64,000 bases of DNA, from positions 124,001-188,000 of the forward strand of contig JAVYNU010000001.1 of assembly GCA_038735125.1 (NCBI GenBank), in the 5' to 3' direction. A model generated the notes under the pieces. It had not been told where the DNA came from and did no database searches. It saw only the letters and a program-made list of their open reading frames with translations. A program made the position numbers and the translations under genes. Source of the stretch: Ignisphaera sp. Lineage in GTDB: Archaea > Thermoproteota > Thermoprotei_A > Sulfolobales > Ignisphaeraceae. Each line of letters begins with the position of its first letter. Positions within the stretch are counted from its first letter, which is position 1. Positions 1 to 64,000 of the stretch are shown one piece after another.

Positions 1-840
1 TTTCTTGAAGAAAGATATTATGTGTTGCAAGTCTCTCCTCAAGACTTCTAGAGATCTGGGATCCACTGTTGCGACATACTGTGGCCAATCTATTATATAG
101 CTTTTCCCACTCTCTATATCAACAATTACGTTATATTCACTTAAATCACCGTGAACGAGGCCTGCTTTCCAGTAAGCGTTTTTTACTATATCAACTATTT
201 GATAAAATATCTCAGCAGGATCTTCAAGATCTTTTACCTCAAACAGATTTACACCATTTATATACTCTATTACGACACTGTGAAGAGCGTTGCCATAGAA
301 CTTAGGGATTCCTTGAATATTGAATTTATTTAGTATGCCCAACGCCTCAGCCTCTCTACGGCCAGACACAATGCTTTTCACCATCCAAGTAGAGCCGCCG
401 AAATTTTCGCCATACGACCTTACTTTAGACACGTTCCTAAACTCTTTTCCAATTTTATGAAATTTTACTGCAACAAGAGAATTGCTGGTTGATATTGCTT
501 GGTAAAGCTCGCTCTCCTTACCCTCGCCAATTTTATCGCCAAATGCGCTAAGAACATTCTTTAGAACGAGCCTGTGTATTGCAAGACAGTCCAAGCCTAG
601 GAATCTAAGTCTATAGGCTTCAAGTGTTGGGTGACGCTCGATAAGCTTCATTTTGCTGAGTTTCTGGATCCTAGCCACTATCTCTTTTTGTGTAAATTTT
701 CTATCGAACTTGTTTACAATTAATTCCATGGGTATAAACTCAAATTTCTTTATGTAGCGAACAAAAATATCTAACAAGATGTAATCTTCTTCAACGAGAC
801 TTTTACATATTACACCCAGCTTCGTCCAACAACACCCCAA
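1..840 (-). CDS. rio2: RIO2-type atypical serine kinase (3' end outside window)
   Basis: Archaeal RIO2 family kinase, known to act in maturation of the small ribosomal subunit. The reading frame enters from the left edge, so the C-terminus is missing. The translation has an N-terminal winged-helix region, then the ATP-loop motif GEGKESELY, the ATP-binding lysine in VAVKFHK, the catalytic loop HGDLSEYN and the metal-binding IIDWPQ. A stop codon lies upstream at about 876. The first usable start in the full winged-helix frame is TTG at 840; an ATG at 729 would cut into the winged helix, so I prefer TTG. Family assignment is secure; the start is less certain. Confidence 0.93.
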   Translation of the reverse strand, partial: MGCCWTKLGVICKSLVEEDYILLDIFVRYIKKFEFIPMELIVNKFDRKFTQKEIVARIQKLSKMKLIERHPTLEAYRLRFLGLDCLAIHRLVLKNVLSAFGDKIGEGKESELYQAISTSNSLVAVKFHKIGKEFRNVSKVRSYGENFGGSTWMVKSIVSGRREAEALGILNKFNIQGIPKFYGNALHSVVIEYINGVNLFEVKDLEDPAEIFYQIVDIVKNAYWKAGLVHGDLSEYNVIVDIESGKSYIIDWPQYVATVDPRSLEVLRRDLQHIISFFKK

Positions 841-976
841 GAGTATGCTGATCCGTGGCGGCCGCGATTCTCTTCATCCAATTATGTCGAGAGCGCGGGA
901 CTCTTCATCACTATTAGATTAGTCTAACGTACTTTTAAGTTTGTTAGACAAAATCTCCGTTTGGGACCCCAGATAT

Positions 977-1447
977 ATGCCTAGCAAGCTCAAGCTTCCC
1001 CCAAGAATAAAGATTTTGGAGGCCTTGGGTTGTTTAGCAGATAGAAGGATTAGAGAAATTGACGATAACAAAGCTGTTGTATCATCATCTGATGGTAGTA
1101 GGGAATACCACATTTATGTGGATGTAAAGAAGGGGCTTGTCTATAGCGATGATAATGGTACAAAATTTAGGGGGTATATAGGCTATCCCATAATAGCTTT
1201 TCTTATGCTAAAAGGTTATCTACCATATGATGAGAAAATAGCCAAGGCATTAGCTGGGATACCGTGGAAAAAACTCAATGAGTCTTATAAGAACTATCAG
1301 GTTGTCGAAAACATAGTAAAAGATTTTGCAAGACAAAACGGAGTCTCACTAGAATCTATAGATGCTTTCATAAACAATACACTAAGGCAATTATCCAAGC
1401 TTTCATTAATATACGATGAAAATCTTAAAAATGCTTTTAACACATGA
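977..1447 (+). CDS. Conserved-looking hypothetical protein
   Basis: I do not recognise the family. The frame could begin at TTG 941, but a TATA-like element (TTTTAAG, about 932-938) puts the transcript start near 960, so ATG at 977 (MPSKLKLPPRI) is preferred, giving about 156 residues. It is soluble and mixed alpha/beta: the first half contains short strands with an SSSDGSREYHIYV segment, and the second half is helical and charged. It is divergent from the RIO2 gene and stands alone. No catalytic motif or cysteine pair is visible. Confidence 0.6.
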   Translation: MPSKLKLPPRIKILEALGCLADRRIREIDDNKAVVSSSDGSREYHIYVDVKKGLVYSDDNGTKFRGYIGYPIIAFLMLKGYLPYDEKIAKALAGIPWKKLNESYKNYQVVENIVKDFARQNGVSLESIDAFINNTLRQLSKLSLIYDENLKNAFNT

Positions 1448-1664
1448 ACTATTTTTCATCATCATTGAACAATTTCAGCTTAATCTATACAATTTTAACA
1501 TATAAATGTTTAACTTTCTACCAAATACCTTCATGCTATTCACATAGTTAATTTGAGAGCATTAAAGAGCATAATGCGTGAGATGCCGATGCTAACTGTC
1601 ATCTGTAGTATTTCATAAATTTTTAATAATGTGGAAAATAATTGACTATATTGTGAGGATTAGA

Positions 1665-2306
1665 ATGAGTGTAAAAAGTATCTTCTATGATGTTGCCTCT
1701 GGTCGGAGAGGTGTTAAACCCCTTTTCGAGCCTGCTCATGTACTAAAAGCCTTGCTCTTACTTTATGAAAAAGAGCCTATGGGTAGAAATCTACTATCTA
1801 AGATGTTAGGTATAGGTATTGCTTCTACTCGAACTTTGATTAAGAGGCTTAAAGAATATGATTTAATAAATATTGATAATGTTGGTGGCTGTCTTCTTAC
1901 AGAGAAAGGCAAAAACATTGTTACAAAAGTAAGAAAGGTTATTCGCAAAATAGAAAATGTTTCGTCGATTATAGCAAAAGACTTGAAGCTAGGTTCTTAT
2001 TCTTGGATTGCTGTAATAGAAAATGGTATTGAGTTGGTTAATAAATATGGAATCGTAGCTATTAGAGATAGACTAGTCGGTTATGGAGCAAGGGCCGCAT
2101 TAATAATTTTTGTCGAGGATTTCACATATATACCCCCCGACAAGTCTTTGAATGAAAGTAAATATCATACTCTAAAATGTCTCAAGGAATTCTTATCTCT
2201 TAGGATCGGAGATGCATTAATAGTTTCGTTCTCAGATGATCCTTTAACTGCAGAAAAAGCATTACTAAACACAATAATCGATATATTCTTAGACATCCCC
2301 ATGTAG
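1665..2306 (+). CDS. DUF4443-type winged-helix protein
   Basis: Archaeal protein with an N-terminal winged helix (PAHVLKALLLLYEKEPMGRN, then LLSKMLGIGIASTRTLIKRL as the recognition half) and a C-terminal domain like DUF4443. The role is probably DNA-binding regulation; targets are unknown. An ATG at 1629 is possible, but a TATA-like stretch at about 1611-1626 would place transcription start near 1645. GAGG at 1655-1658 sits 6 bases before ATG 1665, so 1665 is the better start. The C-terminal part has a conserved-looking GDALIVSFSDDP segment. It precedes the HMG-CoA reductase gene by about 90 bases on the same strand, but with its own stop and AT-rich spacer. Confidence 0.72.
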   Translation: MSVKSIFYDVASGRRGVKPLFEPAHVLKALLLLYEKEPMGRNLLSKMLGIGIASTRTLIKRLKEYDLINIDNVGGCLLTEKGKNIVTKVRKVIRKIENVSSIIAKDLKLGSYSWIAVIENGIELVNKYGIVAIRDRLVGYGARAALIIFVEDFTYIPPDKSLNESKYHTLKCLKEFLSLRIGDALIVSFSDDPLTAEKALLNTIIDIFLDIPM

Positions 2307-2394
2307 AGTAATCAAGAATTGAGCCTACTAAGTTATTGTTAGCATAAATAGTTAAATCTATGGAAGATTTTACTACAACCCTGGTGAAATCTAA

Positions 2395-3702
2395 TTGAGC
2401 TCAGGCCATAGAGGAACATCCAGGATATCAGGTTTTTATAACCTTACCCTAGATGAAAGATTAAATATTGTTGCTAGCTGGGCCGGTTTAACCAAAGATG
2501 AAATCGATTTACTGAGAAATTTTGGAAACCTTGGAGCTAAGCTGGCCGATACCATGATAGAGAATGTTGTGGGTGCTATGTCATATCCCTTTGCCATTGC
2601 CACTAACTTTAGGATTAATGGAAAGGACTATCTGATTCCGATGGTTATCGAAGAGCCAAGCGTTGTTGCTGCAGCAAGCAACGCCGCTAGAATGCTTCGA
2701 GAAGCTAATGATGGTGATGGTATAAGGGCTCTCTCTGACAAACAGTTGATGATAGGGCAGATACATCTAATGAAAGTTTCATCGCCACGCACTATAGCAA
2801 TGGAGATTATGCGAAGAAAAGATGAAATACTTGAACTCGCCAATTCCACCAACAAAACCCTTGTGAGTATCGGTGGAGGTGCTAAAGATGTTAATGTAAG
2901 GGTCATTGAAACTAGAAGAGGTCCCGTAGTTGTTGTCCACTTGCTGGTTGACGTAGTTGATGCTATGGGTGCTAACACTGTTAATACAATGGCTGAAGCT
3001 GTGGCACCATATCTTGAAAAGCTCACGGGTGGAGAGGCAAGACTGAAAATAGTATCTAACTATGCAATTTACAGGCTTGCAAGGGCATGGGTAAGAATAG
3101 ATGTGGACAAAATCGGTGGAAGAGAAGTTGCAGAGAAAATAGTTGATGCAAGCGCTATTGCTGAGGCAGACGTTTTCAGAGCTGTAACACACAACAAAGG
3201 GATAATGAATGGGATAATAGCTGTTGCCCTTGCAATCGCACAAGACCACAGAGCAATTGAAGCTGGAGCCCATGCTTATGCTGCAAGAGACGGTATATAC
3301 AAGCCTCTTAGTACATGGGACATAGATTCGCAAGGCTATCTCGTAGGCGTTTTAGAAATACCTTTACAAGTTGGTACAATAGGTGGTTCTGTGAAAACCC
3401 ATCCAATAGCTCAAATAGCCTTGAAGATCCTTGGAATTAGATCAGCAAAAGAGTTGGCAGAAATCATGGCGGCCGTTGGTCTAGCACAAAACTTTGCCGC
3501 ACTAAGAGCACTCGTTACTACAGGTATTCAAGCTGGGCATATGAAACTCCATGCCAGAAACTTGGCCATCGCGGCAGGAGCCCAAGGAGAACTTATAGAA
3601 CTTGTTGCAGAGGAAATGATAAGAGAGGGTAAGATAACATTCGATAAAGCAAGGGAACTTGTTGAGAAATATAGAAGCTCAAACACTAATGCAAATCCTT
3701 AA
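2395..3702 (+). CDS. hmgA: Hydroxymethylglutaryl-CoA reductase, class II type
   Basis: Reduces HMG-CoA to mevalonate, the committed step of isoprenoid and archaeal lipid synthesis; here 435 residues. Sequence signatures are of the class II (bacterial, Pseudomonas mevalonii-like) form: ENVVGAMSYP, EEPSVVAAAS with the catalytic Glu, DAMGANTVNTM, THNKGIMNG with the catalytic Lys, and GHMKLHARN with the catalytic His. The TTG start is set by GGTGA at 2383-2387, eight bases before it. There is no membrane segment, so it acts in the cytoplasm. Mevalonate kinase lies in this window at 41124-42146. Class II in a crenarchaeon is noteworthy, as Sulfolobus-type enzymes are class I. Confidence 0.95.
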   Translation: MSSGHRGTSRISGFYNLTLDERLNIVASWAGLTKDEIDLLRNFGNLGAKLADTMIENVVGAMSYPFAIATNFRINGKDYLIPMVIEEPSVVAAASNAARMLREANDGDGIRALSDKQLMIGQIHLMKVSSPRTIAMEIMRRKDEILELANSTNKTLVSIGGGAKDVNVRVIETRRGPVVVVHLLVDVVDAMGANTVNTMAEAVAPYLEKLTGGEARLKIVSNYAIYRLARAWVRIDVDKIGGREVAEKIVDASAIAEADVFRAVTHNKGIMNGIIAVALAIAQDHRAIEAGAHAYAARDGIYKPLSTWDIDSQGYLVGVLEIPLQVGTIGGSVKTHPIAQIALKILGIRSAKELAEIMAAVGLAQNFAALRALVTTGIQAGHMKLHARNLAIAAGAQGELIELVAEEMIREGKITFDKARELVEKYRSSNTNANP

Positions 3703-3713
3703 AGTGAATTAAA

Positions 3714-3811
<98 letters not shown>

Positions 3812-3959
3812 TCACATATCGGTTTGCTGTAAAAATACTTACACGAATGCAATTTTAAGCTTTTCACCGACTGAGAATATTTTTAACAGTTATCATCTAA
3901 TTTTGATGCTTAAAAAACATAAAGGTAAGGTATAGTGTTTAGCATTCCCTGAAACTATC

Positions 3960-4121
3960 ATGGTATATTATGTGCCTTGGCCTTTTACCCTAATTATCGA
4001 GATCATGCTGCTTAGCATTTTCCTCAACAAGTTCTACAGCACAACTATTGCTTTGAGTTCTCTAATAGTATCTCCGTTGCTGACTATACCCGATTTGCTT
4101 GACAACTTCCACCAATATTAA
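3960..4121 (+). CDS. Possible 53-residue hydrophobic small protein
   Basis: ATG-to-TAA frame of 54 codons in the otherwise empty 3811-4306 gap. The translation starts MVYYVPWPFTLIIEIMLLSI and continues with alternating hydrophobic stretches, so it could span a membrane once or twice. There is no clear ribosome site; an AT-rich stretch (3935-3948) is a weak promoter candidate. No family is recognised and it may be a chance frame. The rest of the gap shows no RNA or gene that I can support. Confidence 0.25.
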   Translation: MVYYVPWPFTLIIEIMLLSIFLNKFYSTTIALSSLIVSPLLTIPDLLDNFHQY

Positions 4122-4306
4122 TGAACTCTACTCATAGGACAAACTTCCTAAATTTGGTTTTCATGCATTGTGAAATAGCGGCCAGAGAAAAATTAACTCT
4201 ATTGCTCTAAGCTTTTTATGAGAGTGCAAGAATATTATACTTCAGCAATGTTTTTGATTCCATTGCTAAAATACAATATTCTATTTTTGCCCATGCTACT
4301 ACGACA

Positions 4307-6523
4307 CTATAGTGATATGAATTCATCTGGGCTTGGAGGCTCTGGCTTTAGACCCTTTCTCTGTCTAATTTTCTTTACAGTATCGAGTAACATAGAGTCT
4401 GGTACAGGTGCCCAGCGACTGAACTCCGTGCCCCAAAATGCTTTTCCAGCGCTTGCACTTCTAAGCTCGTTTGCTAGATCAGCCGATTCTGCAACTGGTA
4501 CTTCTGCCAACATTTTAACTAAGTTGCCTACCATGTGGGTAACATTTATTATTCTGCCTCTTCTCTTTGTTATAACCGATGATATTGGCCCTAGATAATC
4601 CATTGGGAATTTTATCTCTATTTTCTGGAGAGGCTCTAGTAGAGTTGGTCTTGATGTTAATATAGCTGCATATATCGGGTTTCTAACTGCTGGATATATT
4701 TGCGCAGGTCCTCTGTGTGCAGGGTCTTCGTGAATTACAGCATCGTGTAGAATAACTTTTAATCCCCTTACAGGCTCCATTGCCAATGGCCCTTCTTTCA
4801 TAGCTAATCTGAATCCTTGTATAATAGTATCTCTAACTTCTCTAAGATACTGTATTCCTGATGTCATGTCGATAAACACATCTATGTTTTCGTCAATGGC
4901 CCATATCCTTCTCGCTTCATCATGATCCCAGCCAGCCTGATCCCTCAGTATCCTAGCTCTTTTGTGCGGATCCATATCCTCTGTAATAACACCTTCTTGT
5001 ATAAGCTTTATAGTCTCTTCATTTAATGGCTCTATGCTTATGTAGAACCTGTTATGCTTATTTGGAGACTTGCCCTCGAAAACTTTGCTTTTCTCCCTAG
5101 CAGTTTCTCTGTAAACTATTGTTGGGGATGATGTGTCAACATCTAACCCAAATCTCTCTTTTAGGAGCGTCAACACTATTTCAAGGTGCAAATGTCCCAT
5201 ACCTGAAATCAAGTATTCCCCTGTCTCCTCATTTATTTTAACAATAAGATTTGGATCCTCTATACTCATCTTCTTTAGCGCATCGATGAGCTTTGTTAAA
5301 TCGCTTGTCTTTTTAGGCTCGACAGCCATTGTGACAACAGGCTCTGATATGTACCTCATTCTCTCAAAAGGTGTCATGGTATCTTTCAATTTTATGTCAA
5401 CAACAGTTTCACCTGCTCTCGCTTGATCAAGCCCTAGTACAGCAGCTACGTTGCCTGCTGGGATTCTATCAACAACCTCTCTATATGGTCCCATGTATAT
5501 GCCTACTTGCAGAACCTTTTGAACGAGTCTACCATTTATTAGATAGAGCTCTTGGCCATTGTATATAGTGCCTGAAAATACCCTCCCGGTTGCTACAAAA
5601 CCTGCATGTGGATCCCAACGCATGTCACAAACAAAGAATATTACAGGGCCATCAGGATCAGCTGTCATCATAGCCTTTCCAATATCGGTGTTTATATCTC
5701 CTCTCCAAATCTTCGGTATTCTATATGCCTGCGCCTCTCTCGGATTAGGAACAAATTTTACAACCATATCTAGAAGTGCTTCGTGAAGTGGAATCTTCTT
5801 TTTGAGTTCCTCCAACCCTTCTTTATCTCCCCTTGAATAAACCTCTATCAAATCATCTATTTTCACACCCTTCTTCTTGCTTAATGGAACTGTGAGCCCT
5901 ATTGCATCTTTTGCGCTTCCAAAAGCCACCATGCCTTGTGCAGGATCTAAAATCCACTTCTTTTTGAATTCAGGCTCTGCATATGTCTCAATCAGATTGT
6001 TTACCTCCTTTATGATCTCTACAAACCTCTGTTTAATATCATCTGGCTTCATTCTCAACTCTTTTATCAATCTATCTACCTTATTGATGAATAGCAACGG
6101 TCTTACCCTCTCCTCTAATGCTTGTCTAAGAACTGTCTCTGTCTGTGTCATAACCCCCTCTACAGCATCGACAACAACTATTGCTCCATCAATCATTCTA
6201 AGGCTTCTAGTGACCTTTCCAGTGAAATCGACATGACCAGGTGTATCAACTAGGTTTATAACGTAGGGCCTTCCCTCAAATTCGTGGTACAAGCTTATGT
6301 TAGCAGCTTTGACAGTCATCTGCCTCTTTTGCTCAATATCCAGAAAGTCCATTGCAAGAAGTTGGCCAGCTAGTCTAGGAGATATTAACCCAGCTGCTGC
6401 TAGCAGGCTATCTGTTGTCGTTGTTTTTCCATGATCCACATGCGCAATTATACCCACATTCCTAATCTGCTCTGGATTATTCATTATCTTTAATATTTGG
6501 TCAACGCTTTTCACAAACCTCAT
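4307..6523 (-). CDS. fusA: Translation elongation factor 2 (aEF-2)
   Basis: GTPase that drives ribosomal translocation; 738 residues, full length for archaeal EF-2. G1 is [14 protein letters not shown]3 DTPGHVDF, G4 NKVD. The domain IV tip carries [11 protein letters not shown], whose final His is the expected diphthamide site. The frame starts at ATG 6523, with the G domain beginning about residue 20 ([13 protein letters not shown]). It is a single-gene unit with about 110 bases to the downstream end of the exosome superoperon. Nothing looks unusual in the conserved motifs. Confidence 0.98.
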
Positions 6524-6637
6524 TTTTTATTACCCTACACTATCCAAGTCTTTATGTATTCTAAGGCTTATTAATTTTTTATATCCTGATATCATTAAAT
6601 ATAGCTGGCCAGAACTTATTAAGCTTTACACCGTAGG

Positions 6638-7366
6638 TTAACTGGTTTTACTCTCTGAAAAATAGTCCATAATTGATTTTCCCTGTTCCTTCTTCTGATC
6701 CTTAAAACCTTTGTATAGAGCATGTATCACTTGGTATATCTCGGTAGCTCTTTTTTCGCTAAGTCCCTCAATCTTCATTAAATCAGATGGCGATGCTGTG
6801 CAAAAGTTATATATGGATCCAAATTTCTCCAATATTCTCACAGCTATTTTAGGGCCTACATGTGGAAATGCTTGTAATATATATAATTGCCATTCCATTA
6901 TATCAGAAGATAAGGGTTTTTGAGAGGGTTTTTTAACGCTTATCATTGCATTCTTTGATTTCCCCTGTCTTGCTGCAATTCTCTTAATTATCTCAGCTGT
7001 TTCTTCCTCATCTCTAGAGCTAAGCGTTATTATACCGACGTCAAGAGCTAATGTTATATATGCACCAATAATAGCACCTCTCCTGATATTGGATAGCTTT
7101 GCAGCCTCTTTCAGACTGCCCTCTATTATCATGATGGCTTTCTCAAACTCATTCACAAGCCTTGTAGCTTGGTCAAATAGCCTTCCATCGACTAAGGATC
7201 TTATAAAATCTGAAGCAGTTTTTCTTTCTATGCCAATGCTATTAGAAATTACATAATCACCAACAGAAAGAAATTTGAACATAACTGTAACGCCTTTGCT
7301 AAGCAGAATTTGAGGTACCCTCGAACCCCTTTCCCGCTCATCAACATATACCACAACCATTTGCAT
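6638..7366 (-). CDS. xpf: XPF/Rad1-like structure-specific endonuclease (short crenarchaeal form)
   Basis: Cuts branched DNA (3' flaps, forks) and works with PCNA in crenarchaea. Residues 1-130 form an ERCC4 nuclease domain with VYVDERERGSRVP and the catalytic GIERKTASDF. Residues about 155-215 hold tandem helix-hairpin-helix motifs (AFPHVGPKIA, KIEGLSEKRA). The tail GKSIMDYF near the C-terminus is a PCNA-interaction (PIP-like) motif without the usual Gln. At 242 residues it lacks the Hef helicase, as is normal for crenarchaea. GAGGTGG overlaps the DHH gene's stop; its spacing fits the second ATG at 7360 (MVVVYVDE) better than 7366. It is the last gene of the superoperon. Confidence 0.93.
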   Translation of the reverse strand: MQMVVVYVDERERGSRVPQILLSKGVTVMFKFLSVGDYVISNSIGIERKTASDFIRSLVDGRLFDQATRLVNEFEKAIMIIEGSLKEAAKLSNIRRGAIIGAYITLALDVGIITLSSRDEEETAEIIKRIAARQGKSKNAMISVKKPSQKPLSSDIMEWQLYILQAFPHVGPKIAVRILEKFGSIYNFCTASPSDLMKIEGLSEKRATEIYQVIHALYKGFKDQKKEQGKSIMDYFSESKTS

Positions 7367-7371
7367 CCACC

Positions 7372-8469
7372 TCAGCTGCGCTCTTCAACGAATTCTAGAA
7401 TACCTATCTCGCTTATGCTATTTAATACCTTAATGAGCTGCTCAATCACATGCTTAACATTATATGTTCTTAATACAGCACCACCAGCCACCTTATGCCC
7501 TCCCCCACCACCACCATAAACATCTACTAACTTTTTCAGAATGTTGTTATAGATATCAATATCTAATGCATTCACAACTTCATCTCTACCCCTATACACA
7601 ACTCTTGTCGCTTTTAGATCTTCATCTTCAGTTACAACAAATGATATATCATAGCCTATTGATATCAGACTCGATGCACAATCTGATTCATATGCCCCGA
7701 CATTAGATATGGCAATAAAGACCTCGCTATTCTTTATCCTTATCTTGAAGCCTCTATGCCTAAGTATACACTTTATCCTTGCAATTCTATTTGATGGTGG
7801 TTTCTCAACGGCTATAAGCTTCATAGCCTCTTCGTAATCTGCCCCTAGATCAATCATCTTGGCTACAACACGAAAAGTATTTTTAGCTATCCTTTGAAAC
7901 CTCTTTGTATCCCACAAAATTCCTGCTAAAAGAATCGTAGCAAGTTCATTTAGGTTACCAAGTCTTTGGTTATAGTTCACAATCATTTCGAAAACTATTT
8001 CTGCAGTCGAACTATAGTATTGTTCATCCCCAAAAAACAATATCTTCTTGCTTTTATCTAAGACTTGAATATCTTGATATTGATGATGGTCAATAACAAT
8101 TATGTTGTTACACTGAAAAACATAGTTTTTGATTATTCTGAGCTGCTCCCATGAAGCCGTATCCACTATTATACAGGTATCGCATGGCTCTTTATTCTCT
8201 AGTTGGTGATGTCTCTTAATCACATCAATTATTGTATTCATTCTTTGGCAAAGCTTGTAAATACGCTTACACTCAAGTCCTATCCCCTCCGGCACTAGAA
8301 TCTCTACGAAAGCATTATTATTGAGACTATAGATCAATTTATATAGTGCACAAGCAGATGAAAGTGCATCGGGATCAGCATTAACATGTGTTATTATGGC
8401 AACTCTCCTTGCATCCTCTATAATCTTCCTCATGACATCTAAACCTAGATAAAAACTGCTCTGCTGCAT
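7372..8469 (-). CDS. DHH-DHHA1 family phosphoesterase (NrnA/RecJ-like)
   Basis: DHH-family metal-dependent phosphoesterase, likely a nuclease or oligonucleotide hydrolase. Motif I is THVNADPDALSS, a VDTAS aspartate motif follows, then VIDHHQYQD, and the C-terminal DHHA1 glycine motif is GGGGGGHKVAGGAV. The first ATG (8469) has GAGGA about 11 bases upstream; an alternative ATG at 8433 starts right at MRKIIEDARRVAIITH. With either start the frame overlaps the upstream DUF3194 gene by at least 50 bases in a different frame, unusually long for this compact operon. The exact substrate cannot be told from the sequence. Confidence 0.88.
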   Translation of the reverse strand: MQQSSFYLGLDVMRKIIEDARRVAIITHVNADPDALSSACALYKLIYSLNNNAFVEILVPEGIGLECKRIYKLCQRMNTIIDVIKRHHQLENKEPCDTCIIVDTASWEQLRIIKNYVFQCNNIIVIDHHQYQDIQVLDKSKKILFFGDEQYYSSTAEIVFEMIVNYNQRLGNLNELATILLAGILWDTKRFQRIAKNTFRVVAKMIDLGADYEEAMKLIAVEKPPSNRIARIKCILRHRGFKIRIKNSEVFIAISNVGAYESDCASSLISIGYDISFVVTEDEDLKATRVVYRGRDEVVNALDIDIYNNILKKLVDVYGGGGGGHKVAGGAVLRTYNVKHVIEQLIKVLNSISEIGILEFVEERS

Positions 8470-8731
8470 CGAAAGCTTTCCTCGTTGCTGTATCTAATAT
8501 TGCTTCTAGACTTGGCTTACTAATAAAATATGCCTTTGTATCTATGTCAATAGAAATCGTTAGCACATCATTAAGTTCAACGCCTACTGTGATGTTATAA
8601 TCTGTTGCTCTAGACCTTAATACAGTATTCAGGTAATTAATAATGGTATTTTCTATGGTAATAGCAAGCTCCGATAATGCTTCGAAATCAATTTTGTTTA
8701 GGTCTAAATTAAGTAACTTTACTTTTCTCAT
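8381..8731 (-). CDS. DUF3194-type archaeal protein
   Basis: Small protein of the kind found between prefoldin beta and a DHH phosphoesterase in archaeal superoperons (DUF3194-like). It has an N-terminal helix, two strands (NITVGVELNDVLTISIDI), then a helical segment ending AFDAAEQFLSRF. The last 15 residues (rich in Cys and His) lie in the overlap with the DHH gene and look non-conserved. No function is known to me. It sits between pfdB (44-base gap) and the DHH gene, so it should be co-transcribed. Confidence 0.7.
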   Translation of the reverse strand: MRKVKLLNLDLNKIDFEALSELAITIENTIINYLNTVLRSRATDYNITVGVELNDVLTISIDIDTKAYFISKPSLEAILDTATRKAFDAAEQFLSRFRCHEEDYRGCKESCHNNTC

Positions 8732-8774
8732 CTTTAGCCTCGATTACAAAATTAATTGCCTCTAAATATTTGGG

Positions 8775-9146
8775 CTACTGTTTTTTGTAAAGTGACGAAG
8801 CGTACTGTTGTAACCTTGACTGTACTTCACTCAATTGTTGCCTAATTAGTGCCTCCTGTCTATTAAGAGTCTTTAGCCTCAATTCTAATAACTCTTTCCT
8901 TTCATTCAGCTCCTTTTCTGCATCAGCCTTGCTAATTTTTATTAGCAGATGACCAGTACTTCTATACATTTCAACATTGTCTGACACATTCTTTAAAACA
9001 TCCAATGCTCTGTTAACCTCTCTAAGTTCTTGCTCTATAACACTTTTCTCTGCTAGCAATTGATTTAACTGAGCTTGTAGTTGTTGATATTTAACAACTT
9101 GTTGTTGTATCTCAGGTGGCAAGGTCTCAGCCAATTCAAGCACCAC
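8775..9146 (-). CDS. pfdB: Prefoldin subunit beta
   Basis: Beta subunit of the hexameric prefoldin chaperone, which captures unfolded proteins and hands them to the thermosome. At 123 residues it has the family's usual length. Two long coiled-coil helices (about residues 10-50 and 75-118) flank the beta-hairpin containing YRSTGHLLIKISKADA. There is a short gap to the Pcc1 gene upstream and the DUF3194 gene downstream. This order is typical of archaeal exosome superoperons. Confidence 0.95.
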   Translation of the reverse strand: MVLELAETLPPEIQQQVVKYQQLQAQLNQLLAEKSVIEQELREVNRALDVLKNVSDNVEMYRSTGHLLIKISKADAEKELNERKELLELRLKTLNRQEALIRQQLSEVQSRLQQYASSLYKKQ

Positions 9147-9193
9147 CTAACATTTTTTGTAATACCAATTTTGATAGCTCGAATATATTAATT

Positions 9194-9496
9194 TTACGAT
9201 CTATAATTCTCGAGCATATTCAAAGTTTCAATTGAAGCATTTATCAAATACAGAATTGAATTCACAAATGCCCGGGCGTGACTTAGAGTATCAGCATTCA
9301 CCTCCAAATATAGGGAGCAAGAGTCATCAATTTGTATCAATGACTTTATTCTGCCCATATTTGCAGGGCTAACTACCTCTGCGAAAATGCTATTATAAAG
9401 TATCTTCACAATATCGCAATTATTTTCAGGTTTTATTATCAACTTGGCTTTTGTACTGAAAACCAAGTTTATGCACCGCCAAAATTTTATTTGCAA
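9194..9496 (-). CDS. pcc1: KEOPS complex subunit Pcc1-like
   Basis: Pcc1 is the dimerising subunit of KEOPS, which makes t6A at tRNA position 37 together with Kae1, Bud32 and Cgi121. The 100-residue protein shows the Pcc1 pattern: an N-terminal strand pair (TKAKLIIKPEN), a central SLYLEVNADTLSHARAFVNS and the C-terminal helix. The first residues (MQIKFWRCINL) look non-conserved and a later start is possible. It follows Brix after a 373-base gap. Confidence 0.8.
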   Translation of the reverse strand: MQIKFWRCINLVFSTKAKLIIKPENNCDIVKILYNSIFAEVVSPANMGRIKSLIQIDDSCSLYLEVNADTLSHARAFVNSILYLINASIETLNMLENYRS

Positions 9497-9869
9497 TTTA
9501 TTAAAAAATAATTAATTTTTGAATCACCTCATCTCATTATGTTCTGACCTCTTCCATGCTTATTTGAAAACATACCCTCTATATGCGAAGTTGCTAAGGA
9601 GGTTAGAGCCTTGCCCAGACCTCTATATTGATTTGCTCACCCAAAATTCATTCGTAATGGTTCAAGCTCCAATTGGTTTATAAAACATCAATGATTATCA
9701 TAGGGAAAAAGAAATTGTGAGTATTTCTTCATATCTTAAAAAGACCTTTTAATTGCATTAACTTGATTTTGCTATACATTATTTTGAATACATTTCCATA
9801 AACATTTGTTGCTTGCGATGTTCTCTAATCAAGTATAAATAACCTTTTGATTAACCCGGATCATTAGGT
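9497..9869 (-). other. 373-base gap inside the superoperon
   Basis: No reading frame or tRNA is visible on either strand. On the minus strand a TTTATAC element (about 9832-9842) could be an internal promoter for pcc1 and the genes after it. T-rich runs could end transcripts from the upstream half. I looked for box C/D motifs and for the small zinc-binding RNA polymerase subunit P sometimes found near this place, and saw neither. Confidence 0.4.
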
Positions 9870-10424
9870 TTAAAAACATACGCTGATTGATGCATACATT
9901 GAATTGTTGTTACAATTGATGAAAGCTACTTTTACACCTGTTCTATCTCTGGCTTTAAATGGTTCTATACTAACACATATGTTATTTCCATACATTTTTT
10001 GCATGTTTTGAAATGTACTAATATTGAATGCCTTGAGGATACATTCTAACAGGTCAGGTGGAATCTCTGATTCTAGTAGAATATTACCTCTCTTAAGTAT
10101 GGAAGCTTTTACTTGGTGTAAGCCCTTATACGAATCGTCTATGAAATAACCGCAAATTCTTAATGTGCATAACTTTGACAATTCCGTTGTTGAGGCAACT
10201 ACTTTGTACACATCTATAAAACCTGGATTACCTTTTTTATTCCTAACAATCAGTATATTGTCTGCATTGATATCCATAGCTTGGAGAGCAAGCTGCTTGA
10301 AAGTTAGCTTTCCTCTGTTAACTTTTATTGCATTTGGTACTATTCTAGACAGCACCTTAATGAATCGTCTGGTGTTTCTTGTTGGTCTATGAGATGATGT
10401 TATTAAAGTCTTTGTGTTTCTCAT
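9870..10424 (-). CDS. Brix-domain ribosome biogenesis protein
   Basis: Archaeal single Brix-domain protein (Imp4-like), expected to help process or fold rRNA during ribosome assembly. The translation from ATG 10424 begins MRNTKTLITSSHRPTRNTRR, the usual Brix opening, followed by strands around ALQAMDINADNILIVRNKKG. The open frame extends to 10502, but those 26 residues overlap rpl37ae and look non-conserved, so 10424 is chosen. It follows rpl37ae by 35 bases. The C-terminus ends with Cys-rich, AT-biased codons but stays full length (184 residues). Confidence 0.85.
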   Translation of the reverse strand: MRNTKTLITSSHRPTRNTRRFIKVLSRIVPNAIKVNRGKLTFKQLALQAMDINADNILIVRNKKGNPGFIDVYKVVASTTELSKLCTLRICGYFIDDSYKGLHQVKASILKRGNILLESEIPPDLLECILKAFNISTFQNMQKMYGNNICVSIEPFKARDRTGVKVAFINCNNNSMYASISVCF

Positions 10425-10459
10425 TATATTGTATGTGCCTTGAGCATGAATGTTATTCT

Positions 10460-10690
10460 TTATTTTTCTATTGTCCAGGGGGTATATGCAGCACCAGCCC
10501 ATTTGCTATTACATTTGGGGCATTCCCAAATACCAAAGGCTATTCTTCTAAACGTTGTTGTTGCTCCACAATACGGGCACTGATACTCTGCGTATCTTCT
10601 TTCCATAACCTCTTTCCACTTCTTTCTCAAGCTTGAACCATATCTAGCACCAAATCTCCCTGCTATGCCAACAACTTTTAGTCTACCCAT
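10460..10690 (-). CDS. rpl37ae: Large ribosomal subunit protein eL43 (L37Ae)
   Basis: Zinc-binding ribosomal protein of the large subunit; 76 residues. CPYC and CPKC form the zinc site, and the basic start MGRLKVVGIAGRFGARYGSS is typical of L37Ae. It sits directly downstream of rrp42, the standard archaeal arrangement linking exosome and ribosome genes. Confidence 0.97.
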   Translation of the reverse strand: MGRLKVVGIAGRFGARYGSSLRKKWKEVMERRYAEYQCPYCGATTTFRRIAFGIWECPKCNSKWAGAAYTPWTIEK

Positions 10691-10771
10691 GTTGTCTTTG
10701 CACCTATACTCTTGATTTGATATTCTTAGTAAAATGTTTTTGCCGAGAAAATAAAAGCATTCATTCTGCAG

Positions 10772-11599
10772 TTATGTTATGAATTTTCTGATTGTTTCTA
10801 TCAATTCTTTTCCTTTATTAAGAGAAATTTCTATTGCCTGCTCCAACTCTTTTTCTGTGAATGCTCCCAAACCCCTTTTCTGCATACCAACAATATTGCC
10901 ATCCTCACCTACAGCTATAGCTAAACTCGCACTAGCAAGTGCTTCCTCCTCAGCTGTTGGATCAACTACTAATACATCGCCTATCTTGTATACAGTAACA
11001 GTAGCTACAAGCTTATTCATTGGTAGTAGCCCAATAGCTTTGCTTCTATCAATTTTCACGTTACCACTTGCTTGGTCAACCTCATAGTAAGGTATTTTGG
11101 TATTTGCAAGCGCAAGAATCGATGCAATCATAGCAGCATCGATAAGATTGCCATCGTGATCTAGAACGTATATATCGAGCCATATGATCCATGCCTTTCT
11201 TCCAGGGATTAGAGCTAGTTTATTGAGTGCCACGGCTTTTGGCTCTCTAATAGACCTGTCAATGACTCTCGCAAGTTCAATTGCATTTTCATCCGGCGGC
11301 CCTGGTTCAAAAGTGGGTGAGGCCGCAGGAATGTATTCCGCGTTTACTATCAGCACACCCTCCTCTGGATTATCTGGAAACGGCTGACCAACCTCTAGCT
11401 TTACCCCCGCCAAGATTTGCGTATAGCCAAGTTTAACAAGTACAGAAGAATCTGCATTTGGAGAAACATTCTTCGCAACATCGATTTGTCTATAGCTTAG
11501 CAAAGGCCTCTTATCAATATGATTGCCCTTTGCTAACACATTTAATATCGCATTCATCTTTATCTTTGGAATAATCGGTGTCTCAGGCGTTGATGACAT
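10772..11599 (-). CDS. rrp42: Exosome subunit Rrp42
   Basis: Non-catalytic RNase PH-fold partner of Rrp41; three Rrp41-Rrp42 dimers form the archaeal exosome ring. At 275 residues it is the normal length. Features include DKRPLLSYRQ, the central LDIYVLDHDGNLIDAAMIAS and the C-terminal helix. It lacks the phosphate-binding and acidic catalytic residues of Rrp41. Its start lies 15 bases after the rrp41 stop, so the pair is translated from one message. Confidence 0.96.
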   Translation of the reverse strand: MSSTPETPIIPKIKMNAILNVLAKGNHIDKRPLLSYRQIDVAKNVSPNADSSVLVKLGYTQILAGVKLEVGQPFPDNPEEGVLIVNAEYIPAASPTFEPGPPDENAIELARVIDRSIREPKAVALNKLALIPGRKAWIIWLDIYVLDHDGNLIDAAMIASILALANTKIPYYEVDQASGNVKIDRSKAIGLLPMNKLVATVTVYKIGDVLVVDPTAEEEALASASLAIAVGEDGNIVGMQKRGLGAFTEKELEQAIEISLNKGKELIETIRKFIT

Positions 11600-11614
11600 G
11601 CTTACCTCACCTTT

Positions 11615-12340
11615 TTACTCCTCCACCTCAACATACTTCTTTTTCAAAGTCTCTTTCTGCAAATTGTAAATTTTGTTTATACCATCAAGAGCTAATTTCA
11701 AGGCTTTTTTGAATTCATCTGGTGTTAAAACGCCATTTAGCTGAATCATGGTTATTTTCCCGATTGAGGGCATAGCGGCAACAGGCATGTCTGCTTCGCC
11801 ATACATGTCCTCAACCTCATTTAGATCTAAAACAATAACCCCATCAACTTTCCCCACCGCAACAGCAGCCACAAGATCTAGCATAGGTATCCCGGCATCT
11901 GCTAGAGCAAGAGAGGCTGCTGTTATCCCTGCTGTTCGAGTACCCCCTTCAGCATTTAGAACCTCGACAAAGATGTCAATGGCTGTTCTGGGGAATTGGG
12001 AACTGATTATTGCGGGTTCCAAGGCCTCTCTAATGACTTTTGAAAGCTCTATTTCACGTCTACTAGGCGCAGGACTTTTTCTCTCGCCCATTGTCGAAAA
12101 TGAGAGCATCCTGTATCGGCATCTTATTGTAGCCCTATCAACCTGCTCCTCATGCCTTGGAACAACCTCGCGAGGTCCATAGACAGCTGCTAGAACCTTT
12201 GTGTTGCCTATTTCAACTATTGCAGATCCGTCAGCATTCCTTAGAACTCCTACCTCCATTTTTATCGGTCTTAGATCTGACGGCGCTCTACCATCTATTC
12301 TTTTTCCTTCAATAATTAGCTGAGGTTTATTAGCTTTCAT
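11615..12340 (-). CDS. rrp41: Exosome catalytic subunit Rrp41
   Basis: Phosphorolytic 3'-5' exoribonuclease subunit of the exosome, RNase PH fold, 241 residues. It shows [15 protein letters not shown] at the N-terminus, [10 protein letters not shown], the basic RNA-binding [17 protein letters not shown], the phosphate-binding [12 protein letters not shown] and acidic [16 protein letters not shown] near the catalytic site. It overlaps rrp4 by 11 bases, indicating coupled translation. Confidence 0.97.
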
Positions 12341-13073
12341 ACTTTATCAACCCTCTCTTTACTTTCTCATTTATAATAAACTCTTTTATTCTCTCAGTCA
12401 AGCCTGCGGTATGAGCCTCGACCTCAATTTTCTTTAGAGCTAGTATTGCGATATATTCTAACTCTGCATCAGGGCATCTAAGCAACACCCTACCATTCAC
12501 CCCAACAACAAAATCACATTTTGTTTGTTCCATGAGCATTGATAACATAGACCTCTTCTTTCCTATAACCCTACCGATCTTACTCGGCTCTATCTCGACA
12601 AGAGAGCCATTAATAACCTTACCAAGTCCTTTATCCTGAACAGTTAGTACTGGTTGCCTTGTTCTGTCGAATTGAGCGACTTTAGCTATGATGACATCCC
12701 CTACATCAAGATATTTTCGAATATTATCTGTTGCAGGATTAAAGGGCTTTCCTATGTAGTCTGATGCATTTAACGTGGCTAGATACGGTGATTTTATATC
12801 GATTAGCCATGATGATAGGGTTACATCATATACAATTCCTATTACGATATCCCCCTCTTTTGGCATGTAACGCCCTTTCAAAGGAATTATCCTTATCTTC
12901 TTTTTTTCATTCTCTTCGATGTCCTGTAAAGATATTGTTGTAACAATGTATGTGCTTTCATTCAATTTATATAGTGAAACTCCAATACCCGTGCCTTCAA
13001 CAGAAACATTCTTGTCTAAGACTATCTGATCCCCTGGAAGCCTAATTGTCCTCTGAATAGAGCTAGACAACAT
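12330..13073 (-). CDS. rrp4: Exosome cap subunit Rrp4
   Basis: RNA-binding cap protein of the exosome with an N-terminal domain, an S1 domain ([20 protein letters not shown]) and a KH domain ([19 protein letters not shown]). It recruits and threads RNA into the Rrp41/42 ring. At 247 residues it is the typical length. It overlaps the 3' end of the SBDS gene and the 5' end of rrp41 by 11 bases each. Confidence 0.96.
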
Positions 13074-13761
13074 TAAGCACCTTAACAGATGCGCTACCCT
13101 TTGTAAGCTCGTTTACCTTGTCTATAAGCTCGCTTTGCATACCAGCAGGTATTTCAAGTTGGACTATGAGAGACCCATCTGCTAGCCAGTTGCTCTTCTT
13201 AACCTCTCCTAGCTTCATAATCTGTCCAGCTACTTTTGAGGCATATTCAGCTGGAACAGAAACTTCTACAAGAGCCTTAGCAATTCTTATGGGAATAATC
13301 TTGGATATTGCCTTTACTATTTCGGGAACCTGCTCCTCAACAGATTTATAGAGGTCAACACTAACCCTTGCCTCTTCCATGGCTTTTTCAATACGTGAGG
13401 GGGGTATTGGGGTCTTAGTTTTTGGGTCTATTGCTGACTTGGCTATATGGTAAACTATCTGTTTTCTTTTCATCTCCAATAGCTTTCTTCTCTGCTCTGT
13501 TGTTAGCTGAAGTTCTCCATGTTTAACTATCTCAGTAGATATTTTATACACATCCTCGGTACCGAAAACCTCTTGAAGCTCTGATGGGGATGCTTTCAAT
13601 CCTTTTTTTGCATCCTTATATATGTAATCTCCTACAACGACCTCCTCAATACTTATTTTCTCCCCTTCTTTAAATCTATAAGCTTTTTCAGGGTCTACAA
13701 GAACCTCAAATCTCTTTCCATTCACAACAAGCCTTGCAATCACATATTCCTTTTTGCTCAC
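13063..13761 (-). CDS. sbds: SBDS family ribosome maturation protein
   Basis: Orthologue of Shwachman-Bodian-Diamond protein, which in eukaryotes works with an EF-2-like GTPase to release the anti-association factor from the 60S subunit. All three domains are present: the FYSH domain (residues 1-90, [16 protein letters not shown]), the central helical domain and a C-terminal ferredoxin-like domain ([16 protein letters not shown]); 232 residues. It overlaps psmA by 4 bases. Confidence 0.95.
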
Positions 13762-14489
13762 GTAGTTACACCCGCTTTTTCTAGAAAACTTTGCACTTCC
13801 TCTGGACCAAGTTTTCTAAAAGTCTTTGAGTTTATGTCAGCTACACCAATCTCTACCCTCTCAACCTTTAAAGGCTCTTCAAGAGACGCTCGCAATGCTC
13901 TTAGCCCCAGAATGATCATTTCCTCAACACTTAGCTTAGCGTTATAGTGTTTTTCTAGATAGCTTGCAACTGTTTGCTCTCCCGCCCCTGCTGCAACACC
14001 ATAGTACTTGAAATACAGCCCACTCGGCTCAGTCTTGATGAGTTCTATACCCTTTCTATCAATCCCACCAAATATTATGGAAACCCCAAAAGGTCTCACA
14101 CCACCTTGCTGCGTATATGCCTGTTTTATATCGCATATCGTTCTAGCTAAAAGTTCAACATCTATTGGCTCATCAAATGTTAGTCTATGCCTTACTGCTA
14201 AAAGTCTTGCATAATCTATCAAGACCCTTCCATCATGTCCAAGCCCAGAGAACGTGGCCCCAATGTGAGAATCGACTATAAAAACCTTTTCAAGATCCAT
14301 TACATTGTGAAGCGGTGCAACTCTTCTTTTTTCAGCTATTAATACAACTCCATACTCTGACTTTATACCTAGTGATGTCCAACCTCTTCTGACAGCCTCA
14401 GCAGCGTACTCGACTTGGTAGAGCTTTCCATCAGGCGAAAATATTGTTAATGCTCTATCGTAACCCATTGCCGCAGGCATGAATGACAT
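13758..14489 (-). CDS. psmA: Proteasome subunit alpha
   Basis: Alpha subunit of the 20S proteasome, forming the outer rings and the gate. The N-terminal signature [20 protein letters not shown] is intact, as is the gate region before it; 243 residues. ATG 14489 is preceded by GGTGAG about ten bases upstream. It is the first gene of the superoperon, so its promoter drives at least the exosome genes. The beta subunits are not in this window. Confidence 0.97.
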
Positions 14490-14837
14490 GATTATATCTC
14501 ACCAAATTTCTTTACAATATGATAAGAAAACTGAGTTAAAAAATTAATTTTGGGCCTTCAGTGGGTAGTCCTTTCTATCATTAGTATTTATCAACCTAAG
14601 AGCAGTCGGGGGATTCATCATCACATACTTTACGTAGATATATAGATGCCTAGTCGATATAATAAGCATTAATAACTGTTTATACACGATTAACATATTG
14701 CATTAGCTACATACATAATTAGTTTACATAGGCATTGTATCTTGCTTGAAAGTTTCGGATATGTTCAACATTAAGCAAACCACAATATTTTTATACAACC
14801 CGTCAAATAATTATATCAGACAGTGGTGTAAGTAATT
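14490..14837. promoter_or_regulatory. Divergent psmA / orc1-cdc6 intergenic region
   Basis: 348 bases between divergently transcribed genes. For orc1/cdc6 a TATA element (tatttttatac, 14786-14796) predicts a start near 14820, with GTGGTG shortly before ATG 14838. The region is very AT-rich and contains several TATA-like runs (14638-14700). Replication origins often lie beside orc1/cdc6 in crenarchaea. I looked for origin-recognition boxes and found only a weak TTCAGTGGG string near 14568, so an origin here is possible but not shown. Confidence 0.5.
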
Positions 14838-16079
14838 ATGAGTATCAATAACATTGTCGAAAGTGTTATAAACAGAGTCTCAGTATTCAAAAATAGAAGT
14901 GTTCTAGACAGATCTTACATCCCTGACCAGCTCCCCCATAGGGAGCACCAACTAGCTATGCTTGCAGAGCTTTTTAGACCTGCTATTACATCACCTGGCA
15001 CAGTTTCAATAACGGCTCTTCTAGTAGGAGATGTTGGTGTTGGTAAAACAGTTACATCCTATGTATTTGGTAGAGAACTAACTAGAATTGCTGAAAAGAA
15101 GGACATCAAGTTGAGGTATATTCATGTGAATTGTCATAGTGCTAGAACCTTATATGGCGTTGTACAGAGTATTGCTGCCGCCTTTAGTTTAGCTATACCA
15201 TTTAGAGGGTTGTCACCAAGGGAAATGATGCTGATTATTCTGAACCATATGAAGAAGAATGATATGTATGCAGTTGTAGCTCTAGATGAATTTGGTTACT
15301 TTGTACGTGTTGCAGGAAATGATGCGATATACTTTTTAGTGAGACTATATGATGAATATCCCGAAGTTGAGAAGAGACTCCACTACATATTCATTACAAG
15401 GAACCTTGATGTATTAGGGGTCTTGGATCCTGCTACAGAGAGTTATATAACTAAGCACATAATTAAGTTTGAACCCTATAAAGCAAGTGAACTATTTGAT
15501 ATTCTAAAACAAAGAAGAGACTTGGCATTCTACGAGAATACAGTTGATGATAGTATACTGAAGTTTATAGCCGATTCTGAAGGCTATGACAGGGGAGGAA
15601 AAGGAAATGCTAGAGCCGCTATAGAAATACTTTTAAGAGCAGGTATTGCAGCAGATTACGAAGGCTCGCAAAAAGTTACTATAGAGCATGTTAGAAAAGC
15701 CATTGGCGAGATAAATGAGGAGCTGCTTGTTGAAATATCTGATAATCTTCAATTCCTCCATCTACACGAATTAATGGTATTAAAAGCTATTGTAAGGAAA
15801 TTGAGGAGTAGTAGCGAGGCCTATGTAAAAATGGGTGATGTGGAAGAAGAGTATAGGTATTTGTGTCAACTATATAACGTTAAACCTAGGAAGCATACCC
15901 AAGTCTACGAGTATATAAGGTCGTTGAAGAACATGGGAATAATAAATGCAAGAACATCTAGCAAGGGTCTAAGAGGAAGAACAACACTAATATCATTGCC
16001 TATACCTCTAGACCCCTTCGAAAAAAGATTAGATGAATTAATAGATAGGAGAATTGTAGAGGGCGAAACAAACAGCTAA
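14838..16079 (+). CDS. cdc6: Orc1/Cdc6 replication initiator
   Basis: AAA+ plus winged-helix protein that binds origins and loads MCM. Walker A is LLVGDVGVGKT, Walker B AVVALDEFGY, sensor 1 is IFITRN, and the sensor 2/lid region contains GNARAAIEILLRAG. The C-terminal winged helix covers about residues 310-395 (KHTQVYEYIRSLKNMGII). Length 413 residues. The Walker B has DEFG where many archaeal Cdc6 have DE(I/V)D, suggesting the Cdc6-2/3 kind of paralogue, but I cannot assign the subtype. A small winged-helix gene follows within 40 bases. Confidence 0.93.
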   Translation: MSINNIVESVINRVSVFKNRSVLDRSYIPDQLPHREHQLAMLAELFRPAITSPGTVSITALLVGDVGVGKTVTSYVFGRELTRIAEKKDIKLRYIHVNCHSARTLYGVVQSIAAAFSLAIPFRGLSPREMMLIILNHMKKNDMYAVVALDEFGYFVRVAGNDAIYFLVRLYDEYPEVEKRLHYIFITRNLDVLGVLDPATESYITKHIIKFEPYKASELFDILKQRRDLAFYENTVDDSILKFIADSEGYDRGGKGNARAAIEILLRAGIAADYEGSQKVTIEHVRKAIGEINEELLVEISDNLQFLHLHELMVLKAIVRKLRSSSEAYVKMGDVEEEYRYLCQLYNVKPRKHTQVYEYIRSLKNMGIINARTSSKGLRGRTTLISLPIPLDPFEKRLDELIDRRIVEGETNS

Positions 16080-16120
16080 CACTATAAATACCCTTGCTGG
16101 CTTACGGGGACTTGCAGCCA

Positions 16121-16420
16121 ATGGAATTATTCCAAAGATTCCCAATATTACCCGAGAAAATCAAAAAGAAGATTGATATACTTGGAAAGCCATGTGTATG
16201 GAACATTATAGCAATTCTAAGTATAACAGATGCAAAAACGATTAACATAACATCCCTAATATCAAAACTTAACAGCAACTATAACTATGTTATGCGATGT
16301 ATTGAATTAATGAAATCTTTTGATATGGTTAACGAGATTAAAATGGGTAGGGTAAGATTGATAAAATTGAATGAAGATAACGAGTATGTGAAAACCATTC
16401 TCAATATTTTATATAAATGA
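16121..16420 (+). CDS. Small winged-helix protein
   Basis: About 99 residues from ATG 16121 (MELFQRFPILPEKI); a TTG at 16094 would add nine residues. The middle forms a helix-turn-helix/wing pattern (AKTINITSLISKLNSNYNYV, then CIELMKSFDMVNEIKMGRVR), so it is probably a DNA-binding regulator. It directly follows orc1/cdc6 on the same strand and is likely co-transcribed, converging with rfcL. I do not recognise a named family. Confidence 0.6.
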   Translation: MELFQRFPILPEKIKKKIDILGKPCVWNIIAILSITDAKTINITSLISKLNSNYNYVMRCIELMKSFDMVNEIKMGRVRLIKLNEDNEYVKTILNILYK

Positions 16421-16442
16421 TATTTAATGCTGTTGACTGTTG

Positions 16443-17873
16443 TCAACTCTTTTTTGAAAAAGATAGTAGATCCCTCTTCTCTTTTTTACCCTCAGGCTTT
16501 GGTTTTGATTTCTTGTGTTTGCCCCCCTCATCATACACCATGGACTCTAACTCCTTCTTGGCTTCTTTCTCCATAAGTTCTTTGTATTTCCTATAATAAC
16601 TCATTATATTTGCCTTATTGGATCCTGCTAGTAACTCAATCATCTTCTCGGATAGCCCCAAACCAATGGCAATTCTAGCGGCATAGTCTGGGTTTGTCAA
16701 GAATATCGCTTTTAGTATTGGTATTACATCACTTTTTGCTGTCGAAGTCGATATATGAAGGTTTTGAGAAACTATTTTCGCTAGATCCTCTCTTACATCT
16801 CTACTCTCTTTTAATTTAGATAACATTAATATTCTTTGTGGGAAGTTGTATTTAACCCATCTGAATTTGTCTTTGGAATTATTCCTAGCAGCTAAGGCTA
16901 TACCTGATGTCATAAGGTCTATGCTATAGGTTAGCAGATCCCAGTCTCCTGATTTAACAATTCTTCCAAGATATACATCAGCCTTGCTCAGAAATTCGTA
17001 TGCCCTTGCTACATCATTTAAATTAGTGTATTGTAAAGGAATGTTTTCTTCGAGCCAGAGCCTCAGCTGTTCATAATCCAGCTGGGATTGATTCAACGCA
17101 TTTTTCGCTTGCCAAGCATATGTTGCAGAAAATATCATTCTAAGTGTTTCAAATGGATCTCTCTCCTTGTCTCTTGGTCTAAGCAGAGCCTTGGCTCTTT
17201 CAAGACTCACTTCTCCAAAGCCTTCACCAACAGCTTGAAGATCGTTTATAGCTGCCCTTGCATCACCCTCTGCCCTCTCTACAATGTATTCCAAGGCTTT
17301 TTCATCACATCTCAAATTCTCTGCTGAGCATATTCGCAGAAGAAGCTTAGTCAAATCCCTTTTATCCAATTTCCTAAACTGGACAAACTCAGCTAACTCA
17401 CGTAAAGGCCTCAGTTTTTGATCCCATGGATTATTAGCTGTCATTACGATGGGTGCTTTAGTTATTTCAACCAAATGCTTAATAGCATCAAGAGCACCTG
17501 CATCCTCCTTTGCAGCTATTCCATCAACTTCATCTAAGAGTATAATTTTCTTTTTTCCAGAACTAAAAAGGCTTTGTATTGTTGAGGATCTAACTGCAAT
17601 TCTTTCTATATCCTCTTTTCTTCTAAAATCACTTGCATTCATTTCAAGAAGCTCATATCCAAACTCATTTGCTATTGCCTCTACAAGTGATGTTTTGCCA
17701 CAGCCTGGAGGTCCATATAGCAGCAAAGCCTTTTTCTGCACATTAGGCCATTTCTTAAACCATTCCAAAATCTTTTCTTTTGCCTCCTCTTGATCAACAA
17801 CATCATCTACTTTCTTAGGCCTATACTTTATGATCCAAGGTATTCTATCTCTTTCTTGAGACAAACTCTTCAA
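16443..17873 (-). CDS. rfcL: Replication factor C large subunit
   Basis: Large clamp-loader subunit that opens PCNA with four RfcS subunits. Walker A is LLYGPPGCGKT, Walker B IILLDEVDG, and the collar domain follows residue 240. The C-terminus is lysine-rich and ends KREKRDLLSFSKK-like, with RDLLSF resembling a PCNA-contact motif. Length 476 residues. It lies 17 bases behind rfcS, forming an rfcS-rfcL operon. Confidence 0.96.
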   Translation of the reverse strand: MKSLSQERDRIPWIIKYRPKKVDDVVDQEEAKEKILEWFKKWPNVQKKALLLYGPPGCGKTSLVEAIANEFGYELLEMNASDFRRKEDIERIAVRSSTIQSLFSSGKKKIILLDEVDGIAAKEDAGALDAIKHLVEITKAPIVMTANNPWDQKLRPLRELAEFVQFRKLDKRDLTKLLLRICSAENLRCDEKALEYIVERAEGDARAAINDLQAVGEGFGEVSLERAKALLRPRDKERDPFETLRMIFSATYAWQAKNALNQSQLDYEQLRLWLEENIPLQYTNLNDVARAYEFLSKADVYLGRIVKSGDWDLLTYSIDLMTSGIALAARNNSKDKFRWVKYNFPQRILMLSKLKESRDVREDLAKIVSQNLHISTSTAKSDVIPILKAIFLTNPDYAARIAIGLGLSEKMIELLAGSNKANIMSYYRKYKELMEKEAKKELESMVYDEGGKHKKSKPKPEGKKEKRDLLSFSKKS

Positions 17874-17890
17874 CCCTGTGATTTCCTCAT

Positions 17891-18862
17891 CTACCTTCTC
17901 CCAAGTAAGCTAAGTCTAGCAAGCAAAGCTGTCAACTGTATTTCGTCGTCAGCTCCCTCAACAATTCTAAAGTGTATTTCGCCTATGTAATCAGCTATCA
18001 TAACCCTTACATCTTCAGGTATCTTCAGATCAGCTGAAAAAAGCTCTCTATGCATCTGCTTCAAAACATCTACCCCACTGAGACCGTATGTCACCATGAG
18101 TTCCCTCAACTTGTCTCTAGCCTCAATAAATTTACCTGATAGAGCTAAATTCAGAATTTCTCTTATCTCTTTTGGATGGGCTAGTCCAACAACTTTATAA
18201 ACATTGGCTATTGTGACCTCGCCTAGAGTTGCCGCTGCTTGTAGGATGTTTATCGCTTTTCTTAAATCACCTCCGCTAATCTCATACACAGCTTCTAAGC
18301 CATCATCATGGCACATCACATTCTCTTGCGCGCATATCCACTTTAGTCTACCTACAACATCGTCTTTTTTAAGTTGTATAAATCTAAACGATGCACATCG
18401 TGATTGTATCGGATCAATTATTTTACTTGCATAGTTTGCTATTAATATGAAACGCGTTGTCTCTACATACATCTCCATAATTCTCCTCAAAGCCTGCTGA
18501 GCATCAGCAGTCATGTTATCAGCCTCATCAAGTATGACAATCTTGAATGGCACCTCGCCTGTCACCTTGCTTCTCGCAAATTCCTTGACTTTGCTTCTTA
18601 TAACAGTAATCCCTCTTTCATCGCTTGCATTAAGTTCTAAGACGTATCTTCTCCAATCCTCTCCATACAAATCGTGAGCTAGAGCCAAAGCTGCAGTGGT
18701 CTTTCCAGTACCGGGAGGGCCCGCAAAGAGTAGATGAGGCATATTCTTCTCTTCAACAAATTTCATGAGCCTCCTAACAATTTCTTCTTGATTAACCATC
18801 TCCTTTAATGACTTTGGTCTATACTTCTCAACCCACAGCAGTTCAGCAATTTTTGTGCTCAA
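17891..18862 (-). CDS. rfcS: Replication factor C small subunit
   Basis: Small clamp-loader ATPase, 323 residues. It has Walker A FAGPPGTGKTTAA, Walker B VILDEADNM and the trans-acting arginine motif in QSRCASF. The start is TTG at 18862, with GGTGA about 12 bases upstream. No intein is present. It is the first gene of the rfcS-rfcL operon and divergent from the GINS23-MCM operon, so replication genes share one intergenic control region (18863-19052). Confidence 0.97.
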   Translation of the reverse strand: MSTKIAELLWVEKYRPKSLKEMVNQEEIVRRLMKFVEEKNMPHLLFAGPPGTGKTTAALALAHDLYGEDWRRYVLELNASDERGITVIRSKVKEFARSKVTGEVPFKIVILDEADNMTADAQQALRRIMEMYVETTRFILIANYASKIIDPIQSRCASFRFIQLKKDDVVGRLKWICAQENVMCHDDGLEAVYEISGGDLRKAINILQAAATLGEVTIANVYKVVGLAHPKEIREILNLALSGKFIEARDKLRELMVTYGLSGVDVLKQMHRELFSADLKIPEDVRVMIADYIGEIHFRIVEGADDEIQLTALLARLSLLGRR

Positions 18863-19052
18863 CCAGCCTTCACCTACACACCAAATTATTTTTAATGCTT
18901 TAAGAATACTAATACTTTTTGTCTCTTACCCAAGGCACGTATTTTCACATGTTTTGCAAATCCTAAAGCTGAACAGATTATAAATTAGATAAGCACATAT
19001 AGTTACTAACTGGTGCTAAACCATCGCAACAGAGTTTTCGCTGCTAGACATA

Positions 19053-19556
19053 ATGTACTATTCAACGCCAGTCAAGGTAATGGTTCTAAGAAGTGTTCCC
19101 TACAACCCACTGCTTGGATCTGCACTGCAAAAAGGATCTGAGGAAAAGATTCCTAGATGGATTGCTCAAATTCTTGAGGAAAAGGGGTTTGTTGAAATAC
19201 TTGAGAAGCCCTATAGTCCCCAAGAACTAACTAAAATAAGGTTTTCCCATACACAACAAAGAGTGACACTAAATAAGCTAGATGACTTCTTCTATATAAA
19301 TACTATTGCTACAATAAATAAACTTGGAGAAAAAGCTAAGAAAGAAACTGATATAGAGTTGTTGAGGATTATTGATAGGGTTAAGGAGGACTTCAATGAA
19401 ATTTCGAATATGAGACTATCATACATAGTAAGAGCAATACAATTCCAAGGCCTTGATACAATATCAAAATCGCTTACCATTGAAGAGAAGCTTCTTTCAA
19501 TGCTTATACAAAAAATAATGTTAACATGGCTAAAGAAATATGCTTTAATTAGGTGA
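19053..19556 (+). CDS. gins23: GINS complex subunit, Gins23 type
   Basis: Replication fork factor that joins MCM and Cdc45/GAN in the archaeal CMG helicase. A short beta-rich B domain lies at the N-terminus (MVLRSVPYNP...) and a helical A domain at the C-terminus, the order of Gins23 (Psf2/Psf3) rather than Gins51. The start may be ATG 19053 or ATG 19080 (MVLRSVPYNP). A TATA element at about 18977-18985 precedes it. MCM follows after six bases, the crenarchaeal operon arrangement that supports the call. Confidence 0.85.
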   Translation: MYYSTPVKVMVLRSVPYNPLLGSALQKGSEEKIPRWIAQILEEKGFVEILEKPYSPQELTKIRFSHTQQRVTLNKLDDFFYINTIATINKLGEKAKKETDIELLRIIDRVKEDFNEISNMRLSYIVRAIQFQGLDTISKSLTIEEKLLSMLIQKIMLTWLKKYALIR

Positions 19557-19562
19557 TTTAAT

Positions 19563-21629
19563 ATGAGCGAACAGATCCCAGACACCACAACAGCTATGGT
19601 ATTTGATATCGCCCATGTAATTGAGGAGTTTATAAGAAGCTATAAAGTTGAGGGAAAGGCGAAGTATAGAGAACTCATTAGAAGAATGATTCTTGAAAAC
19701 AGATATGATGTAGAGATAGACTTCAGCGACATTATGAGCTATAATCCAAGGCTCGCGGAGAAGATAGTAAAGGATCCTGAAAATGCCATAAAAAGATTCT
19801 CTGAGGTACTAAAAAGTATTGTTGCATACGAGGCCCCAGAGTATCTTGATAAGATATATGAGATTGTGCCGCGATTCAAGAACTTGCCGATAACATTTAA
19901 AATACGTGATATAAGAAGTAATTTAATAAACAATCTAATTGCTGTTGAAGGCATAGTTGTGAGGGCGTCGCCTCCGAAGCAAAAAATTGTTGAGGCTGTT
20001 TTCCAGCATGATTGTGGTAATGAGGTTATAGTGCCTGTTGTCGGAGATGCTATTGAAAAACCTGTTCAGTGCCCCTATTGCCATAGATCAACTGGCAATT
20101 GGAAACTTCTTGAAGAAAAGTCTAGGTTTAGAGACTTTCAAAGACTGGCAATACAAGAGAAACCAGAGGAGATACCAGCAGGTAGAATGCCTAGATCTAT
20201 AGAGGTTGATGTATTTGATAATCTAGTTGATGTTACGAGACCTGGTGATAGAGTCGTTGTCGTTGGCATTCTAAAACTTAGGGGATCTGGAGGTAAAAAA
20301 GCGAAAAGCTTGTACGATGCATATATTGAAGCGAACAATATTATTGTGTCTCAGAGAATGCTTGAGGAAATAGAGATCACTAGGGAAGATGAGGAGAAGA
20401 TAAGAGAGCTCGCAAAAGATCCTTTGATAAGGAGAAAGATCATAGCGTCTATAGCACCTGCAATCTATGGGCTCTGGGATATAAAAGAGGCTATAGCACT
20501 CCTACTGTTTGGTGGAATACCTAAAACCCTACCAGATGGCACAAGAATACGTGGCGACATCCATGTACTGATGATAGGTGATCCAGGTACCGCAAAATCT
20601 CAGTTACTTCAGTATGTTGCACGCATAGCTCCTAGAGCCATATACACAACAGGTAAAGGTGCTACAGCAGCAGGTCTAACAGCTGCTGTTGTAAGGGATA
20701 AACAAACTGGCGAATACTACTTAGAGGCAGGGGCACTCGTTCTAGCTGACGGGGGAATCGCATGCATAGACGAAATTGATAAGATGAGGGAAGAAGATAG
20801 AGTGGCTATTCATGAGGCCATGGAGCAGCAAACAATATCAATAGCGAAAGCCGGTATAGTGGCCAGATTAAATGCAAGAACATCTGTTTTGGCAGCTGGG
20901 AACCCAAGATATGGCAGATATCTAATAAATAGGTCGATTGCGGAAAATGTTAACCTGCCTCCAACAATACTATCAAGATTTGATTTAATATTTGTCATAA
21001 GAGATGTGCCAAATGCTGAAAGAGATGCTAGGCTTGCTAGGCACATAGCAGAGGTGCATGCTGCAGAAGATATGGTAAAACCATTACTAGATGTTGAGAT
21101 TATTAGAAAGTATATTGCCTACGCAAGAAAATATGTAAGGCCTGTTCTAAGTGAAGAAGCTAGAAAAATGCTTGAAGAATTCTTTGTAGAAATGAGAAGG
21201 AAGAGCCTAGAAACACCAGATTCACCTATATCAATAACAGCTAGACAACTAGAGGCTTTAATACGTTTAGCTGAGGCGCATGCAAAAATGGCTCTTAAAC
21301 CAGTTGTTACAGAAGAGGATGCAGCAGAAGCAATAAGGCTCATGAAGAGCATGTTAGAAAGTGTTGGTATCGATGTTGAAAGTGGCGAAATAGATATTGA
21401 TGTTATTATGACTGGCAAACCAAAATCACAAAGAGAGAAGATGCTGATTATAGAAAATATAATAAGGGCTCTCGCAAAAGAGGAGGGATGTGCAAAAGTG
21501 AAGGCCATAGTTGCAAAAGCTAGGGAAGAGGACATCGAGGATAAACTCGTTGAAGAAGTGTTAATAAGAATGAGAAGAGAGGGTTTGATATACGAAGCAA
21601 AAGATGGTTGCTACGCACCTGTCATATAG
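19563..21629 (+). CDS. mcm: Replicative helicase MCM
   Basis: Hexameric 3'-5' DNA helicase, 688 residues. The N-terminal domain has an OB fold with a zinc site (DCGNEV...CPYCHRS). The AAA+ domain has Walker A MIGDPGTAKSQ, Walker B GGIACIDEID, sensor 1 AAGNPR and the arginine-finger motif LSRFDLIFVI. The C-terminal winged helix covers about residues 620-688. There is no intein. It is co-transcribed with gins23. Confidence 0.98.
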   Translation: MSEQIPDTTTAMVFDIAHVIEEFIRSYKVEGKAKYRELIRRMILENRYDVEIDFSDIMSYNPRLAEKIVKDPENAIKRFSEVLKSIVAYEAPEYLDKIYEIVPRFKNLPITFKIRDIRSNLINNLIAVEGIVVRASPPKQKIVEAVFQHDCGNEVIVPVVGDAIEKPVQCPYCHRSTGNWKLLEEKSRFRDFQRLAIQEKPEEIPAGRMPRSIEVDVFDNLVDVTRPGDRVVVVGILKLRGSGGKKAKSLYDAYIEANNIIVSQRMLEEIEITREDEEKIRELAKDPLIRRKIIASIAPAIYGLWDIKEAIALLLFGGIPKTLPDGTRIRGDIHVLMIGDPGTAKSQLLQYVARIAPRAIYTTGKGATAAGLTAAVVRDKQTGEYYLEAGALVLADGGIACIDEIDKMREEDRVAIHEAMEQQTISIAKAGIVARLNARTSVLAAGNPRYGRYLINRSIAENVNLPPTILSRFDLIFVIRDVPNAERDARLARHIAEVHAAEDMVKPLLDVEIIRKYIAYARKYVRPVLSEEARKMLEEFFVEMRRKSLETPDSPISITARQLEALIRLAEAHAKMALKPVVTEEDAAEAIRLMKSMLESVGIDVESGEIDIDVIMTGKPKSQREKMLIIENIIRALAKEEGCAKVKAIVAKAREEDIEDKLVEEVLIRMRREGLIYEAKDGCYAPVI

Positions 21630-21753
21630 CTTTAAAATACAACGGCCTAACAAATGATGATAGCATGATAATCGCACAAAGCTTATAATCCCGCACAACA
21701 AATTTTCAAGTAAACATACATGAGCTCAGCATATAGATATAAGGTAGTAAGGA

Positions 21754-22020
21754 ATGTCTGTTTGTAGAAAATATGTTATTAAAGTTGGGGAAAAAGAAAT
21801 AGAGCTTGATGAGAAGGTTATAAAAGTTTTGAATGTCTACGTGCGAACTGAAATGAGTCTAGAGAAACTTGCAGAAGAGCTTGGTTTGGATGGATGGACA
21901 GAAGCATACGAATTTGTTAAGAAGGTTCCAGCATGGATTGCTTGGACACCTTCAATACTGTGGAAACGTGAGATGGAAAAATGTGAAGATGCTAATGAGA
22001 TAAAGGTCATAAAGATTTAG
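21754..22020 (+). CDS. Small hypothetical protein downstream of MCM
   Basis: 88 residues, charged, beginning MSVCRKYVIKVGEKEIELD. The middle MSLEKLAEELGLDGWTEAYE reads like a helix-turn-helix, and WIAWTPSILWKRE is Trp-rich. No named family is recognised. GGTAGTAAGG precedes ATG 21754. It lies 124 bases after mcm and before tRNA-Pro, so it may belong to the replication operon or stand alone. Confidence 0.6.
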   Translation: MSVCRKYVIKVGEKEIELDEKVIKVLNVYVRTEMSLEKLAEELGLDGWTEAYEFVKKVPAWIAWTPSILWKREMEKCEDANEIKVIKI

Positions 22021-22077
22021 CTATATAGCTTATTAAAACCCCAAAAACTATTTCTTAAAAGTAAAATGTGTACCGTA

Positions 22078-22173
<96 letters not shown>

Positions 22174-22392
22174 CTAAACCAATTTACTTAAAATTACTAA
22201 TGTGTTTGAAAAGAATGAAATGGTAAAACAACTTTTTATAATTATATACTTAAAAAGTTTTTGATTAATAATTTCCGAGCAAGGCCAGTAAACCCCCATT
22301 TAATGTATTACTAGGAGCCTTTGTGGTATTACCATAGTAATAGTTCAAATATTCATCATACCAATACTTTTGCACAAAGAGGCTTGATTAAA

Positions 22393-22584
22393 ATGCCTGT
22401 TGTATATAAATGTGCAAACTGTGGGGAAACTCTATATAAATTTGTGAGAGCAGGCCAAGATTACTATGGGGTTCCTTCATTATCGGAATTAAAGGTTAGG
22501 ATAGGTAATAAATGTCCAAGATGTGGTAAGGAATTACGTAACAGTATCGACCTAATTGATATAATGATTTCTACAAGAAAATAG
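22393..22584 (+). CDS. Small zinc-ribbon protein
   Basis: 63 residues from ATG 22393 (MPVVYKCANCGETLYKF). Two CxxC pairs, CANC and CPRC, about 35 residues apart make a single zinc ribbon. The open frame extends to 22321, but the extra residues are low-complexity and unlike a protein. Proteins like this are common in crenarchaea; no role is known to me. It is convergent with the CCA-adding enzyme gene, 27 bases away. Confidence 0.78.
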   Translation: MPVVYKCANCGETLYKFVRAGQDYYGVPSLSELKVRIGNKCPRCGKELRNSIDLIDIMISTRK

Positions 22585-22611
22585 CATCTAGTTAATTAAT
22601 TGTCATCATAT

Positions 22612-24000
22612 TTAATAATTTAAAATTTTTCTTTCTAAAAATCTTTTGAGCCACATCATATATGATTTATCTTCATCAATGCTCACATCGTGTATTGATA
22701 AAACCCTTGTAATTTCAGCTATTCTTAATGATGAAGGAGATATTTGCTCTAAAACCTCCTTTACAATGTCCTCGGGGTTCTTCCTTCTTTTTCTTATACA
22801 TACAAGTCTTCCATTTTCGTCAATCCAAGGACCAATTACAGCATGTCTATTCTTTATTAGAAAATCTACTGCATTCGGATCGTAAGCTGGGGGTCCAATA
22901 TGATATTCATATTCTCTACATTCGTAAAGTTCTACAATGGTTATGGCCTTGGATAACGCTGGGTCAACCCACGAATCAATATATGTGCATCTGAAGCCAT
23001 ATTCATTTAGGGTATTTCTAATCGAATTATGAATCCTTCTGATTTGCCCCCATACAACATCTGGAATTTTCTTGGTAACATCAAATTTTATTGCTATGTA
23101 ACATAGTCCTTCATCAAATATTCTATTCCTTAATATTTTCTGATTATATTCCTCAGATACCTCATCTATCTTCATCTCAAAAAAGTTTTCAGATGGGTTC
23201 TCTAGAAAAAGTCTAGCAAGTAGTTTAAACATTGCGAAGTTTTTTAGAGAGAGCGCTGATGCAACATTTCTATTCGCATCAACAGGGTCTACAATAACTA
23301 AAACATCGTTTCTAAATCTATTTCTACATTCTTTCTCATCAACGTAATAGCCCTCTATATCTATACACGTCTTGTAAGCCCTCCATGATAATGATGCTTT
23401 CAGTGTATTGATAAAAGAACCGTATTTTATTATTAACAACTCTGTTAAATAGCCGGAGAATCCTCGTGTCTTTATTTCTGCTCCATACATATTCCACACT
23501 TTGAGAAAATATTTTAGGAGCCTAACCTCATCTTTGCATTCCTCACACAATTTTGCCTTGACGTATTCAGTATGAAATGGTGTTCTATCGACTGCCGAAA
23601 TTATTTCACTTGGTTTCGAAATTTTAAATGCGGGTACAATGTTTATCTCATAGCCATCAACATGAGTTATAATGTACGGATGAGAGGCATACTCTACAAC
23701 TATGCTATACCCTTTTTCCTGCAAGCATTGTGAAACCACCTCAACAAAATTCTTGTTTATCCAGTCAACTGTATAGTGACTTGGATTAAATAATATGAAA
23801 ATATCTATATCTACATCATCTCTAAGAAATGTATCCTTTGCCACAGAACCCTGTAGTGTAACTTCAAAGTGCTCTAGACCTTTTTGTTCAAAGCATTTGT
23901 GGATAATACTCTGAAGTTCGTCATATATTCTGAGCACAGTATTTCTTATTCTCTCGTCAGGCTTTATCCGAGCAAGGATTTTGTTAAATATTTCCTCCAC
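22612..24000 (-). CDS. cca: CCA-adding enzyme (tRNA nucleotidyltransferase, class I)
   Basis: Adds or repairs the 3' CCA of tRNAs without a nucleic acid template. The archaeal class I nucleotidyltransferase motif QGSVAKDTFLRDDVDIDIF gives the metal-binding aspartates. Then come the tRNA-NT central domain (GFSGYLTELLIIKYG) and a C-terminal body-tail domain; 462 residues. This fits the absence of encoded CCA in two of the three tRNA genes here. thpR lies 19 bases upstream on the same strand. Confidence 0.96.
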   Translation of the reverse strand: MEEIFNKILARIKPDERIRNTVLRIYDELQSIIHKCFEQKGLEHFEVTLQGSVAKDTFLRDDVDIDIFILFNPSHYTVDWINKNFVEVVSQCLQEKGYSIVVEYASHPYIITHVDGYEINIVPAFKISKPSEIISAVDRTPFHTEYVKAKLCEECKDEVRLLKYFLKVWNMYGAEIKTRGFSGYLTELLIIKYGSFINTLKASLSWRAYKTCIDIEGYYVDEKECRNRFRNDVLVIVDPVDANRNVASALSLKNFAMFKLLARLFLENPSENFFEMKIDEVSEEYNQKILRNRIFDEGLCYIAIKFDVTKKIPDVVWGQIRRIHNSIRNTLNEYGFRCTYIDSWVDPALSKAITIVELYECREYEYHIGPPAYDPNAVDFLIKNRHAVIGPWIDENGRLVCIRKRRKNPEDIVKEVLEQISPSSLRIAEITRVLSIHDVSIDEDKSYMMWLKRFLERKILNY

Positions 24001-24019
24001 TATTGAAATCCCATTTTGT

Positions 24020-24598
24020 CTACAATAGTCTTGCTATGTGAATATCAGAGTATATGGGTCCTCTAGGTGTAAGAATGCTTCTTTTGATTTTGATTTGTGT
24101 AATGATTGATGTTCCGAAGACATAATCTCTGTACTCATTGAAGTATTTCTGTAGCTTTTCAACGCCTCTATAGCTTTTTAACCTAGCAATTGTTATATGT
24201 GGCGAGAATTCATGTTGATCTTTATGTACATCTTTTAAGCCTTTTTTAACTATTTCTGAATCAATATATTTTCTGATGCTAACTAGGGTCTCAAATCCCT
24301 CTACGATCCCTACCCAGAGAACCCTTGGTCTATAAACATTTGGAAATGCACCAAAGCCAGCAATCTTAATCTCAAAGGGTTTAAACATCTTGGGAATATT
24401 ATTAAGCAATTCCTTAATTTGTTCAAGAGAAGATACAGATATCTCGCCAAGAAATCTAATTGTTAGATGTATATTCTCATCCTCAACAAACTTTGCATCT
24501 ATTCCAAGAGTCTCTAACTGCTTTTTCCACCTAACAATATTATTTAAAGTATCTGGGCTCTCTATCTCTACTGCTATAAAAGCTCTTAAACTGCTCAT
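24020..24598 (-). CDS. thpR: RNA 2',3'-cyclic phosphodiesterase (2H family, ThpR/LigT)
   Basis: Opens 2',3'-cyclic phosphates, the ends left by the tRNA splicing endonuclease among others. The two catalytic HxTx motifs are NIHLTIRFLG (about residues 44-53) and FSPHITIARL (about 131-140). Length 192 residues, normal for the family. It forms a two-gene operon with cca, an RNA-end-processing pair that matches the intron-containing tRNAs in the window. Confidence 0.95.
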   Translation of the reverse strand: MSSLRAFIAVEIESPDTLNNIVRWKKQLETLGIDAKFVEDENIHLTIRFLGEISVSSLEQIKELLNNIPKMFKPFEIKIAGFGAFPNVYRPRVLWVGIVEGFETLVSIRKYIDSEIVKKGLKDVHKDQHEFSPHITIARLKSYRGVEKLQKYFNEYRDYVFGTSIITQIKIKRSILTPRGPIYSDIHIARLL

Positions 24599-24697
24599 TT
24601 ACTTTGCCCATGAATAATTCAATATTAAAAGGAATTAAAGCTTATATACACCACAAATACATTCAGATTTGTATGAGCCTTATAAGGTTGAAGAGCT

Positions 24698-24880
24698 ATG
24701 CCATGCTCGCTACAGGTAAAAGTTAAAGATCCAACATCTCATTTAGAGGTTATACTAATACCTGAAAAGGTCTATGTGATTAGAAACCATACAGGAAAAA
24801 TAATTAAAATAGGTCTTTTCAAGAGCCCTAAAACAGGTCAGATATTCAGAGCTTTGTTGCCGGATAACTACATATGCTAA
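24698..24880 (+). CDS. creN7: Chromatin protein Cren7
   Basis: Small DNA-binding and DNA-bending protein of crenarchaeal chromatin; 60 residues, exactly the Cren7 size. The SH3-like core IKIGLFKSPKTGQIFRALLP closely follows the Cren7 pattern (VKIGLFK-P-TG--FR--LPD-Y). The usual N-terminal KxPKxxGKE-type segment is replaced by VKDPTSHLEVILIPEKVYVI. The end is DNYIC rather than DDYPI. The gene is monocistronic and divergent from thpR. Confidence 0.88.
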   Translation: MPCSLQVKVKDPTSHLEVILIPEKVYVIRNHTGKIIKIGLFKSPKTGQIFRALLPDNYIC

Positions 24881-24915
24881 AAAGGATATGACATGTTTGC
24901 ATTTTAGGTAGTGTA

Positions 24916-25338
24916 TCATTCTTTGAATTCTCCTTCAACCTCTTCAGGAGGTAAGGGTGCTTCTTTGATTCTCTCCTCAACCTCTTCCCCTAGCTCTGAT
25001 AGTAATATTCTTATCTCCTTAACAGCTGGTTTAGCTATCTTCTTCACACCTCTATGGCCAGGTAAGTAGACAGCTCTAACAATATTCACCTCTTCTAATC
25101 GTTTTACATGTGTACTTATATTAGCTTTGCTTTGACCTAGTTTGTCAGCCAGATCCTCTATTCCCATATCCCCCTTGAAAGCCAATCCAATTATTCTCAA
25201 CCTCGTTAGAGATGCCAAAGCGCTTGCCACCTTCTCAATAAATTCTTCTCCAGCTACATACATAATGTCTCCTTCAATCCATATACCTCTTCTAACTTTA
25301 GCTACACCAACTTCTTTTTCATTAGTATCTGTTCCCAT
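24916..25338 (-). CDS. ArsR-like winged-helix regulator
   Basis: DNA-binding regulator with a central winged helix: SALASLTRLRIIGLAFKG, then IEDLADKLGQSKANISTHVKRLEE and a wing. The C-terminus is very acidic (EEVEERIKEAPLPPEEVEGE). The open frame starts at 25380, but ATG 25338 (MGTDTNEKEVG) has GGTG about 12 bases upstream and removes a hydrophobic, unconserved leader. It converges with creN7. Its target is unknown; no metal-binding Cys motif is visible. Confidence 0.82.
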   Translation of the reverse strand: MGTDTNEKEVGVAKVRRGIWIEGDIMYVAGEEFIEKVASALASLTRLRIIGLAFKGDMGIEDLADKLGQSKANISTHVKRLEEVNIVRAVYLPGHRGVKKIAKPAVKEIRILLSELGEEVEERIKEAPLPPEEVEGEFKE

Positions 25339-25493
25339 TATTGAATACACCACCAACAAGTAACTGAATGTCGTATCCACTTATTTTTATTAATTCTTTT
25401 ACACAGATTTAAAACATTTTGCCTTGAAATGATAAAAAGATCTTGAATTAACCCTTTAGCCCTGTTAGCTAATTAATCATATTTATAAAGGCT

Positions 25494-27464
25494 TTAAATA
25501 TCCTTATACCAATCTTCAGAAAGTCCGAGTTGCGCTACTATTGATTTTGCTACTCTTAAGATCCATTCTCTAACTGCATCATCTTTGTTGCTTGCAAATT
25601 TCTTGTTCCATTCCTCTACATTAAATTCTGTAGCAAGAGTTGCAATAATATCCTTCGCTCTCTCACCTTCAATAAGCCTCGGTTTTGCACTTGCTTTTGT
25701 GGCATACATAGCTATTTTTTGGTATAGAATCTTGCTATACTGGTCTAGATCTATCTTCACACCTAGTAATTCGTATAGCTTTGGCAATACCTTCTCAGCC
25801 CACCCTCTGTGAAATCTGCATAAACCGGCATTTGAGATCTCCAATTCTTTTACAGCTCTTGTAGCTACAACTTTGGCAAATTCTTCAGGCTCTGTAAATG
25901 TTGATGTATAGTTTGTCCAATATTTCCCTGTTACAGCTAGTGGCAAGAGAAAGCCAGGTGTCCAGTAATAGTTTGGCGTCATATACCCGTTCTCACCATA
26001 TGGCTGATAGGCTACGAGATCCTCGAATCTAAGCCCAATTCTCTTTACCCTATCACTAAACATCATATCTAGTTGCTTGCATGCAAATCTAACACCCTTT
26101 GCAACAATCTTCAAAACATCTGTTGAACCCTCTACTAACCCTCTCAAAATCTTTTCAGCTAGGTATGCATTTACCGTCCATTCATCTATGTTCATAAGCA
26201 TTGGATCCATATTAGGCTTTCTATCGAGGCCCACCTCCTCCGGCTTTAAAAGACCTTTGTAGACAGCTTCTAGTAGCCATGCAACCACATGCCCTATACC
26301 AATGGCATCAAAGCCTAGCTGATCTGCCAAGTCAACCAAATTCCTTGTTAACTCAATCCTGAATACTCCTATGGATGGCCCTAGGGCATTTGTTGGTTCA
26401 TAGTCTAGTTTCTTTCCTCTCCATATCTTCTTGCATGAGACTGGGCACGGCTCTCCACATGTGGCCCAAGTCTTTGCCAGGTCAAAGGACTCTGTCTTCA
26501 CTGGTTTCCAGAAGTTTTCGAGGATGAGGTCGACAAGCTTCTTTCTCACAGATTTGTGAAGATAAATACTGTTAAAGTTGAATAGAGGTAGCAACTCTCT
26601 GTAATGCGGATAATTCACACCAAATGTTCCTCCTGCACCTATGCTCGAATCATATCGATATTTGACCGTAGCCTCATTAACAGACTGTATAAAATCTTTT
26701 GCCAGTAGCGCCTTCATCGTTGAATAGAGCTCGGTAACCTCTGTCAGTTGCTTAGGTAATTGCGGTTTATAAGATCCTCCTGCAACAATAGCCACAACAT
26801 TGTGTGCCTGTGCTAAAACTGATCCTCCACCACCTCTGGCAGCAAATTCCTCAGCACCCTCTACAAATCTCTTTTTAATAAAGTCTACATCAATTGAGAC
26901 CATAGCTCCATAGACAGTTTTGAAGGCTGCTGGCCCAACAACTATTGGCCTTGCCTTCATAGATGATATCTCATCCCAGAAGGTGTCTATAAGATATTTC
27001 TCTAGGGCATAGGCACCTATATAGCCATCATATCCCTTGTATATCTCTTCTAATTTACTCAATGGAATTTTTCTTATGTTTACCTCTGCAACCCCTTTTT
27101 CATCTCCTTTAACAAATATGATAGCGGGTTCATCACTTTTACCCTCGATAGATATAGCATTAACCCCGCATCCAATGAATCTATAGCCAGCTCCACCCAT
27201 TTCAGATACATGTATTGTTTTGCTTTCGGGGCTTCTAAATACAGCAACAATTCTGTGAGTACCAAACAACTTGCTTCCAGCAAAGGGGCCAGTTCCTATA
27301 ATAACAGCGTTGCTTGGATCTAAAACGTCTTTGCTCCATGTAGACATCTCTTCATGAATCTTTAGGGCAACGTCTATTGGACCTAAAACATCTCCAAGAT
27401 TATATTCATGCAAAGACCACTTACTACTTGACACGTCTATTCTTAACAATCTGTATCTAAACAA
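25494..27464 (-). CDS. gor: Glyceraldehyde-3-phosphate:ferredoxin oxidoreductase (AOR family, tungstopterin)
   Basis: Oxidises glyceraldehyde-3-phosphate to 3-phosphoglycerate with ferredoxin, the glycolytic bypass of hyperthermophiles. It belongs to the aldehyde ferredoxin oxidoreductase family and is closest in pattern to GAPOR: GTGPFAGSKLFGTHRI, FRSPESKTIHVSEMGGAGY, STVKYRYDS-like ATVKYRYDSSIGAGGTFG, and the iron-sulfur cysteines WATCGEPCPVSC plus a C-terminal GLCRFHRGW. Length 656 residues, usual for the family. It is monocistronic. AOR or FOR specificity cannot be excluded from sequence alone. Confidence 0.88.
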   Translation of the reverse strand: MFRYRLLRIDVSSSKWSLHEYNLGDVLGPIDVALKIHEEMSTWSKDVLDPSNAVIIGTGPFAGSKLFGTHRIVAVFRSPESKTIHVSEMGGAGYRFIGCGVNAISIEGKSDEPAIIFVKGDEKGVAEVNIRKIPLSKLEEIYKGYDGYIGAYALEKYLIDTFWDEISSMKARPIVVGPAAFKTVYGAMVSIDVDFIKKRFVEGAEEFAARGGGGSVLAQAHNVVAIVAGGSYKPQLPKQLTEVTELYSTMKALLAKDFIQSVNEATVKYRYDSSIGAGGTFGVNYPHYRELLPLFNFNSIYLHKSVRKKLVDLILENFWKPVKTESFDLAKTWATCGEPCPVSCKKIWRGKKLDYEPTNALGPSIGVFRIELTRNLVDLADQLGFDAIGIGHVVAWLLEAVYKGLLKPEEVGLDRKPNMDPMLMNIDEWTVNAYLAEKILRGLVEGSTDVLKIVAKGVRFACKQLDMMFSDRVKRIGLRFEDLVAYQPYGENGYMTPNYYWTPGFLLPLAVTGKYWTNYTSTFTEPEEFAKVVATRAVKELEISNAGLCRFHRGWAEKVLPKLYELLGVKIDLDQYSKILYQKIAMYATKASAKPRLIEGERAKDIIATLATEFNVEEWNKKFASNKDDAVREWILRVAKSIVAQLGLSEDWYKDI

Positions 27465-27656
27465 TTTCTACACCAGTTTCTATACATAGCTTTGTTTGAA
27501 GCCTAGCTTAAATTGCTTTAAATCAAAGTCATATTATCAAACTAAAACAGTTTTAATAATATATCTTATAGAGATTTTATCTATCGATAATAATTTAATG
27601 AAAATATTTTATCTATTCAACTGGATTTATGTATATTTATCTTAAGGAGATGACAT

Positions 27657-27917
27657 TTGAAGATAAAAGATGTTGTTAATAAAATTTTATGGAGCGAAAA
27701 AGATGTTAGCAAATATTACATTATTATAGTTGATAGAGTTGAGGTTTCAGGATTTAAGAGAATATCTTTATCTAAAGTTACTAGAGTGGATAATAGTTAT
27801 ATCTACGTAACAGATGCACTAAGAGAAGAGCATGCAATACCACTTCATAGAATTATTAAGATTGTTAAAGATGATAAGATTATTTTTGAAAGGAACACCA
27901 GAAAGTCGAAAAGCTAA
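27657..27917 (+). CDS. UPF0248/DUF504-like protein
   Basis: 86 residues, beginning with TTG 27657 preceded by AAGGAGATGACAT (GGAG about 11 bases upstream). The pattern MKIKDVVNKILWSEKDVSKY, HRI near the C-terminus (AIPLHRIIKIV) and YIIIVDRV matches the small archaeal DUF504 group. The role is unknown; a fold with RNA-binding character has been suggested for the group. It lies 53 bases upstream of the AAA ATPase on the same strand. Confidence 0.7.
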   Translation: MKIKDVVNKILWSEKDVSKYYIIIVDRVEVSGFKRISLSKVTRVDNSYIYVTDALREEHAIPLHRIIKIVKDDKIIFERNTRKSKS

Positions 27918-27970
27918 CTCTAAGATTTTTAAGATTCTGCAACATAGTTTTTGAATGTGGCTGTTTTTGT

Positions 27971-29407
27971 ATGGAGCTGATGAGCAATAATATTAGAAGA
28001 GGGGCAAGAGCAGTAGTTGAAGCTATGGACAAATTACTGCCAAATGATCTGGCAGGGTTTGTGATTGCCCAGACTATTCTCGGTGATGGCGATGAGACAA
28101 CATTAGCTCTTGCAACAAAGATTGTATCAATTCTATATAGGGGTACTCAAAAAAAACTAATAGTTTTCAAGGATAAGGAGAATTATCAGCGGGCTCTAAA
28201 ATCTATAGCAGTAAATTTCAAACAATTGGTTCTGCATATAGTATCTGAGATGAAGTTAATGGATTTGGATCTAGTGCTAATATCGATGATAATTGACGAT
28301 GATATATTAGCTCTATCAGTCATATACAAACAGACTCTTGCAAATGATGTATTTAATTACATAAAGCAAAACTCAAACAATATAGCTATCATTATATCTA
28401 ATAAGAATATTGATGTTGATGTAGTACTGAATAAAAGCATTAGTTTTCTTAACAAGCATGGAAAGAAACATTACAGGGAGCTTATAAAACATCTTCAATT
28501 TAGTAACATATACACAATTATATTAACTCTTAATACAGATAACGTTATAAAAATTAGGCTTAGAGAAGACTATGGAAAAGACTCCTCGTTAACCATACCA
28601 ATCAGTACACCAACATGGAATGTCAATGATCTGCCAGAAAGAATTAGAGAAGATCTTCATACGCTCATTATAGATCCAATAATTGTGCATGCTGATTACG
28701 CCCCCCACGGAATTATAATAGTCGGTCCTCCAGGTGTTGGTAAAAGCGTTACAGCAGAAGCCCTAGCAAATGCGCTTGGGAAAAAGGTTGTGAGGATAAA
28801 CCCAGGTGTATATAGATCGATGTGGTATGGCATGACAGAAAAAATTCTTTCATCAATATTCTCTTCACTAAGAAAGAGAAAAGATATAGTTGTATTAATT
28901 GATGATGCAGATTTTCTTGTCAGCAGATTCAATGCCATACACGAGGCTTTTATAGCTGAAATGAATATTTGGCTTAATATACTGCAGGAAAGGCAGAGAC
29001 CGCTTGTCATAATGACAACAAATACACCAGAAGTAATGGATCCTGCATTAATAAGGCCTGGAAGACTAGATATAGCCATATTCATGGGTTATCCCGACAA
29101 AAAAATGAGGGAAAGTATAATATTGAACCTATGTAGAATGTATAATGTTAAGATAGCAAATGATGGACTTATCAACGATATTGTATCTAGAACAAAATGG
29201 TTTAATGCTGCAGAACTCGATTCACTAATCAGAATTGCTGCAAGTAAAGGAAAGGGTGTTATAACCGAAGATTCAATTGGATGGGCTTTGAAGAAGTTCC
29301 ATATAAACTATAGCGAGAGAAGATTGATTCAAGACAATATTGAAAGCTATGCATCAAAAATGTCGAATGTTGTGATATCCTATATACCAAAAGAATATGA
29401 AATATAA
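27971..29407 (+). CDS. Orphan AAA ATPase with a long unassigned N-terminal domain
   Basis: Single classical AAA module (about residues 240-400): Walker A IIVGPPGVGKSVTAEA, pore-loop-like RSMWYGMTEK, Walker B IVVLIDDADFL, sensor 1 TTNTPEVMD and arginine-finger RPGRLDIAIFM. The Walker B has DD rather than DE, so the catalytic glutamate is replaced by aspartate. Residues 1-235 form a helical domain I do not recognise, with no CDC48 N-domain or CoxE-type motif. A C-terminal helical lid is present. It is downstream of the DUF504-like gene and likely co-transcribed. Confidence 0.8.
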   Translation: MELMSNNIRRGARAVVEAMDKLLPNDLAGFVIAQTILGDGDETTLALATKIVSILYRGTQKKLIVFKDKENYQRALKSIAVNFKQLVLHIVSEMKLMDLDLVLISMIIDDDILALSVIYKQTLANDVFNYIKQNSNNIAIIISNKNIDVDVVLNKSISFLNKHGKKHYRELIKHLQFSNIYTIILTLNTDNVIKIRLREDYGKDSSLTIPISTPTWNVNDLPERIREDLHTLIIDPIIVHADYAPHGIIIVGPPGVGKSVTAEALANALGKKVVRINPGVYRSMWYGMTEKILSSIFSSLRKRKDIVVLIDDADFLVSRFNAIHEAFIAEMNIWLNILQERQRPLVIMTTNTPEVMDPALIRPGRLDIAIFMGYPDKKMRESIILNLCRMYNVKIANDGLINDIVSRTKWFNAAELDSLIRIAASKGKGVITEDSIGWALKKFHINYSERRLIQDNIESYASKMSNVVISYIPKEYEI

Positions 29408-29434
29408 TAACTTGAATTCGCTTATATGCCAATT

Positions 29435-29725
29435 TTATTCAAAAACATCCTTAACTTTGACTTGAATTTCTTGGGGTAGAACATTCAATATCGAGTTGCT
29501 AGGCTTTTTCTCAATAACAGCAACAAAAACCATTGCATCTCCAACATCAACACTATATGCATACCCCTTTTTAATATAACTACTTTCACCACCTACTATT
29601 GAAGCCATAATTGCTTCTTCTTTGCGATTTGACTCCTTAAATCTGATGTAATTGTTAAGTGATATTATGAGGGATGCTATAATTAGGAGTAGTGTTGAAA
29701 TTAAGACAACACTTGTTGAGTTCAT
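29435..29725 (-). CDS. Small membrane-anchored hypothetical protein
   Basis: 96 residues with one N-terminal membrane helix (SVVLISTLLLIIASLIISL) followed by a polar domain that contains a short strand-rich part (YSVDVGDAMVFVAVIEKK). It could be a membrane-anchored OB- or S1-like domain, but no family is recognised. It is convergent with the AAA gene, 27 bases apart. Confidence 0.55.
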   Translation of the reverse strand: MNSTSVVLISTLLLIIASLIISLNNYIRFKESNRKEEAIMASIVGGESSYIKKGYAYSVDVGDAMVFVAVIEKKPSNSILNVLPQEIQVKVKDVFE

Positions 29726-29927
29726 TTTACTAAAGGCACCATAGATATATGTTGAAAGTTTTGAACTTATAAGATGGGAGGAGATATAATCAGATATTAC
29801 ATGAGATTGTTGAGAGTATTACAATATATATGTAATATCCTTGTATTACCTATACACATTAGTTTTGTAGCTTACAAACAACTTGTGTTACTGCTTCTAG
29901 TGAAGCAAAGGTTCTTCCTATACATGA

Positions 29928-31619
<1,692 letters not shown>

Positions 31620-31740
31620 TTCTGATCTGCCAAAAATTTTGAATTCATCGACCATCTTGGTGATGAAACTTACAAGGTGTGAGCCTCTATGCAATGATCG
31701 GTGAACCCGCGGCTGAATCAATGATATAGGTGGATCAGTC

Positions 31741-32775
31741 TTGACATTGGAAGATACCAATCTTAGTGCTGAAGAAATACTTGACGAGATTCGTATAGAT
31801 AAGATATCAGAAAACTCGTTATTCATAGCTAAAAAATATGGTTATGCACCATACATGATCGAAAGATATATATCAATGCTTGGATATGAAGAGGCTCTAA
31901 AGTTGGTTGAGTCTTTCGAGAAATTCAAGAAAAGACCTACAATATTATGCAATTATCTGAAGTATGACTGCGACAAACTGATAAAAAATCTTGAAAATCT
32001 GGGTTTTAGCGTGAAAAACCTTGAATGGTGCGACTACTGCTTCTATATAGATTCTGCACCAGAATCACCTTCTATCGGATCTACACACGAATATCTAAAA
32101 GGTTATTACTATGTGTATAGGGATCCTGCATCACTAATACCACCACTTATGTTGAACCCGGAAAAAGGTTCAACTGTACTCGATATGTGTGCAGCACCTG
32201 GCGGAAAAGCAATCCATATTTTACTGCTGATGGAAGATGAGGGGCTTCTCATAGCTAATGACATTTCGAGGAGAAGAAGCATTTCAATGCTTTCACACTT
32301 TGTTAGAATGGGGTTCAAATCTTATGTTATAATAAATGAGGATGGCTTTGAACTTCCTAGGAAAATTGGTTTAGAGAAATTTGACTACATCCTTCTAGAT
32401 GCTCCTTGTAGTGCAGAGGGGGGCATAATGTTCGATCCTAGTAGAAAGACTAAGACTTCTCAACGGGCTCTGGCCCAGCTTGTCAAAAGGGAGATAGAGC
32501 TTCTCTATGCTGCTACAAAGCTTGTTAAAAAAGGTGGTAGGATAGTTTATACTACATGCAGTATTGCACCAGAGGAAAACGAGTATGTTATTACAAAGGT
32601 TCTGCAACTTAATAGTGAGATAGATATTGAGATTCCACGCTTAAATATATGGTCAAATGGTATAGCAAGATTCTCTAATTTGGTATTTGATGATAGGGTT
32701 ACAAGATGTGTTAGAATTTGGCCTCATAGACATGGCATGGAGGGTTACTTCGTCTGCTCTCTTGTTAAAAAATGA
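31741..32775 (+). CDS. RsmB/NOP2-family RNA (cytosine-5) methyltransferase
   Basis: SAM-dependent m5C methyltransferase for rRNA or tRNA. The SAM-binding motif is VLDMCAAPGGKAIH; DAPCSAEGG carries the motif IV cysteine and TTCSIAPEENE the motif VI cysteine, so both catalytic cysteines are present. The N-terminal 130 residues contain a substrate-recognition region ending in an RDPASLIPP segment typical of the family. GGTGG about eight bases upstream fixes the TTG start at 31741. 344 residues. Confidence 0.92.
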   Translation: MTLEDTNLSAEEILDEIRIDKISENSLFIAKKYGYAPYMIERYISMLGYEEALKLVESFEKFKKRPTILCNYLKYDCDKLIKNLENLGFSVKNLEWCDYCFYIDSAPESPSIGSTHEYLKGYYYVYRDPASLIPPLMLNPEKGSTVLDMCAAPGGKAIHILLLMEDEGLLIANDISRRRSISMLSHFVRMGFKSYVIINEDGFELPRKIGLEKFDYILLDAPCSAEGGIMFDPSRKTKTSQRALAQLVKREIELLYAATKLVKKGGRIVYTTCSIAPEENEYVITKVLQLNSEIDIEIPRLNIWSNGIARFSNLVFDDRVTRCVRIWPHRHGMEGYFVCSLVKK

Positions 32776-32860
32776 GTCAAATTCAAGATAAGATTTATAT
32801 ACTTGGAATTGGAAAGATTGTATAATACTTTGAATAGTATGGAATATATGGCGACATGGT

Positions 32861-34213
32861 ATGAAGTTCGATGTTGTTGTTGTTGGCGGTGGTGTTGGAG
32901 GCCTTTATGCATCTTATGCTCTTGCCAAAAAGAGCTTGAAGGTTGCACTAATTGAGATGAAGGATGAGAAAAACGTTGGAGACAAGGTTTGTGGAGATGC
33001 TATCGGCGAGCACCACTTTATTGAACTGGGGCTTGAGCCGCCTGTGCCAGGTTTTGATAAAGATCATGAGTATGATGGTGTTGTGCTATTCTCTCCAGAT
33101 GAGCAACATAAAATTTTTGTTGAGGGAAGAGGTTACTCCATCAACAGGAAAAACTTTGGGTTGAAACTATATAGGATGGCTATAAACAATGGAGTTGAAG
33201 CGTATCTAGAACACTTCTTTGTCAAGCCAATAGTTAGTGGCTCAAAAGTTGATGGGATTGTGGCGAAGGATAAAAATGGATTTGAAAAGGAGTTCGAGGC
33301 AAAGGTTGTAATTGATGCAACAGGCGTTGCCTCTGCTGTTAGGAGGAGCCTGCCACGCGAGTGGTGGGTGTCTGTGGAAATACCTAAAGAAGATTATAAT
33401 ATTACATATAGAGAGGTTGTTGTGGGAGATATTGATCTGGACAACAAATATGCATATATATACTTGAATGTTGATGTTGCACCTGGAGGCTATTGGTGGC
33501 TGTTCCCAAAGGGAGGGGGTGTCTACAATATAGGGCTTGGAGTTCAGTGGAAGGAGGGCGCACCAAATCCGAGAACACAGTATGTCAAATACATCATGAA
33601 TAAGCTTGGAAATAGAGTATCAGAGGTTATTCATAGCGGAGGTGGCCTTGTCCCAACAAGAAGACCAATACCGTGTATGGTGTGGAATGGGTTTGTGGTT
33701 ATAGGTGATGCAGCTGCAACTGCCAATCCTGTGCATGGCGGTGGGATAGGCTCGGCAATGCTAAGCGCCAAGACGGTAGCTGAAGCAATTACTGAGGCGT
33801 TGGATAAAGGCGATGCAACTATGGAAAACCTTTGGAGCTATCACATCAAATTCCATAAGGTTTATGGAGCAAAGCAGGCCTCATTAGACATTCTAAGGAT
33901 GTTCCTTCAGAGAATGAGTAATAGCGACCTGAATTTTGTATTTAGATCGAATCTTGTTAACGGTTCTGAGGTATATGACATGGGTTCTAAAGGCGATTTA
34001 AGCATCTCTATCATAAATAGAGTGAAGAGCTTTTTAACGTTAGCGTCGAGACCATCATTTCTAGCAAAACTGTATAGGCTAAAACAGTTTATGGATAGGG
34101 CAAAGGAGCTCTACCTTAATTACCCATCGTCGCCAAGTGGATACATTAACTGGTTGGCAGAAGAGCAGAGGCTTTTCGATGAGTATAGAAAGTGGCTAAC
34201 AGAAAAGATGTGA
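32861..34213 (+). CDS. Geranylgeranyl reductase family flavoprotein
   Basis: FAD-dependent enzyme that saturates geranylgeranyl chains of archaeal lipids (or a related digeranylgeranylglycerophospholipid reductase). The FAD fold starts VVVVGGGVGGLYASYALA, KVCGDAIGEHHF follows, and the second FAD motif is VVIGDAAATANPVHGGGIG. Length 450 residues. It is directly upstream of a UbiA-type prenyltransferase, consistent with a lipid-synthesis pair. Confidence 0.92.
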   Translation: MKFDVVVVGGGVGGLYASYALAKKSLKVALIEMKDEKNVGDKVCGDAIGEHHFIELGLEPPVPGFDKDHEYDGVVLFSPDEQHKIFVEGRGYSINRKNFGLKLYRMAINNGVEAYLEHFFVKPIVSGSKVDGIVAKDKNGFEKEFEAKVVIDATGVASAVRRSLPREWWVSVEIPKEDYNITYREVVVGDIDLDNKYAYIYLNVDVAPGGYWWLFPKGGGVYNIGLGVQWKEGAPNPRTQYVKYIMNKLGNRVSEVIHSGGGLVPTRRPIPCMVWNGFVVIGDAAATANPVHGGGIGSAMLSAKTVAEAITEALDKGDATMENLWSYHIKFHKVYGAKQASLDILRMFLQRMSNSDLNFVFRSNLVNGSEVYDMGSKGDLSISIINRVKSFLTLASRPSFLAKLYRLKQFMDRAKELYLNYPSSPSGYINWLAEEQRLFDEYRKWLTEKM

Positions 34214-34288
34214 TATCATATCTCATCTATCTCATTTTGTCTCACTACACCATATTTTAATGATATACCCATAGGTGTTCATGTCTAG

Positions 34289-35122
34289 ATGAATCTCAAG
34301 AGCATTAAGGCATGGTTAAGCATAATAAGAATTGGAAACAGCATAGCGCTTGGAATAGCTGCTACTGTGGGCTACATTGTTGGCGGAGGCACGAATGTCT
34401 ATGAAGCTGCCAAGACATTTCTCACAGCGTTTTTCATTGGTGGCGGAGGTAATATAATAAATGATTACTTTGATAGAGAGGTTGACGCTATTAATAAACC
34501 TTGGAGACCAATACCATCTGGATTAATAAAGCCTTTTGAGGCATATGTAGCCGCATTAACGTTTTTCTTAATAGGTTTTGCCATAGCACTATCATCTTCA
34601 TATTTCTCAGGAATTGTGGCTCTTCTTGCAATAGTACTTGTTTACCTCTATTCCTATAATCTCAAACGTGTTCTTCTGGCAGGCAACATATCGATCGCAT
34701 TTTTAACTGCATTAAGCATAGTATATGGCTCTCTATTCAGCTCTGTAAATATCCATGTTGTTCTAGCAGCCACCTACGCCTTCTTGTTCAACTTGGGCAG
34801 AGAGTTTCTAAAGGGTATAGAAGATGTTGAGGGAGATAAAAGATTTGGTATAAAGACCTTGGCAACCGCATATGGAGTTGCAGTAGCCTTCAAAGCCTCG
34901 GCACTGATCTACGGCATTCTGCTTGCTGTAAGCTTGCTACCCATAGCCATACTCAGTTACAGCATTGTATACACGTTACTAGCGCTCATTGTCGATGCTA
35001 TTATCATATATTCAATTCTAAATGCAAAAACTCTTAAATCTGCTGATGCACTAAAATCAACCCGCATTCTAAAGATTGCTGCTTTTGCTGGACTTTTTGC
35101 ATTTCTTTTTCACAACATATAG
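34289..35122 (+). CDS. UbiA-family prenyltransferase, probable DGGGP synthase
   Basis: Membrane enzyme that should attach the second geranylgeranyl chain in archaeal ether lipid synthesis. The Asp-rich motif is NDYFDREVDAINKPWRPIPS and the second motif is GIEDVEGDKRFG. About eight hydrophobic helices span the 277 residues. The neighbouring geranylgeranyl reductase supports a lipid role. I chose DGGGP synthase over other UbiA functions because of this context and the crenarchaeal setting. Confidence 0.88.
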   Translation: MNLKSIKAWLSIIRIGNSIALGIAATVGYIVGGGTNVYEAAKTFLTAFFIGGGGNIINDYFDREVDAINKPWRPIPSGLIKPFEAYVAALTFFLIGFAIALSSSYFSGIVALLAIVLVYLYSYNLKRVLLAGNISIAFLTALSIVYGSLFSSVNIHVVLAATYAFLFNLGREFLKGIEDVEGDKRFGIKTLATAYGVAVAFKASALIYGILLAVSLLPIAILSYSIVYTLLALIVDAIIIYSILNAKTLKSADALKSTRILKIAAFAGLFAFLFHNI

Positions 35123-35172
35123 CTTAAAACCTCTAGCAGAGAGAGTCAAGGCTTTGCTAATTGGAAGGGTTT

Positions 35173-35706
35173 TTATAGTAGATCCTCTTTCACATTGCTG
35201 ACAACATTTATGTAAAGTCCTAGCATATAGAGTAGATCTGATAATCTATTTAGATACATATACGTTGTTTTATCGAGCATCCCATCTCTAAGTAGTTTAA
35301 CAGCTCTGCGCTCAACCCTTCTGCAAACAGCCCTTAGAAAATGTATAAGCGCTGAGCTAAGAGACGAACCTGGAACAACAAATTTTGATGGAAGAACAAC
35401 CCTATTGGAAAAATCGTTTATCAGCTTCTCAATCGAGGCTAAATCATTATCATCTATCGGAGAAGCCATTCTGCCCATAGAAGCCACATAACCTGCTATA
35501 AACATGAGCTTTCTCTGGATCCTATCCAGCAAATCAACTATATCAAGAACTTTGGATTCACTCAAATATGCCTTTACCACACCCATTAATGAAACAAGCT
35601 CATCTAGTTCACCTATGAATTCTATCACCGGCGAGTCCTTGGAAATACGCTGACCAATAACATCTGTATAGCCATCATCTCCTCTGTGAGCATATTTAAA
35701 AACCAT
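35173..35706 (-). CDS. Cob(I)alamin adenosyltransferase, PduO type
   Basis: Transfers the adenosyl group of ATP to corrinoid cobalt. The PduO features are the N-terminal GDDGYTDVIGQRISKDSP, the central EFIGELDELVSLMG, RRVERRAVKLL and the closing YLNRLSDLLYMLGLY helix. 177 residues, normal length. It is convergent with the UbiA-like gene. No B12 biosynthesis genes are in the window. Confidence 0.92.
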   Translation of the reverse strand: MVFKYAHRGDDGYTDVIGQRISKDSPVIEFIGELDELVSLMGVVKAYLSESKVLDIVDLLDRIQRKLMFIAGYVASMGRMASPIDDNDLASIEKLINDFSNRVVLPSKFVVPGSSLSSALIHFLRAVCRRVERRAVKLLRDGMLDKTTYMYLNRLSDLLYMLGLYINVVSNVKEDLL

Positions 35707-35866
35707 GCCAATTCGCCTAAGTAGCGACTTTATTGCTAAAATCCATACTTTATAAACATTTCTATAGTGAAAACGATATTGTTTATTATCTCCTAGACTA
35801 CTGTATATAGTACTTTAGCAACTATGGTTACATACAATTATTTTTAACTCTGTCATCATCTATACA

Positions 35867-36220
35867 TCATATGCTAAACATAGTATATAAGGCAATTTGC
35901 GAAGTCTCCATGTTTACGTCGTAGCTATGTCTATTTTTCAGCGTTGACCCTAGGTATTTATCCAAGTAGCTGATTTCTTCGTTTACATATCTATAGAGCA
36001 AATCTCCTATGCCATACCCACAGTAGTTGCACTTCCAATGCTTTATCAAATCGATTTCGTTAACCATTGCCATAACTGTGTAGGAGTTTTTCTTGAAACA
36101 TGCAGGACACTCAATCTCTAGTTCAAGGTAGATCCATTTCTCTATCAGGTCTAGCCAGAGAAGCTTTATAGGAGAGATCTCGAAGAAATATCGTGGAATT
36201 TCTATCTCGTAATCGTCCAT
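35867..36220 (-). CDS. Zinc-ribbon hypothetical protein
   Basis: About 117 residues from ATG 36220 (MDDYEIEIPRYFFEISPIKL); the open frame to 36244 would need a TTG start inside the upstream inverted repeat. CPAC and CNYC, about 30 residues apart, should bind zinc. The N-terminal half is hydrophobic and acidic. It is divergent from the 338-residue unknown gene and shares a symmetric promoter region with it. No family is recognised. Confidence 0.6.
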   Translation of the reverse strand: MDDYEIEIPRYFFEISPIKLLWLDLIEKWIYLELEIECPACFKKNSYTVMAMVNEIDLIKHWKCNYCGYGIGDLLYRYVNEEISYLDKYLGSTLKNRHSYDVNMETSQIALYTMFSI

Positions 36221-36238
36221 ATCGCAACACTGCAGTGG

Positions 36239-36267
36239 AAACAAAAATACATGTTATATTTTTGTTT
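36239..36267. repeat. Perfect 11-bp inverted repeat in a divergent promoter
   Basis: Arms AAACAAAAATA (36239-36249) and TATTTTTGTTT (36257-36267) are exact reverse complements around the spacer CATGTTA. Each arm carries a TATA-like element at a suitable distance from one of the two divergent starts (36220 and 36285), so both genes may be near-leaderless and driven from a mirrored promoter. It could also be a dimeric regulator's operator. CTGCAGTGGAAAC immediately to the left resembles part of an origin-recognition box; without the G-rich flank I treat this as weak. Confidence 0.6.
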
Positions 36268-36284
36268 AGGTATCTGGGGGTTAA

Positions 36285-37301
36285 ATGTCTCTAAGCAAAT
36301 ATCTTATTACAAGTTCTACCATTGCTTTTTTGTACACCATCTCTAGAGAAGGAAATTTTTCTGAGCACATTAGAGCATTAGAGGTTGTCAACATCGACGA
36401 CGTACAAAGACTCTGTTTCTTGCTTAGAAAATACATTGAATCACTATCATCATTAAAAATGGAGAAGTGTTTAGCTACACCATTAATTGGCGTAGCACCA
36501 TTTCTTGCAAGAAAATATGGTTTAAAGCTCATCACAAACCAAATTATGGTTGTTGGTAAAAGGCCTCTACCTACAGACCCTCATTGTATAGACTGTCTAG
36601 CTTTTGATTCTAGTACATGGATAACAAAAATCTTTAGAGTCTTGAGTAAATGTCTCAAAGTTAGTGAAATACCGATAAGATTTGCTGTATACTATGACCC
36701 TGTTGACCAGTGGCCATTGCTGATAAATTACATACCCATTATAATATTGCTTGACTTCAACTCTTTAATGAATATTAATAAATGTAGAGAAAAGTACATA
36801 GTTCAATTCACAAATTATAGGCTATTCAAAGGTTTGCTACACGATATTAAATCTGTTGAGAGCATGGTTATAACCCCTCATAAAATAGATAAAAGCTATT
36901 TTCAAAATGGAGACTGTAGCCCTATCACATGTTTGGATCCTTCCAAAACTGCACACTACTCTTATGACTCGGAATACAATTTTTTCGAAGAACATTTTCC
37001 AAAGGATAGCAAAGAAAATGGCGACATCGACACGCTGTTCATAGAGTTTTGGAGTTCTCACATATCCTTTGAAGAGACGAACAGAAAGCTAGCGTATATC
37101 TGGTTTTTTAAACCAACGCAACATGTTATTACACAGGTGATAAATAAAATCAAGGGTGTTCGGGTAAAGGAGATCAAAGTTGTGTCGCCACATAAATCCA
37201 TTGCTGAGCTTGGGGCTACACACAACTATAGAATCTGGCTATCGAGCATAATAAAAAGCATTGTAATGAGCTCCAAACCCAAGATAACGCTGATCTCATA
37301 G
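36285..37301 (+). CDS. Hypothetical protein, 338 residues
   Basis: Not recognised. It begins MSLSKYLITSSTIAFLYTIS after a mirrored TATA region. The protein is soluble overall, with a repeated Cys content (DPHCIDCLAF, CSPITCLD) and an alpha/beta C-terminal half (LAYIWFFKPTQHVITQVIN, VKEIKVVSPHKSIAELG). The two CxxC-like clusters could bind metal, but spacing is irregular. It sits in an isolated divergent unit. Confidence 0.6.
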   Translation: MSLSKYLITSSTIAFLYTISREGNFSEHIRALEVVNIDDVQRLCFLLRKYIESLSSLKMEKCLATPLIGVAPFLARKYGLKLITNQIMVVGKRPLPTDPHCIDCLAFDSSTWITKIFRVLSKCLKVSEIPIRFAVYYDPVDQWPLLINYIPIIILLDFNSLMNINKCREKYIVQFTNYRLFKGLLHDIKSVESMVITPHKIDKSYFQNGDCSPITCLDPSKTAHYSYDSEYNFFEEHFPKDSKENGDIDTLFIEFWSSHISFEETNRKLAYIWFFKPTQHVITQVINKIKGVRVKEIKVVSPHKSIAELGATHNYRIWLSSIIKSIVMSSKPKITLIS

Positions 37302-37442
37302 TACTCAGTGAGGTTCAAAATCATCATGTTATCAGAGCTGAGCGCCTCATCACAAAACCTTAATATTTCACGCCATTGCTTCAACGCAAATTTGTATAGC
37401 CTAAAACGTTTTTAAATACTATAAAACATCTTATCTCTTGGA

Positions 37443-38387
37443 TTGATTTATAACAGACTAGGCCAAGCCTCTGAACTGCTTGTCACGGTGATTATAATGA
37501 TTCCCATGGCTTATATAGGACTTCGAGAAATGCTTGATAGCCTAGACAATTCAAAAAATATAATCTTTTTGGAGCCTCTTGTGAAAGATGTTGTAGAGTA
37601 TTATATGGAGCAGTTGCTTAGGGACGGCCTCATCAAATCTTGTGGAGATGGCTATCGCATAGATATCGAAGCTATTGAGAAACTTGTAGATTCTAATCCG
37701 CAGATAGGGTATCTACAAACAAGTCCATATCCTCATATTGGATTCGTTGTGCCGAGTTTCCTCGAGTTTGCGTATAGAATACTCTACGAAGATAAGGTTG
37801 TTTTGCAGGAGCCGGGACTTACATCAGCATTTGTATTCTATGTCAGGAATATTTTAAACTATTTGTGCAAGATGAAACCCGAGATTGTTTTCCTTGTTGA
37901 CACGATACTAGATAGAATCGTCAATGAAAATGGTGAGCTTCTATATGGATACAAGGACATGTATATGATAGAGTCATACCTGTTCTTATCAGATGTTTGC
38001 AACAATGTATTGTTGTACGTGAAAGACTTGCGAAAAACCGAAAAATTGATTGAGAAAATCCTAAACGAGTCAGACAATATCGGTATCGCAATAGATATTG
38101 AAGGCGTGGCTAAAAAGGGTATGTCAGCTAATATTATGGAGATAATTAAAAGCAGGGTTAAGAAGCCAGCCATAGGAGTTGTCATGCCTATACAAATACA
38201 AAAATATGTAGATGATGGTGAGAAGAGGGCTCTGCAAAAGCTGTTTAGCATATATGGAGGTGATATGATTGTTATACTAGCAAATGCAAGACCAATTACA
38301 GAGCCTCTTGCAGAGAAACTAGAACCAGATCCAATACACAGATTTATAAGCTATATAGAGGAGATCCTCAGCCAAGCGAGGTTTTAG
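37443..38387 (+). CDS. Hypothetical protein, 314 residues, upstream of ubiquitin-like gene
   Basis: Not recognised. Predicted alpha/beta protein with an early winged-helix-like stretch (DVVEYYMEQLLRDGLIKSCG) and a C-terminal part with AIGVVMPIQIQKYVDDGEKR and GGDMIVILANARPI. The TTG start at 37443 is weak; internal ATGs at 37497 or 37506 are possible. It ends five bases before the ubiquitin-like gene, which strongly suggests translational coupling and a shared function. Confidence 0.6.
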   Translation: MIYNRLGQASELLVTVIIMIPMAYIGLREMLDSLDNSKNIIFLEPLVKDVVEYYMEQLLRDGLIKSCGDGYRIDIEAIEKLVDSNPQIGYLQTSPYPHIGFVVPSFLEFAYRILYEDKVVLQEPGLTSAFVFYVRNILNYLCKMKPEIVFLVDTILDRIVNENGELLYGYKDMYMIESYLFLSDVCNNVLLYVKDLRKTEKLIEKILNESDNIGIAIDIEGVAKKGMSANIMEIIKSRVKKPAIGVVMPIQIQKYVDDGEKRALQKLFSIYGGDMIVILANARPITEPLAEKLEPDPIHRFISYIEEILSQARF

Positions 38388-38392
38388 AAATT

Positions 38393-38638
38393 ATGAAAAA
38401 GGTTATTGTAAAACTTATTGGGTTCAAAGATCTGCAAAACAGATATTTGGAGATTTTGCTAGATGAGGACTCAACTGTTTCCCAGCTTGTTAACAAATTT
38501 CTCCAGATGGCGAGTGTATCTGAAATGAATGGAGATGAAATTATGGTGATGTGCAATAACAAACAGCTCTACCCGGATGATAAAGTCCCTGAAGATTGTC
38601 AAACAATTGAGTTATTCCCATTTGCTAGCGGGGGGTAA
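38393..38638 (+). CDS. Ubiquitin-like beta-grasp protein with C-terminal Gly-Gly (MoaD/ThiS/SAMP type)
   Basis: 81 residues with a beta-grasp pattern: KKVIVKLIGFKDL, a helix SQLVNKFLQMASV, EIMVMCNNKQLYPDD, and the end TIELFPFASGG. The diglycine terminus is what E1-like enzymes adenylate for sulfur transfer (MoaD, ThiS) or protein conjugation (SAMP, Urm1). No E1-like gene is in the window. It is five bases behind the 314-residue unknown gene and 37 bases before an aldo-keto reductase homologue, so the three probably share a transcript. Confidence 0.82.
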   Translation: MKKVIVKLIGFKDLQNRYLEILLDEDSTVSQLVNKFLQMASVSEMNGDEIMVMCNNKQLYPDDKVPEDCQTIELFPFASGG

Positions 38639-38675
38639 AACACTTTTATAGCGATGATTTGCATCGTGATTAGAT

Positions 38676-39491
38676 ATGTCCAGCCAGGTCAACGTAGATC
38701 TTAGAAAAGTTCTTGGAAAAACGGGTGTGAAGGTCTCTCCAATAGGTTTTGGAACTCTTAATATAAGGGATTTCATAAATGCTGAGAAAGCCCTGTTAAA
38801 AGCTGTTGAATATGGCATAAACGTATTTGAAGTCTCAGAGACATATGCAAATGGGCTAGCCTTAGACTATTTTGGAAGATTTCTCGCTAAGATTAAAAGA
38901 GACGATGTTTTCATAGTATTTAGAATCTCACCACTAATTTTAGCTGATCCAGATAGTTTCGAGGCAAAGTTCAGTAAGTTTCTTCAAAAAATGAACACCT
39001 CTTATGTTGACGCCTTAATGATTGGCTGGTACGAAGATGCAATACCGTTGGAGACACAACTAACATCTTTAGAGAGAGCTATTGAGAGAGGCTATGCTAA
39101 GTTTATTGGGGTAAGCGGTTTTAAAGTCAAGCAAATTGCCAGAGTTTTGAACATGCCAAAGAAATATGAAATTTCTTTGATTCAAAGCAGATATAATGTG
39201 ATAGACAAGCGCATAGAAAAAGATGTGCTGCCATTTGCCATAGAAAACAACATGGCTGTGCTAGCCTGTTCAGCTCTTGACAGAGGTCAAGCAATCCGAC
39301 ACCCAGTGGTTATGCATATTGCGAGCAAGTACAATGCAACTGGGGCCCAAATCGCCATAAGCTATGTTATTTCAAACCCAAATGTTATTGCTCTTGTAAA
39401 AAGTGAGAATATAGATCATGTAGTCGAGAATACCACGGCCCCCAGAACCATGTTGAAAGAAGAAGATTTAAGTGTTCTAAGGTCAATATAG
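38676..39491 (+). CDS. Aldo-keto reductase-fold protein lacking most of the catalytic tetrad
   Basis: TIM-barrel protein of the AKR superfamily: KTGVKVSPIGFGTLNIR, GVSGFKVKQIARVL, ISLIQSRYNVIDK and ALDRGQAI map onto the usual strands, 271 residues. The catalytic Asp is Glu (VFEVSETYANG), Tyr is kept, Lys is replaced by Arg (FIVFRISP), and His is replaced by Gly (LMIGWYED). Standard carbonyl reduction is therefore doubtful. It follows the ubiquitin-like gene and precedes MEMO by 17 bases. Confidence 0.85.
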   Translation: MSSQVNVDLRKVLGKTGVKVSPIGFGTLNIRDFINAEKALLKAVEYGINVFEVSETYANGLALDYFGRFLAKIKRDDVFIVFRISPLILADPDSFEAKFSKFLQKMNTSYVDALMIGWYEDAIPLETQLTSLERAIERGYAKFIGVSGFKVKQIARVLNMPKKYEISLIQSRYNVIDKRIEKDVLPFAIENNMAVLACSALDRGQAIRHPVVMHIASKYNATGAQIAISYVISNPNVIALVKSENIDHVVENTTAPRTMLKEEDLSVLRSI

Positions 39492-39508
39492 TGATAGAGT
39501 GATGAGAT

Positions 39509-40417
39509 TTGAACGGAGATAGAGATACTGTTAGAGAGCCTCAAGCCGCTGCATGGGGTTTTTATCCATTCAATAAAGGCCAGCTTGTAAAAGAATTGGA
39601 AAGAGCTTTCACAAACACTAGATTTGGTCCAGGGGCTCTTCCGAGCAAAAAGCAAGGTGAATTAACAATAATTGGTGGTGTTGTACCACATGCTGGCTAT
39701 AGCTATTCGGCTTCTTGTGCTGCATGGTTCTACAAGGAGCTCGCCGAAAATAAACCAGCTGTAGAAACTGTGATCCTTCTTGGAACAAATCATACTGGTT
39801 TTGGAAAGACGATAACAACTTCAACTTATTACACTACATGGGCAACGCCACTTGGAGGTGTGAATATCGATGTCGAGTTCATCAATAAATTGAAGAAGGA
39901 GTACCCACCTCTAGATGATGATGCACTTGCACATACTAGAGAACATTCATTAGAGGTTCAACTCCCATTCTTACAGTATGTATACGGGGACAAGTTCAGA
40001 ATTGTGCCTATCGTCGTAAAGGATCTTATTTATCAAGAGGCCAGAGATTTTGCTGAGGCGTTGAAAAGAGTTGTAGATGATCTAAAAAGAGATGTTATAG
40101 TTATAGCGTCATCCGATTTCACACACCACGGCTCTATATATGGCTATGTTCTTTTCAATTCAAATATATCTCAAAATGTCAGAGAATTGGATAGGAAGTT
40201 CATAGACGCTATAATAGAGCTTGATACAAGAAGGTTCCTCAAATTGATAGAAGAATACAACGCAACTGTATGCGGGTTTGGGGCAATAGCTATTGCTATG
40301 GAGTATACAAAGCTGTTAAATGGAAAGGCAAAGCTGTTGAAGTATTATCACTCAGCCGATGTTACAGAAGATGAAGATGTTGTTGTTGGATATGCATCAA
40401 TATTGTTCTACAAATAA
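39509..40417 (+). CDS. MEMO family protein
   Basis: MEMO1-like fold related to class III ring-opening dioxygenases. It has VVPHAGYSYSASCAAWFYKE with the first His, LGTNHTGFGKTITTSTYY, HTREHSLEVQLPFLQYV, SSDFTHHGSIYGY with further His residues, and a Cys in ATVCGFGAIAIA. In many archaea memo lies beside mevalonate-pathway genes; here mevalonate kinase is 0.7 kb away on the other strand. TTG start at 39509. 302 residues. Confidence 0.9.
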   Translation: MNGDRDTVREPQAAAWGFYPFNKGQLVKELERAFTNTRFGPGALPSKKQGELTIIGGVVPHAGYSYSASCAAWFYKELAENKPAVETVILLGTNHTGFGKTITTSTYYTTWATPLGGVNIDVEFINKLKKEYPPLDDDALAHTREHSLEVQLPFLQYVYGDKFRIVPIVVKDLIYQEARDFAEALKRVVDDLKRDVIVIASSDFTHHGSIYGYVLFNSNISQNVRELDRKFIDAIIELDTRRFLKLIEEYNATVCGFGAIAIAMEYTKLLNGKAKLLKYYHSADVTEDEDVVVGYASILFYK

Positions 40418-40420
40418 GGA

Positions 40421-41119
40421 TTACTTTATGTAGCATCTATTATCAATTCTTTTTAGTTCTAGAGAATCAATATAAACATCTATATTGGATAGAAAATCAT
40501 TTAAAAACCTCACAGAAACAATTGGAACCCCCTCAAAAACCCATGTTGATGAGGTATAAAGTGTTATTACTATGGGTATAAAAAGCTTTGTTTTGCGGAT
40601 TGCGGGAACCTCAGATGCCACCCACTCACAGTATTTCACCAGCTTGTCTATTCTAGTCATATGCTCTCTAACAATCTTAGAGACAGAGGATTGCCCGATG
40701 CGGCGCCTCCAATGCTTACACTCGATAATGTACCCCATTTTCTTAACCATATCAAGGGCTAGTACATCTATTTGGAATTGCGATATTCTTTTATGTGTAT
40801 AGCCAGATACGTAATCAAGTCCAGCAGACTTTAGCCTTGCTGCTATATAATCTTCAAATTCCTTCCACTCTATATAGCTGGCGAATCTCATAACATCTAC
40901 AACCATTTTTTCTTCTATCAGTAAGAGAAGTTCAAGTGGATTCACTAAGCTGATTCGACTATCGCTAATAGCTATGCATCCTCTTTTCAAACCATCTACA
41001 AAAATCTCCTCTACAAGATTTCTGTCAATGGGCTTCAAAAGCTTTACAAACTCTGGTTCAAGTGCCTTGTATCTAAACAAGTGTTCTAGCACATCACCAA
41101 CTGTTATGTAGCTTGTCAT
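40421..41119 (-). CDS. PD-(D/E)XK nuclease-like protein
   Basis: 232 residues. The C-terminal part has the restriction-endonuclease-like core: WKEFEDYIAARLKSAGLDYV, then QIDVLALDM...GYIIECKHWRRR, giving the D and ECK catalytic residues. The N-terminal half looks like a winged helix with LVEEIFVDGLKRGCIAIS. It is probably a DNA nuclease of unknown role, a single-copy housekeeping type rather than a restriction enzyme, since no methylase is near. It lies four bases after mevalonate kinase. Confidence 0.8.
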   Translation of the reverse strand: MTSYITVGDVLEHLFRYKALEPEFVKLLKPIDRNLVEEIFVDGLKRGCIAISDSRISLVNPLELLLLIEEKMVVDVMRFASYIEWKEFEDYIAARLKSAGLDYVSGYTHKRISQFQIDVLALDMVKKMGYIIECKHWRRRIGQSSVSKIVREHMTRIDKLVKYCEWVASEVPAIRKTKLFIPIVITLYTSSTWVFEGVPIVSVRFLNDFLSNIDVYIDSLELKRIDNRCYIK

Positions 41120-41123
41120 CTTA

Positions 41124-42146
41124 TCACATTTCCCTTTTCTCTACAACCTCTACCCCAGTTGATTCGATGCCCATAGCAACTATTGTGGCGCCCAAAGCCT
41201 CTGCAACTCTTTTCAATATGTTTGCATGTTCCTCATCTCTTGCAAGAGCTATAAACGCACCTCCACCACCAGCACCAGATGTCTTTGCTCCCAGCGCTCC
41301 AGCACCTCTAAGGGTGTTTACTATTGTATGATGTTCTAGGCTGACAACGCCTAGCGAATCTAGAAGCCCGTGGTTTAGGTTCATAAGAACTCCAATTCTC
41401 TCCGCATCTCCTTGTAGAATACTACTCCGAGCCTCTTCAACAATATCGCCAATGGCATCTATAATCTTGTTTGCACTTATAGAACTCTTTAAAAGTTTCT
41501 TCACATTTGATACTAGAACAGCTGTTGTCGACTTTTTTGGCGTATATCCAACAATAAGATTCATTTTTATTGGTGTTGACAGAGGCTCTGCCTTGGGGGT
41601 AGCAGGATCTATATACCTAATGCCACCAAAAGTTATGGTATAGGTATCCATTGGGCTTGCCGCTCCTTGAACAATTTGCTCTGTTCTCCATGAAAGCTTT
41701 GCTATAAGGCTTTTCTCAACCTCTGTTGTTGAAAGATATGTTGACAGACATAATGTAGTTGTTGCAACAGATACTGCTGCTGATGTTCCTAACCCTACAC
41801 CTGTTGGAACAGGGCTCTTTAGGTACATTATAAAGCCTCTTCTTCTACCTGGTTTAACCTCATCCTCGCACAATCCAATAGCTGTTGCAATATAGCTGAC
41901 AAATCTTTTTGCAACATCGTTGTCTACCTCAGTTTTGCTAAAAAGATTGTCTTCTCTGTTAAACTCTATTTTTCTTATGGGTAGCAACACATTGTTGAAT
42001 TCTACAACAATTTTCTGCTCATGAACATCCATAGCCTCGACAAGAATGTGTAATGGTAGTGTAAATGCTATTGCAGGCTTTCCATAGACTACAGCATGCT
42101 CGCCAAACAATGTTGCCTTCAGCGGCACTTTGATAAGCATTTTCAA
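41124..42146 (-). CDS. mvk: Mevalonate kinase
   Basis: GHMP-family kinase that phosphorylates mevalonate in isoprenoid synthesis. The N-terminal motif is LKATLFGEHAVVYGKPAIAF, the ATP loop PVPTGVGLGTSAAVSVATT, and the C-terminal glycine motif GALGAKTSGAGGGGAFIALA. Length 340 residues. It overlaps the downstream nuclease's transcript unit. HMG-CoA reductase and lipid enzymes of the same pathway are elsewhere in this window. Confidence 0.95.
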   Translation of the reverse strand: MKMLIKVPLKATLFGEHAVVYGKPAIAFTLPLHILVEAMDVHEQKIVVEFNNVLLPIRKIEFNREDNLFSKTEVDNDVAKRFVSYIATAIGLCEDEVKPGRRRGFIMYLKSPVPTGVGLGTSAAVSVATTTLCLSTYLSTTEVEKSLIAKLSWRTEQIVQGAASPMDTYTITFGGIRYIDPATPKAEPLSTPIKMNLIVGYTPKKSTTAVLVSNVKKLLKSSISANKIIDAIGDIVEEARSSILQGDAERIGVLMNLNHGLLDSLGVVSLEHHTIVNTLRGAGALGAKTSGAGGGGAFIALARDEEHANILKRVAEALGATIVAMGIESTGVEVVEKREM

Positions 42147-42238
42147 ATGTTTTGCACCAGTCGATTTGGGTTAAAGCCGGTTTTGATCATGTCAGAGGAG
42201 GTTCATAACATCATCGCATCAGTGTGGGCAACAGATCA

Positions 42239-44101
42239 TCATTGTGATTTCACTGGCTGTAGATAGCTTAGCGACGGTCTCTTACTCACATATATAGGCA
42301 TGGCCATGTCTATTTTTGGGTATCCTTCTAATTCCTTCTCAAGCATTTTAATAAGCTCTTCTACATTCATGCTCTTTTGGACTCCTGTAGCTCTTATTCT
42401 GACATTCACTGTACCCGTACTCACTTCTCTTTCACCAACTACAATCACATATGGTATCCACTCAACCCCTGCATCACGAATCTTTTTACCAAGGCTCTCA
42501 TCTCTGTCGTCGACGTCTACCCTGATACCATATGACAACAGTTTTTGTGCAATCTGTGTGGCATACTCCAGATACTCTTTTGACACGGGGATTACCCTTA
42601 CTTGTATTGGTGAAAGCCAGAGTGGTAGTGTTGGAGGTACACCCTCCTTCTCCTTCTTTGCTATGGTATCGAAAACCATGTATATATATCTCTCTACAGA
42701 TCCTATGATGGCTGTGTGTATTATAACAGGATACTTCTCATTTCCATTCTCATCAACGTATTTGATGTTGAATCTCTTCGCATTTCCAACATCTATTTGC
42801 CACGTGGCTATTTCTCTTGGTCTGTTAAGCTCGTCGATAATCACATACTCAACATTTATGACCCAGTAGTACATCCCTGCTGGATATACTGTTACCAGAA
42901 CCGGCCTGCCCTCGCTTTTGACTAGCTCCACAATGTAGTCAAAGTTTGTTTTGAGGAAATCCTCTGTGATGTTATATATCGCTAGATACTCCCTTCCAAT
43001 CTTCTTTGCCTCCTCAACGATCTTGCTCCTCACTAGAAGAGCTATTTTCTTTGCCTCCTCAAGATCTTTGGTCAATATGTGCAGATCTGGCATGTGAAAT
43101 CTTCTCAATCTGAATCCTAGTACCAGCTCACCGCTTTGCTCATATCTGTAGCTGTCAGCCACTTCAAACATGCCCAGCGGCAAGTCTTTATAGCTTAGAA
43201 CCCAGTCTTTTAATATGGAGAACTGCTGATAGCATGCAGCAAATCTTAGAATGAATCTGTCTGTATCCATTCTGACCTCGTACATTCTCTCGCCAAACAA
43301 CTCAGCATGTTGCCTCACAGGCTCCGCCACTAGACTAAACATGTTTGTTCCCTTAACTCTGAAGACCGGTATACCGAGACTGCTTGCGGTTTTCCATGAG
43401 TACTGAGATACAGCCTCGAATATCACAGTTGCATGTGGTTCAAACCTCATGTGACCTCTATCCGATAGCTCCTCCCATTCAAAACCAAATTTCTTGAGGT
43501 ATTGATATACCCTGCCCTGGCCACCCTCAGCCTCTTTTCTAAAAACCTCTTTCTCAACAAGAACTTTGAATTCATCGTCTTTGAATTCGTACTCCTCAGG
43601 CTTTACAAGTTTACCATCAGGTGTTAGAATATAATATTTTTTCTCTATAGTCCTCCTAGCACCCTCTTCAACAGGTTTTATTGTCTTTGACAACTCGCTT
43701 AGGGGATGGCCATAGCAGTGAAGCTTAAACTCCTTGTACCAGCCAAAGGCCGCTCTATAAACTTTTTCAACTCCAATGGACGATCTAAGCCTATCTGCTA
43801 AGGCATTTAGAATCTTTTTTGCGGCCCCAGGTGGAGCTAGAGATTGTGATAGATGTGCATATGGATAGACAAGAATAGCTTGTGCATTAACATTCTTGTA
43901 AACGTTTAAGATTTCGTTTGCAGCCTTTTCAACAACTACTTCAATGTTTTTCTCGTCACCTTCTTCAACACTTGTAAACACAACGAGAACATTTTCAAGA
44001 TGCTTCTCTGCAATATCATCCGACAACTCATCGGCGTTTTCAACAGCTTTTTCTTTTGCTTTGAACCAAAAATCCTTAGCGTGTATAAGCAGTAGACGCA
44101 A
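42239..44101 (-). CDS. thrS: Threonyl-tRNA synthetase with archaeal-type editing domain
   Basis: Class II aminoacyl-tRNA synthetase. Residues 1-145 form the archaeal N-terminal editing domain (MRLLLIHAKDFWFKAKEKA, related to D-Tyr deacylase), which removes mischarged serine. The core has EAVSQYSWKTAS, FAACYQQFSIL and LRRFHMPDLHIL; the C-terminal anticodon-binding domain includes VDDRDESLGKKIRDA. At 620 residues it is complete, so no separate editing-only ThrRS partner is needed. Confidence 0.96.
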   Translation of the reverse strand: MRLLLIHAKDFWFKAKEKAVENADELSDDIAEKHLENVLVVFTSVEEGDEKNIEVVVEKAANEILNVYKNVNAQAILVYPYAHLSQSLAPPGAAKKILNALADRLRSSIGVEKVYRAAFGWYKEFKLHCYGHPLSELSKTIKPVEEGARRTIEKKYYILTPDGKLVKPEEYEFKDDEFKVLVEKEVFRKEAEGGQGRVYQYLKKFGFEWEELSDRGHMRFEPHATVIFEAVSQYSWKTASSLGIPVFRVKGTNMFSLVAEPVRQHAELFGERMYEVRMDTDRFILRFAACYQQFSILKDWVLSYKDLPLGMFEVADSYRYEQSGELVLGFRLRRFHMPDLHILTKDLEEAKKIALLVRSKIVEEAKKIGREYLAIYNITEDFLKTNFDYIVELVKSEGRPVLVTVYPAGMYYWVINVEYVIIDELNRPREIATWQIDVGNAKRFNIKYVDENGNEKYPVIIHTAIIGSVERYIYMVFDTIAKKEKEGVPPTLPLWLSPIQVRVIPVSKEYLEYATQIAQKLLSYGIRVDVDDRDESLGKKIRDAGVEWIPYVIVVGEREVSTGTVNVRIRATGVQKSMNVEELIKMLEKELEGYPKIDMAMPIYVSKRPSLSYLQPVKSQ

Positions 44102-44248
44102 GTATGTTGCACCACATTGTTTAGGTGGGTGTATGCTAGCTTAAGCAACTCTTCTAGACTCAATATAAGGTTTTTTGGAGATTCTGTTTCGGGCTAGACT
44201 CTAACAATATATTAGCTTTTTTCGAATGTATAAAACTCAGAAATTTGG

Positions 44249-45214
44249 GTGAAAATAGTGGTAACAGAAGAGAAGAAGGTGAAGAGCCTAGAGGAGCTTG
44301 GCATATCATCGACCATACTGAAAAAGCTTCAGGAAATGGGGATAACCACCGTAGAGGCCTTGGCAGCTGCTAACCCGCAAGAGCTTAGCCAAAACCTTGC
44401 CATACCCCTTCCAACAATACAGAAGCTGGTCTCCCAGGCTAGAGCAGCTCTTGGACTTGGATTCAAAACTGCTTTAGAGATAAAGAAAGAGAGAATGAGC
44501 CTACCGAAGATAACCACTGGAAGCAAGAATCTAGATAATCTACTCGGTGGGGGTGTGGAGGTGAAGACAATAACAGAGTTCTTCGGAGAGTTTGGAAGTG
44601 GCAAAACCCAGTTGTGCCACCAGCTAGCAGTGAATGTGCAGCTACCGCTTGAGAAAGGCGGCTTAGGTAAAAAGGCTATATATATAGATACTGAGGGGAC
44701 GTTCAGATGGGAGAGAATAGAGGCTATGGCCAGAGGGCTTGGCCTTGACCCGGATAAGACCATGGAGAACATACTCTATGTCAGAGCTGTTAACAGCGAC
44801 CACCAAATGGCTGTTGTTGAAGAGCTGAAGGATTTGATACCAAAAGAGGACATTGGGCTTGTAGTTGTAGACTCCGTAACAGGTCACTTCAGAGCTGAGT
44901 ATCCAGGCCGAGAAAACCTTGCTGTTAGACAGCAAAAACTCAATAGACATCTGCATCAGTTAATGTCGTTGGCAGAGCTATTCGATGTTGCTGTTGTTAT
45001 AACCAACCAGGTTATGGCAAGACCAGATGTATTCTATGGAGATCCAACAACTGCTATAGGAGGCCATGTGCTATATCATGCGCCTGGAATCAGAGTCCAG
45101 CTGAAGAAGAGTAGGGGCAATAGAAGAATAGCTAGAATAGTTGATGCACCCCACCTACCAGAGAGCGAAGCTGTTTTCGCAATAACTGAGGTTGGTGTGA
45201 GAGACCCAGAATAA
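44249..45214 (+). CDS. radA: Recombinase RadA
   Basis: RecA-family recombinase that forms filaments on single-stranded DNA. The N-terminal helix-hairpin-helix domain ([20 protein letters not shown]) is followed by the polymerisation linker and the ATPase core: Walker [13 protein letters not shown], Walker [11 protein letters not shown], and L2-region [20 protein letters not shown] start at 44249. Length 321 residues. It is divergent from thrS. Confidence 0.98.
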
Positions 45215-45265
45215 ATCGCTTTGGCCAAGACCCATATAAGATCATGTATAGTGTGAGATCTAACA

Positions 45266-46033
45266 TTGCAGACAGGTATTTTGGAGGAAATCGTCATAGC
45301 TTCTATCGCAATACTAACCTTTGTTGTTGCAGGCGTTTTTGATTGGAGGAATAGAGAAGTTGATCCAAGGATATGGATAGCACCAATAGTTGTGGGTATA
45401 ATCTTCAATTTCTTCTACATTACCTTCCAAGCCTACGATAAAACAATTCTGCTGTTCCAAATAGGCATTGCAGTATTTTTTGTTTTAACAATAGCTATTC
45501 TGGTTTTTGTTGTGAACTTGCTTGGTGGTGCAGACTTCATGGCTATATCAACATTTGTTGCTTTATACCCATTCAACAGACTTGCTATAGCTAAGAGTGT
45601 TGTGCTTGGAAATAGATGTGTTTTTCTATTCAACTTGTTTCCACCTGTTCTATGGCTTCTAGCAATATATTCTATGATCATGCTATTCATCATTATAAGG
45701 AATGTTATACACAATCTGTTTGTATATAGGAGCATTAAGGAGATGAGAATTCCCATCCATAAAAAGGTTTTTTATATGGTGTTCAACAGGTTTATGACTG
45801 TTGATGAATATATGAGGAAGAGGTTCTATTACCCTGTCTATGTTCCGGGGGTTGTTGACAGAGTTACTTTTGATATATATGAGGATGATGCTGATTGGAA
45901 AAAGGAGTTAGGGGTGCTACCCAAAGACACTATAATTGTTGTTTCGTGGGGGATACCAATGGTTTCCTTCCTGTCCATTTCAGCAACAATCTATATAGCG
46001 ATGTATGTTCTGTTTTATCTATCTATTGCTTGA
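45266..46033 (+). CDS. Archaeal prepilin peptidase (A24 family, PibD/FlaK-like)
   Basis: Membrane aspartic protease that cleaves class III signal peptides of archaellins and pilins. The two active-site aspartates are in VFDWRNREVD (about residue 26) and the GGADF motif (about residue 90). Hydrophobic helices alternate through the first 160 residues; residues 165-230 form a cytoplasmic insert (RKRFYYPVYVPGVVDRVTFD) before a final membrane helix. TTG start at 45266. 255 residues. It follows radA by 51 bases. Confidence 0.85.
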   Translation: MQTGILEEIVIASIAILTFVVAGVFDWRNREVDPRIWIAPIVVGIIFNFFYITFQAYDKTILLFQIGIAVFFVLTIAILVFVVNLLGGADFMAISTFVALYPFNRLAIAKSVVLGNRCVFLFNLFPPVLWLLAIYSMIMLFIIIRNVIHNLFVYRSIKEMRIPIHKKVFYMVFNRFMTVDEYMRKRFYYPVYVPGVVDRVTFDIYEDDADWKKELGVLPKDTIIVVSWGIPMVSFLSISATIYIAMYVLFYLSIA

Positions 46034-46126
46034 TTTGTGATAAAGCTTTAATAGTTGCTTTGACTATTGTTGCAAACTGAAAAATAGTTTGGCTTAGGGT
46101 GGCTACAGGTAGTGTTTAGTGGAAGA

Positions 46127-46612
46127 ATGGTTTTGTGGGCTCCTTGGAGAGAATCCTATGTGGTACAGCAATATAGTGGTGAGTGCATATTTTGTAAAGC
46201 TGTAAACCAAGATGACTTGGCCAACTATGTTGTTTACAGATCCAAGCATAGCATAGCTCTTCTCAACAAGTATCCTTATAACAATGGGCATGTGATGGTT
46301 GCCCCAATAAAGCATGTACCAAGTCTTGAGATGCTTTCCGACGATGAGTTGCTCGATCTTGCAAAAACTGTGTCAATTGTTTTAAAGGCTCTTAGAAAGT
46401 GTTATAATCCACATGGCTTTAATATTGGAGCTAACATTGGGAGGGCTGCTGGAGCAGGTATAGAGGGGCATCTACACATACACATAGTTCCTAGGTGGAA
46501 CGGAGACACAAACTTCATGCCTGTTATAGCAAATACCAAGGTCATTCCAGAAGACCTCAACGTAAGCTGGAAGAAAATTAGAAGTTGCTTAGAGGATGTA
46601 TCCTCAGATTAG
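46127..46612 (+). CDS. HIT family hydrolase
   Basis: Histidine triad protein, likely a nucleotide hydrolase or Ap4A-type enzyme. It has CIFCKAVNQDD with a zinc CxxC pair, a central NGHVMVAPIKHVPSLE and the histidine triad GHLHIHIVPRW. ATG 46127 (MVLWAPWRESYV) fits family starts; a GTG at 46112 would add five residues. About 161 residues. Confidence 0.92.
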   Translation: MVLWAPWRESYVVQQYSGECIFCKAVNQDDLANYVVYRSKHSIALLNKYPYNNGHVMVAPIKHVPSLEMLSDDELLDLAKTVSIVLKALRKCYNPHGFNIGANIGRAAGAGIEGHLHIHIVPRWNGDTNFMPVIANTKVIPEDLNVSWKKIRSCLEDVSSD

Positions 46613-46786
46613 AGCCCATCATCACACATCAGATTTGCTACATAACATCATCTATAGTTAACTGCATTTTCGTCCAACCTCTTCTAACAGTTCATTGATT
46701 AAAATTCTTATCTGATCCAAAGTATTTGAGCCTCTTTATAAAAAATTTATAAGGATATGCATGGGATATTATAACGGTGTATAGCT

Positions 46787-47419
46787 GTGGCCCAGACACA
46801 ACAGCTATCAACTAGCGAAATTGTTAAGAAGACTTCAGCGGCATTAGTAAGTGTTGTGCTCTATGTAGTACTCTACGTACTAGTCTCAGCCCTCGCCCAC
46901 TACCTGATGACCGGACTATTACCAAGATACGGAATAGCTGTTGCCGATTACGAGGTCTATGTACAGATCCTGCTAGCACTTGCATTCGGCTATATGATAG
47001 TAAACGGTGTAGCAACATTCTTCTACTGGTCAACAAGAGCAAAATACGATCATCCGACGGCGGCCGCTATTAGAAACGTTGTTAGAATTATTGGCGTTGG
47101 CGCAATGGTTGCAGCAATAGCTGGTGGTGTTGCCGGGGGAGCGGCTGGGGTAGCACTAGGAGGCTTCCTAGGCATGGTAATAGGCTTTGCATCTCAGCAG
47201 GTACTCGGACAAGCAATTGCAGGACTCTTCCTACTAATCTCAAGACCCTTCAGAATAGGTGATGCTGTCGTCATAGCCGGTGAAGATGGTGTAGTAGACG
47301 ATGTTGCAACACTATTCACAACAGTAATCAAAGCAGATGGAACAAAGGTTCTAATACCAAACAATTCAATAGTAGGAAGCAAAATATATCTAAAGCCAAA
47401 ACAACAACCAAAACAATAA
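46787..47419 (+). CDS. MscS-like mechanosensitive channel, short form
   Basis: Small-conductance mechanosensitive channel. Two hydrophobic helices lie in residues 15-85, then the Gly/Ala-rich pore helix GGVAGGAAGVALGGFLGMVI, followed by SQQVLGQAIAGLFLLISRPF and the beta domain RIGDAVVIAGEDGVVDDV. GTG start at 46787. At 210 residues the large C-terminal cage domain is missing, leaving only the core and beta domain; the end is basic (KPKQQPKQ). Confidence 0.9.
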   Translation: MAQTQQLSTSEIVKKTSAALVSVVLYVVLYVLVSALAHYLMTGLLPRYGIAVADYEVYVQILLALAFGYMIVNGVATFFYWSTRAKYDHPTAAAIRNVVRIIGVGAMVAAIAGGVAGGAAGVALGGFLGMVIGFASQQVLGQAIAGLFLLISRPFRIGDAVVIAGEDGVVDDVATLFTTVIKADGTKVLIPNNSIVGSKIYLKPKQQPKQ

Positions 47420-47543
47420 CAAAACATTTTTTAATCTTCTAATCCTCAAACCCATTCTCCATCAGAACAACTAAAATCCACTTCATAGAAAACACAACAC
47501 TGAAATAACCCACAAAACAAGTAAAACTAGGATAAATCACTAA

Positions 47544-47618
47544 GGGCCCGTAGCCCAGCCAGGACAGGGTGCCGGCCTCCGGAGCCGGTGGACCCGGGTT
47601 CAAATCCCGGCGGGCCCG
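47544..47618 (+). tRNA. tRNA-Arg(CCG)
   Basis: Acceptor GGGCCCG/CGGGCCC, D arm GCCC...GGGT, anticodon stem CCGGC/GCCGG with loop CTCCGGA (anticodon CCG), T arm CCGGG-TTCAAAT-CCCGG, discriminator G. No intron and no encoded CCA. It marks the left edge of the gene-poor, decayed region. Immediately downstream (about 47630-47690) TACTCATA/TATGAGTA inverted copies could form a terminator or operator. Confidence 0.97.
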
Positions 47619-47822
47619 CTATACTCTCATAACGTTACTCATAGCTAACGTTTATGAGTATAAATTGTGAATATGAGTACAGCCGCTGTATTCAGTAACC
47701 ATGACGCTGATTTGAAGTAAAAATATTTCCACTATTTATTGATATATGGGAGGTCTAGAATCATTGAAGAAGTCAACTAGAAGGCTGAGCTTCTTCTCAT
47801 GAACAACGCGTCTTGCCTTTAA

Positions 47823-48065
47823 GTGCTGGGAAGTGCCTTTAGAATTATTGGAGTAAGGGTTTCTTCAAAGATCGTGTTAAAGTACAGTATAAGTGATACA
47901 ACTTATGCTATTTGGAACTATGGTTTAACTTGTGAGAATCTTGCAAAATCGAACATGAAGTTCGCAAATCTGTGGGTTATGGTGGAAGACCATATAGTGT
48001 ATCCTCTGGTTAATTTTTCTCGAACAAAATATTCACAGAAACCATCGCGAAGCCCTGTAATGTAG
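47823..48065 (+). CDS. Short unrecognised reading frame in the decayed region
   Basis: 80-codon frame from GTG 47823 (MLGSAFRIIGVRVSSKIVLK...). It contains YAIWNYGLTCENLAKSN and ends KPSRSPVM. No family is recognised. It may be a fragment of a mobile-element protein, since it lies between tRNA-Arg and a tRNA-derived remnant. The rest of 47619-48225 shows nothing else supportable. Confidence 0.3.
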   Translation: MLGSAFRIIGVRVSSKIVLKYSISDTTYAIWNYGLTCENLAKSNMKFANLWVMVEDHIVYPLVNFSRTKYSQKPSRSPVM

Positions 48066-48225
48066 CTACTAAGATAAAAATAGTCACGTAGCCTAGCCTA
48101 GTATACCTTTAGTAATATATCCATTCGCATATGCAATACATGTTCCCATAATACATTTTCAATATGCGCTTGATAGCGAATAATTTAGGATTAGAATGAT
48201 GATTGTAAGGGCGGAATCAGCTCAC

Positions 48226-48692
48226 TTATGGAATAACCTTAAGCCATGGAACTCTCTTAAAGTCTTCATCTAAGGTAAGAATAGTATCTATACCATAGTG
48301 TTTACATGTTAGTACTGTTGTTGCATCACTTGGCAGAAGTCTATACCTTAATACTATTACTATCTCGTAAAGCTCCTGTCCGGTATAGATGCTTGGTATT
48401 ATCCTTATATTTAACCTTCTAATTAAATTCTCTCACCGCACTGATAACTTCTTCTGGATATCCATATTTCTTTATCCACTTCTTTACTGATACTGAGTAT
48501 ATTCCTTTATATACCATGCTTATGCTCTAGGGAATGCATTGTTGATGTATAGATAATCTCGTTATGAATAACCATATCAATAACATAGTCTTCGTGGTTT
48601 TCTTCTAGTAAAGTTAGGACTTGGCCAGTCTTAGGAGTATTGTGGAGGATATGATAAAGTATATTAGTGTCTAAGAAAATCAAGGAAGCCAT
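48226..48692 (-). pseudogene. vapC: VapC-type PIN-domain toxin, frameshifted
   Basis: Three frames in sequence make one PIN protein. From ATG 48692: MASLIFLDTNILYHILHNTP with the first PIN aspartate. After a stop near 48507 the next frame reads GIYSVSVKKWIKKYGYPEEV. After another shift near 48430 the rest reads RLLPSDATTVLTCKHYGIDT, then LDEDFKRVPWLKVIP, ending at 48226. These are the standard middle and C-terminal PIN motifs. Two frameshifts make it non-functional unless they are sequencing errors. It follows the vapB gene with overlap. Confidence 0.85.
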
Positions 48693-48805
48693 ACCTCCTC
48701 TAGGTACCTCTCTAGCTCCCCCTCGCTAGATCTGCCTAAGATGCCAATAAGGTCTTTTAACTTCTCTCTAAGACTCTTTTCAATTCTTACTTGAACATCC
48801 CCCAT
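48680..48805 (-). CDS. vapB: VapB-type antitoxin
   Basis: 41-residue protein beginning MGDVQVRIEKSLREKLKDLI and ending RYLEEVWLP. The N-terminal strand and following helices are as in VapB antitoxins. The stop TGA lies within the vapC start region (ATGGCTTCCTTGA), so the two are coupled; GAGGAGGT inside vapB serves vapC. It is intact although its toxin is broken. Confidence 0.68.
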   Translation of the reverse strand: MGDVQVRIEKSLREKLKDLIGILGRSSEGELERYLEEVWLP

Positions 48806-48916
48806 CTTCCTTAAGCTCTTCTATAGGTTTTAAAGGCTTCAATACACCGTTCTCATTGTTGCAGATTTCAAAGTATGGTTTCATACAACAAATTAGTATG
48901 AGTTCAAGCCTTCCAA

Positions 48917-48949
48917 GCCGGAGAGCCGGTGATCCCAGCGGGCCTGCCA
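48917..48949 (+). repeat. Degraded copy of a tRNA 3' half (possible attachment-site remnant)
   Basis: The string GCCGGTG followed by ATCCCAGCGGGCCTGCCA (48932-48949) matches tRNA-Arg(CCG) and tRNA-Lys(CTT) 3' ends. The last 18 bases differ at two positions from the tRNA-Lys 3' end including CCA, and the GCCGGTG part matches tRNA-Arg. A block covering half the T arm appears deleted. It lies 1.3 kb downstream of tRNA-Arg in the same orientation, as expected for the far end of an old tRNA-integrated element. Confidence 0.45.
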
Positions 48950-49392
48950 ATTTTCATCAGTTGATTAAAGCTTATGTAAGCCCCTATCTTATTGTTTTTG
49001 ATAAGACCTCTAGATATTGTTTTAGCGGTCTCTCCGAGTAACTGGTGTTATTCTTCAGATTTGAGCATGATAGGCACAGGATTTTAGGGTATGTTGTTAA
49101 GAAGCTAGATAGGGGTAGGGTTTGGCAGGCTCTAGGCGTTAGCATAGTGAAAGAGACACTTCCTTTACAGCGACTACAAGTAATCACTAACCTCAGGATT
49201 CGTAATTGTTAGAGCCTTATTACCCAAGCTACGTAAAACGCGCATAGTGACAGACACTGCTGCTAATGTTTGTGCAAGTAGTTGGCAACGTGGCTTCAAC
49301 ATGATATATTTAGCTTACTGCAGCTTTAAGTGTACTGCGCTTATTAGCTGCTGATACCTGTGCAATTATTTGAGCGCTGGTTAGGGACACTT
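48950..49392. other. Gene-free stretch before HEPN/MNT pair 1
   Basis: About 440 bases with stop codons in all frames apart from short open runs. A frame reading FEHDRHRILGYVVKKLDRGR near 49050-49110 looks protein-like but I cannot identify it. No promoter, RNA or repeat is visible beyond this. Confidence 0.3.
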
Positions 49393-49779
49393 ATGTCTGA
49401 ATACAAGTGGTGGTTTGAGCAAGCCTCTAAGGATCTCCGCAAAGCCGAAAATGCCATAAGTACCGAAGACTACGATGCAGCAGCCTTTTGGTCTCACCAA
49501 GCTGCTGAAAAAGCTTTGAAAGCACTGCTCTTGAGTAGAGGATACCCAGCTAGAGGACACAGCTTAATAGAGCTTGCAAGAAGGGTGCGCGAAGAGCTGG
49601 ATATAGCCGTTGAGCCTATATTAGATGACCTAAGAGAGCTTAATCCACACTACATCATCTCTAGATATCCAAATGCTGCTAATGCACCACCTTATCAGCT
49701 CTACACTAGGGATAAAGCACTAGAGCTACTATCTAGGGCTAGGAGGGTCTTGGAATGGGTAAAGCAGTATCTGCAATGA
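49393..49779 (+). CDS. HEPN-domain protein (pair 1)
   Basis: HEPN family, likely the RNase or toxin half of an MNT/HEPN toxin-antitoxin-type pair. ATG 49393 (MSEYKWWFEQASKDL) is preferred over TTG-type starts upstream. AAAFWSHQAAEKALKALLLS is the classic helix; SRGYPARGHSLIELARRV fits an R-x6-H arrangement. The C-terminus has the ISRYPNAANAPPYQLYTR signature. About 128 residues. It overlaps the MNT gene by the ATGA of its stop. Confidence 0.9.
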   Translation: MSEYKWWFEQASKDLRKAENAISTEDYDAAAFWSHQAAEKALKALLLSRGYPARGHSLIELARRVREELDIAVEPILDDLRELNPHYIISRYPNAANAPPYQLYTRDKALELLSRARRVLEWVKQYLQ

Positions 49780-50108
49780 AATCTCAGGAAGAAGCTCTCA
49801 GGAGAGCTAGGGAGTTTGCAGAAAAAGCTGCAACTATATGTAGGAAGTATGGCTTTGAACTTGTTGGAGCATACATTGTGGGTTCCAGAGCTCGCGGAGA
49901 CTTTAGAGCAGATAGTGACATAGATGTAGTCTTGGTTGTCAGGGGAGTTGAAAACTTAAACCAGCTTGAGAGACTGAGGCTTTTCTCGGAAGCGCTCTTG
50001 GAGGTTCCTGGGGAGATAGAGTACAGAGTGTACGCTCCAAGTGAGTGGGGTAGCGAGAGGAGCTTATGGATAGCAGAGCTGAGAAAGGAAGCCTTGAGAA
50101 TATACTAG
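49776..50108 (+). CDS. MNT-type nucleotidyltransferase (pair 1)
   Basis: Minimal nucleotidyltransferase with the catalytic motif VGSRARGDFRADSDIDVVLV. In known MNT/HEPN pairs it AMPylates or otherwise modifies its HEPN partner. ATG 49776 overlaps the HEPN stop (ATGA), so this start is preferred over ATG 49755. About 110 residues. Intact, although the genes around it are decayed. Confidence 0.9.
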   Translation: MKSQEEALRRAREFAEKAATICRKYGFELVGAYIVGSRARGDFRADSDIDVVLVVRGVENLNQLERLRLFSEALLEVPGEIEYRVYAPSEWGSERSLWIAELRKEALRIY

Positions 50109-50170
50109 CTAAGCTTAAAACCATGCTAGTTTGAATTGAGTTTAGAGAGTTCTAGTGATGTGATTAGGCT

Positions 50171-50457
50171 TTGCACGTAGATCCAAAGCTCTGTGTTCTG
50201 TGCCGTGGAAGAGGGTTTGCGAGCTGACCTGCTGCCCAGTAATAACTAGAGCTTGTGTCGCAGTTATCTTGGAGAAAGCGCACTCTTCGAACATTATTGA
50301 GGTTTATCATCTCCATTAGTGTTTGTTGGGAGGATGGGTTACCCTATGTTCGTGCAGGCCCTTTGTCACCTCCTGTAGTAGGTGATACAAGCATATACGA
50401 CTACCTTGAGCTGTGGAGCAATACGAGAATAGAGGACATACTGAGGTACAGGTGAAC
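50171..50457 (+). pseudogene. nreA-like gene fragment, frameshifted
   Basis: Joining frames gives PKLCVLCRGRGF, then ELTCCPVITRACVAVILEKA, then YVRAGPLSPPVVGDTSIYDY and TRIEDILRYR. This is the N-terminal zinc-finger and following part of NreA, a DNA-repair protein that binds PCNA. At least two frameshifts and internal stops are present, and the central and C-terminal parts are absent. An intact nreA is at 59705-60943. Confidence 0.75.
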
Positions 50458-50458
50458 G

Positions 50459-50950
50459 CTCATAACTGACTACCAGGTTTTCGATGTTAGAAAACCCGAA
50501 GAGCACTCTGTTCTCGAAGAAGAAGCCAAGAAGCTGGGGCCAGGTGTTGTTGGTATTGACACGATAACAGATGCATACCAACTAGTAGAAGCGGTCTACA
50601 GATTGCCCAGAAGAGCCTTGAAGTAGTACTGAAGAACGGCTTTCCCGTTAGCATTCGAACAAAGAACCCCTAGTACTCAGAGACGTAGACCTGCTCTCAA
50701 AGTACAAGAGCATGGTAGACGTGGGATTCATAATTACAACGCTTGATTACTCAGTAGCAAAGCCCATTAAGCCCTCAGCTCATCGCCAAGAGCACGTGCA
50801 GAAGCACTGCGAGGAGGCTAGGTAAGACAGGCATTAAGACATGGGTTTTCTATGATGCTAGTAATACCAGGTTTAAACGATGATAGAAGAACAGCTGAAT
50901 CCACAGCTGTGCTTGCAGCGGACATGCATGGTATAGCTACAAAAATATTA
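50459..50950 (+). pseudogene. Radical-SAM (spore photolyase-like) gene fragment
   Basis: Joined frames read VVGIDTITDAYQLVEAVYRL, RALEVVLKNGFPVSIRTKNP, LVLRDVDLLSKYKSMVDVGF, TTLDYSVAKPIKPSA, SSPRARAEALRGG and VIPGLNDD. This is the C-terminal three-quarters of a SplB-like radical-SAM protein. The CxxxCxxC iron-sulfur end is missing, and there are at least four frameshifts. The boundary to the preceding nreA fragment is uncertain, with the VFDVRKPEEHSVLEEEAKKL stretch possibly belonging to either. Confidence 0.72.
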
Positions 50951-51021
50951 AGCTCTCTATTAAAACTATATAGATTGCGTTGCATCTTATATAAACAAAG
51001 ATGTAGTTTAGTTGATGTAAG

Positions 51022-51861
51022 ATGGATAGCATAGTAGATGTTGAGTATCTAAAGAAGGAGATTCTCAAGCTTTTGAGAGAGGATGAGGAGTTTCGCTTAG
51101 CTGTTGCTGGGCTTATTGGCTATGGGGAGATTTTGAAGAGGCTTGACAGGCATGAGGAGGAGTTGAAGAGACTTAGAGAAGACTTTCTCATTTTTGTTAA
51201 GGAGCAAGAGAGGAAATGGGAGGAAAATAACAGGAGGTGGGAGGAGGCATACAAGAGATTTGAAGCAGTAGAAAACGAATTAAAGAGGCTTAGAGAGGAT
51301 CTCAACAAATTCATTGAGCTAGAGGAAAAGAGGTGGGAAGAGAACAACAGAAGATGGGAAGAAAATAATAGGAGGTGGGAGGAAAATAACAGGAGGTGGG
51401 AGGAGGCATACAAGAGATTTGAAGTAATTGAGCGGAGGTTAGAAGAGCATACGAAGGTGATTATGGAGCTAGTTAGCAGAGTCGAGTCTCTAGAGCATAG
51501 AGTTAGCAATATTGAGCTTGCTTTGGGGGCTTTAACAGAGGCTTCTATTGCTAGATATCTGTACGAGGATCTGGTTGAGGAGCTTAGCGCTAGAGGAGAG
51601 AAGGTGTTGCATAGGATAAGGAATCACAGAGTTGATAACCTTGACATAGACTTGTTTATCGAGACAGATAAGACTGTCTATGTAGTAGAGGTCAAGGTTA
51701 GGCCGAGACACAGCGATGTCGGGTCGCTTATAGCTAAGGTAGACGTTGTCAAGACTAGATATCCAAACAAAAATGTTGTCGGGATTCTGGCAGCGACATT
51801 GATTGGCAGAGAAGTTGAGGAATATGCTAAGCAGAAAGGAGTAGATGTGTACAGATTCTGA
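51022..51861 (+). CDS. Coiled-coil protein with C-terminal PD-(D/E)XK-like domain (DUF3782-like)
   Basis: 279 residues, abundant in crenarchaeal accessory regions; function unknown. Residues 30-150 are a long coiled coil containing repeated RRWEENN heptads (residues about 65-135), encoded by near-identical 21-base DNA units. Residues 175-279 form a nuclease-like domain with NLDIDLFIETDKTVYVVEVK, i.e. D and EVK active-site pattern. The frame is intact and starts at ATG 51022. It directly follows the radical-SAM remnant. Confidence 0.82.
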   Translation: MDSIVDVEYLKKEILKLLREDEEFRLAVAGLIGYGEILKRLDRHEEELKRLREDFLIFVKEQERKWEENNRRWEEAYKRFEAVENELKRLREDLNKFIELEEKRWEENNRRWEENNRRWEENNRRWEEAYKRFEVIERRLEEHTKVIMELVSRVESLEHRVSNIELALGALTEASIARYLYEDLVEELSARGEKVLHRIRNHRVDNLDIDLFIETDKTVYVVEVKVRPRHSDVGSLIAKVDVVKTRYPNKNVVGILAATLIGREVEEYAKQKGVDVYRF

Positions 51862-52271
51862 TACAACTACACAGATTCTGCCCCCGTTTTTATCAACACT
51901 CTTAATTTATACTAGTACTAGCCTAATCGGTTCTGTATATCGGAATATATTTGATGTTGCTTGACATATTTTAGCTTGGCAAAGCGCGACATATTTAAAG
52001 TCATAATTTAGATGCTGAATTGGTGTAAATGTTTTGACCAAGATTGTTGCATATGTGGATTTAAAAGGTTCTAGAAGTATTTGAATGCCTATCGTACTCT
52101 ATAAAGGCAACTATTTTAGCTCCTAAGTTTTGGTAAGGGTTGACTACCTTTAACTATGCTGAAGTTTGTTGGCTTCACTTTAACAGGTACATACACTAAT
52201 TTGTTGCCAATCTAAATTACACCTCATATCCCTAGCTTATCTCCAAGCAGTATACCCCATGTCTAAGGGTA
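51862..52271. other. 410-base gene-free stretch
   Basis: No gene or RNA is visible. ACAGATTCTG occurs twice, at the end of the preceding gene and just after it (20 bases apart). Short AT-rich promoter-like runs at 51900-51990 are all I can see. Confidence 0.3.
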
Positions 52272-52688
52272 TTATGCGACCCAGCTATCCCAATTCAAGA
52301 AAATCACCCCTATAGCTCTAACACCCATAAAATCGACATCAGTTTTATTTCTATAGCCTCTGTATCGAAGCTCCGGGGTATCTGCTAATAGAGGAAATAC
52401 TTTGTTCGTCATCTTAGCGATGCATAAACCAAAACCTTCATCCCTGTGTAACTCTGCGCTTGTTATTACCATTGAAGATGCATACCCATTTTGCACCTTA
52501 ACAGCTGTAGTTTTGGTGATAACAACTATTTCCGTAAAAGTACTGAAGATGATGATCATTGAATATCTGGTAATCGTTTGAGTTAAAGCTACAGTGTTGC
52601 TCGATACATGTACCAATGGAAATACCGCTAACCCTATAACCAAAATCATTGCAATAAATAGTACTATAGCAAGCAAGATCATATTCAC
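52272..52688 (-). CDS. Membrane-anchored or secreted hypothetical protein
   Basis: 138 residues with an N-terminal hydrophobic helix (MILLAIVLFIAMILVIGLAV) that could be a signal anchor, followed by a Thr/Val-rich extracytoplasmic-looking region. The C-terminus ends IGVIFLNWDSWVA. It resembles archaeal secreted small proteins with pilin-like leaders, but there is no clear class III cleavage site. No family is recognised. Confidence 0.5.
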   Translation of the reverse strand: MNMILLAIVLFIAMILVIGLAVFPLVHVSSNTVALTQTITRYSMIIIFSTFTEIVVITKTTAVKVQNGYASSMVITSAELHRDEGFGLCIAKMTNKVFPLLADTPELRYRGYRNKTDVDFMGVRAIGVIFLNWDSWVA

Positions 52689-52850
52689 CTTTTATCACGA
52701 CCAAACCACTAAAATAAGCTTCCCAAAAATATATCTACAAAGGTTGGATCCCTGAAACCATTTATCCCATGTTGTTCCTCTAGATCTATATAGATTTTTT
52801 ATCTTTTGCTCTAAAGCTATATTAGCGAAGATATGTAATAGGCGGTATCT

Positions 52851-54232
52851 TTGAAATCAATAGAATACTTGGTTGATATGCTCGGCGATTTTATTTACGA
52901 ACCTAAGCTCATATTAATTGCTGGGTACCCTGGTGCTGGTAAAACAACTTTTTGCCTTTTCGATATGTTTGTACACTATGGAGAATAACGCTAGGTGTCT
53001 CTACGTATCTTTCCAGGAAGATAAAGAGAGGTTATTTAAACAACTCGAAGGTGTTGGTATAGATTTTAGGGTTTACGACGAAAAGAAACTACTTCTATTC
53101 GTTAAGATACTTGTAGTAGCATCAAGCAACGAAATTCAGCTAATATTGAATAACCTATCCAAGCTTGTTTTAGAGTACAATCCACGGGTAGTGGTTATAG
53201 ACTCTGTAACTCCTTTGCTTGAAGCTATAGAGAACAACATAGCTGCACGGGGTTACCTACAGAATTTCTTCTGTGAGTTACAGAAAACCATCAATGGAGC
53301 TGTTGTTCTAGTATCCGAAATACCTTTGGGAGAGGAATACGTTAATAAGGCTGAATAGAATTTGCTGCTGATGCAGTTCTTATACTAAAGCATAGGGTTG
53401 GGAGAGGCTTAATTGATAGAATAATGGAAGTTAGGAAGATTGGGGAAAACCATTAACGGTATCAGAGATATACTTCTCGATAATAAGTGGTAAAGGTGTA
53501 GTAATTCGAAACCTTGAAACCTATTGCTCCCCGGTATTAAGTAGGAGGATGCCTGTTTTTAGGGATAAAGACGTGTACATAGTTGAAGGAGAGTTTCTGC
53601 CAATGACCATGTATTTTGAATGTCCTTCGAAAACATCTCCTTGGCCTCCAACAGTTTTCTCCCTACTGATACACATGGTGAACAAAACCCAGCGTTCTCT
53701 TCATCGATTACAGTATCTATCCAACAAGTTTAACCGTAGGTTTGATGGAGATGCTGAAACCTATAGAGCTGATAAAGATATGAGATATTTTAAAAGGGTT
53801 GCTTTTAGAACAATTAATCCATCAACTTATAGCCCAACTGAACTCACATCATACTTAGTATCCCTAGTTGATGACATTAAACCAACAGCTCTCTACATAC
53901 ACAATGTCGCGGTTTCCTGGTCGACGGCTGCAGAGGATCCTAAGGGGTACATAAGAATGCTCAGTAACCTAGTTTACGAACTAAGAGGAAAAGGTGTAGA
54001 TGTCTTTAGGATAGGTAGCTTCATAGATCCTTTGCTCAGCAATATAAACAAAGCTATATCTAGCCACGTTATAACCATCAAGTGCGCTGATACCGTATGT
54101 AGCAACTATATTGTAGCTATAGAAAAATTCTATACATTATCCGGGATTACGCTCAGTTTTAAGCGATTTAAAGAAAATAACGAAAAACTTATACAATTAG
54201 TTAAAGAACGAAAGCAAATAGGCAATACGTAA
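52851..54232 (+). pseudogene. KaiC/RecA-like ATPase gene with three frameshifts
   Basis: Begins at TTG 52851 after AGGCGG. Frame 1 reads IYEPKLILIAGYPGAGKTTF (Walker A). Frame 2 continues NNARCLYVSFQEDKERLFKQ, RVVVIDSVTPLLE (Walker B) and VLVSEIP. A third segment reads ADAVLILKHRVGRGLIDRIM. The last restores KPLTVSEIYFSIISGKGVVI and a second ATPase-like half ending at 54232. The order matches KaiC-like two-domain ATPases of crenarchaea. The three shifts (near 52975, 53355 and 53450) break the protein. Confidence 0.8.
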
Positions 54233-54334
54233 CTTTATTTCCTGCCAATGCTGACGCTTAGGTAAGAGATTAATGTTTTGTCTTATAGAGAACATATAAA
54301 TTTTGTGATCAGGTTAAATTAAATAGGAATTAAG

Positions 54335-54628
54335 ATGAACGTAGCGGAAGGAGCTGAAGCTAGAAGATTGTTAGATAAAGCGGTAGAAGTGTATAATAGG
54401 TATAGAGCTCCAGAGGCAATAGCATCTATAGTAGGTATAGAAGGTGATTATAATATCATGAGGTTTTCAGGGCATTTTTGTGTTACATGTGGTGTTATCG
54501 ACTGGATAGAAGACTATGTCTATATTCTTAGAGATATGGGGGTAAAAGCAGAGATAACCAAACTTGATTACTTTGCCGAGGATAATTTTGTGCTTGTAAA
54601 GCTAAGAATTAAATCAATCTATGCATAG
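54335..54628 (+). CDS. Hypothetical protein, 97 residues
   Basis: ATG 54335 (MNVAEGAEARRLLDKAVEVY). It has a helical start and a beta-rich core with MRFSGHFCVTCGVIDWIEDY, where a CxxC might bind metal or form a redox pair. No family is recognised, but composition and codon use look like a real gene. A short AT-rich promoter precedes it. It follows the broken KaiC-like gene by about 100 bases. Confidence 0.55.
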   Translation: MNVAEGAEARRLLDKAVEVYNRYRAPEAIASIVGIEGDYNIMRFSGHFCVTCGVIDWIEDYVYILRDMGVKAEITKLDYFAEDNFVLVKLRIKSIYA

Positions 54629-55359
54629 AATCGGCGAATCGAATCTGAAGTGCAGCAGAGCTTTAATAAAATTCCTCTAGGTGGATAAACGCTTTATCTT
54701 TGGAGGTTAAACTATATAGGAAAGTCTATGGAAGGTATACTCAGTATACTCAGGTTAACCTACAATAGCATAAGTTTTATTAAGTATAATAAAGGTATAC
54801 CTACAATCGGATGAGCAAATATGATAAAACTCAGAGTAGTAAAGGTAGTAGCTGCCCCCTATAAAGAACATGTTCAGTAGAATGGCGAAAAACAATCGGT
54901 GGAAATATTGATGGAAAAGATAAGGGATCTATAGAGGTAGCTAACATCGAAAACCTAAGGTTAAGAATATGCTATGCGTAGCAGTAATACCAGAATTATG
55001 TTGCTACGAAGTATATGAAGACGGTTACATAAAACAAGTTGCATAAACTACAAATTTTTAGGTTAGCAAATCACTTTGCTGAAGTTGTTGAAGAGAAATT
55101 CGAAAATCTATATCCATGCTGAGCCGAGATAGCATTAGCTAATATAGTTCTTCACAATTGACAGTCTTTATAGTTATGGGGTAAAACAATTAGTTCGTTG
55201 ATTTTGGTTTCATCGGATTTTCCTTCATCAACATAAAGGTGGGATGTTAAGCTTCGGAAACTTAATGGGATTTACCTATTCTGCTTATTGTCCTAGCAAC
55301 TAATTTTATATAAGCATTGATAATTTTTCGAGGGATTTCTTTATAGAAGTCTTTTTTAT
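54629..55359 (+). pseudogene. Degraded stretch with protein-like fragments
   Basis: About 730 bases without an intact frame. Fragments read MIKLRVVKVVAAPYKEHV (from about 54821), NIDGKDKGSIEVANIENLR (about 54907), and LANHFAEVVEEKFENLYPC (about 55069), each stopped or shifted. GGTATAC motifs and a repeated CCTACAAT occur at 54735-54815. It is probably one or more decayed small genes; I cannot name them. Confidence 0.4.
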
Positions 55360-55369
55360 CCCCCCCCCC
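55360..55369 (+). repeat. C10 homopolymer tract upstream of the OFA-like transporter
   Basis: Ten consecutive C residues end ten bases before GTG 55380 and 28 bases before ATG 55398. In an AT-rich genome such a tract is unusual. Its position in the promoter/leader could let slipped-strand changes alter expression. It may also be a technical hot spot for length error. Confidence 0.85.
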
Positions 55370-55379
55370 AATTTGTATT

Positions 55380-56621
55380 GTGTATCCGGGATGTCAAATG
55401 GCCACAGCCAGATATGGTAGTACTACTAGGTGGGTTTACCCTATACTGTGCTTTTTCATAACATTCTTAGGGGGTACTATCTACTCTTACAGCATTATTG
55501 GCTATGAATTGCAGAAGCAGTGGGGGGTTTCAGCAACCGAAGCTGGTATACCTTATTTTGCTTATCTATGCGCTTATGGTTATTTAATGTTATTAGGCGG
55601 AGTTCTTGAAAAAAGATTTAGATCGGAGAAAGTTCCTCTGTTTTTAGGAGCACTTTTCTTTGGATTAGGGTTGATAGGCGCAAGTTTTATTGACAAGAAT
55701 GTGTCTTTGTTTTCAGCGCTATTCTTTGTTGCGGGGGTAGGAGTTGCTTTAATGGATAGCATGACTCTTCCTATAGCAGCTTCGTGGGTACCTGATAAAC
55801 CTGGTTTAGCTATTGGTATAGCTAGGGCAGGTTTTGGAATAGCATCGCTTGTTGCAGCTCCGCTATTTGAGTATCTGTTTAGAGTCTACGGTTTCAGTAC
55901 TGGTATAAGAATTGTTGGAATAGCATTTCTGGTAGCAGCCCTTACTTTAGCATATCTAACAAAGATGAACCCTGCTAGCAGGGAAATTCAAAAACAAGAA
56001 AATCTAGGAGAATCTCTACGTGTTGTTCTATCTAGGGGGTGTTTTTGGATAATATGGGTGTTGTACTTTGCAGGGCTTTTTACACCGTTAGCGTATGTAG
56101 GTTACGTGAAGCAAATAGGTGTAGAATTGGCTTCAATTGACCCACAGGTTATGGGATATACTATAGCTATTTTCTCTGTATTCAATGGGGTGGGTAGAGT
56201 ACTCTATGGTAAGGTAATAGATTTGAAGGGATTCCTATTTGCAGCAAGCATAAACTACGCTTCAGCAATACTTGCACTCACAGCTTTATGGTTGTACCCA
56301 TCTCAAGTTGTATTCCTATTAGCTTCACCAATAATATACTTAAGCTTAGGGGGATGGCTGGTTATAGCACCAACAGAGGCAAGAAGAATAACTTCGCAGG
56401 AGAGGTTCTCACTAAGCTGGCCGTTGCTAATGACAGGCTATGCTACAGCAGTATTCGTAGGAACTCTAGCTACCGGTATTATCAGGGATGTTGTGGGTGG
56501 GTTTCAAGCAGTATTCCCGGTGTTTATAGCGATTACGGTTGTTATAGGGTTAATACCTACGTACACCATATATAGAAGGGCGTGCTCGATGAATCGACGC
56601 ATGGGAAGCTTCAATGGGTAA
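55380..56621 (+). CDS. Major facilitator transporter, OFA-like
   Basis: 12-helix major facilitator of about 413 residues, resembling the oxalate/formate antiporter family: TRWVYPILCFFITFLGGTIY, YSIIGYELQKQWGVSATEA and VGVALMDSMTLPIAASWVPD. Substrate unknown. The GTG start at 55380 or ATG 55398 (MATARYGS) are both possible. It is the only full-length metabolic gene in the decayed region and may act with the broken methyltransferase downstream. Confidence 0.83.
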   Translation: MYPGCQMATARYGSTTRWVYPILCFFITFLGGTIYSYSIIGYELQKQWGVSATEAGIPYFAYLCAYGYLMLLGGVLEKRFRSEKVPLFLGALFFGLGLIGASFIDKNVSLFSALFFVAGVGVALMDSMTLPIAASWVPDKPGLAIGIARAGFGIASLVAAPLFEYLFRVYGFSTGIRIVGIAFLVAALTLAYLTKMNPASREIQKQENLGESLRVVLSRGCFWIIWVLYFAGLFTPLAYVGYVKQIGVELASIDPQVMGYTIAIFSVFNGVGRVLYGKVIDLKGFLFAASINYASAILALTALWLYPSQVVFLLASPIIYLSLGGWLVIAPTEARRITSQERFSLSWPLLMTGYATAVFVGTLATGIIRDVVGGFQAVFPVFIAITVVIGLIPTYTIYRRACSMNRRMGSFNG

Positions 56622-56737
56622 ATATGGGTTTACCGCTAAATAAGGGTTGCTTTTAACTATCAAAACCTATACATAGCGATGGCGTATCCAGGTTTTGAAC
56701 ATGGAAATGAATAAATTAATTCGATGTTAATTGCGTG

Positions 56738-57418
56738 CTACTCGTATTTACCACACTTTATGACAGCATCTACCGCCGCCTTGATGTTCTCTATTCTTGC
56801 TTCGTAGGGTATAGGTGCTCCTGTGCCCATGAACATAAATACCCTGGGTTCCTTAACATCGTTTAAAAGTTTGCATACCTTCTCGTAAACCTTCTCCTTA
56901 GTTCCGTGGATATATAGTGCCGGCGATATTCCGCCACCTATAGGAATGTGATCTCCTAGAATCTTTCTAACTTTTTCTAAGATCTGCTCTTTCAAACTAA
57001 GCAAATATGCTGCTCTTGGGTAGCTCGAGTAGGTAGTGAGTGAATCTCGTGAAATCGCCTTCGAAAACACTGATGGGATAGCGTTTCTATATCCATCATA
57101 ACCTTGTTGAAATCGGCCATATCATATCCTAATTTTATTAGCGATGCATATGCTTCCGCCGAATTTGGTTTTGATAGCGCTTCGAACATTCTCGGAACTA
57201 TAACCTCAGACATAAACCCTATAGAGTCTTCGGCAAGTATCTTATACTCTTCAACCTCCATAAACTTACCGCCGATGTACTGAGGATGTAAATCTGGATG
57301 TAGCTCTAAACCTGGCCATCTAGAAACCTTATCCCTTTAACATTAGCGCGAAAGGAGTTCGATACACTTTTGTAAATTCTTTCCAGACTACAAAAGGTAG
57401 TACGGGCATTCCAAGCAT
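56738..57418 (-). pseudogene. UroD/MtaA-like corrinoid methyltransferase remnant
   Basis: Three fragments in different frames read, in order, MLGMPVLPFVVWKEFTKVYR (from 57418), SRWPGLELHPDLHPQYIGGK with AEDSIGFMSEVIVPRMFEAL, and ISPALYIHGTKEKVYEKVCK ending ENIKAAVDAVIKCGKYE at 56738. These are the start, middle and end patterns of the uroporphyrinogen decarboxylase-like methyltransferase family. About 150 residues in the middle are deleted and the frame is broken twice. Confidence 0.68.
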
Positions 57419-57699
57419 TAAACTAAATATCTCTTAGCCTGTAGTATTTTTACTTTGATCTTCCCCTTTCAACAAGCAACTCTTTTAGATTAGTCAATAA
57501 TTAAATGCTTTTATAGTATATCTTTAAGCAACTTCGATGCATTATTATCTAAGGGTATTACAATCAGCATGTTCTGGATTCATAGAAAGTTTCTCTACAA
57601 TTCTCACTAAACTGTCTACAACAAACCAACTGGTTCACCTCCTGAGATCCCCTGGCGATTCTCCATAATAATTATTTACCCCTTTCACAAAAAGATGTT

Positions 57700-57999
57700 A
57701 TGGGATTGATTGTGCCAAAGTTCACTAAATTAATAAGCCTTGTCGGACTAATCATGGGAGTGACTGGGTTACTGGGTTCAGTATACCTATTTATGAAGCA
57801 GGCTGTCCTAGTATCTATGTCAAGAGATGTATTAGGCGGGTTAATTGATGATCCTGGCGACAGAGAGCTCCTAAATCAATGGCTTAACATATTAGCTGAC
57901 TCATGGCGTACCCCAATAATAGGTTTTGCCGTCTATAGCCTGATACTAGTAACTCTATCACTGCTTTTATATATTACCAATAAATCTAAATGTAACTAA
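57700..57999 (+). CDS. Small two-helix membrane protein
   Basis: 99 residues with a hydrophobic helix at each end (LISLVGLIMGVTGLLGSVYL and GFAVYSLILVTLSLLLYIT) and a polar loop LIDDPGDRELLNQWLNILAD between, probably outside the membrane. No family is recognised. The intact frame in a decayed region suggests it is under selection. ATG at 57700. Confidence 0.5.
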   Translation: MGLIVPKFTKLISLVGLIMGVTGLLGSVYLFMKQAVLVSMSRDVLGGLIDDPGDRELLNQWLNILADSWRTPIIGFAVYSLILVTLSLLLYITNKSKCN

Positions 58000-58849
58000 A
58001 TGATAGTTAATCACAGTCTATGAAATACCATTTATCACAAACTCTTATTGATTTACGAAAAAGTGTAGAACAAAGTCACAAAACTAATATGGGTCTTGGT
58101 ACCTTATTGCTTAGTGAAATATAAATTAATAGACATCCTAGCCATTGAAGCTGATAACTTGTATTCGGATTCCAGCTGTAATACCACATTTATTGTTGAT
58201 TCGTTTCCTTAAAGGCTATAATTATCTTTGCTAAGTGGTGCTAGAGGTTACCAAGTTGGCGTGATAGTTCGATTATTTGCCTTCTTTCTAGCAATAGTAA
58301 GAGTGATACTGCTGCTAAAATAGGCTTGTTAGGTATGATCTTGTACTATGCTCCATGTACATCTTCTATATTACATTGCAGAAGTTATATTGAGTTGCTA
58401 TAACTAAATAGATTGGGTTTGACAACTTTTATACTCAACAATAAGATTTGTTACCCCAAGTTCTACGTACCTTGTACCAAAAAACTAGTGCTTGAACATC
58501 GTATCTTTACACATTTACTGGACATAAGGCATGTACATGTAGCAGTCTACTTTTCAGCTAGGTGTTTAACCTTCTAGCTTCTAAGCCGATCCTTTTTATG
58601 ACGAACTATAAAAATACTGTGAAGGACTTTTCTATCCAATCGTGTGTTAAGATCTCTTCCTCAACATCATTTAAGCCTTGAGTATCTGAACCTAATATAC
58701 CCTTAGAAAATGTTTTGAGATCCGTTGGAGTATCTTATCGTGATGTTGTATCGGGTTTTTTCTTAAAAGAGGTTAGGTTAAATCTGTATCTAATCATGTT
58801 TAACATAATTCTCTCTTTATTAATATGAGATTATTGCGTTTGATTATCT
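58000..58849. other. 850-base gene-poor stretch
   Basis: No complete frame. On the minus strand (about 58605-58690) a fragment GLNDVEEEILTHDWIEKSFT looks protein-like and may be a remnant. No tRNA, repeat array or structured RNA is seen. Confidence 0.35.
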
Positions 58850-59197
58850 CTAAGCTATTTTCAGTACGTATCCACCTGATTTTTCTATGTGTCGCTTGGC
58901 CTCCTCTGGTCCTAAAATATGTATCTCGAATGGGTGGTAGTATGGCAAGTTCAGTATCTCCTCTATGAAGGCTTTTAGCTTGGCTATCTCTATAGGTTTT
59001 TTCGGAGCGTATTCAGACACTATCAGTATATCTACATCGCTTCCACCAACATTATCGCCTCTAGCCACACTTCCAATGACATAGACCTCCGCATCTGGGA
59101 TAACCTCCTTGACTACCCTAGCTATTCTAGAGGCCCATAACCTCCACTCGCTTACCAGTTTAGCACGTTTTGCTGAGGTATCCATAAATATGTTCAT
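58850..59197 (-). CDS. MNT-type nucleotidyltransferase (pair 2)
   Basis: 115 residues with the nucleotidyltransferase motif VIGSVARGDNVGGSDVDILI. It is the predicted antitoxin or modifying half of a HEPN/MNT pair. Its ATG 59197 overlaps the HEPN stop by four bases. It is distinct in sequence from pair 1, so the two are not a recent duplication. Confidence 0.9.
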   Translation of the reverse strand: MNIFMDTSAKRAKLVSEWRLWASRIARVVKEVIPDAEVYVIGSVARGDNVGGSDVDILIVSEYAPKKPIEIAKLKAFIEEILNLPYYHPFEIHILGPEEAKRHIEKSGGYVLKIA

Positions 59198-59592
59198 TGC
59201 CTGCCACCCAGAATCTTTTTGAGTAGAGATAGCACCTCCTCGACAAGCCTTATCATATCCTCTGCATCCTCCTTCTCATACTCTCTAATATAGTATCTAG
59301 ACATCAGATATGCGTCTTCGAGAGCCAAGAGCCTGGCCCTATTTGCTACAACAAAATCTTCTAGTTCTCGAGATTTTAGAACCCTGTTTAGCTCGCCCAA
59401 TAGATGTCTAATACTATGGGTTCTAGGATAATCGCCCACAAGCTCCAGCAATAAAGCCTTTAGATAGAGTTGTAGGGATTGCTCGGATAAAAAACATACT
59501 AGATCATAGAAACCTCTATCCAGAGCGTGCCTAGCCTCCTCTAGAAACATTGATGATCTCTTCTTAAGAATCTCCACCTCCAGTCTATGCAT
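59194..59592 (-). CDS. HEPN-domain protein (pair 2)
   Basis: ATG 59592 (MHRLEVEILKKRSSMFLEEA) chosen because the longer frame to 59754 overlaps the divergent nreA gene. The typical helix is LVCFLSEQSLQLYLKALLLE, and GDYPRTHSIRHLLGEL contains R-T-H. The C-terminus carries the LEDAYLMSRYYIREYEK signature. About 132 residues. It is divergent from nreA with about 100 bases between. Confidence 0.88.
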   Translation of the reverse strand: MHRLEVEILKKRSSMFLEEARHALDRGFYDLVCFLSEQSLQLYLKALLLELVGDYPRTHSIRHLLGELNRVLKSRELEDFVVANRARLLALEDAYLMSRYYIREYEKEDAEDMIRLVEEVLSLLKKILGGRQ

Positions 59593-59704
59593 AGACTTGA
59601 CCCACAAACCGCCTGTATATATAGGTAGCACTATAAGCGATGTTGATAAGTTTTCTCCTCTCAGTTTTTTAGCTGTGTAGGGCAACTTATTTTTGTGCTG
59701 TGTG

Positions 59705-60943
59705 ATGTGGAACAGGGTTAGTGCTAGGCTTTGTATTGTTTGCAAGGGGCACAAGCTTTTGTGTGGATTGTCTAGGTGTCCTCTTCTGTCTGCTTATTCT
59801 AAGAGGGTTTCTATTGCAAAGAAGTTGGAAAGCAATATGTTGGGCGGATCCACCCCGCCGACTGCTGTTGTGGGGGAGTTTGGCTATCCGCATGTCACGG
59901 TGTATGTTGGTGTTCCACCAGATGTCTATGGGGATGAGGCCAAGTTTTATGATGACCCCCAGTCGTGGCATCTTAGGCTTGGTCTAGAGGATATTGTTGA
60001 GCTTAGAAGCGGTCTGGCTATGCTCACTTTGCCAAGGGTTTTGGTAACAGATGTTAACAGGCTTTACGATAGTGAGATAGGGCTTGCTGTAGTGTCTTCG
60101 AGGCCTGTTGATGCCGAGGCTAGGGTTAGGAAGAGGCTTAGCCCTGTTGTCAGCTTCGACTATCTCCTCCCTCCAATGGGTCCAAAGCTACAGGTGGAGA
60201 CTATAAACATTGTTGGCTCTGCCAAAATGCCTAGGAAGCTAGAGGAGATTATATTCGACGATGCTAAGGCTTCAGAGGCTATCGCAGAGCTCTACAGGTC
60301 TGGGGTAGAGTTCTACACAATTGTTAGAGCACTGTCAATAGGGTTTCTAGGCAGGAAATCGTCTAGAAAGTTGGTGCCAACAAGATGGGCTATAACAGCT
60401 GTCGACACAGCTATAGGCAATATGCTGCTTGAGCGTATAAGAAGCTGCCAAACGGTGTCCGAGACCATGGTGTTTTACTCAGAGTATCTATACAACAAAT
60501 ACATAGTTGTTCTATCGCCAGGACCATACAAAGCACAGTGGATAGAGGTCTGGCATCCAAAAGCCGTCTACAACCCGAGCAACGCAATAGACTATCTAGA
60601 GATTAGAGAGGTTGTCCCAGGCAAGTTCACAGACATGGACGGGGGATACATAGCAGCCAGAACAAGCGTTCTAGAATATCTCCATAAAATTGGCAGACAG
60701 GCTAGAGTATCTATCCTAAGAGAGATACTACCACAATATATATACCCCGTTGGAAACTGGCAAATAAGACAAACAGTTGCACACGCCTTGAACAAAGGAC
60801 CAATACTCACAAGCCCCTCAGAACAAGAGCTAAAAGAATTCATAGTAAAGAAGACCTCCATACCGCAGCCAATCATAGAAAAAGCCATAGAATTCATATA
60901 CGAAAAGAAGACAAAGACCCTCGATACATGGTTCAAACACTAG
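59705..60943 (+). CDS. nreA: DNA repair protein NreA
   Basis: Archaeal Nre family protein implicated in DNA damage tolerance through PCNA. The N-terminal zinc finger is LCIVCKGHKLLCGLSRCP. Conserved blocks include AVVGEFGYPHVTVYVGVPP, SSRPVDAEARVRKR and the C-terminal PIP-like LDTWFKH. ATG 59705 is preferred over TTG 59693. About 412 residues. A broken relative lies at 50171-50457. It is divergent from HEPN/MNT pair 2 and convergent with the ATPase gene. Confidence 0.92.
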   Translation: MWNRVSARLCIVCKGHKLLCGLSRCPLLSAYSKRVSIAKKLESNMLGGSTPPTAVVGEFGYPHVTVYVGVPPDVYGDEAKFYDDPQSWHLRLGLEDIVELRSGLAMLTLPRVLVTDVNRLYDSEIGLAVVSSRPVDAEARVRKRLSPVVSFDYLLPPMGPKLQVETINIVGSAKMPRKLEEIIFDDAKASEAIAELYRSGVEFYTIVRALSIGFLGRKSSRKLVPTRWAITAVDTAIGNMLLERIRSCQTVSETMVFYSEYLYNKYIVVLSPGPYKAQWIEVWHPKAVYNPSNAIDYLEIREVVPGKFTDMDGGYIAARTSVLEYLHKIGRQARVSILREILPQYIYPVGNWQIRQTVAHALNKGPILTSPSEQELKEFIVKKTSIPQPIIEKAIEFIYEKKTKTLDTWFKH

Positions 60944-60995
60944 GCAACAATTGCCGATGGCTGTCCTCGGCGACTCCAAGAGTTTTAATGCCTAC

Positions 60996-62003
60996 TCAAT
61001 TATATATCTCCAATACCTTTCTAACTGCTTCTCTGTGAAGAGGTGTTTGCCAAGCTACATATCTGCCAATGCCAAGCTCAAGATCCTTCTCAGGCGGTGG
61101 AGTGTCCACCCAAAACCATGGATCTCTCTTAGACAGCAGGTATACTATTAAATTCCTCTCAATAAGTTCATCAACAAGCTCTTGGGGGGTATCTGGCTCC
61201 CACAAAACATCGGGATCCTCAACCGCTTTTTCAAGTAACCTCTTCCATTTAGCCACAAAACTAGGGGTTATGTTTTTTCCCTCAACAATTTTCTCAACAA
61301 CCTTATCGATAATCCAATTGGCTTTGTATAACTGCTCTAGATATCTTGGGTTTCCTCCTGTCATTCTCCAAATATATTCGAAGTCCGGTTTTGGATCTGG
61401 CAACAGGTTATAGAGCTGTTCAAAGCCGTCCCTCCCCATATTCCACATTGGTTTCAGATCTGCCCAGTCGTGTTTGCCTATCTCCCTTCTTGAAATGCCC
61501 TCGCTAGTAGCAACAACTGACACAATTCTCTCATATTCTCTAGGAGGGTGTTCAAGCAAACCGAGAAGCCCTTTTACATATGTGGCCGATTTACTTATCC
61601 CTATATCCTGAAAAATATCATCTACTAGGATAGCCATTCTCTTTGACCCATGCTCGACAGCTCTTCTGGCAAAGTCTATTACGCTCCAAGCAATATTTGC
61701 AACCATATGCTGTCTGCTAAGCTCCTCAACTAATCTCAGAAAATCCCTCTTTAGATCATGGAGCCCAAGCTCAACAAGAACATCTCTCTCAACAGGGTTA
61801 AAGTATATGACATCAAAGCCCATATCCTTTAAAAGCTCTGCTGATTGTCTAAGCCAAGCAGTTTTACCACAACCCTCGGGACCAAAAACAACTTGAACAG
61901 GGTAAGTACCCCTTTCAGCCCACTCAAAAACTCTTTTCAAAGCCGACTCCCTATCAACAAAATCGATTGTCAAGCCGGCAAAGGGAAGCTTAATCCTCCT
62001 CAT
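60996..62003 (-). CDS. Archaeal STAND-like ATPase
   Basis: P-loop ATPase with Walker A VVFGPEGCGKTAWLR, Walker B-like MAILVDDIFQDIG and a C-terminal helical part with WRMTGGNPRYLEQLYKAN, as in archaeal ATPase (MNS/STAND) proteins common in crenarchaea. The start at 62003 (MRRIKLPFAGLTIDFVDRES) removes seven residues of the longer frame. About 335 residues. Role unknown. On the minus strand behind it (62040-62180) a startless frame KAFDLFKELLEEVELLLEAA may be a fragment of another gene. Confidence 0.8.
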   Translation of the reverse strand: MRRIKLPFAGLTIDFVDRESALKRVFEWAERGTYPVQVVFGPEGCGKTAWLRQSAELLKDMGFDVIYFNPVERDVLVELGLHDLKRDFLRLVEELSRQHMVANIAWSVIDFARRAVEHGSKRMAILVDDIFQDIGISKSATYVKGLLGLLEHPPREYERIVSVVATSEGISRREIGKHDWADLKPMWNMGRDGFEQLYNLLPDPKPDFEYIWRMTGGNPRYLEQLYKANWIIDKVVEKIVEGKNITPSFVAKWKRLLEKAVEDPDVLWEPDTPQELVDELIERNLIVYLLSKRDPWFWVDTPPPEKDLELGIGRYVAWQTPLHREAVRKVLEIYN

Positions 62004-62201
62004 GACTGCAAAACCGCTTTGCACTACTCCTATACTCCATAACTTTAAATACTACACAAATTTATAAAGTATTTCTATGGGTGCCAAGAGCCTCAAGCTC
62101 GCAGCTTCTAAGAGTAGCTCAACCTCTTCAAGAAGTTCTTTGAATAAATCAAAAGCCTTCTCACAATGCTTTGTATGTTATAGCTTATTAGCAAATAATA
62201 A

Positions 62202-62702
62202 TCATTTAATATGTCCTACATGAACTGTGCTACTAATTTGTAGAATGGCTGGTTGTAGGCCAAGAAGTTCGAATGATTTTAGGACGTGTTCTATACATTG
62301 TGTTTCACTGCAAACGCATTTCAGTAAATGTGAAGGGGTCTTCTTATCTGTTGAACCAAAGCGTGGAACTGCAACCTGCCAGCATCCTATGTCAATGAGT
62401 GTTTCCGCGAATATTCTTTCCACATCATCCAATGTATTGGCATAGATCGTCAGAAGGGGTACTACCTCCTGCTTCGTTGTTAGGTAGTCTATGTGCCACC
62501 AGAGCCTCTTTTTATCTCTTCTAAGATGGTGCTCCAGCCTTGCTCTAATGCCTCCAGAGCCTCTGGCAGAGCCGACATATCCGTAGAGACCAGAGTCTAT
62601 GCAAGGTCTGTTGAGAGACTTTATATCTAGGCAGATGCGCTTTGAGACATTGATAACTAGGATGTAGATTCCAGGAGCACTCAGATCGCTCACTATCCTC
62701 AC
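62202..62702 (-). CDS. GIY-YIG-like DUF123 protein
   Basis: 166 residues. It begins MRIVSDLSAPGIYILVINVS, then SGLYGYVGSARGSGGIRARL, a GIY...YVG nuclease-like start, and LWWHIDYL. The family is found alone or fused to endonuclease III in archaea and is assumed to act on DNA. Cys residues CVCSETQC near residues 130-138 could bind metal. Confidence 0.88.
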   Translation of the reverse strand: MRIVSDLSAPGIYILVINVSKRICLDIKSLNRPCIDSGLYGYVGSARGSGGIRARLEHHLRRDKKRLWWHIDYLTTKQEVVPLLTIYANTLDDVERIFAETLIDIGCWQVAVPRFGSTDKKTPSHLLKCVCSETQCIEHVLKSFELLGLQPAILQISSTVHVGHIK

Positions 62703-62816
62703 ACCAAAGATTTTGGCAATGTTGAAGCTATATTAGCAGAGAAAATGTTTTATACATATTAGATGATGAGTGACTTCAAATCGGATAGGTGAAGAGCTCC
62801 ATCCCTTACTGAAAAA

Positions 62817-62825
62817 CTTTTATAC
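62817..62825 (+). promoter_or_regulatory. TATA box for the GC-rich RNA candidate
   Basis: CTTTTATAC lies about 20-27 bases upstream of the GC-rich block that begins GGTTGCC at 62844, matching archaeal box A spacing to a transcript start near 62844-62847. No protein start follows it on this strand. Confidence 0.6.
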
Positions 62826-62843
62826 TCTGAAAACAATAATTAT

Positions 62844-62930
62844 GGTTGCCCCGGTTGCCCGTGCAAAGCCCCCGATGTCCCGGGGATGTGATGCGCACGG
62901 AGCGGGTCACCCCCGGCATTCTACCCACAA
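62844..62930 (+). ncRNA. GC-rich structured RNA candidate (H/ACA-like)
   Basis: An 87-base GC-rich island in an AT-rich intergenic gap, where crenarchaeal structured RNAs typically stand out. Stem CCGTGC (62859-62864)/GCACGG (62895-62900) encloses CCCCG (62870-62874)/CGGGG (62881-62885) with loop ATGTCC and an asymmetric internal loop carrying two GATG motifs that could form a kink-turn. The ends can also pair (GGT/ACC, TGCC/GGCA), and ACA occurs at 62927-62929. This is H/ACA-like, but stem-to-ACA spacing is longer than usual. The minus gene downstream ends at 62946, convergent. Confidence 0.55.
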
Positions 62931-62945
62931 AACTACTGCTCTAGC

Positions 62946-63773
62946 TCATGCCACTGTTTTGCATATTCTGATAGCATCTCTTTTTCCAATTCCAAGAACG
63001 TTCTTCGCAGATCCTTTGTTCACCGCCAGTTCGGCTAGATGAAAACTGTTTTTATATAGCACAATCTCACCCTCTTTAACTACGGAAAACACTTTCTCTA
63101 CCCTAGCCTCAAATCTCCTATTACCTATGAAAATCGATACTGTGTCCCCCAAGCTTAGGCCAAGAGCCTTAGACAAGTCGTCGAAGAACGCTGACAGCAT
63201 TACATTGCCAAACTTGTCTATGTATATCGCCTCCAATTCCAGGCATCTCTCATCTATTTTCTTCATTTTCATTGCTATTCCAGGTTCTTTTAAGCTATCA
63301 ACTGGTTGTGGAGAGCCAAAAGAATTTGGAGGTGTGCCGCATGCTAACCATGAGGCAACGGGTGTGAATATGTCTCTTCCGTGGAATGAACTTGAAACAG
63401 GTTTTCTGAAATACAAATCGTTTTCAAGAGCAAAGACAGCCTCTATACCATCATCTCTAGCCGCTAGAACTAAAACGCCGTTGTCTGGGCCAATAAAGTA
63501 GTAGTTTCTGGTTACTATGAGTAGAGGTCTTCTGGGGCTACCAACACCCGGATCTACAACAACGACAAATATCGTTCCAGCTGGGTAATACTTGTACGCC
63601 ATAAAGAGGGTTAGAGCGGCATGGTCTATGTCAAAGCTCGGAATAGAGTGTGTTATATCAACAACTCTTACATGGGGGCAAATATCTAGGGCAACGCCCT
63701 TCATAGCAGCTACATATGGATCCTCATATCCGAAGTCTGTCATCAAGACTATTACTCCACATGGCCTCCTCAA
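62946..63773 (-). CDS. S-adenosyl-L-methionine hydrolase / hydroxide adenosyltransferase (DUF62)
   Basis: Family that splits SAM to adenosine and methionine. The N-terminal LMTDFGYEDPYVAAMKG, VVDITHSIPSFDIDHAA, FVVVVDPGVGS, and GPDNGVLVLAA with catalytic residues, and SFHGRDIFTPVASWLA are all present. Length 275 residues. The TTG start at 63773 is required to include the first strand; no ATG lies before it in frame. It overlaps nothing and follows the SpoIIM-like gene by two bases. Confidence 0.92.
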   Translation of the reverse strand: MRRPCGVIVLMTDFGYEDPYVAAMKGVALDICPHVRVVDITHSIPSFDIDHAALTLFMAYKYYPAGTIFVVVVDPGVGSPRRPLLIVTRNYYFIGPDNGVLVLAARDDGIEAVFALENDLYFRKPVSSSFHGRDIFTPVASWLACGTPPNSFGSPQPVDSLKEPGIAMKMKKIDERCLELEAIYIDKFGNVMLSAFFDDLSKALGLSLGDTVSIFIGNRRFEARVEKVFSVVKEGEIVLYKNSFHLAELAVNKGSAKNVLGIGKRDAIRICKTVA

Positions 63774-63775
63774 TT

Positions 63776-64000
63776 TTATGCACCAACAAAGAGCTCTCTT
63801 TCAAGCCCCTCTATAAGCGCTGCTATAAACAATATTGCCATGGATACGGCTACTAGGAAGAGGTAGTACTTAACCCTCTCCTTATCAATATTTCTCTTGA
63901 ACATGTATATCATTAGCTTTGACGAGGCTACAAACGTTATTGAATAGGATAGAAACTCGATGTATGTATGAGGAGAAATAAGGAGTATTGCAAGGGCTGT
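63776..64000 (-). CDS. SpoIIM/DUF95-like membrane protein, C-terminal fragment (5' end outside window)
   Basis: The frame enters from the right edge and ends at TAA 63776-63778. The visible 74 residues contain ISPHTYIEFLSYSITFVASS, matching the PHG-(I/Y)-E signature region of SpoIIM-like proteins, and a last membrane helix YLFLVAVSMAILFIAALIEG. It is two to three bases upstream of the SAM hydrolase gene, so likely one operon. Confidence 0.6.
   Translation of the reverse strand, partial: TALAILLISPHTYIEFLSYSITFVASSKLMIYMFKRNIDKERVKYYLFLVAVSMAILFIAALIEGLERELFVGA

Follow-up and report, generated by a model that had tools for sequence, protein, structure and literature searches.

A β-grasp protein with a Gly-Gly end, encoded in a genus-restricted archaeal gene neighbourhood, is a candidate sulfur carrier in place of TtuB

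Gene organisation of the locus

The window, the whole 64,000-nucleotide stretch of DNA that was analysed (G000:C1:124001-188000), comes from a 1.8-Mb archaeal genome. This genome (G000) and its sister (G005) belong to a genus-level clade of 11 genomes (G000 to G010), here named the Ignisphaera type because the nearest relatives of the small ubiquitin-like protein (Ubl) in named records are from Ignisphaera, Desulfurococcales and Thermoproteota metagenome genomes. The four plus-strand ORFs of the initial annotation (37443-38387, 38393-38638, 38676-39491 and 39509-40417) are real, as are the gaps of 5, 37 and 17 bases between them. The first probably begins not at the TTG at 37443, which is doubted since in the sister species a stop codon interrupts the stretch that it would add, but at the ATG at 37497 with GGTG upstream, giving 296 instead of 314 amino acids. 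The features of the locus are:

36285..37301, plus strand: U338, a clade-specific protein of 338 amino acids (profile search and AlphaFold)
37410..37418, plus strand: TATA-like TTTTAAATA, 5' of the MetE-like gene (by eye)
37497..38387, plus strand: U314, predicted MetE-superfamily barrel without zinc ligands, corrected to 296 amino acids (hhalign, AlphaFold, Foldseek)
38393..38638, plus strand: Ubl, Gly-Gly β-grasp protein of 81 amino acids with invariant C54 and C69 (PF02597, family alignment, profile)
38643..38650, plus strand: TATA-like CTTTTATA, about 29 bases 5' of the AKR start (sequence reading)
38676..39491, plus strand: AKR-fold protein with degenerate tetrad E-Y-R-G (PF00248 at 5e-35, tetrad table, gene trees)
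39509..40417, plus strand: MEMO, AmmeMemoRadiSam system protein B (TIGR04336 at 7.8e-83)

The element CTTTTATA is present in the window and in the sister species, is not clearly seen in other species, and suggests that AKR and MEMO may form a separate transcription unit. MEMO, encoded close to mevalonate kinase, is a normal member of the AmmeMemoRadiSam-B family, matching Memo at 1.2e-67 and AmmeMemoRadiSam_B at 7.8e-83 (TIGR04336, 277.8 bits against a curated cut-off of 26).

Conservation of the neighbourhood

Neighbourhood mapping places AKR and MEMO side by side in 11 of 11 genus genomes, with genes for an Mrr-like nuclease and mevalonate kinase next in line on the opposite strand. Upstream of this pair the order is U338-U314-Ubl in G000, G005, G006, G004, G010 and G002, and U338-U240-Ubl in G007 and G008; G001 and G003 have Ubl and an inverted U338, while G009 has U338-U240-U314 with the Ubl gene at another locus. 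Profile searches found the Ubl family in all 11 genomes and in G014, U338 likewise in all 11 with remote copies in G014 and G015 only, and U314 in seven of the 11 as well as in G011, G014, G015 and G017; it went undetected in the four others, which nevertheless keep Ubl. A sample of 229 genomes of the class held no such cluster outside the genus's family. The conserved gene order on which the initial annotation depended is therefore kept in the genus, but with Ubl elsewhere in G009, the MetE-like gene undetected in four species and the cluster not found outside the family in the class sample; the neighbourhood is conserved within one genus-level clade only.

All five genes are under purifying selection between the window genome and its sister, with dN/dS values of 0.29 for U314, 0.15 for Ubl, 0.18 for AKR, 0.11 for MEMO and 0.26 for the first part of U338, whose G005 copy is frame-shifted near residue 235, by real change or assembly error. 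Recurrence across the genus, together with dN/dS of 0.11-0.29 for the four genes from U314 to MEMO, indicates that the neighbourhood is more than chance. An anti-phage system with Ubl, E1 and JAMM was considered and ruled out, as PADLOC found no defence genes in the cluster: it gave no match for U338, U314, Ubl or AKR, and the Mrr-like nuclease was weakly matched.

Proteins encoded around the Ubl gene

U314 matched no family in Pfam or NCBIfam. Its profile reaches ORFs of 310-360 residues, including one in G014 (G014:C16) that matches PF01717, the cobalamin-independent methionine synthase family, at E 1.2e-8, and hhalign comparison of U314 with a core-MetE alignment gave E values of 2.5e-14 and 4e-14. 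The AlphaFold model (pLDDT 86.2, pTM 0.87) retrieved MetE and UROD structures from the PDB with Foldseek (MetE 1t7l, E 6.3e-5, TMq 0.61). Core-MetE relatives carry the zinc-ligand motifs HVC, EFHD and ADCGF; at the aligned positions none of the ligands H-C-E/D-C is found in U314. On profile and predicted fold, then, the formerly unknown protein can be identified as a relative of core methionine synthase without its catalytic residues. The proposal that it might be the ligase, target or chaperone of Ubl drew nothing from sequence, where no family matched until the MetE likeness emerged, and a zinc-less barrel of this superfamily does not support a ligase.

Loss of catalysis in the MetE superfamily has a precedent in zinc-less MesB-like proteins of Chloroflexales, which like U314 have lost zinc ligands (PMC7857596). 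Sequence profiles and the predicted fold place U314 in one barrel superfamily with the core methionine synthases (MetE catalytic domain, MesA-MesD), but it differs from these and from the MesB-like proteins in that all zinc ligands are gone and no corrinoid gene lies alongside. Inspection by eye showed U314-related ORFs of 310-360 residues adjoining corrinoid-protein-like genes in G014 and G115. Unlike core methionine synthases, U314 relatives are paired with U240, a winged-helix and dCTP-deaminase-like protein whose C-terminal portion has matches to dCTP deaminases throughout the class and weak ones to dUTPases. The two genes are adjacent, nearly always overlapping, in G009, G011, G014 and G015 and are neighbours in G017, which makes them the family's older pair, with U240 since lost from the window genome; such a winged-helix partner may hint at a sensor or regulatory protein derived from a former enzyme.

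U338 gave nothing convincing against Pfam, NCBIfam or PDB sequences, and the best PDB sequence match, a yeast-type Paf1-complex fragment at E 0.04, was taken as chance. Its AlphaFold model (pLDDT 81) had no fold match in the PDB below E 1e-3, and profile-profile comparison with the MetE-like and U240 families was negative.

The AKR protein, which matches Aldo_ket_red (PF00248), had been described as lacking its catalytic tetrad. It reads E-Y-R-G against the canonical D-Y-K-H: the D, K and H are indeed replaced, but the tyrosine is kept. The full D-Y-K-H is present in AKR relatives of the order and in the G009 copy, which occupies the same locus beside MEMO and is 41% identical to the window protein; the other ten of 11 genus copies have E-Y-R-G/A/D or E-Y-K-Y. 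Gene trees split degenerate from intact copies (92-94% support in one analysis, 0.91 in another) and are consistent with one loss of the tetrad followed by further decay. This single loss rests on the AKR gene trees, the position of G009 in the genus tree having 78% support only. In the ten species that have lost the tetrad Ubl lies at the AKR locus, and in G009, which keeps the tetrad, Ubl is elsewhere; this concurrence is one event.

The Ubl family and its Gly-Gly tails

The window Ubl has 81 residues and ends in FPFASGG. It matches the Pfam family ThiS (PF02597) at E 2.8e-4 with 21.8 bits, 0.7 below the curated cut-off of 22.5, and its profile matches that of TtuB at E 7.6e-8; the sole β-grasp match of the profile in the PDB is a weak one to Pyrococcus SAMP2 (E 0.2). 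Ubl defines its own family, in which two cysteines (C54 and C69) and the Gly-Gly are invariant and which is present in all 11 genus species. With a β-grasp profile, a Gly-Gly end and E1-like proteins in the genome, the small protein is, as first proposed, a Gly-Gly β-grasp protein of the sulfur-carrier kind in a recurrent neighbourhood.

Translation stops directly after Gly-Gly in the window, G006, G002, G007, G008 and G009, and residues follow it in the other six of 12 genomes (the 11 of the genus and G014): five in G005, four in G004, about 30 in G010, one in G014, six in G001 and two in G003. A difference of a single base within a stretch of Gs decides whether G005 has its tail. E1 enzymes require a free C-terminal glycine, so the tailed proteins would need cutting. 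Eukaryotic Ubl precursors carry a tail after Gly-Gly, and half of the members of this prokaryotic family resemble them in that respect.

The tRNA 2-thiolation carriers TtuB, SAMP2 and UblA share with Ubl the β-grasp profile and Gly-Gly, and the genome has the E1, TtuA and JAMM protease. Ubl differs from them in forming a family of its own, marked by two invariant cysteines, in being encoded away from TtuA and E1, in its length of 81 as against about 70 residues and in the C-terminal tail that half of the species have. Fold, length and Gly-Gly end are likewise common to Ubl and MoaD, including the MoaD associated with aldehyde ferredoxin oxidoreductase (AOR), but neither MoaE nor AOR adjoins Ubl and the genome has separate MoaD proteins for those roles. 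Sulfolobus Urm1 (PMC4569737, PMC12645042) is also a crenarchaeal β-grasp Ubl; it was not returned when the Ubl profile was searched against PDB sequences, and its gene neighbourhood is different.

Partners elsewhere in the genome

The initial annotation noted that no E1 or molybdopterin gene lies nearby. This holds for the neighbouring genes examined, but two E1-like (ThiF-family) proteins, one of them at G000:C1:240241, and a MoaD-MoaE fusion (G000:C10) are encoded elsewhere in the genome, so the absence of a nearby E1 is not a telling sign. By sequence reading a further MoaD adjoins the AOR gene; with these two MoaD proteins elsewhere and neither MoaE nor a cofactor gene beside it, Ubl is not the ordinary MoaD of the genome.

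A TtuB profile (A7) matched strongly in most members of the order and in three same-family genomes; in the 11 genus genomes it found nothing beyond MoaD-like and MoaD-MoaE matches at E 5.8e-8 or weaker. Ubl itself was rejected as a direct TtuB orthologue, being neither among the A7 matches in the window genome nor beside TtuA or E1. TtuA is kept in nine of the 11 genus genomes; G007 and G008, which keep Ubl, miss the closer TtuA and have a more remote paralogue only. TtuB lies directly 5' of TtuA in G014, G019, G021 and G023, the order in G014 being M28-like, TtuB, TtuA, E1; in the window genome E1 comes immediately after this M28-like gene, and TtuA (G000:C2:34788) lies on a different contig. 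No Gly-Gly ORF adjoins TtuA in the genus genomes. Since TtuA is kept, TtuB is undetected and no such ORF stands beside TtuA, the window Ubl is the best remaining candidate for its sulfur carrier.

The ORF directly after TtuA, overlapping or abutting it, encodes a JAMM/MPN+ protease in G000, G005, G010, G002 and G004. It has the complete set of metal and catalytic residues of the JAMM signature, E, HxH, S and D, all invariant (alignment A8), and it matches Prok-JAB (PF14464) at 4.3e-10; remote relatives lie beside E1 in G033 and beside a MoaD-MoaE gene in G042. Linkage of the Ubl gene to TtuA, E1 or JAMM was found in no genome. The Ubl tails do not track the TtuA-linked JAMM gene across species, so the connection between JAMM and Ubl is one that we infer.

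Interpretation

Our preferred explanation, held tentatively and at nearly balanced chances, is that Ubl is a sulfur-carrier-type protein replacing TtuB, sometimes made as a precursor, within a lineage-specific neighbourhood of enzyme-derived proteins. Observed are the sequences, their distributions, the lost catalytic residues, the E1, TtuA and JAMM genes and the lack of a detectable TtuB; the functional links, all of which we infer, would run as follows. The E1-like enzyme at G000:C1:240241 would adenylate the C-terminal glycine of Ubl, a thiocarboxylate would then form, and TtuA would pass its sulfur to tRNA in place of the carrier that the genus has lost. In several species the tail after Gly-Gly would have to be removed, and the JAMM/MPN+ protease whose gene accompanies TtuA is a plausible agent. 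Ubl may also be attached to proteins like other archaeal Ubls. The MetE-like barrel and the AKR-like protein could be binding or regulatory proteins or mere neighbours, and any functional tie of Ubl to either is hypothetical. As G014 holds both TtuB and Ubl, replacement of TtuB would not have been the original role of the family.

What is known of archaeal Ubls bears on this reading from several sides. Their genes are linked most frequently to tRNA modification or to molybdenum or tungsten cofactor genes, and the survey reporting this noted how easily their functions switch (PMC2948915). In Thermococcus kodakarensis one E1 is thought to activate all three Ubls, of which one serves tRNA thiolation, all are conjugated to proteins, and the three overlap in tungsten cofactor synthesis; the same work discusses possible Ubl-independent tRNA thiolation in sulfide-rich archaea (PMC11323500). 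Sulfolobus Urm1 is conjugated to proteins (PMC4569737) and, moved to yeast, supported conjugation but not tRNA thiolation (PMC12645042).

The explanations that compete with a TtuB replacement are not mutually exclusive, and their probabilities need not total one. That there is no functional cluster, and that unrelated genes with fast-evolving remnants merely sit beside the AKR-MEMO-mevalonate kinase block, has a substantial minority chance: gene content varies between species, U338 is frame-shifted in G005, the MetE-like gene evolves fastest of the set (dN/dS 0.29) and in the window genome it stands without U240, which directly adjoins it in other members of the family. Purifying selection on all the genes and the occurrence of Ubl and U338 in all 11 species speak against it, and it can in any case be reconciled with Ubl as a working sulfur carrier. 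A dedicated protein modifier of the SAMP/Urm1 type, for which the neighbouring MetE-like and AKR-like pseudoenzymes would serve as adaptors or be targets and JAMM would be the removing protease, seems unlikely. The 5-base gap that separates Ubl from the MetE-like gene in both the window and the sister genome, the short spacing in four more species, the presence of JAMM and the conjugation of Sulfolobus Urm1 to proteins (PMC4569737) would all suit such a role, as would loss of the AKR tetrad in exactly the ten species with Ubl at the locus and its retention in G009; but this correlation amounts to one evolutionary event and could be fortuitous, no MetE-like gene was detected in four of the species keeping Ubl, and in the window a TATA-like element of its own precedes AKR. 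We regard as quite improbable the stronger version, a clade-specific system in which Ubl, as a tailed precursor cut by JAMM in some species, acts on or through MetE-like and AKR-like barrels that lost catalysis on becoming Ubl-binding adaptors or regulators.

Two further roles would tie Ubl to cofactor synthesis. As a diverged MoaD it would carry sulfur for the tungsten or molybdenum cofactor, which its length and profile, both close to MoaD, its nearest paralogue (E 5.8e-9), adjoining the AOR gene in G006, and the partial redundancy of archaeal Ubls in tungsten cofactor synthesis (PMC11323500) might suggest; the MoaD-MoaE fusion and AOR-adjacent MoaD already in the genome, and mapped genus neighbourhoods in which no MoaE, AOR or other cofactor gene adjoins Ubl, make this rather unlikely. 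A sulfur donor or regulator in thiamine synthesis is very improbable, since the archaeal Thi4 enzymes that have been characterised take their sulfur from sulfide or from a cysteine of their own (PMC8454699, PMC4215014) and thiamine genes were not seen at the Ubl loci of the other ten genomes, even if Ubl adjoins a ThiR-type regulator (HTH-ThiN) and ThiD-ThiN in G014 and, in G009, has a Thi4-like protein and an HTH relative of that regulator in its vicinity.

Replacement of TtuB by Ubl would provide a concrete, testable case of one archaeal Ubl taking over the role of another, in a lineage that has kept TtuA and lost its carrier.

The gene for U338, a clade-specific protein, and two further genes lie as follows:

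window 35867-36244, (-) strand: small zinc-ribbon protein, adjoining U338
window 36285-37301, and likewise L010:5542-6600: U338, two-domain protein
window 40421-41119, (-) strand: Mrr-like nuclease, adjoining mevalonate kinase

The U338 model is fairly confident (pLDDT 81) and, when compared with the PDB, gave no fold match; in the sister genome G005 the gene carries a frameshift. A zinc-ribbon protein resembling that of the window is encoded in G014, a genome outside the genus, at L175:1061-1369, close to a U314 fragment. The Mrr-like nuclease gene stands beside mevalonate kinase in all 11 genus genomes, a stable placing that is odd for a nuclease of this kind.

Short, species-specific tails follow the Gly-Gly of the beta-grasp protein (Ubl) in six of 12 genomes, the tailed genes being those at L060, L061, L012, L013, L010 and L017. 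At two loci, genes related to thiamine lie close to Ubl: those for an HTH-ThiN regulator and ThiD-ThiN in G014 (L017:2539-5422), and for a Thi4-like and an HTH protein in G009 (L064:3396-7046). Genes for the tRNA-thiolation enzyme TtuA and a JAMM/MPN+ protease overlap or abut at L217:1064-2472 (G000:C2), L214, L219, L220 and L222, and at none of these five does a Ubl gene adjoin them.

G140, from a different family of the window genome's order, encodes a 314-residue MetE-like protein (L182:5096-6040) that resembles U314 in its loss, here partial, of the otherwise conserved HVC, EFHD and CGF motifs. The G041 dCTP deaminase (L173:3849-4592) has weak HTH matches in its central part, where a winged helix is perhaps inserted. 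In G115 genes for a macrodomain-like protein, a Ubl of the ThiS/MoaD type and a protein resembling MTHFR are grouped (L178:3334-4993); they adjoin the gene for a core methionine synthase, which is accompanied by one for a corrinoid protein.

U240, a winged-helix and dCTP-deaminase-like protein, adjoins the zinc-less, MetE-like U314 as a conserved pair at five loci, the genes overlapping in most cases:

L015:5988-7620
L016:1313-2897
L017:1-1551
L169:2704-4228
L170:5465-6998

We know of no earlier description of this pair, which looks like a regulator with a sensor derived from an enzyme.
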